From the NCBI GenBank assembly GCA_030247885.1, contig JAPDRO010000028.1, positions 248,001-312,000 on the forward strand: a stretch of 64,000 bases of DNA, in the 5' to 3' direction. The position numbers were made by a program, and so were the translations under genes. Below the pieces are notes generated by a model. It searched no databases. It had not been told where the DNA came from and saw nothing but the letters and a program-made list of their open reading frames with translations. Below, in pieces: positions 1 to 64,000 of this stretch. How positions within the stretch are numbered: the stretch's first letter is position 1; every line of letters starts with the position of its first letter. The stretch is from Taxawa tesnikishii (nom. ined.) (Eukaryota; Ascomycota; Dothideomycetes; Dothideales).

Positions 1-121
1 ACGGACTTTACCTAGGTATACGCAGAAGCGCATCAAGCACAAACGCCTAGTGCCTGCCCTTTCCTCCTTCTCCCGAACGCCTTCAACTCCATGCACCCAA
101 CCATAATCTCTCCCCAAACAG

Positions 122-918
122 TCAGATCAATATCTTCTCCGGCTCATTCTTTCCCCTTTTCTTGTCCCCCTCTCCCAGATTCCCAAACAAATCCACGTTC
201 TCATCATCCTCCCCTTGCCCACATTCTTCCCCTCCCCATCATTCGTAGCATAGATCTCCGCGATCCTCAGATCAAAAGGGCCGGGAATCCTATCGATCAA
301 TCCAATGCCCACACTCCTAACCCTCTGCCTCATCATCTCCGCCTGCGGCTCGACCACCATGCCGTAATTCGTCCTTACGAAATCTCTGAATGCCACAACC
401 ACAGTTTCCCACTCGCCGTCGCGCGTCGTGTACAGGCGGTGTTGGTGGATGTCCGTCGGTACGATCGACTCGGTCTGGATGTTGATAAAGTATTTCCGCC
501 CATCCGCCTTGACGCGCAACGCAAGGTAAGAATAGGGATCGATATCCCACAGACTCTTCCCGAACAGCGTGGGCGGGCGATCCCGCGTCCTGAACGCCGC
601 GTATCCACTCCTCTGCACCTCCGGGCGATTCGGCGGCAGCTCAATGCTAATGCTGCCGCTGAACTGCGCGTGTGCGGGCTCGGAGGCGGCTGCGGCGTGG
701 TGGGTGAGAGAGACCTTGGAGAATCCGCCCATGTCGCGGTCGGACATGGTCTTGCACATGGCAATGGAGTCTGGGTCGTTGAAGTTTATAAGTGGGTAGG
801 GTCGTGTGGGTACGTGTAGGGTTTCCATCTTTATGGCGATGTTGGAGAGACGCTTGAACTCGTCGAGACTGCGCTTCCAGAAGCCCGGAGGGGCGAGGAG
901 CCGGCGCGTGCACTGCAT
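122..918 (-). CDS. CIA30: Complex I intermediate-associated protein 30 (NDUFAF1 type)
   Basis: Mitochondrial assembly factor of respiratory complex I. The family binds assembly intermediates through a jelly-roll CIA30 domain. The product is about 265 residues. It starts at the first Met at 918 (MQCTRRLLAPPGFW), and the domain fills most of the protein: an SDRDMGG stretch near residue 60, FSGSISIELP near 85, then YLALRVKADGRKYFIN near 135 and RIAEIYATND near 235, all in the family order. The tail as read in one frame to 127 is strongly basic. One extra G in the GGGG run near residue 240 gives an acidic tail ending at 122 instead, which fits the window-wide homopolymer pattern, so the exact end is uncertain. 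No intron is needed. It is divergent from the RIM2 carrier, and both products act in mitochondria. Identification is good; the C-terminus is less sure. Confidence 0.82.
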
Positions 919-1342
919 CGTGGGCGAGTGTGAGCCGGGAGGAGCTTGTCGTGGTTTGGAGGAGCTGTATCGGGAAGAGCTGCTGCTTAATGTCTGTAGT
1001 GGACAATGGGTGGTGCAGTGTATATGGGGCTGGCTAATGTTGACGTAGAGTGAAGCTCCAAGTTGATGCGGGATGAGCGGAGGTGCTCAGACTTCCGGAC
1101 ATGTGGATTATCTAATCAAAGATGGGTATAGACCTGATCTGATCTGATAATATAAGATATTAGTACATCATCTAGCTGTTTGCCCTGAGCTAAACTCCTG
1201 CACGAGAGAAAGAACAGGGAAGGCAACTTGACCAATCTACTGCCTAATCACCAACTACAGCACCTAATTCACCCATTGCTATCGAGTTCAAAGGATCTCC
1301 TCACGATTCTCGTTCCGTTGCGCCTCTACCACCAGTTCCGCC
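919..1342. promoter_or_regulatory. Divergent intergenic region CIA30 / RIM2
   Basis: 424 bases between two start codons pointing away from each other, so it should hold both promoters. An A/T-rich core lies at about 1108-1170, with repeated GATCTGATCT-like units at 1134-1148. No gene seen. Confidence 0.5.
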
Positions 1343-2606
1343 GTGCCTACAACGTTGATGACATTCTCTTCGCCCGCCCAAGGCCGCAATCCTACTGTCA
1401 CAGGAGCGCCCATCGCCCCGAATCCTTTACCTCAATCGCGCGAAACCGGCGAGGCATTGCCGGAGAAGGGCCTTGATGGCACCAAGATAACATCGAAGCC
1501 GGCCCCTGTGGCCAAGTCATGGGCGCACTTCGTCGCTGGAGGGTACGTCGAGCCAGCACACATGCGCTGCGGCACTCGCGACAGGTGCATATCTAACTGA
1601 CTGCTTCTCTTTGCAGCCTAGGTGGTATGACAGCAGCGACCCTGACCTCTCCCTTGACGTCCTCAAAACTCGCCTCCAGTCCGATTTCTATCAGTCACAA
1701 CTCGCTGCTGCACGAGAAGCAAGAGGCATACCACCACTTTCACAACTCTCCTTCGGCCGGACCGCATTACTCCACGTCCGTGAGACATTCCAAATATTAG
1801 GCGCGATCCCCAAAGTCGAAGGCTGGCGCGCTCTCTTCAAAGGTTTGGGACCCAATCTCGTCGGCGTTGTACCCGCACGAGCGATAAATTTCTTCGCGTA
1901 TGGAAACGGAAAAAGGATTATAGCAAACACTTTCAACGACGGCAAAGAAGCGACATGGGTGCATCTGCTCGCAGCCGCACAGGCCGGCATCGTCACCGGA
2001 ACAGCTACAAACCCCATCTGGCTCGTCAAGACGCGGCTGCAGCTCGATAAGTCGCACGCGGAGCGCACTGGCAGCGGCACGGGAGGACGCCAATACAAGA
2101 ACGCGCTCGACTGCACCATGCAGACCGTGCGCGCGGAGGGTATACGCGGGTTGTACAGAGGTCTCAGTGCGAGCTACCTCGGCGTCACCGAGAGCACGTT
2201 ACAATGGGTACTCTACGAGCGAATGAAGAGATGGCTCGCCAACAGGGAACAGCGCCTCCTTTCCAGCGGTCGGACACCCACAACCTGGGACGAGACGGTC
2301 AACTGGGCGGGCAAGCTCGGCGCAGCGGGCGGTGCGAAATTCATCGCCGCGCTCGCGACTTACCCGCATGAAGTCGTGCGTACGCGGTTGAGGCAGGCGC
2401 CTGTCACGATGTCCCCGACTGGAGTCCCGCATTTGAAGTACACGGGCCTGGTGCAGTGCTTCAAGCTGATCTGGAAGGAGGAGGGTATGGCTGCGCTGTA
2501 CGGTGGTCTGACGCCGCATATGTTGCGCGTGGTGCCCAGCGCGGCCATCATGTTTGGCATGTATGAGGCTGTTCTCGGTGTTCTTGGCACCAGCTCTGGT
2601 ATATAG
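1343..2606 (+). CDS. RIM2: Mitochondrial pyrimidine-nucleotide carrier (RIM2 type)
   Basis: Inner-membrane carrier of the SLC25 family. RIM2 proteins exchange pyrimidine nucleotides and are needed for mitochondrial DNA and iron homeostasis. Two exons: 1343-1542 and 1617-2606, with GTACGT donor and TTTGCAG acceptor. Exon 1 ends with WAHFVAGG, the usual start of the first repeat, and exon 2 begins LGGMTAATLTSPL. The frame then has to move by one base at about 1651-1654 to reach DVLKTRLQSDFY, which rebuilds the carrier signature P-x-D-x-x-K. Adding one C to the CCC run makes the coding length 1191 bases (396 residues). The second signature NPIWLVKTRLQ lies near residue 200 and the third TYPHEVVRTRLRQ near 325. 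Start at 1343 is the first in-frame Met; a second Met lies five codons on. Confident in family, good confidence in RIM2 because of the long first repeat. Confidence 0.85.
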
Positions 2607-3255
2607 ATGGGCTTGAATATGGTGGGTGGGGTAGTATGGTGTGTACTAGCATTCGACGGCGTATTGGGTTGGGTGACTGGCTGGCTGGCTGGGCGGCTGG
2701 TCGTTCAGAGGGACCTGTACGGGATATCCTGTCTCCTCTTGTGGGCTTTGAGAGAGGGAAAGCTCTTCTTCTCTGTATCATACTTGTATACTGTATCATT
2801 ATCTTTGTACAACAGATTACTACACATTGTGGTCTCGGTGGGTCGCGCTGAGAGCAGATTGTTACTCGCATTGTTCTACGTCCCAAACGGAGAGCGGATG
2901 TGTTCTACAAATCTGCTGTAGACTGGATTGGAGTCTTTGGTCCCGTCTATGTTGTACTACTGCCGTTAACTGAGCGTACCACAAAGCTGTATACAGTGAC
3001 ACATCCCGCGCGTCGCGTCTTCCTTGACCCGACAACACTGTGAAATCACGCTTGCCAATATCGTCCTTCTCGTAACCAAATTGACAAACAGGATCCAACA
3101 TACTTGGACGATAGCAGAACTGAACGGAAACCACTTCTGCTGTCTGGTCATCCACAAGAAAAGCTGTACAGAGTCTACAATGCGAACACGATCACTCACA
3201 AACTGTTCGTCCTGTGGGTAACACCAAGTGAAGAAAGAAACCCTCTACCAGGAAC
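2607..3255. other. Intergenic: RIM2 3' end and APC5 upstream
   Basis: 649 bases between two genes on the same strand. T-rich stretches follow the RIM2 stop (about 2760-2825) and may hold the poly(A) site; the right half should be the APC5 promoter. No coding signal. Confidence 0.4.
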
Positions 3256-6196
3256 ATGAAAATGTCTCGCTATCTGACCCCATCAAAAATCGGAATATTC
3301 GAGATACTCCACCTCTACCATGAAGGCAACGTGCCTTTGAGCGGAAGCATCCCCGTCCTCTCCTTCGTCGCATCACAACTCCCACGCGGGCCATTCCACA
3401 GCGGAACCATTGACGCAGACGCACCATCAAGATTTCCAGCCACTTTGCGAGAGTTTCAGACAGTGCTCTCGCCGTTGCAATCGAAGATCCCCGGACGCAC
3501 TGTTTATGATTTGTTTCTGGCGCAGTTGTGGACGCTCAATGATTTTGATGCGTTCCAGAACGCACTCACGGTACAGGCTGCTGAGCTCTTGGAGCGGAGG
3601 GGTAGTGAGGGAGTGGAGAATGAGAATGAGGAGCAGAAGATCAATTTCAGCTTCACCAGCCCCATCGGCCGCTTCATCAGAAAATGCAAAGTCGAGTTCG
3701 AGCGGTTGCAATTCCATGACGCCTACGAGCTCTGGGAAGCCTTTCTCGCTTTCAGGGCGCCTTCGAAGGCCTCGCTGAAGCAAAGGGTAGCTGAATCAGC
3801 AGACTCTTTTGGCGCGGATCTGACGCAACAATATGATATGCATGTTGATGCTGCAACTGCAGTCTTGCGGGACCAATTTGATAAACGCCTCAACTTGCAT
3901 ACTGGGGTTCCTCTGTCGAGCCAGGAAGATGCGGAACAGCTTGTCCGGTTTCAGTTGCAGAAACTGCAGCAGTTCGGGAACAGAGTGCCGGAGGAGATGA
4001 AGGACCAGCTCCATGAGGTGATACAGCAGGGTGCGACAATGCCTTCGGATGTACATTTCATCAAGTGCGTGTTCCATCCTCTTGAGTTGTTGAGCTGCTT
4101 GTAGGACTGTAGATGGGCTAATGTGGCTCGCCAGCTTCTTTGACGCCTGGCGTTCCGGGGCCTATACGACAGCGATAGAGCATCTGCATCGCTACTTCGA
4201 TTACACGATGGAGGCACAGATCATGCACAACGGCATCAAGACGCACCATCAGTACGCACTTTTGCATCTCGCCGTCTTGCACGCCGACTTTGGCTGTTAC
4301 ACCGAAGCTATATCCGCAATGAGCGAGTGCATTGCCACAGGTACATACAAGCCCTCTACTTTCCCTCAAATACTGAACTAAACCCTCGCAGCTAGAGAAA
4401 ATCAGGACGCAAGATGCTTGCACTTCAGTCTCTCATGGCTATCACATCTGCGGAAAGCCTTCCCCGCCCTTGCCGAACTTGAGAACACGGGGCAGGGCAC
4501 CGAGCTCGCAGGGAGTGAAATAGATACGATACGTTTTCTGCAGCACAAGGCCACTGAGCCTCATAATCGGGACTTTCCCGCGTTGACAGGGGCGTTACTT
4601 TCCGAATCAGAACTTATACTACGCATGGGTGGGCCCGTCACCAAAGCCATAGAGCTATCCTATCAAGCAGGCTATATCAACAAGCAGTACGACATCGCCA
4701 ACATGGCTGCTAGCCAGCTACGGCTCCATGGCTCTATCTACGCTAGGCTCGGTCACGCGCCCCTCGCTGAGCTGCACTGCGGCATTGTACAGCACATCCA
4801 TGGTCAAACAGCTACGAGCAATGACACCCTAAGCGCAGCCTGCCAGCTCGCCTACATGCGCGCGCTGAGCGGACGGTATGAGGATGCGCTGAAGATGCTC
4901 GAACGCGCGGATCCGAGGGGTCAGAAGACGCTACGGTTGGAGCAGATGTGGAGGGGTTCCGGACCATGGTCAGGCTGAAGCGAGCGCTGCATCGGTAAGA
5001 TTTCAACCTGCTTCAAAAACGAAGAGTCACTGATCGGGACGGATGATTAGGAACGAGCTCTTCGCCGCCGAACACCTCCTCCGGGAGCTAAGACCGATAC
5101 GCAAACTTGCCGAACCTGGTGTAGTGTTTGAAACTCATGTCCTGGAGATCGATTTCTTCATCCGTAGCGGTGATATGTCTGCCGCTTTCGACTATGTCGG
5201 CGATCTCATCGCGCAGACGAAGAGCAGGAGTGGTTCAGGTACATCATGCCCCGCTTCCTATTCGACCGCCCTCTATCATGCCGTCGGGCTAGTCTTGGTA
5301 CGAGACGTTTTGCTAACAATGTGGTGCTCGCGCAGACATCGCCCACCGCATCCGTCTGCTGACGCTGAAAGCCCAGATCTGGGTCAAAGCGGAGAAATCG
5401 GCGAAGGGTTTCAGTATCGCGTTGCGCGCTGCGAGTGCTGCGCAGCGCGCGATGATCTTGCCGGCTATGTGGAACGCTATCGGGACGTTGTGTACAATTC
5501 TTACAGATTTGGAGGAGTATGATGGGGCCAGGAAATTGTTGGAGGCTATCATGCCGCAGGTACGTCCACGATTTTGATCTTCTCCTCGCCGCAACAGATA
5601 TGTTATAGTAACCGGGCCTCGATGTCAAGAACGGGCAAGAAGGCACGGCATGAGAGGATGACTGGAAAATCGGACCGATAGCTGATGATTCATGTGACGA
5701 ACAGGCGCTAGGAGGCGACAACGAATACTACATCGCAACGCTCTACTCTACCCTGACGGACGCATACATGGGGCTTGCTGGGAAGGCGAGCCCAGACCCG
5801 AGCGCGAGCACCAAAGAACGCGATCTACATATCAACGCAGCATCACTGTATCTGGAGAGAGCGAAAGAGTGTAAGTATCACCCTCCCAAAATTCCTCCAA
5901 TCAACCGCGTACTTCGTCCCAGCCTCGCGGTTGATATATGGCGACTCACCAGTCACCCCTCCCCTCTTCCTCACCTTGAGCAGCCGCCCTTAAGCGAACG
6001 AGAGAGCTGACGCACATACGCAGCGTATGCACGGATCGAAGACCTGAACGGCACACTCGACGTTCTGGCGAAGAAAGCGGCAATCTTCAGATACCAGGGC
6101 GAGGTCGCGTTGGCGGAGGAGACAGAAGATCAACATGAGTGTACACTGCAAGGCGCGCGGCGAGCCGAGCTGAAGGTCTTGGGAGTTGAAGGGTGA
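3256..6196 (+). CDS. APC5: Anaphase-promoting complex subunit 5
   Basis: Scaffold subunit of the APC/C ubiquitin ligase that drives chromosome separation and mitotic exit. Seven exons by reading splice sites: 3256-4064, 4105-4340, 4392-4994, 5051-5238, 5336-5559, 5705-5870, 6024-6196. The N-terminus has TPSKIGIFEILHLYHEG, typical of APC5, and the middle has the family core WLASFFDAWRSGAY near residue 275, followed by TPR-like helices such as HHQYALLHLAVLHADFG. Phases join cleanly at every intron. One frame change lies at 4952-4956 in GAGGGG; adding one G gives a coding length of 2400 bases (799 residues), close to the family size. The next Met two codons on (3262) is an equally possible start. 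Nothing unusual in context. Confidence 0.85.
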
Positions 6197-6556
6197 AGAC
6201 AGATCAGCTACCTGGTTGATGGTGGACGAGAAGGTCAAGGAGACCGAAGCGACAGAACTGCCGCCGAAAGTATTGCCGACGCACACAGATGCGATACACG
6301 CAGCATGAATGCACACGGATGCGACACCATTGGGGAAAGAATTACGGTATTTGCATTACATATCATGAGAAGCGTAACACATTACCATTTACTGCAAGCG
6401 CTCCATGTCCATCATGCCTTGTTCATCCAGCCTCCCAATGAAACGACGCCTACGCTATGCTTTTCCCGCGCAGGGGACGAAAAGAACAAAAAAAAAAAAA
6501 GGAAACGGCAAGAACGCCAGCTGGGTACCACTTCCAGCTCCACCATCGCGGACCTT
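6197..6556. other. Convergent intergenic region APC5 / laccase
   Basis: 360 bases between two stop codons, so both 3' UTRs. It contains a run of 13 A at 6488-6500, which reads as poly(T) on the laccase strand. No gene seen. Confidence 0.4.
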
Positions 6557-8566
6557 CTATAACCCGGACTCGAACTGCTGGTACTGCGCTCCCTTGTAGT
6601 AGTCGTCCCAGTTCCTGCACGTCCGGTCCCAGGAGTCGTCTAGGGCGAAGGTGTCCGGGATCGCAGAGGCCTGCTCGAGGAACTGTACCGCGAAGCCTTC
6701 GCTCACGTGCCACGCGATGTGGCAGTGCATGAGCCAAACTCCGGGATTGTTCGTCTGGAACGCGACGACGAGCCAGCCGTTCTGGGGCAGCATGGCCACG
6801 TCCCTCCTGGTCGGGTTGTTGAAGTTCAGCTGCGAGACGTCGGTGAAGTTGCCCGTGCCCGCGCCGAGGACGGAGAAGTCGTGGCCGTGCAGGTGGACTG
6901 GGTGCGGTGCGGTGCCGATGAGGCCTTTGAAGGACTGGATGATCCAGAACGTCCACTGGTTCGCTTCTGGCAGCTCGATCAGGCTGAGGTCGCGTGGATA
7001 GGACGTGTTCCCGTCGCGCACGTACTCGAGTGTCGGTTTCTTCCAGTCCACGGTGATGAGGTTGTCGTGGATGGACCACTGCACCACGCTCTGGTTGTTG
7101 TACGACCAGCTGGCGTTGGTGCCGTAGCTGAGCAGGACATCCAGGTTTTGATGTTGGGATGCGAATGAGTCGGATGGCACGTCCTTTTTCACATAGGGAA
7201 CCAGGTTGGGTTCGTCGGTACAGCTCATGGTGTAGTCCGTCTTGCTGCTGTTCGGGTCCCCTGATCCAGCGCCCTCGTAGCTGAAGATTGATTGGATGTT
7301 GTAATTGTTGGCGTTGGCACCGCAGTTGGTTTGCACTTCGGCGCGAAACCAGTAGTTGGCGACGGTCTGGTTCATGTGAATAACGACGTCGTAGCGTTGG
7401 CCGATGCCGAGAAAGAGCCATTGGGTGTCGTAGGGCTCGATGGCGACGTAGTCGGCTTGGATCACGGTCATGATGTGGGAGTCCAAGGAGACTTTGAAGT
7501 GGTTGTCCACGCTTGTGTTGATGAGACGGAGGAGGTATGTCTTGCCGGACTGGACCTTATTGACGTTGTAGGAGCCTCCGTTTCCACTTGGGCTCTTCAT
7601 TGTGCCGTTTATGAGGCCTGTGGTTACGATCAGCAAATATCACATAGGGTAGACGGAATGGACGAACCGTTGTCTGCAGTGGGTGGTGGAATCACAGATG
7701 GGCCAGGAGCCAAGCGGCAATCATGCTGAGTAGCTGTGGCGTAGTACCAGTCCGTTACTGGTAGGACCCCGAGATCTTCATCGTAGTTCGCAGTTGCTGG
7801 ACCGTGAATAACGACGGGTCCGAGTACGCCATCGCCGTACTGGGCACTGTGATGGCTGTGGTACCAGGACGTTCCGTATTGGTTGGCCAGCCATGTGTAC
7901 GTTTTAGAGTCTCCTGGAGCGAGAGGGCACTCGGTAACGCCGTTCACGCCATCCATTACGTTGCTGTTTGGCTGCATCTGACCGTGCCAATGTATGCTTG
8001 TGCTGTGTCCTGTCAGCGCAGGTCCGGATAACATGTGATAGGTTGTGTACGCACCCGTTGTTCTGCAGGCTGTTCTTCACAGTGACCTCGACTGTATCAC
8101 CCCAGTCTGCTTCGATCGTTGGGCCTGGATATTGCCCGTTGATCGCGAAGACCATCCTGGAGTATCCGTCTGGAGCCATTGTTGTGTTGGTGATCTCAAG
8201 CGTGTACTGTGTGCTCATTAGTTACTGGAGCATGAGTACTGCTGTTCGCCTGGATGAACAGGATTGTGTTCATTTCTGCGGACTTATACGCACAGATCTG
8301 GTCTTTCCGGTCGTGGGCCAGCTTGTCTCAGAGTCGGTGTTGATATCAAAACCACCGCCCCAGCATCCTCTGCTTGTGGGACCATTCGTGCAGCTGGGGT
8401 TGGTGTCCCGCTGCTGCACAGGGTTGTAAGCAGGTAGTGCTTCAACCGCATGCCTCTTCGCGGCCTGGGGAGTGGTACGTGAGGGTGGAAGGGCGGTTGC
8501 AGTAGGAACAAGGACAGAAGAAACGAAAGCGAGCACGCTCAACGACAGGTAGGACAGGGAACCCAT
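6557..8566 (-). CDS. Secreted ascomycete laccase (multicopper oxidase)
   Basis: Copper enzyme that oxidises phenols with reduction of oxygen to water; in fungi such enzymes serve lignin breakdown, pigment and detoxification. Four exons: 8566-8294, 8206-8055, 8002-7668 and 7617-6557, giving 606 residues in frame with no correction. Signal peptide at 1-25 (SYLSLSVLAFVSSVLVPTATA). The four copper-binding motifs are in order: HWHG near 146, HSHHSAQ near 190, HPVHLHGHDF near 490, and HCHIAWHVSEG near 554. The first motif is completed by splicing, because exon 3 starts just before TSIHWHG. The protein ends in ESGL, close to the DSGL end typical of ascomycete laccases whose C-terminal plug is processed. 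The Leu ten residues after the last Cys-His pair region cannot be judged reliably. TATA-like sequence lies at 8662-8668, about 97 bases upstream. Confidence 0.93.
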
Positions 8567-10345
8567 TTTTGGTGCCGAAAACTCCAGCTCGAATGAGAGA
8601 AAGATGTAGGAAAGTCCTTGCCTTGCTCAGCTTACCAGAAACTGGCATGGCAGCCAGCAGCTAATATACAGAGGCCATCAGCGTAGCAAACCGCTTCATC
8701 GCCGATGCGGATGTTGCGGCTACCTGAGTGCCAGCATCTCGCTCCAATATACATTGCATCCTGACGGCAGATGCGGGCTCGCTCACTGCAATGGTAGTAC
8801 CAACATGTTCCTTTACTGGACATGAGCACACGATAGGACGTCTAGCTTAGAGCTGAGGCTCAAGTGGCACCGAGTGGAGCCGTCCGCCCGGTGTTGATCT
8901 TTGCCTATCCAACATGTAGCGGCCCGGAGAATATATTCCATCCCTGCCAAGTGAGCAGACCGAGCCTCTCCCGCTTTTCTGGATAACGTCAAGAGAAAGG
9001 AAAGTGATGTGCAGAACCGCAGCCTTACCGTGTGCGTTAGCGAGAACGTGCATCTGCTAAACGAAATATAGATAATCTCGTCGCGATGATTCGTCGAGAC
9101 CTGCTCCCACGCTTCGGAGAAATCGATGGGGATGCCCGTCTGACGTGCATTGTATCTTTTGTTCCCATTCGTCCCGCTTGTTTAAGGAGTGGAAGATACA
9201 TACCCATCATGCAGCCGTCGCATTCTCACAGTGTACTGTACTCATCGGTTCCCGCGTCCTCCGACCCGCCTTACATGGGCCTTCATGCGCGCTTTGGCGA
9301 AGCTGACATGGTTGATGTTGCTGTAGAAGAAGGCAGTCCCTTAGCATGTCACTGAGGTGTGGAGATTTGTCGTTTCTTGCTTGATGATGTCGTTGATCGA
9401 GAAAAGATTAGCGTCATGCAAGTTCGGGGATTCGTGACGATCATGCCAATTCACACATCCCACGGGTACTTCTCGGCCAACCCAACATCTGCATCTTGCC
9501 ATTGTGAGCATCCCACAGCCTCGTGGGAGCGGACGGGCTGAATCCTTACTTCCTTGCCCCTCCGGAAGGCCATGAATAGACGGGCAAGAAGTCCTAGAGG
9601 GGATCCGGTTCCTCATCCGCCAGAAGTCACGACAACACGGCATGATCGGCCAGATTGTGGGTGGCCCGTTTGGACGTTCCCACAACAAGAGCGCTCCGAG
9701 ACATCAGACTTTCCGTCAAGAGTTCGTTCTTGCGCTAGAGATGCAGTAGAGAGGCCACCCACATCTGAGTTCTCGTATTTCTCAAGAATCGTGATTCAGG
9801 TGTTGCATATCGCCAAAACTATATGGGAGCAGAATCAGACTTTAGGTAATGCAACGTCAGCTGGGTAAAAGTCGTTTGGGCAAATCACTTGATGAAAGCG
9901 AAAACTCTTGAGCGGCGAGTGTTAGCGTGACGGGATCTTTCCGTCGAGATGAAGCGCACGCCAGCAGTTGTACCGAATCAGTGCTGCAAACAAACACGAT
10001 TCAAGGTACAAACCGGGAACAGGACGAGTAGATGAGGAAAGGTAAGGTCGGTTTGGAGCTAGTACTATCGACCTCGCGCTTGTATCTGGGATCAGCACTG
10101 AAAATTGCACCCCAACGTACTGGGAATCAATGCTTGCACCGCATGTCCTTTGTAACACACAGTTTCTAGAACGTGAGAGAAAACGCCCAGCCACCATCCA
10201 TTCGCATGCAAGTTACCTTTCTCTTGGTTTATCATGATGCCGCGCCTGTTCTTCACCCTTTGACGCCTGGAAATGCGTGAATTCACCGACCTCTCTAACT
10301 CGACCAGATCCGAGATCCTCCAGCCTCTGCTTCCACACCGCTCCT
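8567..10345. promoter_or_regulatory. Laccase upstream region and 3' side of CTP synthase
   Basis: 1779 bases without a convincing gene; small open frames here show no family motif. The left part should carry the laccase promoter (TATATTA on the minus strand at 8662-8668), the right part the 3' UTR of CTP synthase. Confidence 0.45.
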
Positions 10346-13038
10346 CTAGAACGCCGCCTTGCCATTCTCTCCGTTGACAGTAGTTCCGTTGACGCCCTCG
10401 GCATGCGCCTCGCGCTCAAGCTCCCTCGTGATCTCGTCCAACACTCCTGCGCTCGCTGCCACGAACCCGAGGAATGGACGGCTCGGAGACAAAACCTTGG
10501 ATCTGTATTCGGGGTGGTATTGCACGCTTCAATCATTGTCAGTCGAGACAAAGAAAGGAAAGGAACATCTGAAGCCCGAACTTACCCAACGAACCAAGGA
10601 TGCTCACGGATTTCAATGATCTGCTGTCGTCAATGGCTGCGTGCATCAAGAGGCATAATTCCTGCCTACCTCGTTACGCATTGATGTGTCGTCCTTGCCG
10701 ATGAAGGAGAACCCAACCTTCTCCAATACGTCTGTGTACTTCGGATTAACTTCGTAACGGTGTCTGTGGCGCTCGTTGATCGCGCTGATGTTCGCGTCTC
10801 CCGCTGTAGCGGCGTAAAGCGCCTTCAGACGACTCCAATCGGTTCCAGGCTGAAAGTACGTGGGACGCAGACCAAGACGCATGGTCCCGCCCATCTTTCC
10901 AGTGTGGTGCTCCGGCATTGAGATAACGATGCGGTCGTCGCTAGATGCATCGAATTCCTCCGAGTTGCCGATGATGTTGTCGAAACCAGCAAGAGACCTT
11001 GCAGCTTCGATTACGGCGATCTGCATGCCCAAGCAAATGCCAAGGTATGGTACCTTCTGCTCACGCGCCCATCTTGCGGCCGCGATCATGCCTTCACATC
11101 CGCGCTGGCCGAACCCCCGGGTACTAAAATGCCCTTTGCCGTGCATACCGAGTGCCATGCCTGATGATACTTCGCGGGGTTCTTGCGCTGCATTTCTGCC
11201 TCCAGTTCCTCTGCGTCTACTCGAATCAACCTGAGCTTGCGCTTGCACTTCATAGCGCTGTGCTCCAAACTCTTCTCGACACTGAGATATGCGTCAGGCT
11301 GGCTGAGATACTTCCCGACCATCACAATCTCCACATCGTCCACGGGCCTCTCCATTGCCAATGACTTCCACGTGTGCCAGATTTTGGCACCCTTCGAAGT
11401 CATAGCCGGAGGAATGGAAATGTCGCCGAGCCGGAGTGTGGATTTGAGGATCTCAACAAGACCCTGGCTCTCCAAATGGATGGGCACCTGGTACGTGCTC
11501 GGAAGGTCGTAGACGTTCAAGCAGTTCTCTGGTGATACCGCGCAGAACCGTGAGATCTTTTCGATAATCGCTGGCTCAAGCTGGAACAGTCAGTCTTCTT
11601 AATTTTATACCTCTCTCGCATGCCACTCACAGGCTTCTCGGCGCGGATGGCGATCGAGTCAGGGAACAAGCCAGCGCTTCTGATGGTACGGATGGCCATC
11701 TGTGTGGGCTTGGTCTTTTGCTCTCCGTGCACTGAAGGCACATAGCTGACGTGGATCTGCATAAAGTTGTCCCGGCCGGCGCGAGCTCTCAGCTGCGTCA
11801 TTGCTTCGACGAACTGGAGATCGTTAGCATATCGGAAACAAGGATAGGAGCAGCTGCGCAGGACCATACCGGCATGGACTCAATGTCGCCAACAGTACCA
11901 CCGAGCTCGATGATGCAGACGTCGGGCTCTTGGCCAGTCTCATCAACCGGAACTCTGCCAGCCCGCTCAACCCAGTCCACAATAGCATTCACGATGTGTG
12001 GCACGATCTGGACTGACAGAGAGTGTCAGCGGGATGCTCTGTGCAGGAGAAGGCGATTTTACAAACCAGTGCGGCCAAGATAGTCTCCTCGTCTTTCCTT
12101 TTCGATTACACTGGTGTTGTTAGTAGAAGCGTCAAGGCAAACGTAGGATTAGAACCTACTGGGAGTAGATTTTTCCCGTTGTGATGTTGTTGTCCCGAGT
12201 GAGTGTCTATGTGCCAAGGTCACTCCCATGATCACACCCTCGTGTTGCTTAAAATTACTTACGATCCCAAGATAGCGCTCATAGTTGCCGAGGTCTGTCT
12301 TCGTAAGAATTCGCACAGCCAGAATCAGCGCGTCCCCTAACCTAAATCGGTTTCTGCACTGTCAAGAAAGTGTCAGAAGAGTACTGCATGCCGGAGATTG
12401 TGAAAGATATACCCATCATCGGTGACGAAGGTCTCGCCGTGTTCCACTAACAGAATTCAGTGTTTGGTGCGCAGAACATGCCGTCAAAGGATACCTACAC
12501 GGCGACATGGTTCCTGCCTGCATCCAAAGCAATCAGCTTGGAAGTAAACTCATGCTCACAAGCTTACGTACGTCAACATTGAGGTAGGGATCGATCTTAA
12601 TTCTTGTTGACCATGAGTGTCTATCCGGCGTTATATGAGGTATAAACAGGCTTACGAGGACACCTTCAGGCCCAACGTCTACTCTCATAGCGTTAGCTTG
12701 CGAGTTCATGACTGATCCCAAGGAAGCCTGACTTTGAGCAGCAGCCCACTGCTACTGGCGATAATGCCCCTACGCGCCAAATTAAGGATAGGGTTTTCTG
12801 CTATTCCAAAGACCCTACTGACTTTCCAACACCACTGATCACACCGCCTTTCGATATATCAGTTTCTTGTCCTGAAGGACGAAAATGCTGAGGGCTACTG
12901 CACCGGATACGAGTACTGGAACGAGGAAGGGTCGGTTAGCGGTATGTTGCAGCGGAGGGAGTCGAGTATGGGATACCATATCTATAGTCTGGTCAGTATC
13001 CGCAAGCATTGTGTTGTTTCTCTAGGTACAAACTTCAT
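10346..13038 (-). CDS. URA7: CTP synthase, 17 exons with a chain of micro-exons
   Basis: Converts UTP to CTP using glutamine and ATP, the last step of pyrimidine synthesis. Exons by splice reading: about 13038-13029, 12915-12904, 12847-12823, 12769-12733, 12678-12656, 12602-12572, 12517-12499, 12446-12413, 12358-12342, 12294-12263, 12206-12160, 12110-12067, 12012-11870, 11813-11631, 11580-10670, 10620-10586 and 10526-10346. The joined N-terminus ([17 protein letters not shown], then [27 protein letters not shown] and [13 protein letters not shown]) follows the family without a gap. The synthetase domain has [11 protein letters not shown] near residue 150, and the glutaminase domain has the catalytic Cys in YLGICLGMQ near 400 and the His/Glu pair in VQYHPEY near the end. 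One G must be added at 11113-11117 (C5 on the plus strand); length is then 594 residues. The first donor reads TTTG|TACC and lacks a proper GT, so exon 1 is the weakest part. Divergent from the aldo-keto reductase. Confidence 0.9.
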
Positions 13039-13526
13039 CTTGACGATCTTTTGCGCCTGTTATGGCGGCCTTGGTAGTATAATACACTGGTCGGGGAGAG
13101 GTCGAAGTTGTGTCGAGTCTTGCATGTGAAGACAAAAGTTCCAAAGTTCCTCGCGTCGGCTTATCGATAGGATCTCTGCCAAGAATCCGTCCTTCGTCGC
13201 GCGCACTCTCCAACGCGCTGCCACTTCTCTACTCTAGCGGTCCTCCATACAAAGCCAGTAAGAAATGGGGTTTCCCATGTTGGGAGGGCAGTGATGCCTG
13301 TATCAGTCAACGCATACAGATACCAGACTAGATAATAGCAACACGGAAGTACAGGAACACCTTCCAGATGTGGGAATCGCGCAATGGATAGGATGCATAA
13401 ACCCGCTCGGTCATGACATCACGCGTGTAAACAGGAAGCGGAGAAGACAAGGTAGGGATAAATCATCCAACGTTTCCTCTGTTCTCCTCCCTCTTCTCCC
13501 CAGTCAATCTATACCAACTGCCCGAG
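13039..13526. promoter_or_regulatory. Divergent intergenic region CTP synthase / aldo-keto reductase
   Basis: 488 bases between diverging starts, expected to hold both promoters. A pyrimidine-rich leader (TCCTCTGTTCTCCTCCCTCT, about 13478-13498) lies just before the reductase start. No gene seen. Confidence 0.45.
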
Positions 13527-14715
13527 ATGTATCAGTTCTTCTCCCTGCTGCCATTGGCGGCTCTGGCGTTCGGCCAAAATGTCGAGATCCAAGTCCCCGT
13601 ACAGGATTCGACTCTGAGACAGATCCCACTGTTGGGATTCGGCACTTGGAACCTGGACAAGTCCAATGCTTCTGAGGTGGTATCTCATGCCATTCAGACA
13701 GGCTACCGCCACATCGATTGTGCTGCCGCATACAGCAACGAGAAAGAAGTCGGCAAGGGCATTGCGGATGGCTTGAAGAAGGCCGGTCTTGATCGCTCTG
13801 ACATCTGGATTACCTCGAAGCTGTGGAACGACCAGTAAGCAGCCCATTCTGTTTCGGAAAGCGTTTGCGCCAGATCCTCGTGTGAAGTAATCCTCTTTTG
13901 GAAAGACCGTCAAGCGATCGATCGCAAAGTGCATGCAGAATTGCATTGATCGACTGTTATATCGCCAGCCTGTTGAAGACAGTGCCCTTGTGATTCTCCG
14001 AACCTTCATTCTGACATCCTCTCCCAGCCACGCCCCCGAAAAGGTCGTTGAAGGCATCGACAAAACACTCTCTGACCTGGGCCTCGACTACCTCGACTTG
14101 TACCACATGCACTGGCCCGTCGCCTCCACCTCCTCCGGAGACAACAAAATCTACTACGTCGAGACTTGGCGCGCCATGACCCAGCTCGTTCAATCGGGCA
14201 AGACCCGCCACATCGGCGTCTCAAACTTTTCTCCCCACCAACTCGAGACCCTGCTGAACAGCACCACGCATCCGCCCGCCGTGCACCAGATGGAGCTGCA
14301 CCCCTACCTGCAGCAGAGCGACTGGATCGCCTTCCACCAGAGCCACGGGATCCACGTCACCGCGTACTCGCCTCTGGCCGGCACGAATCCGACGTACGAC
14401 AAGAAAGCGGCTCAGCAAGCCAGCTCCCTTCCGCCAGCGCTGCTCGACAACAAGGCTATGAAGGAGATTGCTGAGGCCCGCGACTGCACGGTTGCGCAGG
14501 TGGCACTGGCATGGGGCATCAGTCGGGGCACGAGCGTGATTCCCAAGAGCGCGCATGCGGCTAGGATCGATGAGAACTTCGAGTCTACCGAGTGCAAGCT
14601 TAAGGATGAGGATTACAAGGCCATTGCTGGATTGGGGAAGGAATATACGCATAGGTACAACAATCCGAGCAAGGGGTGGGGATTGCACTTGTATGAGGGC
14701 CTTGAGGATTCGTAG
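13527..14715 (+). CDS. Aldo-keto reductase with a predicted signal peptide
   Basis: NADPH-dependent reductase of the AKR superfamily, reducing aldehydes or ketones of unknown identity. Two exons, 13527-13834 and 14028-14715, give 331 residues exactly in frame. Family signatures: LLGFGTWNLD near 32, GYRHIDCAAAYSNE near 55 carrying catalytic Asp and Tyr, the catalytic Lys in ITSKLWND near 97, and the catalytic His in YHMHWPVAS near 125. IPKSAHAARIDEN near 280 is the NADPH phosphate-binding loop. The first 17 residues (MYQFFSLLPLAALAFGQ) look like a cleavable secretion signal, which is odd for a cofactor-dependent cytosolic family. A start at a later Met would lose the first beta strands, so 13527 is favoured. 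Intron acceptor chosen is CTCCCAG at 14021-14027, which restores the HAPEKV stretch. Confidence 0.9.
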
Positions 14716-15066
14716 ATGCGGTCGAGAATGGTGGGGATGAGAATAGTGGAAGGATGTGGAGGCCCGACTTGAGGAGAAGAGTAGTGAGTGACGAAATGGT
14801 GAGATGAACGGAGACTGGCAAAGAGGGAGAGTGTTTGTGTGGGGATTGCGCGTTTCAAAAGGCCGCACCGCAAGCCAGCACTGCGTGAATGGCAATGATA
14901 TATTGTTTTGTCGCAAACTCAATAAGACTGATGTTGTTGCTCCAACACGCTCTGTACAAACCCCCATCAACGCCGCGCTATCCCATATATTTCCAGCCCA
15001 ACAACTCCCTGCCCTACCACCAACACATCCATACACGGCTCCATCCGTCCCCCATTTAGCCTATCA
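14716..15066. other. Convergent intergenic region AKR / ERG1
   Basis: 351 bases between two stop codons; 3' UTRs of both genes. Nothing else recognised. Confidence 0.4.
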
Positions 15067-16686
15067 CTAACTCCTCAACTCACTAAAGATGAAGGGGAAA
15101 ATCACAACACAAGCCTTCCAAAACACACCCACCGAACCAATCAACCTGAACGGCAGGCCCATGACGCTTCCCTCGCGCAGATAGATTAAGATGGCGTACA
15201 GCGCAACGGCGAAAAAGTGGTAGAAGAGCACAAAGGGTTGGCGGATGACGCCAGCGAGCAGGCCGACGGGCCCGTCGATGCATTGACCACCCATCTGAAA
15301 GTAGCGGAAACAGCCGAGCTGGAGGGCTTTGAGTTGGGTGTCTGAAACAGGGCGCGTTAGCATATTGTTTGCGAGACAAGATAGGAAAGACGAAGTTCGA
15401 GTCGAACGGGGAGTGAAAGGGGTGAGGTGAAAGGGACAGGGACGGGGACGGGAAACGGGGAACTTACCATTTGCAGCGAAGAGCGAATAAAGCGCCATCG
15501 CCAGGATGTTAATCACACTTGACAGGTTCTTCCTCCGCCAGTGGAACGTCCCCATCTGCTTCAACACCGCCTTCGTATCCCCGAGCTGCGGTACCCGTTC
15601 CGGACTCAGCAGCTCGGCGAGCAGCACTGCGTCGTTGAACGCCACCGTCATACCGCCGCCTGTCAATGGATGTCGCATGTTCATCGCATCGCCCAGGATC
15701 ACCATTCCAGGCGTCCTGTTCGTCGAAGGTGGCAGGAACGAATTCGGCATCGATCGTAAGCGGTCGCGGTCCAGCGCCGCCTCGAAACTGGGGCGTACCC
15801 GCTCGGGTAGGGAAGGTAGGACGACGTTGCGGAGGTGGCCCTCTGCGCCGCCGTTTGCGACGGACGCGGAGGGTGTGTTCTCTGGAACGTCCACAAGAGC
15901 GCGTGTTTCGTGCGTGCCGATTTGATAGAGCAGGACTGGCGCACCGTCACCGAGGACGACGTGACCGTGATTTGGCATAGGGAGATCCGCATCGATCAGC
16001 TCGAGACCGTAGAATTTGGACTTGACGATGGGTTTGTGTTCGATGAACTCCTTGCGGAATTTGCTGGCGTAACCATCGGCGACGATGGTCAGATCTCCAA
16101 AGTAATAGTCCTCCCTCTTCTTCTCACCCGTTGCGCACTTGACACCCAGGATCTGGCCGCTGTAGCCGCTCTTGACAAGATCCGTGGCTGCAGTCTCGAC
16201 GACTGTGACGTTGGGACACATCATGGCCCTCTTTCGCAGCTGTTGGATGAAGCGGCCATGGTGGAATGACCGGCCTTCGGGGCGCTTCCTCTTTCTGCTC
16301 TCCTTGTCCTTCTCGTTGTCCAGGACCGTCGCGGCAGCCTCCTCTGGGTACGGTATCCTGACCTCTTCGCCGTAGTATATGACATCATAGCCGTAGACTT
16401 TAATCGCGTCAATCTCTTCCAGACAATCTCGCAGTCCTAGTCTCTCGAGCGCTGCGACTCCACCGGGCTGCAGCAGCTCGCCAACGATGCGGTCGGGCTC
16501 CTTTAATGATTTCTCGAGCAGTATGACGCTACGGCCTTGGTTGGAGAGTGCGACTGCGACCGCGCAGCCCAGAACACCGGCTCCAACAACTACGACATCG
16601 GCTTCATGGTGGAGTCTCCGGCGCTCCTCGACGGTGGTGGCTTGAGGGGTTGACGGCCGGGGCGGCGAGTCCAGCATCATAGGCAT
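15067..16686 (-). CDS. ERG1: Squalene epoxidase (squalene monooxygenase)
   Basis: ER-membrane flavoenzyme that makes 2,3-oxidosqualene in ergosterol synthesis, the target of allylamine antifungals. Two exons: 16686-15468 and 15341-15067, 497 residues in frame. FAD-binding GxGxxG motif in VVVVGAGVLGCAVA near 30-43 and RIVGELLQPGG near 66; the second FAD region VILGDAMNMRHPLTGGGMTV lies near residue 320. C-terminal hydrophobic segments (FVLFYHFFAVALYAILIYL and the last 25 residues) fit a monotopic membrane anchor. The intron at 15342-15467 is 126 bases with no in-frame stop, so an unspliced message would add 42 residues. I prefer splicing because family members read SLFAAN followed directly by a DxxLKxLQ-like stretch. 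Divergent from the Nudix gene, with a sterol-element-like site upstream. Confidence 0.93.
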   Translation of the reverse strand: MPMMLDSPPRPSTPQATTVEERRRLHHEADVVVVGAGVLGCAVAVALSNQGRSVILLEKSLKEPDRIVGELLQPGGVAALERLGLRDCLEEIDAIKVYGYDVIYYGEEVRIPYPEEAAATVLDNEKDKESRKRKRPEGRSFHHGRFIQQLRKRAMMCPNVTVVETAATDLVKSGYSGQILGVKCATGEKKREDYYFGDLTIVADGYASKFRKEFIEHKPIVKSKFYGLELIDADLPMPNHGHVVLGDGAPVLLYQIGTHETRALVDVPENTPSASVANGGAEGHLRNVVLPSLPERVRPSFEAALDRDRLRSMPNSFLPPSTNRTPGMVILGDAMNMRHPLTGGGMTVAFNDAVLLAELLSPERVPQLGDTKAVLKQMGTFHWRRKNLSSVINILAMALYSLFAANGKFPVSRPRPCPFHLTPFTPRSTRTSSFLSCLANNMLTRPVSDTQLKALQLGCFRYFQMGGQCIDGPVGLLAGVIRQPFVLFYHFFAVALYAILIYLREGSVMGLPFRLIGSVGVFWKACVVIFPFIFSELRS

Positions 16687-17020
16687 TGTCGCGTATGTTC
16701 TCCGGTGACGCAGTTGCTAAGGTTCTAGGGTCTCGCGTAGAGATCATGCAGCATGTCGTGGTGTCTGGTGTTGTTTTCTTGTGTTGTCTGCCAGGGGCGG
16801 CCAAAACGTCGTACGATCGAGCACGAGAGATTGTGATGATAATTCCAACCCCAGTGAACGATGCCAGGGTCCAAGTCTAGCTTCCTGCAGATCGGATCGG
16901 GATAAGTCTTGAGCCGCACCACGGAAAGTAAAGCGAGAGTGGCATGACTGGCACCACCACAACTCCACAGCAAACGAACGTCGCATGCGCTGTCCTACAG
17001 AAGAGTCGGTGTTTCGGTTC

Positions 17021-17058
17021 GACAACCCTTTCGAAAGGCGACAACCCTTTCGAAAAGC
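17021..17058. repeat. Tandem 19-base duplication with TTTCGAAA palindromes
   Basis: Two head-to-tail copies, 17021-17039 and 17040-17058, differing at one base. Each has TTTCGAAA at its centre; the first copy makes a perfect 12-base palindrome CCTTTCGAAAGG. It lies about 335 bases upstream of the ERG1 start. A dimeric transcription-factor site is possible but unproved. Confidence 0.7.
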
Positions 17059-17287
17059 GACGACTCCTCAACATGGGCACCAGAGGCACAGCAAGCGCTT
17101 CTATGACAGGGTATGTCGGGCAAACTGCGCTCGAGCGGAAGAGACATTGCCAGTTCCCGGGTGATGTGACGTGCCATCAAGCAAGGCCTGCTTGTGTCCA
17201 CTTACAGAGCGACCTACATGGATCCGCTCAACCGGAACACACAACACACGGAAAGGTAAACGCGCGTTTGCCATGGAACATCTAGAC

Positions 17288-17297
17288 ATCACACCAC
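17288..17297 (+). promoter_or_regulatory. Sterol-regulatory-element-like site upstream of ERG1
   Basis: Reads ATCACACCAC, one base away from the classical SRE-1 ATCACCCCAC and matching the looser TCACNCCAC. Fungal SREBP (SrbA/Sre1) is known to control ERG1. The site is about 600 bases upstream of the ERG1 start. Short sites occur by chance, so this is a hypothesis. Confidence 0.35.
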
Positions 17298-17574
17298 AGC
17301 TTCACCGTGCATCGCAACCACGCGCTCCAGAACGACCGAACCAGGCAACCCGAGTCTTCTCCAAGCTCCAAGCGAGCAGCAGGACCGAGTTCCAGCAGTA
17401 CCAAACTCTAGCAGGCACGGGGGCCGGAGAATGGCGGGTCCCGAGCGAATAGTCTCTGTGCGACAGAGCTGTCACCGGCTGCCTGCATGTGCGTGTGTTA
17501 CGGTTTGCATACGGTGAGGGAATGCGCTACGCCAAACACTAGATAATTAGTTATGACCTATCACGGTTGGGCAT

Positions 17575-17610
17575 GGGAAAGGGAGAAGGGAAAGGGAAAG
17601 GGAAAGGGAG
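17575..17610 (+). repeat. GGGAAA tandem array with quadruplex potential
   Basis: Six to seven GGG triplets spaced by 3-4 A/G bases over 36 bases, such as GGGAAAGGGAAAGGG. It lies between ERG1 and the Nudix gene, and enough G-runs are present for a G-quadruplex. Confidence 0.75.
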
Positions 17611-18156
17611 AACAACTATAGGACTAGCCAGCGCAGTCGGCAGTTGCCGGTTATACACCGCAGCTCGGCGTTCCGTGCGTACATGAAGTGTCGACACCGT
17701 GGTGCTGGGACGCTTTCAAGGATTCTTCCAGCCGGAACGGAACGCTTGCGTGTGGTTGTTTCGCCGCTCTAGGTGTCCGGTAAGGAAAACCACGTCGCCT
17801 GGAAGCACTCAGATGCAGACGCAGCTAGACGCGTCCATCAGGATGCAGGAATGCCGCTATCGAACTATATTAAAGTACACACTGCAGCAGGATGGGATTC
17901 ACGAAGTGAGTGAGAGAAGAATATCCCGACGTGGAACCCAGTCCGTACATACAAGGGATATGAACATCATGTTTTTGCAGCCTTGGCAACTGCTGCCAAC
18001 CAGTCAGAAAGTCCAATCCGTCCCGACGGAATGCATACGTGGCCGCGGAGGCTGTTCCTCGCCCCAAGCCTCCCAAAGTACTCAGTCCACTGTTGTTAAT
18101 TCTGACTGTTTAACTCTCGTTCCCTTAGACGGTCCGGCAATCCTTAAATCCCTATT

Positions 18157-19138
18157 ATGGCGTCTTCCTCGTCGTCTCTCTCCAACGCAAAGGCGCTGAA
18201 ACACGAACCCTTGACGATCCGCGACGCGCAATGGGTCCAATTGATCAAGTAAGGCAAAATCCGCGAGCAAACCCTTGCGGCAGTTTACATCTGCCCACCT
18301 GCCTACGTACACCTTTTGCTCACTGCTGTGCTTTCCTAAAAGGACAACGTACATCGGAGCCGACAACAAGACGAGGGATTGGGAATCAGCAGCCCGCCTG
18401 ACCCGACCGAAGGGTAGCTTGATCGACGGCGTCGGTATCGTTGCCGTGCTCGAGAAGGAGACGGGGCCGGAGTTGCTGTTGCAGAAACAGTACCGGCCAC
18501 CCATCGACAAGGTCTGTATCGAGGTGCCTGCCGGTCTTATCGACGAGGGCGAGGATGCCGTGACGTGTGCCGTGAGGGAGCTCAAGGAGGAAACGGGCTA
18601 TGTTGGAAAGGTGATTGAGGGACGACTTGGAATCACGCCTGTAATGTTCAATGGTGAGTTCTCGCGAGAGACGTCCGTGCGAGCAGCACACCATCGTTGC
18701 CAGCTGTCCCCTCCCACACGGTCCTAGGACTACTAGAAACTGTGCTCTCCGAGGCCGGTAGATGGTAAACAGGGGCGGCCGACTAGACTCACTGTCAAAC
18801 GAATGATGCACTAACGTATGATTCAGACCCTGGGTATGGAGCTGCTCCTGCTACTGCGTTTCGCAGTGCTAAGGCGAACTGTCCACTAACACTATGTGTT
18901 TAGGTTCTGCAATACTAATCTCAACATGGTGCACGTGTCTGTCGACATGAACGACCCACGGAATCAGAACCTGAAGCCCGAGCTCGAGGAGAACGAGTTC
19001 ATCGAGTGTTTCACGGTGCCGCTAACCAGACTCTACGACGAGTGTCGGAAGCTCGAAAGCGAGGGCTATGCCATCGATGCCCGGGTCGGCACGTTAGCGG
19101 AGGGCATCGAGATTGCCAAACAGTGGCAGCTTGCCTGA
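18157..19138 (+). CDS. YSA1: Nudix ADP-ribose pyrophosphatase with a 7-base exon
   Basis: Hydrolyses ADP-ribose to AMP and ribose 5-phosphate, clearing free ADP-ribose. Four exons: 18157-18248, 18343-18653, 18827-18833 and 18904-19138; total 645 bases, 214 residues, exactly in frame. The Nudix box is complete in exon 2: G-x5-E-x7-REL-x-EETG, starting GLIDEGE near residue 105. The 7-base exon ACCCTGG is flanked by TTCAG and GTATGG, and joins MFN to D-P-G and then FCNTNLNMVHV, the conserved DPGF-type loop of the YSA1/NUDT5 group. Without it the frame is lost. The start is the first Met in a clean leader. Confidence is high for function and good for the micro-exon. Confidence 0.9.
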
Positions 19139-22100
19139 CCTGGTAGGCCACACCGGCTCGCGGTCAGCAGCGCAATCCATTCTCGGTCTGACAGTCGTCC
19201 GAGACACAACACGTGCTGTCTGAGATTTGGGTCGGTCGGCGGCCGTCGCAAGCACAAGCAATATCGAAGCACGTCCCTGGTATAACGGAGAACACTGTGT
19301 GCATGTAAGGCTTAGGTCGACCCTCAGGGTCCCCCTGTCCTGGTCAGCGCTCAACAGACCCAAAAATCCTTTTACAAAATTGCGTTTTTGTTCGGGTGTG
19401 GCGCAAACGCGTGCTTTTTGACCACATAGAGAAAGAGGGTATGCGATCGCCATGCAAGGTTGTGATCAACAGGGAAATGCACCACTTGCGGCCTTCGGTC
19501 CTACGTATTTGGCGTATAGCATTGACCAATAGAATATACATGCGCTTGCAAGTCACAAAGTCATTAAAAAACGAATACCTATTTGTGTTTTGTGCATGGC
19601 AGATACTGCGCCTTGTCGCCAGCCAAACAGCTCAGGAGAGCTGAACTTAAAATCCCGCCTAGTTCTTTTTTTCTTCTACCGCTAGCGACTACGAGATAGA
19701 CAGCATTTCCCTTGCGGGAGTGGCTGACCGTTACGTTGGCGGGGAGCCACGTGTCTGCTCACATGGAGGCCGCTTAATCCATTTAGGTTTCAGCAAAACG
19801 CAGTGCCAGAAACTCAAAAATGTTGAATCATGAAAAGGACAGCATGGGGAAGAAGCGGACGTCCGCGCCCCCCGGGGTCTTCTCTCACTGGCTGCAGGCG
19901 CGCGATAAAACAGCAGAAAAGGGTGGTTAGAGGCAAATCACAGTTTAGGAGGAAAACGTGCCTCTGGCCTTTTGCGGGCGGTGTTGGTGCAAGGGTATGT
20001 GAGCCACGGTGGGTGCATCCAAGGCCTAATGCGGTCTTGCATGCATGGAACCACAGGAATACAGCCGGCGCGGACCTCCAAGCGGCGTGTGGAGTGCTGG
20101 CCTGGATGCGTCCGGCCCGAGGTGCCCGCTCAAGGGGACAGAGAAAGGAATGCGATGCGCTGGTCATGGGTATGTATCCTGTTATCGGTAGTCAAGGGTC
20201 GCTTGCTTCCCCGTGTCGATGCGGTTGAGCGCGTTTGATTCTGTAGGCGTCAGGAGCTGAGTGGCTTGTCTGCGCCTGTTTCCCTCTGACGGATCGTCGG
20301 GAGTTTCGGGAACTGCACGTTTCTGTCGTTCCTATCAGAGCCTCGAAGGTGCGTGGGACTCGGAGCGAAGCACACAGCCATCTACGCACTTGTGCCCAAA
20401 CATGCTCTCATGCACAAACAGTTGGCTTGCTAGCCCGTTCAGACTCGCGGCCAAGCGAGCCGTGTGTATGTCGTAGAGATGTAGTAAACGACCGTTTCTG
20501 TCACCCGGTTCGGTGTGCTATAGCGGGCTTTGCTATTGCTTTTGACACATCCTGCGACGACATGTGCTTCGACGTGCATTATTGACTAGGCTAGCCTGGG
20601 CGTCGATTCCGGGAATTGGGTCAATGGATAGCTTAGTGGTGGCACGGAGAACGGATGAGGCCGAGACTAAAGCCTAGTCCACGAAACGAAGCCGCCTCGG
20701 CAAGACTAGTCATGCCTGGCCGTGGCCCGCACGTCAAGGATTGACGCGAGTCGGTGTGGATGGTGTACGGCCGCTATGGTGTGTGAGCGGAAGAGGGTTG
20801 TTCGTTATTACTGCCCGCCTGGTTGCGCAAGATGATGGCTCGGAAGGATCGAATGGCAGCAGGCCGAGCCAGTGTCAGCGTGACTCGGCCGTGCGCCATG
20901 CAGACATAAGCGTTCAAAACCTGGTACGCTCACAGACTCCTCCCTCACACCCGGAGCGTGGAGGACGGCCCCGTGTTGCTTCCCCGAACGGCTGGACGCG
21001 AGCATTGACTGATTGACTAGAGGCCGCGGCAGGAATGCCTCGCTCGAAGTCTTTGATCTTGGGAGCCAGCCGCGGGTGCGATTGCGAGCACGAATGGTGC
21101 CGTTCGTGAATCGTGAACCCTTCCCTGCGGCTGCGCTCTGTCCGGCACACAGACCAAACAGGGCGACTGTCAGACCGGCTACCGTGCGCGTCCCTATCCT
21201 AGTAGTGTGTACCTACTTGAACTTCTGCCGTTCTAAGAACGGCCTGGGGCGGCATAGCATGATGTGTGCATATACAGTGCTTTTGTTCATGCGGGCTAGC
21301 GCGGCAGCAGTTACTTGACAGGGTCGTGAGCGTGTGGCAGTGTAGGAGCCAGCCAAGGGAGGCAGAGGAGGCGCTAAACATCGAGTAGACAGTAAACGCA
21401 TGTAGCTAATACTAGTCCCGCATGCACGATAGCTGTGGGATCTCGGGCCCTGGCTGGGAAAAACCGGTTAAGCGATGCGATGCAATGCATCAGTCAAGTC
21501 AGTCAGCGTTCGCGCGGCTGACTTTTCGCTCGGGACCGCGAGGGAGCCAAGGGGGGAAAGGGCTTTGTTTTGGGCTTGCTCGCTACCTCAGCAGAGATCC
21601 TTGCCCGTCTCTGTTCATAGCGCCCAGCCGACACTCAGCGTGCTGGACCGATCCACTCGAGTCTTCCGCATTAGTTGTGTAGCCTTTGGTCACGGTCACA
21701 CACATCAAACCATGATCGACCTCGCGCGTTCCCGTAACGAGCGCGCAGCGGTGCTTCAGTTCTACATAAGTTGGTTGGTACTCGGGCATGCTCGCCAATT
21801 CTCCCCTCTTCGCCCGCGGCCTGCCTGCAAACCCACCTGCACCTCATCCGCCAGTCTGCTGTAAGGATACTCCCTCCTGCGCCCTGCCGTGCCCGTCAGA
21901 AGGCGTGTCCTCTTCCCTTGCCTCATCCCGAAACACTTCCTTCTCCAACGTAGTGCTGTAAGAGGGGCCGTGTTTCCGACGGTGCCGCACGTACGACACG
22001 TTAGACAAAGACACCGCACCTCGTGGCCGGCCCCGAATCTCGCAGGTATCCTGCTGTGTGCCCGCCCTGAATCTGGAGTCCCAGCTGCTGCACCCGGTAC

Positions 22101-22387
22101 CGTACCAGGCCACGAACCGTACCGAGACCATGCACAGCATGTCAATTTGAGATTGGCCAGCAAAACTCGTTCATCTCTTGTGCGACCCCACCGGATACAA
22201 GAGCCACTACTCACCTATACCGCCTCGAGCGGTTGCACACCCCACCACCGTTCACCAAGCGCAAAGTGTGAGCGTCCTTCGCTGCGCGCTGCGGAGCTCC
22301 TGTTCTTGACCGCAACAGTCGACCAATGATTCCAAAACAGCCACAGATGCAGGCATCGTCAGCTTTGTTCGGGCGACAAATACACGC
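19139..22387. other. 3.2 kb gene-free stretch before the velvet gene
   Basis: The longest stretch here without a recognisable gene. Open frames exist on both strands up to about 150 codons but overlap each other, change composition and carry no family motif. GC content stays similar to its neighbours, so it does not look like RIP-mutated repeat. It is upstream of a developmental regulator and may be a long promoter and leader; an unrecognised non-coding RNA is possible. Confidence 0.4.
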
Positions 22388-23839
22388 ATGTCCCCGCCAT
22401 CGTCGCGTCCTCCATCTCCGGTCCACCCGCGTAATATCGACAGCTCGTTGAGGAGTATGGCCGACGTCCAGATGCCCGCGCTGCTGCCTCGACCCGACTT
22501 TCTTGGACGTCCATCTCGCCCTTCCGGCCCCGTTACACATCTTCTCCCACCGCTGCGGCTACCGCAAGGCTTTGAGCAACAACCACCAGCACCGCCGCCG
22601 CCATCACTACCGTCAAGGCAGAACGCACCATTTTCCCATCCAGCCCCTCACCAGCAGCATCAGCAGCTCCCTGCTACAGCAAGCTCGACCCCGCAGCGCT
22701 CCTTTCGTAGAGCGATACCCGTCACGGATCTGCTGTCAGACGAGCCTTATTCGCCACCACGGTCACATGTCCAACAGACACCTGCGCCTGTACCTCGACA
22801 CCATTATGCCCTCAATGAGCCTCCTGCGCCTGCCTATCCCGATCCACGCGCTGCCCAACACCACTATCCCATCTACCAACAACCTCAAGCGCATGCGGGC
22901 GTACCGCCGCCACTTCTACCACCTCAAGACGTCCACGCACCTCGACGAATGCCCTACATAGCACCGGCCCCTTCCTCAGCCTCAGCTGCAGCGCCTCATA
23001 GTGTGCATGATGCACGTTGCAGTCCGTCCTCCGCATCGTACGTCTCATCAGCCTCAGACCCGGCCATCAGCTCACGGCGCAACACGCTCGTCTCTCAACC
23101 CGGTTCCAGCTCCGGCGCTGCACCACCCATGGCACCTAAACCAAACTACGACTGGCAGCTAACAATCCGGCAACAACCGGAAGCAGCACGCGCATGCGGA
23201 TTCGGCGAGCGCGATCGCCGTGTCGTGGATCCTCCTCCGATCCTTGAGCTCATCGTCAGAGACAAGACGACTGGTGCCGTGGTCGAAGACGCCGCGATCC
23301 TGGCCATGCACTGCACACTTGTGAACGCGGACACGCAGGCCGACGCCAGTCAGTTCGAAGCGCACCCAGACGGTCCCACAACTCAGCGGCTCATGGGCAC
23401 CTGCGTGGCTTCTGCTTTTCCCGGCAAGGACGAACGGGCCAAACACGGAGTCTTCTACGTCTTCCCGGACCTGTCTTGTCGCACGCCAGGCAACTTTCGC
23501 CTTGCGTTTAGGCTCATGAGGATCGATCCGCAGTACATGCACGTAGGCGGGAAGGCGCCGACGGTAGCGAGAATCACCAGTGACAGGTTTGAGGTGTTCA
23601 CCGCCAAGGAGTTCCCTGGCATGAAGCCGAGTAGCAACCTGCTCAAAGCGTTGCGGAAGTGCGGGCTCAATGTCGGTGTCAAGAAGGGAAGAGAAAGCAC
23701 GAAAGCCAAGGGTGGACGCAGGAACGATGATAGCGGGGATGACAGTGAGAGCGAGGACGAAGAAGACGACGAATCAGTTAAGGCGGGACCGAGTAAAGGG
23801 AAGGGAAAAGTGAAGAGGAAAAGGAAGAGGAGTGTGTGA
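22388..23839 (+). CDS. velC: Velvet-domain regulator, VelC type
   Basis: Fungal DNA-binding and developmental regulator; velvet proteins link light, sporulation and secondary metabolism. Single exon, 483 residues. Residues 1-250 are Pro/Gln/Ser/His-rich and disordered. The velvet domain runs from about 252 to 430: YDWQLTIRQQP, ARACGFGERDRR, DPPPILELIV, LMGTCVASAFPGKDE, FYVFPDLSCRTPGNFRL, and ends with FPGMKPSSNLLKAL. A C-terminal acidic stretch (DDSGDDSESEDEEDDE) is followed by KGKGKVKRKRKRSV, a likely nuclear signal. The disordered N-terminus with a C-terminal velvet domain suits VelC better than VelB (domain interrupted) or VosA (domain first). An earlier or later start within the disordered part cannot be excluded. 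Confidence 0.85.
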   Translation: MSPPSSRPPSPVHPRNIDSSLRSMADVQMPALLPRPDFLGRPSRPSGPVTHLLPPLRLPQGFEQQPPAPPPPSLPSRQNAPFSHPAPHQQHQQLPATASSTPQRSFRRAIPVTDLLSDEPYSPPRSHVQQTPAPVPRHHYALNEPPAPAYPDPRAAQHHYPIYQQPQAHAGVPPPLLPPQDVHAPRRMPYIAPAPSSASAAAPHSVHDARCSPSSASYVSSASDPAISSRRNTLVSQPGSSSGAAPPMAPKPNYDWQLTIRQQPEAARACGFGERDRRVVDPPPILELIVRDKTTGAVVEDAAILAMHCTLVNADTQADASQFEAHPDGPTTQRLMGTCVASAFPGKDERAKHGVFYVFPDLSCRTPGNFRLAFRLMRIDPQYMHVGGKAPTVARITSDRFEVFTAKEFPGMKPSSNLLKALRKCGLNVGVKKGRESTKAKGGRRNDDSGDDSESEDEEDDESVKAGPSKGKGKVKRKRKRSV

Positions 23840-24488
23840 TGAGTACTGGAAACGGGCTATGCCGACCTTTGAACGAGGGACGCATCGACACGTTTCCTTT
23901 TCTTTCTTCTGTTCCTTCTTCCTGCTCCTTCCCATTCTTGGTAGATGGTAGGGCGGCTCTGTTCATACAAGAGGAGGTTGAAAGCGAAAATGGAGAGGGG
24001 TTTCTCCTTATCATGCCCCCCATGTCGGGCTGTGAGCGACTGAAAGGGCTCTCTATACTTCTTTTCAGGCGTCTTCTTGTCTTCATCTTGAGCGTTTAAC
24101 GACCCCATTCGACGCCACGCACCTCCGTGCTGCCTTCCTGGAGCATCGCCATTCTGGTCATTGCCTTCCACTTTCACGAATGCACCCGAGAGAGCACTTC
24201 AACACATTCAACAGTCGTGTTGGTTTCTGAAACAAACCCCGTACTCCCAGCGTGTTTGCTCAACGCATTATCTTTTGGTTACTTCGGCGAAGCTAAAAGG
24301 ATCATCATCGGCAGAGAAACGGAAATGCAAGGCAGGCAGAGGTCTTTTAGATAGCCAGCTATGGAGACTACGAATGAACGATACCCCAATCGCGAACACA
24401 ATCCTTCCTTTTCCTTCCACTTGTCTAAACCTTGTCGGACTGTGATGAAGGACATGTTGTCCTCTGTTTATGCAACCGAGAATGAAAT
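23840..24488. other. Convergent intergenic region velvet / PPN2
   Basis: 649 bases of 3' sequence for both genes, with T/C-rich tracts around 23890-23935. No gene seen. The PPN2 frame may really stop inside the neighbour at 24655, which would lengthen this gap. Confidence 0.4.
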
Positions 24489-26438
24489 CTACCCTCCAGT
24501 TTCCCATGCCCACAGGTGCGGACCGTATCGTTTAAAGCGTCTCACCCAAACGCCACCGCCACTATGTACAATGTACAATGCATACCCGCAATTCAACGCC
24601 CCGACCTCACAAGAAGACCGACAACCCCTGTTTCTAGCCACATGCAATTGCCTTTCACTTCCCATCCTTCCCCTTCTTCCCCTCCTCCCCTGACCCAGAC
24701 AATCCACGTAAACCAACCTCTCCCTTCCCCACGCATCCAATATGAGCGCGGTTAGAAAATCTCCATTAACGCATCCGCTATCCAGCCCACGGGTCCATTT
24801 CTGCAGGTTGAGGCCCGTGGAACTGTCATGCCCATAAATGACCGTTGTCGCGGTCTGTTTCTTCGCATGCCCAGGCCGCGGAGTCCAGATAGTCGTAAGC
24901 CCGGACTGAGACGTCGGGGACGCAAGCGAAGTGCTAAAGTTAGAGCTCAACCAGGGGAAGAATTTCCAACTACTTCCGCCTCCGGTTTTGCTTCCCTTTG
25001 CGCCGGTGGCGTCTCCTTCTTCGTCTTCAATCCGGTTGCCTTCGTCTTGGGCTTCCTTGCCCGTTACGCTCTCGTCTTCGAAATCCTCGCCGAAGAAACT
25101 GAAACCGCGGATCTCCTTGCCGCGGTCCACTTTGTCTTGGTACCAGCTCCACAGCCGCTCCCATGGCACGCCCCGCTGACGCTGCGTGTATGGCACGTGC
25201 GTGATGGGGTTTATGCTACGCATGTTCATCACGCTGTGGGGATCCTGTCGGCCCAGGGGCACGGCGGGGACTAGGCCTGCATGCACGACCGAGATCGGTG
25301 TGGAGTGTTTGGGTGAGCTGGGTGGTTTCGAAGGGCGCTTGTGCTTGTGGTTCTGTTCTGATGGATCGGAAGAGGGAGATGAGTTGGCGGGAGCGGGGAG
25401 AGTGGGTGAGGATGTGGAAGGAGATGTGACGGTGGGGATGCGCAGGATTAGTGGGAGGGAGCGTAGCCATTTGAGGTGGTGTGGTCGTAGCACGGAGAGT
25501 GCAATCTCGCCTTGTTTGCGGTTCTCCGCGTCCACATCGCCGTCTTCGGTGGATTGAATGACTTTGATCCTCTTATCCGGGAGTTCGAAGTTCTTTTTGT
25601 TTTCGCCATTGTCAGGATCCGATCTTCGTGGTTTCCTCTTACCGAGGAGGCGTTGAGTGAGATGAGCAGGTCGACGACGCCAGCTGAATCGGGACCTTTA
25701 GCTATCGTGTCGCCGGTCAGGACCAGATGATCTGTCGCCTTGTCGAAATTTACTTTTTTAAGAGTTGCTCAACTGCAAAGCCTAAATGTCAGCAACTGCG
25801 CCAACCCAACACCACCACCGACTTCCTGCGAGTAATCTTGAGAAGCATGACCACTCACGTTCTTCTCTACACCCATGCACATCGCCCACGAATATCAACC
25901 TCCTCTTCCCCTCCTCATCCCCCTTACCACCAGGAACATGCCTCTCTTCCAGATCCTGCACCTGCACCACATCCCTGAACGCTGTATCTTTGGGTATCTG
26001 CATCCCCCATGTCCCATTTCTGTTGTTAAACCCTTCCATGAACAGCGCCTCCTCCTCCCACTGCGGCCGCAGGTACCATTTCCAAGTATAGTAGATTATG
26101 ACGATCAAACTGATGATGAGGAACATGCTGCGGCGTACCCGTCGTTGGGCGAGCAGAGAGCGGACCGTGTAGAACCAGCTGCACTGGTCTAGATCTGAAT
26201 CATGGGAGCTGGAGTTGTAGTAGTCCCAGTCGTCGTCGTCCGAGTCGTCGCTGGACAAGCGCTCTAGAGGGTGCTTCTTTTCGTCGTCGCGCCAGGCGTT
26301 GGTGACTTGTTCGATCAAGGGACGGCGAAGCTCATGGTCGGGAAATGTTCGTCCGTATGGGAAAGCTGTGGATGTGTGCCCGTCTTCGTAGTCCGAGGAA
26401 TTGCTATACGAGCGCTGGCGCTGGCGGTGGGGCGCCAT
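24489..26438 (-). CDS. PPN2: Membrane-anchored calcineurin-like phosphoesterase (PPN2 type)
   Basis: Resembles yeast PPN2 (YNL217W), a zinc-dependent vacuolar endopolyphosphatase of the metallophosphatase superfamily. Exon 1 is 26438-25859, exon 2 starts at 25772. Residues 1-100 are acidic and cytosolic; a single membrane segment MFLIISLIVIIYYTW lies near 105-120; then RLIFVGDVHGCREEL near 185 (metal motif GDxHG), VLTGDTIAKGP (GDxxxxG) and SVRGNHEDR (GNHE). Late motifs VIYGHDSSTG and GLDSGCV supply the remaining metal ligands. Three single-base shortfalls are needed: in the A6 run at 25755-25760, near 25600, and probably in GGGG near 24690. With the last, the protein ends in an acidic/basic tail at 24655 (566 residues); without it the open frame runs to 24489. 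The linker between motifs is long and Pro/Ser-rich. Confidence 0.82.
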
Positions 26439-27436
26439 GGTTGGTTTCGTTTCGTTTCGTTCAAGCGTGCGTCACACGACCATTGTTCGTTTTGTTGAAG
26501 TTTTCCTTAGAACCAGATACGGCCAAGTTTTTCTTACAACAACGCCCGGCTTGTTCTTTTCCCAAAGGAGAAAGGGAGTAGAAAAGTTGAGAGGCTGAAG
26601 GGAGTACGCCAGGCGCTCTGTTAGAGTAGGAACTAGAGGGTTACCTATAACGGTTACTCGAGTGGCGTTCCGTTAGCGGCGATTAGCATCTAAAATCAAG
26701 TTTCCTATACAACAAGAAGATAAGCAGATAGATACAAGAAGTACACACGATAATCCTTGAACAAGAAACCAATCACCGACGGGGATGTGCATTTGTTTAC
26801 CACATTCGTTCCGGCCAAGAAGCACCGAAATGTGATGTAGCTTGGCGGTTCATACAGGTGGTACGCGTAAGAGGACCTGACTCGGACGGGGCCTACGCGT
26901 CTTATCTGACGCACGAGTCCACAGTATCAGATTCCATTGGTAGAGGCAGAGTTGTTGACACGGTACAGATAGACGATGTATGATATGCCTTAGCGGCGCA
27001 ACTTTGGCTATGCAAGGGGCACAGTACATTCGCATTGGACGATCAGGTCCTTGGGTCAAAGTGAGACGAGACGCAAGCACGCTTGGATATGTCAGAAAAC
27101 ACTCCGAATATCGCATTGTCAACCGAGCCGCAACGGTCACGCCATCAAGAAGCGTCTTGAGGGAAAGAGAATCTCTTCGCGTTGAAAAGAGCCACATCCG
27201 AAAGCACTGTTGCCGCCCACTCTGTAAACGCAATGCTAATTGGGGTATCTCTACTTCGTCAGCTCTTATTTGCGCCAGAGCTCAGCAGCCAAAAGAAAGA
27301 TGAACCGTCCCAAAGTCAAAAGTCCCTCGAGACAAAATCAGAATCCTCAAAATGTCGCATCACAACCACCAACGCCAACAAGCGTTAGCGGCAAACGTAA
27401 ACACATAGGCATCAAACGAGCCAGCGCAAGATGCCG
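26439..27436. promoter_or_regulatory. PPN2 upstream region and NSE4 3' side
   Basis: 998 bases between two genes on the minus strand. GTTTCGTTTCGTTTCGTT at about 26445-26462 is a short TTTCG repeat just upstream of the PPN2 start. No gene seen. Confidence 0.4.
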
Positions 27437-28997
27437 TTAGGCGTACCAGCCCCTTGCGCCCACCTGGGTGTTCGGTTGTTCTTCAGCACGGCTCGGGATG
27501 AGTGGTTCCTGGATATCGAACGCTTGAATGAGTTGTTGCCAGGTGGAATAATCAATAGAGAAGACAGCTTGGTGCCGGTTGGAGCCTTTGTCTTTCTTGT
27601 TCTTCTTACGCCTCTCTTCTTCCTCAGGAGCTTGTTCTCGGTCGACCGCGACTGTAGGTTGAAGTTAGTAGTTGCGCAGAGGTTGGCATGCTAGGGTAGA
27701 TGATTACTCACGTAGCGACGGTAAACCGTCATCGTCCATTTCCACACCAGCCTTGCCTTCCCTGATCAAGAAGCTTACGTAGAACATGTTCTCCACCGTT
27801 TGGCTGAAGCTATGCGGATTGATCACAAAGTCGAAGAGATTCGGGCCTCCCATGTTGGTTATGCGGTACCGCTGATAGGCCTCAGCTACTTCCTCGTCTG
27901 TTTCATCTTCCATGTTTTCAATTGCCGCTACACCCGTCTTGCAGTGCACGTCGAGTATCTCCCAGAGTTTGTTGCAAATCACCGTCACCGTGTTGTTCGA
28001 ACTGGTCTCAAGATCGCTCCGTGTGAGAGCTTCTGGCCTTTTCTCTTCACCATCTACATCTCGTCTCTGACGAGCGCGTCGCTGGGTCGGAGCGCGGACT
28101 CGTTTCTGAACGGACAACGGACCAAGGAGGAATCCTGGAACAGGCGGTCGAATGTTGGCTGGAAAGCATGCATGGGACCCCAGGTAAGCCCAATCAAGCT
28201 GGTCTGCGTCTAAGTCATCTTCTTCCTCGTCGTCACGCCTGCTCTGCCGTCGATTTCGTCTCCGCGCAGTGGATGTGGGTGCTTCACCATCGTCCCCACC
28301 GGCTGCTTCCTGAACCGGTCGTTTCATGAAGGCGATGCATTTTGACACGAAGTCATCAACATCAACACCGGTGGAAGTGTCGCCAAACGCAAGCTGTGCG
28401 GCCTTTTTGTACGCAAGATCCGAGATGTTGACCATCAAGCGCGAATCGAGAGTCGCGTCTGAAGTCTGCTTGACATTTTTGAAGATCTCATTGGCCTCTC
28501 TAATCGTTCGTTGAAGCCCGTTGTTGTCGCCCTTGAGGTAGTCGTCACGGTTTTCTGTACACAATTAGCGCGCTCCCTCAAGCCCTCAAACAGACTTCGC
28601 CCTACGTACCATTGAACAGACGCTCCAGCGTGCGCGATTGCCGCTTCACTTCACGCCTCTCGCTCTCGTCCTGGTTAGGATCGTAGTACTGGCTATGTAT
28701 GGATTCCGCTTGAACGTTGCGACCGGCCAAGGGTGTGACCTGTTCACTTGTCCTTCTCCTCTTCGCAGAACGCACATCTGAGGAGTCTGAGTTTGGTGTT
28801 GGTAGTTTTCCTGGCGGCCCCATACGCTCCTTGCCCTTATCTGTCGCGGGCATTGTCTGGTTCTCTTTATCGGACCCTTCCGGGGTTCCAGACGCGTGAT
28901 ATCCGTTTGGCCTGCGCGCAGTGCCAGGTGTGCGTCCTGGAAAGGCGGAAGACTCGCGTGCCGGTGTTGAGGAAGGCGCTCTATTGATGCGCGCCAT
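27437..28997 (-). CDS. NSE4: SMC5/6 complex kleisin subunit Nse4
   Basis: Kleisin that bridges the SMC5 and SMC6 heads, acting in DNA repair and replication-fork stability. Three exons: 28997-28610, 28554-27712 and 27651-27437; 1446 bases, 481 residues, in frame without correction. The N-terminus is basic and disordered. The winged-helix-like N-terminal kleisin region is around DDYLKGDNNGLQRTI and ISDLAYKKAAQLAFGD. The C-terminal Nse4 domain has GGPNLFDFVINPHSFSQT and NMFYVSFLIREGK, then after the last intron QAVFSIDYSTWQQLIQAF. An acidic DDEEEDDLDADQLDW insert sits mid-protein. Divergent from VPS34. Confidence is high. Confidence 0.93.
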
Positions 28998-29447
28998 GGT
29001 TCATTGATGACGCTGGTTTCAAGGCAACTGGATCGCAAACGGGCGGAGGTGCGCAGGTAATGATTAGCTGGACAACGACGTAATGGGCGCGGAAGTACGA
29101 CAAAGCTAGGCGGCGTGGAGGTGCCAAACAGCCATGTGGATGTTGCGATGCGTTGTGATATTCAACAATGAAGTGACACCAAGAAAGTGTCGCAGTGTTC
29201 CTGACACAAGACGCGATCAACATCAAATCAGACGCGTGGGAGCGCTTCGCGTCAAGTAGCCCCACTCTACCTTGGGTAAGCGTGCGGTCGGTAGCACCTG
29301 CCGGATGTGCCGGACGTGGGGGTTGACATTCTGGGGAAGTCATCAGTCATCCAGCAAGCGTCTTGGATCTTGTGCAGGCGCATGCTTCTTCCCATCACTT
29401 GCGACGTCTGAAGGAGGATTGAGCGAGGATAATGTCGGTCCGGTAAC
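28998..29447. promoter_or_regulatory. Divergent intergenic region NSE4 / VPS34
   Basis: 450 bases between diverging starts, expected to hold both promoters. No gene or striking motif seen. Confidence 0.4.
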
Positions 29448-32400
29448 ATGGAGGCATTCACGTTCGCCGGCTCAACTGAGCTGAAGACGCGCGTCAATGT
29501 GAAGGTGTGGGTTCAGTTGACCGCCTGCTGTCCAACATGGCATGCTGAACGTGCGTAGTAACAGGTTGGAGGGCTACGAAAAGCCCTTGCCCTATTCCAC
29601 GTTGCTAAAGCGACCGGACCTGCGCCATAGAGGGTCGAATCTGAGGTAGGCAGTTCCAGCAGTAGCCGATGGGCCATGTCCTGATCATGTCAGTCCCACA
29701 TCAGAGCTGTATGTGACGGCACAGGTCTTTGCCGACAGCAAACCTCTCACTGTCAATGCGCGGACACCGTACAAGCATTTCAAGACCTCCAGGATCTGGA
29801 ATGAATGGCTGGAGCTGCCGATCGATTACTCCACCTTGCCTCAGAATGCTCAGTTAGCCATCACCGTATGGGACCTTTCGCCTGTGGCAGCAGAAGATGC
29901 AAATAGTCATCATATTCCTTTCGGCGGAACGACCATATCACTCTTTGATGAAGACGGCACTCTCAGGAAAGGAAGGCAGAAATGCCGGTTGTGGAGGCGT
30001 AAAGCTGCCGATGGCTTCAGCGACACGACAACCCCTTGGTCGGCCCCGAAGAGCAGGCGAGGCCAAGAAGAGGAGGCGCCAGTCTATGATGAGAAGCAGA
30101 GCAACAGAGCTGCTGAGCTTCAGAGGTTGCAAGACTTGCTCAAAAAGCATGAGATGGGTGACATCCCGGAGAACAAATGGCTCGACAATATGGTGTTCCG
30201 GTACATTGAGAGGCTGGAGCGCTCGGGCATCAGAGAGGAAGCGAACGTGCGAGCGAACCTTCGGAGGCAACCGGGCTCTGAGGACAGGATGGGAACCAAC
30301 GGCGAATCCTCCAACGACTCCGACGACCGTAGCGGTATATTCTATCTGTACATCGAGTTTCCCCGCTTTGACCATCCCGTGGTCTTCGTGGACTACGAGT
30401 ACCCTCCACCACCAATCTCAGACATGCCGCCGAGAAGCGCACCGGGTACGGATGTTCGACTGAAGCCGCCGCAAGATGTACAGTTTGGTCCCGGCAACGA
30501 TGCCAGGAACGAGGGCTATGGTGAAAACGACGGCGGCCGCCTAATCCGGATATACGATCCTGAGGTTGGCTTCCGTGACAATCCTGCGGAAGCGAAACAC
30601 CGCAGCCTCGTAAGAGGGCAACGGACAGGCGAGCTGGACAGGCATCTTAAGCCGAACCCCAGGAACCGCGACAGACTCAATCACATCATGTCTTACGGTC
30701 CGACAAGGGAACTTACACCGGACGAGAAGGACATCATCTGGAAGTTCAGGCATCACTTGACTAGAGACAAGCGAGCACTGAACAAGCTGGTCAAGTCTGT
30801 CTCATGGAACGATGCCAACGAAGTCCGTCAAGTCATTCAGCTTCTTCCTAAGTGGGAGGAGATTGACGTCGACGCGGCGCTGGAACTGCTTGGTCCTTCC
30901 TTTGATAACCGAGAGATAAGGGCGTATGCAGTGGCTCGTTTGCGGAAGGCTGATGATGAGGAGCTGCTCCTTTATCTTTTGCAACTGGTGCAGGCTTTGA
31001 AATTCGAGCCAGAAGCTCATCGAGGTGATGGCTCAGAGGCTTCTGACTCTTCTCTAGCCAACTTTCTTATCGCCCGCTCTGCAACAAACCTGGCATTAGG
31101 GAACTATCTGCATTGGTATCTTATGGTCGAATTAGACGATCACTTAAATGATAATGCACAAGCAGCGAAGTACAGGAAACTGTTTGCCAAAGTTTCCTAC
31201 GACTTCATGCAGGAGCTTGAGAGCACTCCCGAAGGAAAAGAACGACGCAAAATCCTCCTACGCCAGGGCGAAATGGTTACCGTTCTGACGAAACTGGCCC
31301 ATGACGCTCGCACGACTCGCGATGACAGAAACCGCAGGATTGAGCGGCTCAAGAAAGCACTCGCCGATCCAAAGAACGACATGATCAACATCGACCCACC
31401 GCTACCGTTACCGCTGAATCCGGTCATCTACGTCTCGGGATGCGTCCCCGACGATGCTACCATCTTCAAATCCACGCTCTCTCCACTCCGAGTCACCTAC
31501 AAGACAGTACAAGGTGACAAATACCCACTCATCTTCAAGAATGGCGACAATCTGCGCCAGGACCAACTCATCATCCAGATTATCACGCTCATGGATCGCC
31601 TTTTGCAGAAAGAGAACCTGAACCTCCAACTCTCACCCTACCGCATTCTAGCCACCGGTGCACTGGCCGGCGCTGTTCAATTCGTCTCAAACTCTGTGCC
31701 CATCTCCGATATACTCGGCAGTACGAAGTACAAAGGGTCGATCCTCGAATTCCTGCGCAAGAACAACCCCGCTCCGGCGACCAGTAGCGATGGCGGTCAG
31801 AGCAATCAAAACTCCGGCATCCTGGGCGTGAGACGCGAGGTCATGGAGACATATGTCAAGAGCTGCGCTGGATATTGTGTGATTACATATCTGCTCGGTG
31901 TGGGAGACAGACATATGGACAATCTGTTGCTGACGCCTGACGGTCACTTCTTCCACATCGATTTCGGCTATATATTGGGACGAGACCCGAAGCCGTTGGC
32001 CCCGAGCATGAAGTTGAGTCATGAGATGATTGATGGGATGGGCGGAGTTAGGGGCGAGGGAAGTCAGTTTGGGGATTTCAGAAACGTAAGTCTACAGTCC
32101 ACTCCCTACTCCTGTCTGTTTCCCCTTTCTTCCACCGGTGCACTTCCTCGCACATGGTCTCTCGTTCCTTCAGCGCTGACGAGTGGTTCAACAGTATTGT
32201 TTCACCGCCTTCACCCTGCTACGTCGTTCCTCGAGCCTGATCCTGAATCTTTTCGCTCTCATGCAGGACGCCAACATACCCGATATCGCCTTCTGGGGCG
32301 ACCAGGCCGTGCGCAAAGTCGAAGAGCGGTTCTGTCTTGACCTTAGTGAGGATGAGGCTATCGCTTTCTTTGACCAGTTAATCAATAGAAGTTTGGAGGC

Positions 32401-32458
32401 TTGGGGCCCTGTGGTTATTGATAGGTTGCATGGATTGGTGCAAGGGTGGAGGACGTAG
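29448..32458 (+). CDS. VPS34: Class III phosphatidylinositol 3-kinase
   Basis: Makes PI3P for autophagy and endosomal sorting. Four exons: 29448-29506, 29565-29645, 29694-32085 and 32195-32458; 2796 bases, 931 residues, no correction needed. The spliced N-terminus MEAFTFAGSTELKTRVNVKV leads to a C2 domain (ELYVTAQVFADSKPLTV, TSRIWNEWLELPI). The helical PIK domain is around residues 330-530, and the lipid kinase domain is C-terminal: FKNGDNLRQDQL, catalytic GVGDRHMDNLL and activation loop HIDFGYILGRDPKP. The last exon carries YCFTAFTLLRRSSSLILNL and the C-terminal helix ending HGLVQGWRT. The open frame from 29713 alone would miss the first two exons. The C2 domain carries a family-typical low-complexity insertion near residue 170. 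Confidence 0.94.
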
Positions 32459-33500
32459 TGAAGGGATGGGAGGACGTAGAAGTGTGGCTTGTGGTTGGGA
32501 TGAGCTGAGTAGCTTGGTATCGAACTCGTTTCGCATTGACTGTACCTGACACTTCAGATTGGAAGGCTTTGTCACCCTTTAAATACCAGCGCTTGGGCTG
32601 ATGCGACCAATGGGCCGCCAAAGAGGGGCCGTCTCCGAAGACAGGCACGATATGTGCTCATTCTAGGGGCTGCATTCCGGTCTTCGAAGGAGTACAAACA
32701 GACGCTGGGGAAGGTGTGGTGGAGGGGATCGCTACGTTCGGGCAAGTGTAGAACAGTTGATCAATGAAGGATGGATGTTTTTCACAACCCTGACGGCGCC
32801 TTCATTGCACTGATTCGAGAGAACGGAGTGTGGGCTGCGATTTTGCGTAGCGCAGTGGCGCCGCGCCTGTCGTCGTCTTATCCCTCCAGCACGTTAGGTG
32901 CGTTCTAGACTGTCTTGATATTCGGAATGAGTGATGGTCATGCCATGAGTGTAGAGGCTTTTCAGCCCATGTTCACTCATCTGATATCCTCTCACAAGTC
33001 ACGCCCGTCTGGGCGATAAGACCTATATAGCGTACGGCAAAGTCACGTGCAGCTGTAGCCCTGATCATGGCCTTGCGTCTCATCAAGCCAAGCTCCCATC
33101 GCCTCCATGAGCGTGGTTGTCGGTCGAAGGAGTGACACAAAGGCATTTTCATAGAGGCCTTGTTACAATAGAAGAGCCAGCGAACGGTTCCGCTGATTGT
33201 ACTAGCCTTGTGCCGGTCTTCGAGGAGGTTTGTGACATTTCGACACAGGTGCATGGTGGGAGAGGATGAATGATGAATCATAGAAAGCGAATTTATTCAT
33301 TTATTTATGAACCATGGATTGTCTGGGATATCTTTGCTGCAACGCCATCCCACGCCCAGGAACCAGAACACTATAACGCCCAATCCCCTTCCGTCTCCCA
33401 ACCGTCATCAACACCAATGCACATTCCCCTGAGGATGCCTATCCTTCTCTCCATCCTTCCCCTCCCATGCTCCTGTTCCAACCACCCTTACCCTTTGCCC
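32459..33500. other. Convergent intergenic region VPS34 / AVO1
   Basis: 1042 bases between two stop codons, longer than expected for 3' UTRs. Small open frames only, no family motif. An A/T-rich stretch lies at 33260-33310. Confidence 0.4.
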
Positions 33501-36112
33501 TTACCCCTCCTCACCGACTCCAAACCTCTCAACCCCCTTCCTTATCTCCCCGCAATCTCCGCCGCCTCCTCCCTACTCCCCGCCTCAAAATCATACCTCT
33601 TAGTCTCCTTTTCCCTATACACCAACACCCGAACCATCTTCGGATGTTTCCTACTAACCTTACATCCTACCACACTGCTCAGATGCACGCTCGTGGTCTT
33701 GCCCGTTCCGCCTGCATCGCCCATACCACCTCCCCCAACCCCGCCCACCACGGACATAATGTGCATGTATTCACCGTCCAACGAGAGCACGCGAGGGTGC
33801 GAGGGTGCGAAGGACAGGGGCTGCCGGCGGATCACTTGGTAGCGTTTTCCGCCTCCGCTGCCAAGGCCCGCTAGGCTGGGGAGGTAATTCGAGCTTGCGG
33901 CGCCGTAGTCGCGGTGACCGAGTCCCATGGCCGCGCTCAGTCCCCCTTTACCCTTCTTCTTGGGCGTCGTGCCTGTTGTGAGCAACAACGGGGCGTTCGG
34001 ACTCTCACTCCCCGGGCTGGCGGAGAGACCTTGACCTTCACCCACGCCCACGAAACGGCGACGCACCAGATCCAGGGTTAGACGCTCGCCTAGGGCTTCG
34101 ACGGTGCGGTCTTGTGGCGCGACGGTTTGTGTACCGTGGACTTTGAAGACATGCAGCGCTTTGTCCAACTTGTATCTCTGGCAGGCTGTGCTGAAGATCT
34201 CGGCGATGTACGTATCTGAAGTCGTGGTTATGGGTAAGAGAGAGGCCTGCAGGGAGACGGGGTCGATATAATTGATCGTCACAGTTCGTGGCACACCCGT
34301 GCGGTTGGCAGACGAGGGTGCGGCAGCGGCGGGGGCGTCGAGGAGTGGTGCTGTGCTGTCTTTGCGCAGTGAGATGAAGGAGGGTCCGGTGATGGGATTG
34401 CGATTGGGGATGAAATTTGATCCGGCAGGAGGTTGTGGCGCATCAGACGCTGTGCGGGACATGGGCACGGGTGTTTGCACACGGCTCGTGTCGGGTATGG
34501 GAGTTGGGATCGTTGACACAGTTGTGGGTTCGCCGAACTGCGGTGTTTCGTCTTCGTTGTCTTTGAACTGTTCGTCCGTAGCGCGCACCAGTGCAAATTC
34601 ATCCCAAGGTTTATCCCGGCTGCGGCCACGCGCAGGGCGGTTGTTGTTAGATGTAAAGTCACTGACGGGACGTGTACGACCTAGGGCTGGGAAGTCGAAG
34701 TCGACCTCTTCATCCTCGACCATGCGCAGCGTCCAGCGGTTGACGTTTAGATCTGCATCTTTGATCTCCGGCTCGCGCTTTTCTTCTGCATAGCGCCAGA
34801 GACTCAAACCAATGAGCTCTGCGACCGTGACCAAGACGCCGTCGTTTTTGGAGCGGCGAAGAGGCACTTCAAAGGGTTGGGATGGCTTTTTGGAGAAGGG
34901 CGCGTAGATCTTGATCCAAAGGGGTTAGGATCGCCTTTTCCGGAAAGCTGTGCGAATTGCTGGAAAGGGCTTTGCCCCTTGGTTGTTGTGGTTCTCAACG
35001 CTTTAGAGAGTAGGCTCACAGGTTGCACATAGCTTACAGGCCGTCCGGAGGGCAGTTTGGGGAGTTCAGGTGGTGCCGGTCGCGTCTTCTTGGGGGAGCT
35101 GTTGTGTGGCGTAATTGCCGGAGGCATCTTCGGCGGCTCTTTTGGTAGTGATGCAGATTCCATAGTGTCAAGTGTATCAATGGCGATCAAGGGAGCACCT
35201 CCCAACCCCAGCAGAGATGGCGACTCTGCCGTACCCTCGAAGTCATCAGACAGGTCCGAAGCTTCGTCGACTTCTTCGTCTTCTAGGTCCGAGTCTGCGA
35301 CCTCCTGCCCCTCTTCCTGAATGCGGTCGGTCAGCATTTGGCTGTGCTTCAACGCTCTAGGCGGCACTTTCTGTCGTCGGAATGTCGATGGGTCGAGCTC
35401 ATTTTCCGAAGACATCTCACTGCTCGTGGTCGTATCCCTTCGCGCTCGCTGCTTGACCGCTTCAACCGCACCCAGGGAGCCTCTCCGAAGCGCTCCTGTG
35501 TCTGATGGTCGCGAAGGAGACGTCACGAGTAGGGAGACTTCCCCATCTTTAACCTCCCCCTCAACTTCGAGCCCTGTACAGGCGAGGAACCGGACCGTAC
35601 GCGCACAGGCATCTTGTTGAATTTGATCTGTTGAGCGGCTCTCTTTCCTTCCTCTTCCTCATCGCTGTCATCACTGAGATCACTACTGTCTTCTTCCTCC
35701 AACTGCTCTTTCCGCCGCCGCCTCTTCGCCTGTGACGTCGGACCTAGCGTATCATTGCTGCCAATTCCGGTCACCATCCCACCCTCAATCCCAACCTCTT
35801 CCTCACCATCTTCCGCGGGCAGACCAGCTGAGCGCGGGGAACCTGAAAGTACTCGGAGGCGATCGCAGTCGGGATTGGCGGGGAGTACGTTCGTCTGATC
35901 TCGGCGGGATTGGCGATCCATCCGGCAGCGCGGAAAGCAGGACTGTTCAGTACGGAAGTGTTGAGAGTGATGAGGCGCTCGCCGACGCCGTCTTTGATGT
36001 TGTTCAGGTAGCCTGCCCGGAGCTGGTAGATTGAGAAACTGTACACAATCAGCACTGCACAAGGCGGACTCGGAGGTGCAAAGGCTCACTCTTCGTTCAT
36101 AAGGAGAGACAT
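33501..36112 (-). CDS. AVO1: TORC2 subunit AVO1/SIN1
   Basis: Essential TOR complex 2 subunit that recruits AGC kinases at the plasma membrane. Exon 1 is 36112-36090 (23 bases, MSLLMNE), exon 2 starts at 36038 with FSIYQLRAGYLNNIKDGVGE, a SIN1 N-terminal signature. Further on lie FRAAGWIANPAEIRRTYSPP, acidic disordered blocks, a CRIM domain (SGKGDPNP, IKIYAPFSKKPSQPFEVPLR, LRMVEDEEVDFDFP), a Ras-binding-like domain (YIDPVSLQASLLPI) and a C-terminal PH domain (YMHIMSV, VLVYREKETKRYDFEA). The frame changes by one base at four places, all in G/C runs: 35836-35839, about 35556-35560, 34921-34924 and near 33557. Adding one base at each gives 854 residues and the usual tail AAEIAGEIRKGVE. Divergent from a PRCC-domain gene with only 291 bases between. 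Confidence 0.88.
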
Positions 36113-36403
36113 TGTGGGCGGCTGCTGAGTGGTTTCTCAGACCAAAGGAGCGACGGTACCAGGCCCGCTGGTATAAGGATCATGTATACACTGTGTGGTA
36201 GGGTATATAGGCAGGTGTTTATGCAACGCTTGATTGGACTCGAATGCCCCGCAGTATATATGTTTACGTTGTATGCGTTCACTCCGCACATGCACGTGGA
36301 CCGTGCGTCATACCGATCTATCTTTATCGGATGGAGCTCTGAGCTCTCGTGCGCTAACCACCGCCCTCTTGAGTGGGAATACGCCAACAACATCAACACG
36401 AAC
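36113..36403. promoter_or_regulatory. Short divergent promoter AVO1 / PRCC-domain gene
   Basis: 291 bases between diverging starts, so a shared promoter is likely. Several TATA-like tracts (GGGTATATAGG at 36197-36207 and AGTATATATG at 36251-36261) lie in it. Confidence 0.5.
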
Positions 36404-37510
36404 ATGGCCTTGGTAGGATACTCGGACAGCGAAGGCTCCGATAGTGAGACAACCTCGCCCCAATCCGCGCCAAAACCCGCCGCGCGCATCTCAAAACCAG
36501 GCTTCCAGAAAGTCGTCGATCCGTCAGCGCCGCGCAAGATCAAGGTCGAATTGCCGACCGTAAAAGATGATGCGGCAGAGGAGGCGCGTCCAGCGAAGAA
36601 GGCGCGTACGGGAGGAGGTTTCGGCGGGTTCAACTCGTTTCTCCCTGCGCCGAAACGAACAGCGGAAGCCAATGGTGCAAAGAAGATCGGCTTGGGCGCT
36701 GGCGTGAGCCTGAAAACGGGCGCGGCGCCTGCCTTCAGCAGAGAGCCTGTGGAGGTGGCAGACCTCGTACCAGCGACAGATGGGCATGATGAGGGGAGTA
36801 CGACAACGGCAGGCGCATTGTCCTTGCCTCCACCAAATGTCCCAGAGGAGGAGAAACCCAAGGAGGTCAAGGCGGTAGGCAACGCGATGATATTCAAGCC
36901 ACTATCCGTTGCGAAGAAGAAGCCAGGAAAGAAGCGGATTATTCCTGGCGCAACAGTGACAGAACCTGCGGCCAAGGCAGCGAGTGCAACCGAGACAGCC
37001 ACGCCCGCCGCTCCTCCACCGAAACCCAAGGTATCACTCTTCTCTGTTGTGCAGGAAGAGACAACAACGCCCTCGTCTGGCTTAGCGAGCGGCGACTACC
37101 GACCCATAATGAGCGAAACCACAGAAACCGCTCCAGCCGATACCACCTCACCTGCATATGCGCAAACAGCACCTACCCGCGCCAACACAAACTCCCTCGA
37201 TGCAATAGCCTCAGACCTCAACCTCACCGCCGCACAACGCCGCCAACTATTTGGGCGCAACAGAGACGCTTCTGCATTCTCCAATATCAATATCGTAAAC
37301 TTCAACACCGACGCTGAATACGCCGCCAACGAGCAACTGCGCGCACAGGGCGAGGCCGTGGAGCATCGCGCCGTCAAAAGTGTTGCGCCCGGAAAGCACA
37401 GCCTGCAACAATTGGTCAACGCGGCGAGCAGTCAGAAGGAGGCGTTGGAGGATGCATGGGCGCAGGGGAAAAGGAATAAAAGTGAGGCTGGTGGCAAGTA
37501 TGGCTGGTGA
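36404..37510 (+). CDS. PRCC C-terminal-domain protein (mitotic checkpoint / splicing associated)
   Basis: Matches the PRCC family, whose human member binds MAD2B and spliceosome parts. 368 residues, single exon. The start is placed at 36404 (MALVGYSDSEGSDSE), the usual family N-terminus; the frame is open further upstream to 36182 but that part has no conserved features and lies in the shared promoter. The middle is Pro/Ala/Lys-rich and disordered. The signature C-terminus is KHSLQQLVNAASSQKEALED followed by WAQGKRNKSEAGGKYGW, which closely follows animal and fungal PRCC. The exact role in fungi is not known to me. Confidence 0.85.
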   Translation: MALVGYSDSEGSDSETTSPQSAPKPAARISKPGFQKVVDPSAPRKIKVELPTVKDDAAEEARPAKKARTGGGFGGFNSFLPAPKRTAEANGAKKIGLGAGVSLKTGAAPAFSREPVEVADLVPATDGHDEGSTTTAGALSLPPPNVPEEEKPKEVKAVGNAMIFKPLSVAKKKPGKKRIIPGATVTEPAAKAASATETATPAAPPPKPKVSLFSVVQEETTTPSSGLASGDYRPIMSETTETAPADTTSPAYAQTAPTRANTNSLDAIASDLNLTAAQRRQLFGRNRDASAFSNINIVNFNTDAEYAANEQLRAQGEAVEHRAVKSVAPGKHSLQQLVNAASSQKEALEDAWAQGKRNKSEAGGKYGW

Positions 37511-38263
37511 TGAGAGAGGTGTATGGCGTGGGTGCTTGAGGGTAAGATGGGAACCAAGGAATGACAAACCCATAACGTCTCTGCGCTCTGGCAGCTGGGT
37601 GCAGTTTCGAAGACCTTCCGGTGTCACGCTTGGCCCGCTATGAACAACCGAATGCCTTGACTGCATGTCTGAAGGCCCATGCATTTCACTGCATGCTTAA
37701 AAACATCGTGACCTTTTGCAGACCAGCTTGCGGCTGTGTACGGACAGTGGGACTGCTGAGGGGTCAGACACAGAGATTGTTTCTCCGTGGGTGGCACACG
37801 AGTTGTCATGTCGTGGTGGAGTAGGGAGTCGTAGATGTGCACTCCAGCACAGTACCAACGAGAGCGGTGTGAGGTGGGTTTATGAGAAGTTTTCGCTGTT
37901 GTAGGACCTGAGCTACCATCACAGCAGCGATTCTGTCAGGAACCTCGGCCATACTGCACGTAGTCAAAGGCATAGTTGAAGGTATGAAACCACCCTACCA
38001 TTCACCACTTTCGACAATGTGATTTGGGAAAGCACATGCATGTACGGTATCCTCTCTCTCATCAGCAAACTTTGGGCAAGACCGTTCCGCCAAGTGAAAG
38101 TCGTTTTCACAGCCTCCAACGGAAGAGGGCGGAGGTAGCGTATGCGGCCTCCCAGTGATCGATCAACTGTGAAACAGTCTTCAATGGAGAAGCACTCAAA
38201 CATCGCCACTAGGACTCATCTCACCCCCCCCCCCCCCCTCCCCACCTTTCACCCCTTCAGCCT
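37511..38263. other. Intergenic: PRCC-domain gene 3' / HsbA 3'
   Basis: 753 bases between converging genes. It contains a 15-base C run at 38224-38238, listed separately. No gene seen. Confidence 0.4.
38224..38238. repeat. C15 homopolymer beside the HsbA stop
   Basis: Fifteen consecutive C on the plus strand, 25 bases past the HsbA stop, so a poly(G) tract in its 3' UTR. Its length is likely uncertain given the homopolymer problems seen elsewhere in this assembly. Confidence 0.9.
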
Positions 38264-38827
38264 CTACGAAGAATAGTAATCGATCCCACCTTGGATCGCG
38301 TCGTGTATCTTCTTCACCACAGCAATTCCCCTCGCCTCCAGACTTGCATCGCCCGTCGTCTTGGCTAGAAGTGCCGCACTGAACGTATCATGATCGTTCA
38401 ACAACAGCTCCAGGCTCGCTATAGTGACGCCCCCCAATCCCGCAGCAACGAATCGCGCTTTCTTCGCCTTCAGCGCATCGACACTAGCCGGGATATCCAC
38501 GCCTACGGACCGCTCGGCGAACGTGACAATGGCGTCGGAGTCAGAAGCGGAGAGCGTGGGCGAGAGATTGGCGTCCAAGAAGCCCTTTCGATTCGCGATG
38601 TGGATGGCTGCGATGCCGGAGGTGACGGGTGTTCCGTCGATGAGTGTGGTCATGATGTTACCGCCTTGGAAGTTGTGGATGGACGTGGTTAAGGCCTTGA
38701 CGCCGGTGTCGATGTTTTGGATATCTTGGATCAGGGTGCTTGCTGCGGTACTGATGTCGCGTTTGCCAGTCGCTAGAGCGCCGGCCGAAGAGATGAAGAG
38801 GAGGAGGGTGATGAGTGGGAAGATCAT
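38264..38827 (-). CDS. Secreted hydrophobic-surface-binding protein (HsbA family)
   Basis: HsbA-type proteins are secreted, bind hydrophobic surfaces and help recruit esterases or cutinases. 187 residues from Met at 38827, chosen because MIFPLITLLLFISSAGALA is a clear signal peptide; an upstream Met at 38869 would bury it. The mature part is helical and Cys-free, with DISTAASTLIQDIQNIDTGV, alternating TSIHNFQGG, and repeated Ala/Leu/Asp heptads to the end (HDAIQGGIDYYSS). This matches the HsbA domain pattern. Neighbours are housekeeping genes, so there is no operon-like link to the distant tannase. Family call is good, substrate unknown. Confidence 0.82.
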   Translation of the reverse strand: MIFPLITLLLFISSAGALATGKRDISTAASTLIQDIQNIDTGVKALTTSIHNFQGGNIMTTLIDGTPVTSGIAAIHIANRKGFLDANLSPTLSASDSDAIVTFAERSVGVDIPASVDALKAKKARFVAAGLGGVTIASLELLLNDHDTFSAALLAKTTGDASLEARGIAVVKKIHDAIQGGIDYYSS

Positions 38828-39723
38828 GGTGTATGCGAATGTGGGCTGACTCGTACGTAGGAGTGACAAGTACGGAATTGTGGTCTTTACAGTCTGGATC
38901 CTGGACGGACGTACTTGCTATATCGGAAATCGGTTGGAACCTATATCGGAAATCGACTGGAACCTGACAAGTCATCTCAGCAGTTAGTCACACGTCTTAT
39001 AGACGACTATAGTAAGGAAGAAGCAATGCTATTGCATCTGTGCGCGTACGAGAATCTGAAGGTTGACCTTACGGGTTACTCGCCCCTGACAGTGGGCTGC
39101 CGCGAAGAGGCACAAGAGGTCTATCTACCAGAGGAGTATCGTCGACGCCAGTATAGCGTGACTGCTGCCTTGCAACAGCGATAGTCGTAGTTCCGTCTGA
39201 CTGTCGAAAGTGGTGTTGAGGTTCCAATCCTATTCCGATGACGGTGGAAGTGTTACGAGATGTGTATTCACGTTTGAAGAATGAGGGGCATATTCAGTCG
39301 CGGTCTATCGAAACCGAAAATACTCACATGCATGCATGTCTAGTCGGGAGTGGATAGGATCCTCTCGCTAACTACCACTTTCAGGTAGAAACCGAGGCAC
39401 ATCGCTTCGAATGGACTCGCAACAGGAGATCTGCAAGCCCAAGACGCGCTGATCCTGTGTGTGTCCGTCCGTGGAGAAGCCAAAGTGGACATCACAAGCC
39501 GGTTACCCACGGCAGCGCGACAGCGCTTGTCAGCCATCGAACGTACCGGTCAGTCCAGCCATGCCGCCAGCCAAAGAATCGAACGAGAACAAGGAACAGT
39601 CAGCCTCTCTAGACCAGGAAAGAGTGAGTATGGTATTCGCTATGCGCTGGATAACCCTCGTGCCACCATGCAGGATGCGTTACTTTCAAAGGAAACAAAA
39701 TTCAACACCAGCCAGCAGCCAGC
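38828..39723. promoter_or_regulatory. HsbA upstream region and PA-RING 3' side
   Basis: 896 bases. A near-direct repeat TATATCGGAAATCG(G/A)(T/C)TGGAACCT occurs at about 38919-38941 and 38942-38963, about 100 bases upstream of HsbA. No gene seen. Confidence 0.45.
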
Positions 39724-42469
39724 TCACGAAGCGCCCCGCTCAAGGTCCTCAAATGCCTCATGCTCGCGACTTCGGACACTGACGGGCCGCTGCGCCTCCG
39801 GATCCTCATTCCTGCTCGCCGCCGCCTCCTCTTGGACGTCGTCTACCAGGTGCTCCTCTGCGTCTCGGTCGTCCGCATCAGCGTTTTGTCCTTGATGCAG
39901 GAACGGGTATCGTGCCGTAGAGGTATACATAGCGGATGGTGATGCACGCGCCATCGAGCGCACAACGTCGCCTTTGCAGATGGGGCAGGTCCGTCGCCGA
40001 GTAGTGAGCCATGGAGTTCTACTTGGGCGTCAGTCATCGTCTGGTATCGAAACACAGAAACGCAGTGGAAGAAGCAGTAAGATAAAAGCAAGGGCACTCA
40101 CATGCACTCGGCATGAAACTCATGCCCGCAAGGCAGACTCATGACTCTCGAGACACCATCCACGTATTCCTCGAGACAGACGACACATTCCTTCTGCTTC
40201 CCTCCATACCTCCTCCTCCACTCCGCGAGTCTAGCTTCGCGTGTCTCCTGCAGGCTCTGTGCCTGGTCCACACTGCCAGGTGTAGCCGACCTGAAACTGC
40301 TCCCCGCAGGCGCATCGCCGGCAGTCCGTGACCTGGGCCGCACCTGCGTCTGCGATATGCAACGCGCCCCATTCTGCAGCAAAGGCGTGGTTTGCGTGGG
40401 TAGTGTCGGCGATGCCAGCGGTGAGTTACTTCCACTGTTGGAGCTGGTGCTCGTGCCTGTTGTGCTGGCGATGGTGTGGTAAGTCCGAACGGGCAAGCGC
40501 TCCACAACGCTCTTTGGAGCCCTCCACCGGCGTCTCCTAATCCTCGACCTGAGGAGCAGGAGCGCGTATACGACGGTGAGGGTGACCAGTGGACTCACAA
40601 CGAGGACGAGCAGGGTGTCGAAGAAGGGGGACGAAGACATGGAAGTTGGGGTGAGGGTGACCCAGAGACCCTCATGCTCCTCGCCCGTGGGAGGTTGGAC
40701 CTCGTCCTCCGATGAAGGTTGATCAGTTTGGTGAAGAGTCTGTGGTGCCTTCGGGTCTTTTAGGTCCTTGGCGTCCTTCTTGGAGCTTTCGTGAGGTGTA
40801 GCCTTCTGCAACGTTTGCTCTCCCGGCAACATCCTCTGAGGCGTGGTCTTCTGCAAAGAACTCTCGTGATGTTCAAGGGCGAGAATCGGTTTCTTCTTGA
40901 ACTCGTCCTTGTCCCCGAAGAATCTACTCAACCAGCCAGCCTGGCCACTAGATCTGACGTACTCGCCACTTCCTGGCGTGATGCTACCTCCACCTGGCGC
41001 ATCCTTGTTCGCTCCTTTGCTGCTGGTCTGCTTGTTCTTCGTACTCGCGGCTGCGTCCTCGGCCGTTTCCTGCTCAGTCAAATCAACCAGGTCAGGATCT
41101 CTCCAGTCATGGACGCCGATGACGAAGCCATCACGGTTCGACTTCTCGCCCACTTTTGTAGGTGCAGTCTTCTTTGTCGACGTTGTAGATTGCTTGACTG
41201 TCTTGGCCTTCGCAGGCGGTAGGTCATCCTCGTTAAAATCTTCCTGCAAGATCCAACCAATATTTCCGCTGCTGGGAAATCTCGACAGATCGTCGTCCCT
41301 GTAACCGTTCCTCCTCGAGGATTTGCTAAAGACGGAACGCAGCCAACTGCGTCCGCTCTCGGTGGTGGCTTTCTCCGACCCTTTCTTGCTCTCTTTCGAA
41401 ACCGCATCGGCTTTGCGGCCGGATGCTGACTTTGAGGGGTTGTTGGAGCGTCCCGACGCGCGGTCCTTGGACCCGGTTTTGCCCCTGACAGATCCCTTGA
41501 CTGTCGACTCGCCAGCGACCAGGCCCAGTCTCTGTGCATCGTCGAGCGAGATGTCTTCGATATAGCCACCTGAAGGTATGAGGCTTGACAGAAGGTGGGC
41601 AGTCGTGTGAGAAGTGAACAGGGAGGGGATGGTGACATTCGAGGTGTCGCCTCTCGCATACATAGTGACAAGCGGCCCGCCACGGATGTCGTCTCCTACA
41701 ATCAATGCAATACCACCTCTTCTTTGGACCCATTTGACTTTCTCGAGGAAACCGCAGCCGCCGCGACTTAGCAGCACCACTTTGCCTGCTATTTCGGCGC
41801 TTTCCTGCAGGGACTGGATGTCCGCATGTGTGGGCTTCCTCGTTCCCACGGCAGTCTCTGAGTTCGCTAAACCTCCCGAAGCGGGAAGTGGGTGGTGGAG
41901 ATGGTCATCGGTGCCGTCGTTCTGTGCAGAGAGGTCCTTCTCACCACTCGCTTCCTCGGCGCTGGCTTCACGGCGCTTGTCCTTTGCCATGTCTGCATTC
42001 CCCACTCGCGCTCGTGCCCTGTCGTTCTTGCCAGTCTTCTTCTTCTTCTTCGTCTTGACCTCGAGAGAGCCTGCTCGCGTGGTGCCGCCGAACTCGCCAT
42101 CGTTCCAACCTGGCACATCGCTGCAGCCTAGTTCACCCTCAGCGCCCGCCACACCTCTGCCTATTCCTCCATCGTCACCAAAGCCGCTACCGATCCAGAG
42201 CTGGCCACTGAGACCCTTGGACGACAGCGGGGGACCGAAGTTGGCAGGGCGTGCGAGGAAAAAAGTCGAGTTGTCATCGGTCAAGCTGATGATGGCTGAG
42301 GGAGGGAAGAGGGACGAGGGAGAGTGCCAGTCCCAGTATGTAGCGAAGCCACTCTTCTCATCGGCATGCTGACGCTGAGCTCGGTGCGTTCGGGAGGTGG
42401 CGATGTAGGATAGAAGAAGGATGGCGAGGAGACAGGTGGAGAGGGAAAGGAGGAGTCGGAGGGGCGCAT
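39724..42469 (-). CDS. PA-TM-RING ubiquitin ligase
   Basis: Type I membrane E3 ligase with a protease-associated (PA) domain facing the lumen and a cytosolic RING, as in RNF13 and fungal endosome/vacuole ligases. Exon 1 42469-40102, exon 2 40018-39724, 887 residues after one correction. The start Met at 42469 is followed by RLLLSLSTCLLAILLLSYIA once one C is added to the CCCC run at 42461-42464 (GGGG on plus). PA domain near residues 60-270 (LSRGGCGFLEKVKWVQ, GGIALIVGDD, TIPSLFTSHTTAHLL) holds a Lys-rich insert. A Ser/Lys-rich stretch follows, then the membrane segment FFDTLLVLVVSPLVTLTVVY near 600, and a RING-H2: CVVCLEEY, CGHEFHAEC and, after the intron, CPICKGDV. Splicing restores the His/Cys spacing. 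The target is unknown. Confidence 0.86.
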
Positions 42470-42730
42470 GCTGCGCGATAGTGCTCAGTGTGAGCTCTTG
42501 CGCTTGCGAAGTTTGTTTAGGCAGATCGAACTAAGGGTTGTGTAAATACAAAAATGCGGGACTGTCTGTCTGTTCATCCGCGGCGGGATGTTTGGGTGAT
42601 GTGTGCTACTGTGATTAGAATGGATGCTCTGATATGCGGGGTGGGAAAGAGTCCGGAGTGGCAGGCAAGCCTGAAATCGCACGCCTCGTGGAAGGCGGAG
42701 CGCTTGATGCACCGACCAACAAACAAGCAG

Positions 42731-42757
42731 ACGACGACGACGACGACGACGACGACG
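42731..42757 (+). repeat. (ACG)9 microsatellite
   Basis: Nine perfect ACG units at 42731-42757. In one frame it would code poly-Thr, in others poly-Asp or poly-Arg, which explains the artificial open frames around it. Confidence 0.9.
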
Positions 42758-43018
42758 CAGACGACAAGAGCGTGTACGAGGTTTAGACACAGGAGTGTAC
42801 AACACAGGAGCGTGAGTAAAGATGCAGTGGAGAAGAGGCTGGACTGCAGACGCCCAAAGCGTCGGATCATGTTGTCACCGACTAATGCCTAGGATCATCA
42901 CGTGTAGCCTTCTCTATTACCACCGCGGGCACCTCATTGTGTTGGTGTTCAGGTCATCTAGAATGTGGCTCTGTCTTATACGCGATCTAGAAATAGAGAC
43001 AGGAGGGGAGGGAAAAAA

Positions 43019-43036
43019 GAGAGAGAGAGAGAGAGA
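43019..43036 (+). repeat. (GA)9 dinucleotide repeat
   Basis: Nine GA units at 43019-43036 following an A6 run. Confidence 0.9.
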
Positions 43037-43881
43037 AAGAGCATCTGTTATCACGGAAGCGACAGCAACGACTGACGTCCTATCCAATATATCGTGCCGT
43101 TGTCGCTCTCGGTTGGGGACGCAGGGCAACAACAAGCACACGGCAGAGCAGGCATGCTAGTGCTGCAGGAGGAGATTGGAGAAGGTGTGGAATGGGCGCT
43201 GCCTCGCGCGCTCGTACGGTTTCACATACACGCCTCTCAAGTTTGACGGTTTCGCATTCTTCAGTCGAGTGGAGCATCGAGCCAGTGACGCGTCCGCGGG
43301 CGGGCCATGTCGGCCGAATAGACGCGGCTCAAACTTATATCAACTCGACCGAGTAGCCTGAGATTACCGACGAGTCAGAGGATCTCCAAGGGCCGTGCGG
43401 GCTGTGCGGAGGAGGGAAGTCGAAAGGAGAACAACACCCTTGCTTGGGTTCCGCACATTTCTGACGACAGTGCGCAGATCCGATCTTACGCGACCTGAGA
43501 GAAGCACCTTGGACCTTCAACCTTCAACCCTCAAAGCGGCATGCGCATGTGGTTTTTGGGATAGCGAACTGATAGGTGTCTCAGATATACAGACACGGAA
43601 GCGCCCGCAGTGCAGTGTGAGAGGCATGGATGTGGATAGCAACGAGCAATGACGATGTAGCGGTAATACAGGAGGCTGTTCATAGAACCGTTACAGTTGG
43701 CCCTATTCGCGAGATGAGCGAGAGAGGAGGCTTTTGACATGTCTTTCCACCCCACTCTCAGCGTGTGAGTACGTGTGGGTGTGTGTCGGTTCAGGAAAGG
43801 GCAGCGTCACTTTGCGTTTCGGCACAACCGCCAATTCGCCAACCGTCAGAGTCAACCCTCTGGCGCCGACCCCTGAGCTTT

Positions 43882-43911
43882 CCACGTCCACGTCCACGTC
43901 CACGTCCGCGT
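43882..43911 (+). repeat. CCACGT hexamer array
   Basis: Four perfect CCACGT units at 43882-43905 and a fifth with one change (CCGCGT). CCACGT resembles the core of bHLH/bZIP sites (CACGTG-like), so it could cluster binding sites about 650 bases upstream of the aquaporin. Confidence 0.8.
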
Positions 43912-44307
43912 CCCGCAATCACAACAACGAGTGGCCGCATGCAAAAACGGCGTGCTACGAAGCTCCCGCTGCTCGAGCTGCCGCCCCTCCCGATAACGGG
44001 CGTGCGCGATCGCCATGCTTTGACGGGGGATCAGCTAGGGATGTTGTTAGCTCTTTCGATCTTTCCCTATCGAGGCCTAGGCGTGCCGCGCCCATGAGAC
44101 GCCATGAGACGCGCCAGAAGGAAGCATGACGAAAGGCAAACTTTCAACAACCCGTATTCAAATATCGACTCATCTGCTTAGATGAGCTGGCCGCACCTGC
44201 CGCGTTGAGCGTACCGCTCTTTCTCTCACTTGCGAGCCCTTCCTTCCTTGATCCTCCCTTGTTGACGAGGACAAGCACATCCTATTATCCCTTTTCATCT
44301 TTACTCG

Positions 44308-44364
44308 ACTCCCTTCATCTTCCTCTCCCTCTTCCTCTCCCACTCCCACTCCCTCTTCCTCTCC
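44308..44364 (+). promoter_or_regulatory. C/T-rich leader upstream of aquaporin
   Basis: Almost pure pyrimidine tract built of CTCCCTCTTCCT-like units, about 195-250 bases upstream of the start. Pyrimidine tracts in this position mark strongly expressed fungal promoters and transcription starts. Confidence 0.5.
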
Positions 44365-44558
44365 GTCAACCTTGCCCTCATCGCCTCGACAGCACTATCC
44401 TCGACCGATTCCGTCCTGTGCTCTTCTTTGCCTCTTGCTGTTCGTCTTCTGAGATACCCAACCTGCCTATATCTGCGCTCGACTCGAGCTGTTGAGCTTC
44501 CCGTATCCCTACGCAAAGCACTTACACTCGGCACTCCTACATTCTACAGCAATCCGCC

Positions 44559-45934
44559 ATGAACATCGAACGTCCCTCCGACCACGTCTTTCCATGGAAG
44601 AAGTACAAGGAATCCGACGGTCCGCGCGAGAGGCGTCTTCCTGGCTTCGAATGGCTGCCGAATAGAGTTCGCAACCACTTCATCGCCATGATCGGCGAGT
44701 TTTCCGGCACCTTCATGTTCCTGTTCTTCGCCTTTTCGGCCACCCAGGTTGCCAATGCCGCCACGGCTGGTGCTGACTCAGGGGAGATGGGTCCCTGACA
44801 CAAGCACCAAACACCTCTGCCCTGCTTTACATCAGTCTGGCATTCGGCTTCTCGCTGGCCGTAAACGCCTGGGTCTTTTTCCGTATCAGTGGAGGCCTGT
44901 TCAACCCTGCCGTAAGCACCACAAGACACGGCGAGGAATTGTTCTGACATGCCTCACAGGTCACGCTCGGAATGGTCATGATCGGAGCCGTCGGTCTGGT
45001 CCGCGGCGTGCTGGTCTTCATTTCTCAGATTCTCGGATCCATGGCGGCCGCCGGCGTCGTCTCAGCACTCTTCCCGGGACCGCTGAACGTGTCGACTACG
45101 CTCGGAGGAGGCGCCTCGATTGCCCGCGGAGTATTCATCGAGATGTTCCTGACGGCCATGCTTGTTTTCACAATCTTCATGCTTGCAGCCGAAAAGCACA
45201 AGGGGACCTTCCTTGCCCCCATCGGTATCGGACTCGCTCTTTTCATCGCCGAACTGACCGGTTCGTATCTTCCCTCTTTCTCTACTTCTATCCTGACCAT
45301 GCTTCCAGGCGTCTACTTCACCGGCGGATCCCTCAACCCTGCACGCTCCTTCGGCCCCTGCGTCGTCCTCCACAAATTCCCCGGCTACCACTGGATCTAC
45401 TGGGTGGGTCCGTTCCTCGGCTCTCTGGTCGCCGTGGGCTTCTACCGACTGGTCAAGACTCTGGAATACGAGACGGCGAACCCTGGCCAGGACTTCAACG
45501 ACAAGGAGGCCGAGGTGTTCCAGCACGACGAGGATACCGCCGCGACAGCGGCCGATGTGGCAAGACCCAATGTCGCCGTAGGGCATAGTGAGTACGTTGT
45601 GGATGATGATGGCATCCATCGCTCACGCGATATCCGTGATCAAGGGCATCCACAGGCAGCCCGCGCTCCGGCAAACTACGGACGGTATGATGGCACCCGC
45701 GACTCCATTAGCGGCAGCACCGCGAACGGCAACGCTCAGGATCTAACCGGGAAGAGACGCTCGACCGATCAGAAGCGTTCGGCTGATGCAGGTCGCAGGT
45801 CCGGGGACCGCGGAAATGCAGGACACCACGATAACCTCTACGTGCCTGCGGACAGGTACCGCGCCGCACCGGACGCGGAAGACGGTCGTTTGGGCGGAGA
45901 CCTGGGCGGCAACTATCGCGTCTCTGGACTCTGA
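44559..45934 (+). CDS. Aquaporin (MIP family) with a long C-terminal tail
   Basis: Water channel of the plasma membrane or vacuole. Three exons: 44559-44911, 44960-45260 and 45309-45934. Six membrane segments: FIAMIGEFSGTFMFLFFAF near 45, ALLYISLAFGFSLAVNAWVF near 85, and so on. The first NPA is in GGLFNPA, split by intron 1 before VTLGM; the second is in GGSLNPARSFGP. Both NPA boxes followed by V and R suit an orthodox aquaporin, though substrate choice cannot be fixed from sequence alone. One base is missing around 44781-44784 (GGGG); adding it yields 426 residues and the run DGSLTQAPNTSALL. Intron 2 (45261-45308, 48 bases) is in frame and stop-free. The last 120 residues are hydrophilic, charged and disordered. 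Family call is firm. Confidence 0.92.
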
Positions 45935-46632
45935 TCGCAGCAACCTTGTGCGCTGCCGCATCACATCAGCTACATTGGGCATTACTGGCATCGGTTTCTT
46001 GGGCTAGCGTGGCGTTTTGTATGGCATTTTGAATGACTTGACTGGCCGACGGGAAAGGGTCTGTCGGAAGGAAATTATGCTTGTTAGCGTTGGTATTTGG
46101 TTACCAAGTACAGGCACCTAAATGACAATGTCTTCCCACTGTATTACCCAGACTGTGGATGTCCCAGTTCTGTTTCCTTTTGCATTCATTCTCGTGCCGT
46201 TCGTGAGAAAGGTTACCCCGTGCCAAGGACGGCGGCAGAGAGCTGACACAGCCAACGCAGCTGTGATATACCGTTTCATGCCACAAATTACTCGAGGTCC
46301 CGACCAAGCTGTTGGTGGTCAGAGGAGAAGTAAGCATATGAGGATGTATACATGTCCATCGCAACCAAGCTACTGAGGGCGTTGAAGGGCATGGCGTGAC
46401 AGAGTATGTTTGCCGTGACTCGCGATCGTAGCCACAAAAATGCTCTCAACAGTAAGCACGGCAAGGTACAGACTGTGGAAGCAAGGCCGGTATGACGATG
46501 CTACACCATTCAACCACAATCTATATGCCGCACTCTTCGATTTCATGGTTACTTCTTCGATTTCGTGACAAGCCGTGCAAGGTGGGGCGAAAACACCGAT
46601 GCCCCTTCATACAGATAGGACTGCTTTGTAGT
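45935..46632. other. Convergent intergenic region aquaporin / tannase
   Basis: 698 bases between two stop codons. No gene or notable element seen. Confidence 0.4.
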
Positions 46633-48425
46633 TTACAGAACGCACTTCCACGCCTCGGGCTTCTTGTAGTTCGTCGCGTCCAGACATACGTTACGAAGGG
46701 AAACCTGCAGTGGTTGCGTACGAAATCCACTCCCAGGCTGACGGTGTCCTTGTTGGGTGTCAGTTTTGGATTTACATATCTCATCATCCAGGGTAAGGTG
46801 ATACTCACGTTGATGAACTTGGTCCCCGTCACGGTCTCAGGGGCGTACGCATCGCCTTTCTCGACCCAGTCGACCATTCGGAGCAGACTGTGGAGTGCAC
46901 GTCAGTGAAACGAACTTCTCATTCCGTCGTACGGGGACATCGACTGGAAGACACCCAGTCGAACCCTTTAGTGCCAAGCCAAGAAGCTTGTTGGAGGCTA
47001 TCTGGGAGATCAACTCACATGTTGTGCTGCGCGTCCTGCTGCACGCCCAACACGCTCTCCCCGTTCTGACCGATCTGCCAAGCTCCCAAACCGCCCGAAC
47101 AGTGGTCCATACCCGCAATCCGGAAGAAGCGGTAGAACTGATCAAGGTCCCGGGAAGGCAAGCTCATAGTCTCGCTCACATGGTCGTAGTAACGGGGCTG
47201 TTCTCGCTCGTGATGACTGAATCCGCCAGCCCGTGATAGTGCAGTATCTTGCCGCCCTTGTTCTTGAACGCCGACAGATCGCCCTCCCAAGTCTCGATGT
47301 TGCCAGGGTTGACGCGATACGCGTTCGCGGCGTCCTGGACCGTCTGGTTATATGGGTTCCAGGACGGATCGTTGTACACGGCGTACCGGAACCAGTCCGC
47401 GGTGTAGGGGAATGGCACTCCGGAGTACAGAGTCCTGGCATCTGCGATCTCAGAACCTGGCTGCACACGTGGGTAGATCAGGGAGCCGTCGACGCCGTAA
47501 TAGCCGCTGAAGACTTGCGAGACGGCAAGCACTTGTGCGGAGGTCAGGCAGTTGGTGGTGTTCCCGGGTCCGCATTGCAAAGCAGCGGCGCGGAAACTGC
47601 AGAGGCGTGGATCCTCGATGATGCCGTCTTTGACACCATCGAGACCGTCGCATTGATTCAGAACCTCCTGGTGCACGACGGCCCAGAGCGCGGGGAGACC
47701 CAAGATGCGGAGGTGTTGGTGCCCGTGATGTCGATGAAGTGGCCGGACCATGCGGTGAGATTGTTAAATGCGAGGGCAGGCGCGCCGGCCACGACACCAT
47801 CGAAATCGTCAGGGAAGTCCTGCACTTCCTTAAAACCCTGTCTGCCGCCGGTAGAGCATCCCAAGTAGTAGCTTTTGGTGTGCGTCTTCTTGTAGTAGGC
47901 TTCGGAGACTTGCTTGCCGACTACGACACCGGTGTGTACAGATCTCCAAGCGAAATCCGTGACGATGTCGGGATTGTTGTAGAAGGCGTAGCCGCTGGTG
48001 CCATTGTGGCCGTTGTTGGCGCCTACCGTGGCGAAACCGAGACTTGCGGCGTAGGCCATGTCCTCGTACTTGATGCAACCGTTTAGCCCTCCATTGCCAG
48101 TAGACAGGAAGCGGCCGGTCCAGTTGGTAGGCAGCCAGGCCTCAAGCGTGATACCTGAGCGGCTCGAGGTCGCGACGTTCATGGCAACACGGCAAAGATC
48201 CACGGACACGACTTGGCTTGGTCGGTTGCAGGTGGAGAGATTGCCCGCTTGGCTGAACGTCAAGTTCGTTCCAGCAGTAACATAGTCGACAATATTGACG
48301 GTCACGTTAGGGAGCTTGAGAGATTTGACCAGATTCGTACATGTCGTCTGGTGGGCGGGAGAAGGGGCATAGTTAGCAGACGCCGCAGAGGCGACAATAA
48401 AGGCCAGAGCAGCACTCTTGAGCAT
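46633..48425 (-). CDS. Secreted tannase / feruloyl esterase
   Basis: Secreted serine esterase of the tannase family, which splits ferulic or gallic esters from plant polymers. Three exons: 48425-47019, 46887-46809 and 46748-46633; 534 residues after correction. Signal peptide at MLKSAALAFIVASAASANYA, hence the start at 48425 rather than the upstream Met. Catalytic Ser in LGCSTGGRQGF near 190; the calcium-loop region reads LDGVKDGIIEDP; the His is in GMDHCSGG, giving the family CS-D-HC arrangement that pairs Cys next to Ser and His. Three single-base shortfalls: C-run at 47692-47695, C-run at 47194-47197, and near 46698. They restore SPALWAVVHQEVLNQC, NSPRYYDHV, and the C-terminal RFPLRNVCLDATNYKKPEAW. 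Exact substrate preference is not readable. Confidence 0.9.
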
Positions 48426-49309
48426 CTTGTACAACAACCAGGAACCTATTACACAACTTGAACAAGATGTGATCATGGGTAACCAGTTCTTATATGTCCA
48501 AGTAGCTACATACTTACCGAGCCCACGGCTACAACAGCCTTGGGCCAAGGTTATGCTGGCCAGACGATCTGTGCGCTCGTTCGTTCCGTATAACCTATGA
48601 ATCGATATTGATGCTGCAGGTCGTTCGGACCGAATGATGTCTAAATCACACGACTGCGAGCAGCGGCACCTCCTGCAGTGCTTTCTGTGAGGGGATATCG
48701 CGGTATTCTTCCTGAGCCCTAAACGCCATTTGCGGAGATTTTGCGGGGTGCTTGCTAACGAAGATTGGCACAGTCTTGGCTGGCTCCACAGTGCAGAATC
48801 GGCATTTGAAGGTATAAAAAATTACCCGACGGTCTTTGCGTACACTCACCCTCTTGAAAAGGGAGATAGGGTGGACCGGATCAAATAGCAATGCCGAAAT
48901 CCTGCAAGTGAGGTTGTTGGATAGTGGTTTCTTTGTGTGTGTATGCAGCAGGTGTAGGCCCGCATCTTCTGCCCCCCGGGAACGCTCGTCCTGCCCGGAT
49001 CTTGTTGATGCAATGAGGCGCTGATCCGATCGTATAGCAATACCAGAGCTTGGCAGTAGAGGCGGCGTGGCAAGGTGCTCTCTGGGAATCCACGCTGGAA
49101 GTATCTCCCGCTCCATATCATAACACACTCAAATCCTCATCCCATGCTGATCCCAGCTTCGGTACCATAGCGGACAGAGCCATATAGCAAATGCCAAATG
49201 CCTTTCTGTCAGTGTCCTGGAAGACTTCTATGACATGGAAGGGTTGTTGGTCAAATTGTGCCGAAGGCCTCGTTGCAGACACAAGAACAAGCGATTTGAA
49301 CTATTCGTC
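48426..49309. promoter_or_regulatory. Tannase upstream region and SLU7 3' side
   Basis: 884 bases. TTGAACAAGATGTGATC-like sequence and TTATATG (48491-48497) lie close to the tannase start. No gene seen. Confidence 0.4.
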
Positions 49310-50775
49310 TCAGTCCACGAGTTCGTCCTTGCCCAGAAGGTTGGCCATCGGATCATTAGCTGTGGTCCTTTTCCTGCGATACTCCTCCATCTCCTCTTCT
49401 GTGACTCCCCTTCATCTCGTCCAGTTTTCTCTTCCTATCCGCACTCTCCGCGACATTGTCGCGTCTCGCTTTCTCCGGTCTGTCCACGGCATTGGGAACA
49501 TGCTCCTCCTCATCTCCTTCTGTTTTCCATGCAATCTCCTTTGGCACTTGCACAGAATTCTTACTGGACTCAAGGTCTGTGCCCTTGGCAAATTTTTCGG
49601 CTTCCTCGAAGGCTTGCTTACCTGCTTCACCAGTGCAAAAGCTGTTCTTGACCGTAGAGTGACAGCACGCGTAGCCCCATTTGAAATCTCTCCACCAACT
49701 TCCCCAGACCGAAGTGTGGTTGTTAATGAGGACATCCTCAGCATACATGCTTTTTCTTTCTTCTCCGGTAGACCTCTGATGCGGCCCCGTTCATCGTATT
49801 CAACGTACCGCTCATTCTCGGTGACGGCTGTGTCCTTGAGAGGATTGCGTTGCACGTGCTCTTGTCCACCGTATCTCTCGAGTAGAGCTTTCTTCTGCGC
49901 TTCCTTCTTCGCCGCCGCCTCTTCCTGTTCGCGTTTTCGGGTGATCTCGCCTGCCGTGGGGTTAGCCTGGAGATGGACGTTGTTCCCGCCTCCACGCTCT
50001 TGTGCCTCCCAGGCGTGTCGCTGCGCGCGCTCAAACTCTGCCGCATCGCCCGAAGCACGCTCGAAACCTTCGCTCGCATCTGCCGAATCCCCAGGCCCTG
50101 CGTCCACCATTGATCTCGTTTTAGGGTCGTACTTTGCACTCTCCAGGTCCAAGTTGAGCAGGTATTTCGCCGTGTCTTCTCTCAATCTCAGGTTGCGAGT
50201 CGACGTAGACTGCTGTCTGCCCATATCGGTTTCTTCCTCATACTTTGCGCCCTCGTCTCCCTCCGCCTCCTCTTCGCCATCAGCCGTGAGTTGATTCTGA
50301 TTCCCAGCAGCAGCAGCTTTCTTCATGGCCTCGAGCGCGTTATACTCCTCCACCACCTCGTTGTACTCATTCGCATCGTACCCATTCCATCGATCTCTCT
50401 TCGCATCCCAACCCAGTTTGACGTCCTGCACCACCTCGTCGGCCTGAATGTCCTTACCCGTCCACTTCGCGCCTGCCTTCCTCGTCCTATACAAACACTC
50501 CTTCGTCTTGTGCGTCATAGAACCGCAGTTTTCGCACGCGCCTTTGCGGTACTTTGTTGCGGCGGGTCCAGCGCGCTGACCACGGGAGTACCATTTTGAT
50601 GTAGCCAGGGGATCGCTGTTCTTGGCGTTCTGTAGACGCTGATGCTCAAGGTAATCGTCTTCTGAGGCGGTAGCGTCGTCGATATAGAAGGGCTTTTGGA
50701 GATGAAAGAGGGGATGTACTCGTTGCGCTCGTTCTTTGCTGGCTGCTCAGCCGGCTTCCTTGGTGGAGGTGGCAT
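49310..50775 (-). CDS. SLU7: Pre-mRNA splicing factor Slu7
   Basis: Second-step splicing factor that helps choose the 3' splice site. Start at 50775 ([20 protein letters not shown]), the family N-terminus; the frame is open further upstream but that part is promoter. Zinc knuckle C-x2-C-x4-H-x4-C is seen as [14 protein letters not shown] near 95-108. Then [47 protein letters not shown], the conserved [19 protein letters not shown] block near 385, and the end [10 protein letters not shown]. Frame changes: one base missing at 50691-50693 (CCC on the coding strand), one in the A run near 49755, and a shift of the other direction (one extra or two missing G) near 49395. About 488 residues. Divergent from REV3 by 357 bases. 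Confidence 0.9.
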
Positions 50776-51132
50776 CTTGATGTATATGAAACGGTCCTGC
50801 GCTTGGAGTGTAAGTCTGAGCAGGCGCGAAGAAGCAGGGTTGTAAGATGCAGCGGAAGTAATGGAAGGTAGGAAGGTGACGCTAGCCGACTCTGCGGACC
50901 GGATTTGCCGAGCCGGTGCGAGCTTACATCCCGAAACACATGACTGCGCGACAGTCTTTACGCGTCTTCTTGTTGTTCTCCCTAATATACCACAGCATCC
51001 CTTAATTTTGCTGAGCGCATTGAAGACATACACCGTATTGAATCGCGTCGCTAGCTCGCCCTGCTGGAGTGTTGAGGACGCGATGAAGGATAGTGAACAA
51101 ATGCCCTCCAACGCCACCTTGAGGCTATACAG
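50776..51132. promoter_or_regulatory. Divergent promoter SLU7 / REV3
   Basis: 357 bases between diverging starts. It should drive both genes. Open frames across it are extensions of SLU7 without conserved features. Confidence 0.5.
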
Positions 51133-54100
51133 ATGATGGACACGTTCCGCGTGCGGCTCAATTGCTTGGATCACTATCAAGCTAATCCCACCGACCTCGA
51201 TCCACCGATATGGGGGAGCACTCTACGTCCGTCACAGAAGAACGCGCCTCAGGTCCCTGTGATACGGGTGTTTGGCGCAACAGAAACTGGACAGAAAGTC
51301 TGCGCCCATGTCCATGGCGCCTTTCCGTACCTTTACGTGGAGTACGAGGGCAGTCTCGCGGGAGATGATGGTGAGTGGAGCCAGCACGCCCACCTGATAA
51401 GTTACTAATTCCCCTCTTCAGTCACCACTTACATCAACACTCTCCGCCTCTCTATCGATCATGCCCTCGCTGTTTCGTACCGTCGCAACAACTACGATGG
51501 CCGCGCCGTTTTCGTGGCTCACATCAGCCTCACCAAAGGCGTGCCTTATTTCGGATACAATGTTGGTTACAAATACTTCCTTAAGATATATCTACTGAAC
51601 CCATTGCACATGACGCGTTTGGCGGATCTTCTGTACCAAGGAGCAATCATGCGACGCATCTTTCAGCCCTATGAAAGCCATCTGCAATATCTTCTACAAT
51701 GGATGTGCGACTACAACTTATACGGTTGCGCGTACATTGAAACCAACAAGCCTCGGTTCCGCAGTCCTGTTCCGGAGTATCTGGATCTGAACAGCTCGGT
51801 TCACAAATGGCACGATCTCTCTGTTCCCGAGTCGCAAGTCTTGGACCCGGACCACTTCCCTCGCCAAAGCCATTGCAGCATAGAGGTGGATATCTGTGTG
51901 CAAGATATCCTCAACCGGTTGGAGGTGCAAGAAAGACCGCTTCACCATGACTTCATTGAGCGCTTCAATCATTTGGCTCCGGACGAGAAGCTAGTGAACT
52001 CCATGGCCGGGTTATGGAAGGACGAGACTAGGCGGAGAAAGATGCGTATGGGTACCACGGATCCCAGCAGCAGTCCCTTTCCGCCCGAAGTTCTTGTTAG
52101 CATGTCTGCAGATCCTAGGAATACAGACAAGGGCGGATGGATTCATGAGGACGAATACAGACAGCTAGTGGAACAGCTCGCAAAAGAGGAGCAAGAGAAA
52201 GTTGATGGCAAAGGCGCCAATTTTGACACCTTTGTCAACCCGCGACCAGAGGAACATCGCATTCGGACGACCCTCGAGAGCGTGGAAGACCTTTTCCCCG
52301 AGACCTTGCAGAAGCTGACTGCGCAGCCTGATACGCTGGGCGATTCTTTCTGTGACGGTGCTGAGGAGGATGGCCTTCTGGTCGATGAGTCCAGCATCCT
52401 GCAACTCAAATCTGATGATTTGCCATATGAGTCGGACGAAGAAACTGCTAGAGAGATTGCTTTGACGCAGAAGCAAAAAAGCAAGAGGACGCTTCCGATC
52501 GAGCAAACATGCTGAATGAAGACATGGGTGCAGATCAGGATGAGGTATGCCCGGATGGAGCTGAGTACGCACAACAACCTGTCGACCCCAAGGACCCGGT
52601 GGATCCAATGGTTGGTCCCAGTGATTTGCCCGAGCAGGTCTCTGTAAAAGGAAACGTGAGCATACCGCAGCAAACGACAGATAAGTTTAGTAGTCGTGCA
52701 GGTCTCAAGCGCAGTCTGGACAATGGAGAAGAGCCCATCAAGAGAAGGCGAATTGAGGATGAGGAGCATCCATCCAATGACCAGATCCTGGAGGAAGAAC
52801 GACCCCGCTCACGGCATGTGGGATTCAAGTTGCGGGATCTGACGAAAGGTCCAAATATCTTGTCAAATCTCAACAAAGCAGAGGACCTACATCACACCCT
52901 TGCCGGCGTGCCTGCCTCTGGTCAAGCGGACAGTCCCTCTCAGGGCTCACAGAAAGCGCGTGCTAAGGACATTCGCTTCTTTGGCTCAATCGTTAAGAAC
53001 CCGCATGACCCTGACACGATCTTGAGGCTCAGTCAAAGAAGTGATCTACCCGGCAGCCAGAAGATTGTCAAGACACCGTCCAAAGCTTCCTCGTCTGAGC
53101 AATCTTTTGGAACGCCCAGAACTCCATGGAGCATTGCCAAATCAATCTCTGCGATCACTCCAGGCAGAAGTGTGCCTACATCGCCGGCCGCCTTAACGCG
53201 CGCTTCTAACCTACCACAGACGTTCGACCTCAAATCAAGGAAGAACACCTTCATCTTTGGACAAATGCCCCCTACAAGTGAGGAGGTTGAGCTGACAATG
53301 ACTGATGAAGGCGTGCCGCCGGTCATCTACCAAGACGCCTTCTATAGCGAAGAATGGGACGTTCCAGTACGGCCCAGGGAGTACGGCGGGCAAGAATTCA
53401 AACTTGGAAGCAACACCGTACCATACCTGCCTGCTTTTGATCCCACGGGGGTCTTTGGCAAGCCGAGGAACGAAGACTCCGCTGGTGCTTGACAAGGCAA
53501 AAGAGGACTTAGCTCACTCGAGACGCCGCCGGAAGTGCGGGCTACGGTGCTGGGAAATCGGGGCTCGGCCACCTTCCTGGGATGACGTTGAGTTATGGAC
53601 CAGACATGCAGATGAGCTGGATGTCGAGTCCGACTCCGGAGAGGTTGATGTGCCGCTCAGCCGACTACAGCGAAGAAAGGGACAAGGTACCGAGCTATCG
53701 CAAATTGAAGGACCTACACAGAAGAACAAGCACGGATTCAAGTATTCCCAACAGCAGAAATCTACTAGTGTACAACATGAGACGCAGTACATGTCGACTA
53801 TGAGTCTGGAAATCCACGTCAACTCTCGAGGTGACCTTGCACCGGATCCGGAACAGGATGAAATTTCCTGCATCTTCTGGTGCTTGCAATCAGATGACGA
53901 AGAGTTTGTGAGCGATGGGCCGGATGACGGTTTGCGACTGGGCGTGCTGGCATTGTCCCCGGATGGTAGCTTGGCGCGGAAGATCTCGAAGCAGCTCAAA
54001 GTAAGGGTAGAGGAGGAGGACAACGAGCTGGACCTAATTAACCGCATGGTTGACGTTGTGCGCTCTTACGACCCGGACATACTCACCGGCTACGAAGTGC

Positions 54101-56350
54101 ACAATTCTTCATGGGGCTACCTCATGGAGCGGGCTCGGTTGAAGTACGAGTTCAACCTTGCAGACGAGTTTTCTCGGGTGAAGTCACAGTCTCATGGCAG
54201 GTTCGGGAAAGACGCGGACCGTTGGGGGTTTACCAACACCTCCACAATCCGTATTACGGGCAGACACATGATCAACATCTGGCGCGCAATGCGTGGAGAG
54301 CTCAACCTGTTGCAGTACACGATGGAGAACGTAGTGTTCCATCTCTTGCACAGAAGAACTCCTCATCATTCGTACGCTGATTTGACCGTCTGGTACAAGA
54401 GTTCTCGACCGAGAGATTTAGCCAAGGTGCTCGACTACTTCATCACTCGTGTGCGGCTTGACATCGATATACTGGATGCCAACGAGCTCATACCACGCAC
54501 GTCTGAGCAAGCGCGCCTCCTGGGCGTGGACTTCTTCAGTGTCTTCAGCCGTGGGTCACAGTTCAAGGTTGAATCACTCATGTTCCGCATCGCCAAACCT
54601 GAGTCCTTCGTCCTCGTGTCACCAAGCAGGAAACAGGTAGGGCAACAGAATGCACTTGAGTGCCTGCCCCTGGTCATGGAGCCCCAAAGCGCCTTCTACA
54701 ACAGCCCCTCCTGGTGCTGGATTTCCAAAGCTTGTATCCCAGCGTGATGATAGCGTACAATTACTGCTATTCGACCTGCCTTGGCCGTATCGTGTCCTGG
54801 CGCGGGCAGAACAAGCTTGGGTTCACGGACTTCAAGCGCGATCCCGGCTTGTTGGGATTGGTCAAGGACAAACTGAACATTGCACCTAACGGCATGATGT
54901 ACGTCAAGCCTGAGATGCGCAAGTCGCTGCTGGCAAAGATGTTAGGCGAGATTCTCGAGACGCGTGTGATGGTGAAATCCGGGATGAAGGTCGACAAGGA
55001 CGACAGGACGTTGCAACAACTACTGAATAACCGACAACTCGCCCTCAAGCTCATCGCGAACGTCACATACGGCTACACGTCCGCCTCCTTCTCCGGCCGC
55101 ATGCCGTGTTCTGAGATTGCCGACTCCATCGTCCAAACGGGACGCGAAACGCTCGAAAAGGCTATTGCACTGATACATTCCGTAACACGCTGGGGCGCCG
55201 AAGTCGTGTATGGCGACACCGACTCCCTCTTCGTATACCTGCCAGGTCGCAGCCGCGCCGAAGCCTTTGTCATCGGCAACGAGATCGCCGCCGCCGTTAC
55301 CGAAACCAACCCGCGCCCTATAAAGCTCAAGTTCGAAAAAGTGTATCACCCATGCGTCCTCTTAGCCAAGAAGCGCTATGTGGGCTTCAGGTACGAACAC
55401 CCCAACCAGACCGAGCCCGATTTTGATGCGAAGGGTATTGAGACAGTGCGAAGAGACGGTACGCCCGCGGAGCAGAAGATCGAGGAGAAGGCGCTCAAGA
55501 TGCTGTTCCGAACCGCGGATCTGAGCCAGATAAAACAGTACTTTCAATCCCAATGCACCAAAATCATGAGTGGCCGCATCAGTATACAAGACTTCTGCTT
55601 CGCCAAAGAAGTCAAGCTGGGCACATACTCCGAACGTGGTCCGCCACCGCCCGGCGCGCTGATCGCCACCAAACGCATGCTGCGCGACCCGCGCCAGGAG
55701 CCACAGTACGGCGAGCGGGTGCCGTACGTTGTGATCGCCGGCGGTCCCGGAGCGCGGTTGTTCGAACGCTGTGTAGAACCCGAAAGATTGCTTTATGACG
55801 AGGAGAGCGAGCTGGATGCGGAATACTACATTACAAAGAATCTGATCCCACCGCTCGAGAGGATTTTCAATCTCGTGGGCGCAAATGTCAGGGGCTGGTA
55901 TGATGAGATGCCCAAGGTTCAACGCGTGCGTGCACTTGGTGGGAGAAGGGAAGGTGAGGGCAAAGGGAAGAAGACGATGGAGGCGTACATGGCGGCATCC
56001 ATCTGCCTCGTCTGCAGGGCTAAACTATCATCCCCGCATCTCTCACTGCAGCTAGGTTGGAACCGCTTCTGCCGCTCTGTGCCCGCTGCAGCGCCAACCC
56101 TCAGCGAAGCCTGATGACGCTGAGGGCGAGGCTGCAGAGAGCGGAAAGAAAGAAGGCGCATCTGGATGCTGTGTGTCGAAGCTGCTCGAACCTGGCTTGG
56201 GATGAGGAGGTGAAGTGCGATAGCAGAGACTGTCCCGTCTTTTACAGCCGGGTTAAGGCGGGTACGAAGTTGGGAAATGTGAGAGCGGGAGTGGAGGGTG
56301 TTGTCGAGGCATTGGAGAAGAGAGAAGAGAGCAGGTTGTTGGAGTGGTAA
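51133..56350 (+). CDS. REV3: DNA polymerase zeta catalytic subunit
   Basis: Family B polymerase for error-prone translesion synthesis. Exon 1 51133-51370, exon 2 51422-56350, about 1722 residues. The N-terminal domain has AHVHGAFPYLYVEYEG and RAVFVAHISLTKGVPYFGYN; a long disordered stretch follows, with YSEEWDVPVRPREYGGQEFK before the exonuclease-like region (LEIHVNSRGDL, DILTGYEVHNSSWGYL). Polymerase motifs: LVLDFQSLYPSVMIAYNY (A), KLIANVTYGYTSASFSGRMP (B), YGDTDSLFV (C, near 1340). The end holds two Cys clusters, CLVC..CARC and CRSC..CDSRDC, the latter being the Fe-S site for REV7/POL31-type partners. The frame changes near 52505, 53475, 54705 and 56050; three are one-base shortfalls, the second is of the other direction. 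All motifs lie in order, so I read an intact gene with base errors. Confidence 0.92.
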
Positions 56351-57079
56351 AGGTTGGACGCAGGCTGAAGTGGGTGGGATCACGAGTGCTGGGGATCGTA
56401 TCGAATCCAATGCAGAGCGTCTTCCTCGTGTCGGGTCTGATGGGAGTGGTTGGTATGTGACTGGTCGCACCATCCACCGCTCGAACCAGGCAGGTACGTT
56501 AGTGATTTAGAGAACGCTACTCCCACGAGTTCCGGCAACGCACCGCTTCTCTCTTCGGGTTTGCAAGTTGTTACAACGCAAAGGGTTCCCAAAACAGGAG
56601 CGAACGTGACATTCGACGTTACAGAAGATTCACAGCAGTCAGAAGCCTGAGCGGTAACGGTATTCAACGACAGACTGTCACGCAGGATAGGCCCGCTTTG
56701 CTAGAAGTTGGATGGAGTGAATCAGGCTCTCGTGAACGAGGTGCTCCACGGACACACCGCTAACGGAATCCTTGACAGAGATGGTGAACGGAGTGTTGTA
56801 GTGCTTCAAGGGAAGATCGATAATGTGGTAGTACCGAGTGCCCGTTGCGTAGGTATACATCGTCGTCGAGATGTTTCAAGCTCTCTTCTGTCTTCCCCGG
56901 AGGCATTTGTGATGACACGGTCGTCTAGTTTGCCCACGATAGGATGATCTAGATGAACTAATAGGCTTCGGAAACCCCACTCTATATCTGTTTTTGCACA
57001 TTGGAGTGATGGAATTCCTTTTGTGAGCGCGTCCAACCCGCTTTTCCGTAACCTAGCGGTAGCTGTACAACGCCACGTG

Positions 57080-57645
57080 ATGGAGCATGTGATCTAAGGA
57101 TGACGACTGGCCGTAGTCGCAGTAGTTGCTCTGATACCCTACAACATGAATCCTGATTTAATTTTCATTTATGTGTTGAGTTCTACCTGTGGACGAATGG
57201 ATTTTGCAACTAGAATACTGGTAGATGCACTGCGACCAGTGGAAAGGGTATCGTTCATGGTTGCGCCTAGACTCAATCGCCTAGTGTTTGAAAAGAATGC
57301 TTAGGATCATTCGGAAATCTTGATTGCTGGGCGGACTTAGCCGAGCACTAGGCCGCCAAGGAGCGTTCAAACGTAAAGGACCGTCCTACCTTAGGACCTC
57401 GATCACCGAGCCCGCCCTCTATATCAAAGGGCTACAAGTAGACTAATTGTTTAAGATATAAGATACTAATTACAGGTACAGAGAGAACTGTCTGACAGGG
57501 GTCGCCAAGAGCCCTGACCCCTCTAGAGTTAGTGTTGCCGCTACCATAGTCCTCATCCATGCTACTCTATACCTTGGACTGGCGGTTCCATCTTCAATAT
57601 CGGCCTAATGTGGGTAGACAGTAGTAAAGAAGGAAATCCAGCCAT
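57080..57645. other. Lower-GC segment, possible transposon remnant
   Basis: Richer in A/T than its neighbours, with many stops in all frames and a clear inverted repeat. It may be a decayed mobile element or solo terminal repeat, but no family can be named and no target duplication was found. Confidence 0.25.
57497..57522. repeat. Perfect 7-base inverted repeat (hairpin)
   Basis: AGGGGTC at 57497-57503 pairs with GACCCCT at 57516-57522 across a 12-base loop. Confidence 0.8.
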
Positions 57646-58136
57646 TAGGTTGAAAGTGATTCTTGGAGCATATGGAGGAGACTGTCATCTTCAATAGACA
57701 GCCTGGTACTAGCCGGAGCGAGGCGTTCCCGCATGCTCATGGTTTCTCCATGCAATTCCGCTGCACGCCGAGTCTTGGCACTTGCATTCCAATTCTCAAG
57801 CATGGTCGCGACGGCACCTTGTGCGCCAATGTCAACAAGCTCTACAGGGACGACGTCGCGACATCGCATAGTGGAAGAAGAGGCGCTTTGGAGTGCCATC
57901 TCCAGAAAAAGTTTGAAGCTAGGTTGTTCTATCGAATCGTGGCTTTCCTCTTTCGACCCGAGCATGAGATCCTCCAGGTGGTTGAAGGCTCGAAACAGTC
58001 GGCAGGGCGGCACTAGTGGGTGTTGAGAGTGCTGCTGTTCCAGTTGGGCATTACACGAAGGGAACGTCTGTTCTCGGAATGATGAAAGCCAGGTACTATC
58101 CAAGAGGAACTGAACTGTAGGGGGGACGAGGTGCAC
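57645..58136 (-). CDS. Possible small hypothetical protein
   Basis: Open frame of 163 codons from 58136 (MHLVPPTVQFLLDSTW). I recognise no family. The middle is helical and charged (FRAFNHLEDLMLGSKEESHD) and composition is plausible for a protein, but an open frame of 117 codons lies on the other strand over the same bases, so this may be chance. No signal peptide or membrane segment. The true start may be downstream if the CCCCCTACAG at about 58117-58126 is a splice acceptor. Confidence 0.25.
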   Translation of the reverse strand: MHLVPPTVQFLLDSTWLSSFREQTFPSCNAQLEQQHSQHPLVPPCRLFRAFNHLEDLMLGSKEESHDSIEQPSFKLFLEMALQSASSSTMRCRDVVPVELVDIGAQGAVATMLENWNASAKTRRAAELHGETMSMRERLAPASTRLSIEDDSLLHMLQESLST

Positions 58137-58204
58137 CTTACCTTAGTCAGTCACCTTCCTACTCTTCCCTTGGCAGTCCTCCCTTCCTCCCTTGATCCCT
58201 TCCC

Positions 58205-58225
58205 GTGCCCGGTGCCCGGTGCCCG
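58205..58225 (+). repeat. GTGCCCG triplicate
   Basis: Three head-to-tail copies of a 7-base unit GTGCCCG at 58205-58225, upstream of SFC1. Confidence 0.75.
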
Positions 58226-58894
58226 GCGCCCCCGGCCATCCCCCACAAAGATTGGCATAGCCGAGGTTCCCCACAAGAAAAGTGAACGCAGACGCTGCGT
58301 CACACCCGTCAGAAATTCACGTGAAGCGGACAGCATCAGCATCAGCATCAGTTTTTGTTAAGGCCATCTCGGTTCTCCCTCGTCGAAGCTCGGCATCTCT
58401 GATACGCGTGTTGACATGCTCACCCATTCGGCTAGGCCCACGCTCCAGGGACAGCTGCCGGCATTGACCTCAGCTAGACTCGGCCATGATCCACGACGTC
58501 CGCAACGACCCGAGGTGTTTTCTCCATTGCTCCATTCGTCCAGCTCCATACTATGACATGGCCCAGGACCTAGGCATAACCGTTGGCCCATGGCCATTCT
58601 AGCCTTGGCCCTTGGTATTACTATTTGACAACGCAAGTAGGCTTTCCAATCACTCTTCTGAACCCTGTTCCTCTACTTCTATCTTCCTTCCTGTATAAAC
58701 TCGCCCAAGTGTGCACACTACTGAGCCCCTCTCGTACTGTATTGCATACCACTGTCCCCCATAACATCTTCTGGCTTGCTCGTGAGGAGACAAGAGAAGG
58801 AAAGCTTCTGGGGTTGCCATTCGAAGCGCATTGCAAGTGTTCCAGCAGCAGCGCACACCAGGCGGCACCCTCGTAGTCACCAGTTTCACGCGCC

Positions 58895-59979
58895 ATGTCC
58901 GCTAAATCAACACAAGGCCCGGGCGGGAAACGTCCTGCTTCCGCGGCCACAAACCTCATAGGTCCGTAGCGTCCTCCCCCATTGCCCTTCCCTACGTTGA
59001 CGCGGGCCCTCTGCAGCTGGAGGAGGCGCTGGTATGATGGAAGCATTAGCATGCCATCCCCTAGACACGATCAAAGTCCGCATGCAGCTCTCACGGCGTG
59101 CACGAGCACCGGGTGTACGTCTTCTCACCTTCTTTCTCCACTCACGGCCGCACAACTAACACCTTTCTCCTAGGCCAAACGCCGCGGCTTCATCCGCACC
59201 GGCGTCGAAATTGTAAAACGCGAAACCCCCTCGGTCTCTACAAAGGTCTAGGCGCTGTCCTGACAGGCATCATCCCCAAAATGGCCATCCGCTTCACGTC
59301 ATACGAGTGGTACAAGCAACTTTTAGCCGGCGAATCCGGGAAGGTTAGCTCAAAAGCTACGTTCACGGCTGGTCTCGCAGCGGGTGTAACAGAAGCCGTA
59401 GCGGTGGTGACACCAATGGAGGTCGTCAAGATCCGTCTGCAGGCGCAACACCACAGCATGGCGGACCCATTGGACGTGCCCAAGTACCGAAACGCGGCAC
59501 ACGCGCTCTACACGGTTGTGAAAGAGGAGGGCGTCGGCGCACTATACCGTGGTGTGTCCTTGACCGCGTTGCGACAGGGCAGCAACCAAGCCGTCAACTT
59601 TACCGCCTACACCGAACTCAAGGCCTGGCTGCAATCGCGACAGGTCGACCCCAGCGCAGCGTTGCCGGGATGGCAGACTGCAACGATCGGGCTGGTAAGC
59701 GGCGCTATGGGACCGTTGAGTAACGCGCCCATTGATACAATCAAGACGCGGTTGCAGAAGACGCCTGCGAGCCCGGGCGAGACGGCCATGGGAAGGATTG
59801 TGAACATTGGAAGTCAGATGTGGAAACAGGAAGGCGTGAGAGCGTTCTGGATGGGCATCACGCCGAGAATCATGAGAGTGGCACCCGGTCAGGCTGTCAC
59901 GTTCGCCGTGTATGAGTTCTTGAAGGACACACTGGAGCGCGGCAGGGATATGATGGACGGAGGACAGTACGAAGAGTGA
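58895..59979 (+). CDS. SFC1: Mitochondrial succinate-fumarate carrier
   Basis: Inner-membrane antiporter that brings succinate into mitochondria in exchange for fumarate, feeding gluconeogenesis on acetate or ethanol. Three exons: 58895-58961, 59017-59114 and 59174-59979; 323 residues after one correction. The carrier signature is repeated three times: HPLDTIKVRMQLSRRAR near 40, TPMEVVKIRLQAQHH near 145, and NAPIDTIKTRLQKTP near 245. GIIPKMAIRFTSYEWYKQLL and LRQGSNQAVNFTAYTELK are typical of SFC1. The donor was chosen at 59115 (GTACGT), which puts exon 3 at AKRRGFIRTG in phase. One C is missing from CCCCC at 59226-59230, restoring KRETPLGLYKGLG. Family certain; substrate inferred from resemblance. 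Confidence 0.9.
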
Positions 59980-60349
59980 TCCGGAGCGCTCAACTCAAAG
60001 CCAGCATCGCAGTGCTGATGTTGGTATCACGATTGGCATTAAGTCTGTAGGCGTTTCAGAAAGGTTGGATTCTAGGGCATCTATTCGGCGCTCACGAGCC
60101 TGTTCTGAAATGAGGACTTCGCATCTTGGGACAACCGCCAGACAGTCTATTTCATAAGCTTTCCCGCAAACGCCTTTTCCAACAGTTGGTCTCTTCGAAT
60201 CGTGAGACGTGCTGCTTTGCTCTATGCTCTATGCAAGGACATGATTTCACAGAGAGTAACCGCTCCCTAACCCAGATCGGATTCGTGTCTCAAGCTTCCC
60301 TTTCAGGATTACCCTCTAAAGTTATCCGAACTACTGCCCTATTCCTATC
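59980..60349. other. Convergent intergenic region SFC1 / twinfilin
   Basis: 370 bases of 3' sequence for both genes. No gene seen. Confidence 0.4.
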
Positions 60350-61499
60350 TCACCTCCTTCCCGGTCTTTTCGGTCTCGCAAACCCCTTACTCTCGACCTT
60401 CTTTTCTTCAAATTCAGCGCTGAGCATACTCTCCGAAAACTCGCTCGGCTCGCTCGCCTCCAACCTCTTCGCGAGCTGAAGCCCAGCCTCCGTTTCGGCG
60501 ATGTTGACGACACGCGCCCGGGACGCCGCGTATAGCATGCGCTCTTTGATCTTCGAGGATGAAGGACAGGTATAGATGAATACTACAGGCGCGGGATCGA
60601 CGCCTGGGTATTTGTAAAAGGTGTAGCGAGGCGCGGAGGACTCGATGGTGGAGCTGAGGTCGGCGGGTGAGATGTTCGTGTTGTGAGATGCAAGGTGAAG
60701 TGTCTCGGTGCTTGGGTCGATTTTCTGCGTCAATGTTAGCCATAAATTCTAGTCTTGCGTGGTGGTGACATCCTCTGTCCACCGTCCACCGTCCCGTCTA
60801 CCCATGCTTCGTGCTAGGAACCACTTACCACCTGCACACAGCCGCCCTCAGGCCCCTCACCCACGCTCCTAATGGCGTCTACCAACCCCTCCTCCAACCC
60901 CAACTCGATCCCCCACCACCGACTCTCTTCCTCCCACCCGTACCTCCACTCTCCGCCGCCTCAGCCTCCTTAACCCCCTCAAGCCCTCCTCCTCCTCCGT
61001 TAACGGCGCGGCGAGTTTCGTATGCTGCTCATGCCTCCTCCACCCCTCCTTCGTCAACTCCTCTTTCTCCGTACAGAAAATCGTCTCCCTAAACCTCTCG
61101 ACGCCCAACTCGCGCACCAGCGTGAGTCGAGTGGAAGCGAAGAGCATCTTCTGGCGCACGGGTGCGGAATTCGGCACGTAGGTTACCGCGACGAAGCCAT
61201 CGGGCGCGCCGTGTTCCTGCTTGAGGAGGATGTAGGCCGCTTCGTTGGGTTTGAGGAGGTTTTGGAGTTGGGAGAGGTCGTCGGTGAAAGAGGATGAGGT
61301 GGATGTGAGAGAGGAGCTGGGAACTAGGGACTCCCCGCTGATGCTGGCGAGGAGACCGCGGACGGAGGGCGAAGATACCAGGTCATTGAAGGCGGTGTGC
61401 AACTCTTGGGTTGCTGGAGATCGTACGTGTTAGTGTTCATTGCAAGCATAGAGCGGGTTGGAGGGGTGTGGGAGATGTACCGGAGATTCCTGACTGCAT
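60350..61499 (-). CDS. TWF1: Twinfilin, actin-monomer-binding protein
   Basis: Two ADF-homology domains that bind ADP-actin monomers and barbed ends. Three exons: 61499-61481 (19 bases, MQSGIS), 61413-60829 and 60724-60350; 326 residues after two corrections. First ADF-H: QELHTAFNDLVSSPSVRGLL, YVPNSAPVRQKMLFASTR, near residues 8-140. Linker rich in Glu/Gly. Second ADF-H: LVDAIRSVGEG, HNTNISPADL, RYTFYKYP and IYTCPSSSKIKERMLYAASR. The tail is KGFARPKRPGRR, basic as in other twinfilins. One base is missing in each of two G runs, near 60977-60981 and near 60896-60899, and both together restore phase through the linker. The start Met is in a tiny first exon. Confidence 0.9.
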
Positions 61500-62464
61500 G
61501 GTGGAAGTGTATACTTGATCGGATCTGTTTGTTTGGCAACGGTATGGATTGAAGCATTGGAAATCGGATATAGAGAAGTTAGGAGTGCCGGATGTTGATA
61601 GGAAGTGGGACGGGTGAATGACTTCACGATAGAATGAACAGGTGACGCGCGTGAACAGCGAACAGCAACCACCAAGTACGTGAGTACAACACCATGTAAA
61701 GCAATGTGTTCGTCACGGCCGCAGCGGAATTCCACTCATCATCGGAAACCCGCGTACAGGTTTGTTCCAATGCCAAAGACCTCGTTGTTGGCAAGGGATC
61801 AATCTTATTCATGTCCTTGAATCTCATACATATCTATACATCCCATTCCATCCGTGCGGTTGTAAATCAGTGCCCCAATGTTTCCCGTCTTTCTTTGCTC
61901 TGGGCGCCTGCAATGCCAAAAAGAAACCGTCTTCTCCCAAAAAAGTGCAATAGAATGAGACACATGTCCCATCACCTGGGTTGCCAATCGATCTTGCACC
62001 AGCTGTTTGAACCCCTATAACCCGACGAGTTTTCAACGAAGTACGCCTGCTCGAAGCCCTTTTCGTTAAGACAACACGTGAGAAACCGTCGACACGATGG
62101 TATCCTGCGAGAACAAATGCACCAAAGATTCCCTCTCTTTGCTCTATACTTTTCCGTCCCAATCTTCCTCGGTCATACAACTATCGACCTCACTAGCATG
62201 GCATGTTTCAGCCTTGCAGGTCGCCCTCCACGCTTCCCCTCACGATTCGGTTCCGTACGCTCCGTCTGTCATCGCCGCGCTAACCAGTCTTCTCTCTGCA
62301 TGCTGTTTCGCGCACATAGACGTTTGCTACCGCCTCACAGAGCTCGAATCTATTTCCGCATCCGGAATCGGGAATTGTGACTTTGCGAGAGGGTGCTGCA
62401 AGACATGGTGCTTTTCAGCAGGGGCGGAACAGGGTCATAGCAGACGGTCGGGTTTTATGGCAAG
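61500..62464. promoter_or_regulatory. Twinfilin upstream region and 3' side of the edge gene
   Basis: 965 bases. An open frame at 62097-62468 on the plus strand reaches into the neighbour and has no family motif. No gene called. Confidence 0.35.
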
Positions 62465-64000
62465 CTAGCCACCCTTCCTGTCCGCTTCATGAGCAGGTAT
62501 CGGCTCGCCGCCAGTCTTCAGCCCACTAGCGTTCTTTGCACCTGCAACGGACTTGCTCTTCTTGTGCCCTTTCCTGGTAGCCTGTTGCCACGGATTTGAC
62601 TGGTTGCTGGGCAAGGCTTGTGGCTTGCTATTCTCATGAGTCGCCATACCCGCGGGGTTTATCGACTGGTTCAATGCGGTCGGTCCATCCCTCGCCTTGG
62701 AAACCTTATAACCTTGCCTCGATGTGTTGGCATCTTCTGCGAGCTTGCCGTTGGCAATCTGCGCAGCTTTGGCGAGCCCTTGCGGCTGCTGTTTCGGGCT
62801 TTCTAGACCCTTGCTCGATGTCGGCGACGGTGTGCGCAGTTCAGCGACGGGCGACAACAGTGGTGCAGAATTCAACGGCGATACCTCAATCAGATGCTCT
62901 GAAACGCTGACGGCACTAGGCGCCCGCATGCCGTCGCCATTAGGCGAAAGATTCAGTCTCGGCAAGCCATTGCGGCCACGTGCATTAGGTGAAACGCGCG
63001 GCGAGGGCGCATTTTCCGGATGGAGACTGTACCCATTACCATTCTGCCAGGCTTGCGTAGACTGATGTGGACGGACGGGAGTGCTCTGTGACGCAGCTTC
63101 ATTCGAGTCTCCCTGTCCCGGCCAATGTTGACTGAGCTCTATGTGATGCGTTGTACCATTAGCCAAGATCGGGAAACTCTCCTCAGGCATGTTGCTGTTT
63201 CTGTCGAGGCTTAGAGCGGTAAGATCAGGTTTCACCCCTAAGCCGAGGTTTGAGTTGTTGCTCAGATCTAGGGAGCATTACTCTCAGAAGCGCGTGCACG
63301 TTGACTAAGAGATGAGCCGCCGAGGTTGGACCCGTTGACGATAAGGGGCCCTTGTTCCTCGGGTTCCCTCGTTAGCGGCATGTTTGGCTGTAGGAAAGGC
63401 ATCTGCGGAAGCGGAGCAGATCTCGGGTTTCCAGAGAGGGAAACACTACGTCCGTGGCCCAGTGGCGAAGGCGACCGTGACTGATGCCGTAACCCATTTG
63501 GTAGCAATCTTTCGGGGAAAGCCTCCTAGGCGCTTGCGGTGGCTCCCTATAAGGAGGGGTTTGAGCAATGCCGCCAGGAGGGTACTGCGGCGTCAGTTGC
63601 GGTGATTGGCCCACATAATACCCCACATAATCCTTGGGTATTGCCGACTCGATGCCCGGTTGTTGGGTTGAGTTTGCAGTAGCAGCTATCGAGGCGTTTG
63701 TCCGCATTGGAGAATACATCTGCATGTTACGCTGTGCCAGATAAGGGGTTCCGATAGCTCCAGAAACATCAAAGCCTGGATGAACCATGCCTTGTAGGGT
63801 CAGTGGGTTCGGGAACGACCTTCCCGGCTGTGATTGAGACCTCACGGATGCATTCGAGGATGCCTCCGTAAACGAAGATCTATGCACGCTCCGGCGCAAC
63901 GACGGAACGGACGTAGCTAGTGACGGTGACGAAGGGTTGGTAGCCGTGGCCTCAACAGAACGAGACTGCGAAAGAGGCGACGATGGTGCCGGATACCGCG
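62465..64000 (-). CDS. Low-complexity protein, 3' part only (runs off the edge)
   Basis: The C-terminal half of a larger protein; the frame is open to the end of the window, so the start lies outside. I do not recognise the family with confidence. The visible part is Ser/Pro/Gln/Asn-rich and disordered, with YVGYYVGQSPQLTPQYPPGG, RSPSPLGHGRSVSLSG, SPNARGRNGLPRLNLSPNGD and a basic end NPWQQATRKGHKKSKSVAGA. Two one-base shortfalls join the pieces: near 63514-63517 (CCCC on the coding strand) and near 63275. Such tails occur in fungal RNA-binding or nucleotidyltransferase proteins, but that is a guess. No membrane segment or signal peptide can be seen. Confidence 0.6.

Follow-up and report, generated by a model that had tools for sequence, protein, structure and literature searches.

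A chain of twelve small internal exons predicted at the 5' end of the CTP synthase gene of Taxawa tesnikishii

The window analysed here is a 64,000-nucleotide stretch (C21:248001-312000) of the Taxawa tesnikishii (nom. ined.) genome, which comprises 29,367,862 bases in 34 contigs, and it carries a CTP synthase gene that runs on the minus strand from 13038 down to 10346. The joined N-terminal part of the product matches the PF06418 profile (CTP_synth_N) over positions 1-265 of 265 with 383.3 bits, against a curated cut-off of 26.1; the first 110 residues read from the joined exons align without gaps to the best PDB matches; and the product, in which one X stands in at a frame break, matches the best PDB chain along residues 1-568 (E 6.5e-223), the C-terminal glutaminase half included. 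The identity of the gene as a CTP synthase of the URA7 type is thus supported. The earlier note on this DNA had named a second intact CTP synthase gene, with this one unexpressed, as counter-evidence to its reading; a single locus was found in the genome when the best candidates were scored, in an assembly that may be incomplete, and the gene seems to be this fungus's sole copy. On its upstream side, an aldo-keto-reductase-like gene (named by eye) starts divergently from the CTP synthase, with less than 500 bases between the two starts (13038-13527).

The full model comprises 18 coding exons and 17 introns, every intron being GT-AG (Table 1). The first 330 coding bases (110 codons) hold 13 of the 17 introns, for which a uniform model gives P 3e-7, and these thirteen introns, all GT-AG, measure 47-61 nt. 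With micro-exons defined as exons of 51 nt or less, and strict micro-exons as those of 30 nt or less, all twelve internal exons from exon 2 to exon 13 are at most 47 nt long and six of them are at most 30 nt, with canonical introns around them. Exon 1 was left out of this count because it includes a 5' UTR besides its 5 coding bases. The earlier note had described twelve small first exons: from its second exon to its twelfth these stand exactly by size, while its 10-nt exon 1 gives way to two exons of 5 nt, which brings the small coding exons from 12 to 13 and the introns among them likewise to 13.

Table 1. Coding exons of the CTP synthase gene model, with the two introns at its 5' end (positions in the window)
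Feature	Positions	Strand	Support
Exon 1, coding part, ATGAA, 5 nt + 5' UTR	13034..13038	-	top of 28,845 start structures; spliced alignment, intron penalties 8 to 5
Intron 1, 52 nt, GTTTGT..ATAG	12982..13033	-	start-structure ranking; spliced alignment
Exon 2, internal 5-nt micro-exon ATATG	12977..12981	-	start-structure ranking; spliced alignment; dinucleotide shuffles
Intron 2, 61 nt, GTATCC..CCAG	12916..12976	-	blind spliced alignment
Exon 3, 12 nt	12904..12915	-	hand splicing; blind spliced alignment
Exon 4, 25 nt	12823..12847	-	hand splicing; blind spliced alignment
Exon 5, 37 nt	12733..12769	-	hand splicing; blind spliced alignment
Exon 6, 23 nt	12656..12678	-	hand splicing; blind spliced alignment
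Exon 7, 31 nt	12572..12602	-	hand splicing; blind spliced alignment
Exon 8, 19 nt	12499..12517	-	hand splicing; blind spliced alignment; exact in homology-free gene finder
Exon 9, 34 nt	12413..12446	-	hand splicing; blind spliced alignment; exact in homology-free gene finder
Exon 10, 17 nt	12342..12358	-	hand splicing; blind spliced alignment; exact in homology-free gene finder
Exon 11, 32 nt	12263..12294	-	hand splicing; blind spliced alignment; exact in homology-free gene finder
Exon 12, 47 nt	12160..12206	-	hand splicing; blind spliced alignment; exact in homology-free gene finder
Exon 13, 44 nt	12067..12110	-	hand splicing; blind spliced alignment
Exon 14, 143 nt	11870..12012	-	spliced alignment
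Exon 15, 183 nt	11631..11813	-	spliced alignment
Exon 16, 911 nt, frame break in G run near 11117	10670..11580	-	spliced alignment
Exon 17, 35 nt	10586..10620	-	spliced alignment; gene finder
Exon 18, last coding exon with stop codon	10346..10526	-	spliced alignment; gene finder

Several lines of evidence carry the chain. When the eleven exons between 12915 and 12067 were cut out by hand, the product was continuous and the introns between them, 47-56 nt long, all ran from GT to AG. A purpose-written spliced aligner, supplied with two CTP synthase sequences as references (u130670 and u130719, which we take to be yeast-like CTP synthases), recovered introns 2-13 blindly, that is, with no coordinates given beforehand, and aligned the chain region to the first 112 residues of one reference with a score of 393, 12 introns and zero frame shifts. 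Thirty shuffled proteins scored at most 30, and the protein itself scored at most 17 against 30 other segments of the sampled genome; by these controls the chain is not a product of chance. In the C-terminal part of the gene the aligner inserted gaps and one non-canonical 'intron' per run, which were excluded from the model.

Further support comes from a homology-free gene finder trained on 212 kb of the genome, the window and hence the CTP synthase gene included. It returned exons 8-12 exactly, placed one edge wrongly in exons 6, 7, 13 and 14, missed exons 1-5 and set a false intron around the frame break. The splice sites themselves score as ordinary, the weakest of the 13 introns reaching 6.57 against a 5% quantile of 4.67 among 213 other predicted introns. 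At the level of the sequence, the exon chain at the 5' end is confirmed as real and as one exon longer than first described.

The additional exon lies at the very start of the gene, where the earlier reading needed its one correction. Introns of about 45-115 bases between GT and AG had been reported, which agrees with the gene after 12915, but the 113-nt 'intron 1' required by a 10-nt first exon starts with TA, although it ends with AG. A canonical alternative splits the same stretch into ATGAA, a 52-nt intron, ATATG and a 61-nt intron, and reads MKYV, not MKFV; the product then begins MKYVLVSGGV, and MKYVLVS is the start of the family. The ungapped CTP synthase N-terminus claimed at first accordingly holds in its gapless joining and its PF06418 match, and changes in its opening residues. 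A one-base assembly error behind the missing GT was also considered and was dropped, since a canonical, error-free solution exists. Twin-intron forms at the 5' end, viewed by eye, were dropped once the listing of start structures had given that solution; as regards a stwintron, 13033-12916 consists of two complete canonical introns around an ATATG that is needed for the frame, nested forms having been judged by eye only.

The listing took start structures with an upstream ATG within a 900-base stretch, at most three exons, GT/GC-AG sites and an in-frame entry to exon 3. Their scores combined splice sites, intron length, codon use and start context, and homology played no part. The MKYV start ranks first among 28,845 structures with a score of 0.86, and the second rank, 0.41 lower at 0.45, falls to an unspliced ATG at 13009. 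Since these homology-free scores lie only 0.41 apart, it is homology that decides between the two. If translation ran from ATG 13009 straight into exon 3, neither the 5-nt exon nor introns 1 and 2 would exist, while the rest of the chain would stand; the frame of this start is open and would yield an N-terminal extension. We consider this start unlikely. It forfeits the M-K-Y start of the family, which is exactly what the two canonical introns produce, and it disregards the signals of both introns, whose strength is ordinary (sums 10.74 and 9.15); moreover, 14 of 27 PDB alignment rows pair residue 1 of the product with residue 1 of the chain.

The two-intron start with its 5-nt exon is also preferred by the spliced aligner at intron penalties of 8, 7, 6 and 5, exon 1 being dropped at 9. 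Moreover, the upstream stretch was put through 1,000 dinucleotide shuffles, and the comparison was confined to leads that supply exactly three residues and contain one or two introns. Some lead appeared in 715 shuffles and a peptide matching M[KR][YFHW][VI] in seven, none of the 1,000 combining such a peptide with a splice score as good as the real one; the real sequence contains a single lead of that form, MKYV. Intron length alone is a weak clue to a hidden exon here, because the beta-tubulin gene of this genome has a canonical first intron of 113 nt; introns predicted by the gene finder reach 155 nt.

Further downstream, the frame shifts within a run of five G near 11117, and the protein alignment carries on without loss; the first stop in the joined frame falls at codon 384, just past the break. 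Similar lesions inside short homopolymers, with similarity resuming in another frame, were seen in a CCT-family gene (L028, about 2591) and in an HSP70-like gene (L040), which suggests that the assembly has homopolymer length errors; because these two other conserved genes show the same lesion, the one near 11117 probably also stems from the assembly. A tubulin place (C1:2126614-2127097), taken up as a further frame break, was rejected, as it proved on reading to be an ordinary intron. The break is what could speak for a pseudogene or decaying copy in which the tiny exons are leftovers. Such a reading is very improbable when all 17 introns are GT-AG, no stop precedes codon 384, the homopolymer breaks in the CCT-family and HSP70-like genes point to the assembly, and the locus is the sole one found; with no other CTP synthase found, the fungus could hardly manage if this gene were truly broken.

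The position of the chain within its genome can be judged from the gene finder's 59 predicted genes (212 kb, CTP synthase included), which average 3.8 introns each and whose internal exons have a median length of 224 nt. Against this sample, the twelve small exons of CTP synthase, with a median of 28 nt, are about eight-fold shorter, so that the ten-fold reduction first stated is roughly right. The longest run of exons of at most 50 nt is that of CTP synthase, with seven exons by the gene finder and twelve internal exons by the full model; two genes follow with runs of three, counts that spurious small exons may inflate, and no comparable run occurs among the 58 other predicted genes sampled. 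One of these two is the gene for ribosomal protein eS4, which lies left of the window (C21:242831-241724, L009) and whose exons, placed by alignment to the best PDB match, measure 225, 46, 145, 21, 10, 99, 26 and 49 nt, with more following; it also holds one GC-AG intron.

The conserved beta-tubulin genes of fungi begin with small coding exons. Those found here measure 12, 24, 68 and 55 nt, only the first two lying below 50 nt, as opposed to twelve internal exons in CTP synthase; on L035, alpha- and beta-tubulin references gave no usable match. Among other conserved genes, adenylosuccinate synthetase (profile 11-416 of 416) and ribonucleotide reductase (1-523 of 523) each lie in one piece and enolase (2-294 of 296) in three, and at nine of ten places matching the CCT/HSP60 profile the frame pieces cover about 95% of it or more; the remaining place (C31), with profile positions 140-365 only, was not accepted as a chaperonin. 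The proteasome, actin, HSP70 and other tubulin places gave more fragmented matches and may hold similar chains. An IMPDH match (C8:340419-342035), mainly one piece, contains five in-frame stops, and a proteasome-family match (C34:88094-88405) contains three inside one match, in both cases probably short introns. The samples also included 50 kb at C1:100001-150000 (L010-L014) in which GC is 25% and open frames of 300 codons are absent, the other three samples having 54-55% GC; this AT-rich segment is presumably a compartment of the type left by repeat-induced mutation. Altogether, tiny exons seem to be spliced routinely in this genome, as we infer from the conservation of coding frames, with CTP synthase as the extreme among the genes resolved. 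For comparison, an ancestral mean of 1.6 introns per transcript has been inferred for Ascomycota (PMC11649378), and Fusarium has 1.8-1.9 introns per gene over its whole genome, with 2.53 for the core genes (PMC5677156).

Two points favour an origin of these introns as recent gains, through copying of introner-like elements: the crowding of 13 of the 17 introns into the first 330 coding bases, and the presence of introners in some Dothideomycetes (PMC4457414). The 1,171-base region has no second copy in the genome beyond the locus itself, by a search that skips very common words, and the 17 introns show no excess similarity among themselves, their best pair being equalled or exceeded in 61 of 200 random sets of 17 other introns. 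Since neither a second copy nor unusual mutual likeness is seen, recent introner copying is hardly credible. Among viral contigs scanned for relatives, a single locus matched, at 42% identity, and it is uninformative for intron positions.

Splicing control of CTP supply, proposed at the outset, is left without support by the structure of the gene. Only one of the twelve internal small exons has a length divisible by three (P 0.054 for so few), although switch-like micro-exons usually have such lengths; it is the 12-nt exon, whose skipping would remove residues of the conserved VLVSGG strand. Among the first 13 introns, ten carry an internal stop if retained, including all four of length divisible by three; retention of introns 3 and 8 leads to a stop soon after, and that of intron 11 to none in the stretch examined. 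With so few exons skippable in frame and so many introns bearing stops, no useful alternative isoform is obvious. Skipping of tiny exons or inefficient removal of introns might still tune the output of CTP synthase, as the retained-intron stops would lower it, but stops of this kind are common to many introns in general and the splice sites here are ordinary; together with the exon lengths, these points make such tuning quite improbable.

Short introns can be recognised as one unit across their own length, a mode known as intron definition. The earlier proposal of a strong reliance on this mode is consistent with the uniform 47-61-nt introns and their ordinary splice sites. Thirteen ordinary U2-type GT-AG introns would leave twelve consecutive internal exons of 5-47 nt, and each of these introns is short enough to be recognised across itself; because each would be recognised as a unit, exon size should hardly constrain splicing. 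The introns flanking the 5-nt exon are probably removed sequentially, since an exon of this length has no room for two complete spliceosomes at once. All introns would be removed constitutively, and the mRNA would encode a normal CTP synthase. The explanation that we hold to be highly probable is, overall, that the only CTP synthase gene found in this fungus makes a normal enzyme by constitutive, intron-definition splicing of ordinary introns; the reading frame, the splice sites, the homology and the single locus are what we observe, and from them we infer that splicing takes place, in what order and in constitutive use.

Comparable cases in the literature, drawn here from partial texts of the cited sources, share single features with the chain. 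The CYP621A gene of Fusarium, likewise from a filamentous ascomycete, has a tiny exon inside a conserved motif and hidden in an apparent single intron; the clue was an intron whose length exceeded twice the median, and RNA reads confirm the exon. One 1-nt exon per gene is described there (PMC12940212), whereas the CTP synthase chain consists of twelve consecutive small exons, the shortest a predicted 5 nt. In Dactylellina haptotyla, lipS is a different gene, and the accessible text mentions no series of small exons following one another there (PMC5639578). A rice transcript contains adjacent micro-exons of 5 and 12 nt, the very sizes of exons 2 and 3 here, confirmed by RT-PCR sequencing, but this is a plant gene with two micro-exons in a row as against twelve (PMC8831610). 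Xlr2 of Trichoderma virens is likewise a micro-exon case in a filamentous fungus, in which a single regulated exon switches protein isoforms, while CTP synthase shows no sign of a switch; the same source, in the part available, places earlier experimental tests of fungal micro-exons in fission yeast only (PMC11121469).

Schistosome micro-exon genes likewise have many short exons per gene, but their exons are mostly divisible by three in length, their introns span 0.1-5 kb and their products are secreted (PMC10526429), whereas the CTP synthase chain has one such exon in twelve and introns of 47-61 nt. Basidiomycetes alpha-amylase genes resemble the present gene in an intron count far above the genome mean (8-22 per gene), and differ in their origin by transfer from a bacterium, their intron-rich genomes and the regular spread of their oldest introns (PMC3584928). 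Among the matches listed from the open-licence literature, none, by its title and abstract start, deals with how introns divide a CTP synthase gene in fungi, nor was any report of a comparable small-exon chain in a fungal gene found. The nearest cases appear to be fungal or plant genes with one or two tiny exons, or the schistosome genes, and the CTP synthase chain is an extreme but probably constitutive case of known short-intron splicing.

Its significance lies in what intron definition predicts, namely that exon length is nearly free where introns are short, of which a run of twelve exons including one of 5 nt, in a core enzyme gene that is apparently single-copy, is a sharp test; if true, the chain would be a natural limit case for this mode of recognition. 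Furthermore, the locus illustrates a way in which annotation can fail, in that a six-frame profile search of the genome sees PF06418 at positions 107-265 of 265 only, in three pieces, where the spliced product holds the whole domain. We lean, with some reserve, towards a wider reading in which the twelve consecutive micro-exons (5-47 nt) are constitutive, splicing is indifferent to exon size with obligatory sequential removal around the 5-nt exon, and standard annotation hides such chains in further conserved genes of fungi, eS4 of this genome being an example; parts of other conserved genes may be concealed in the same way.
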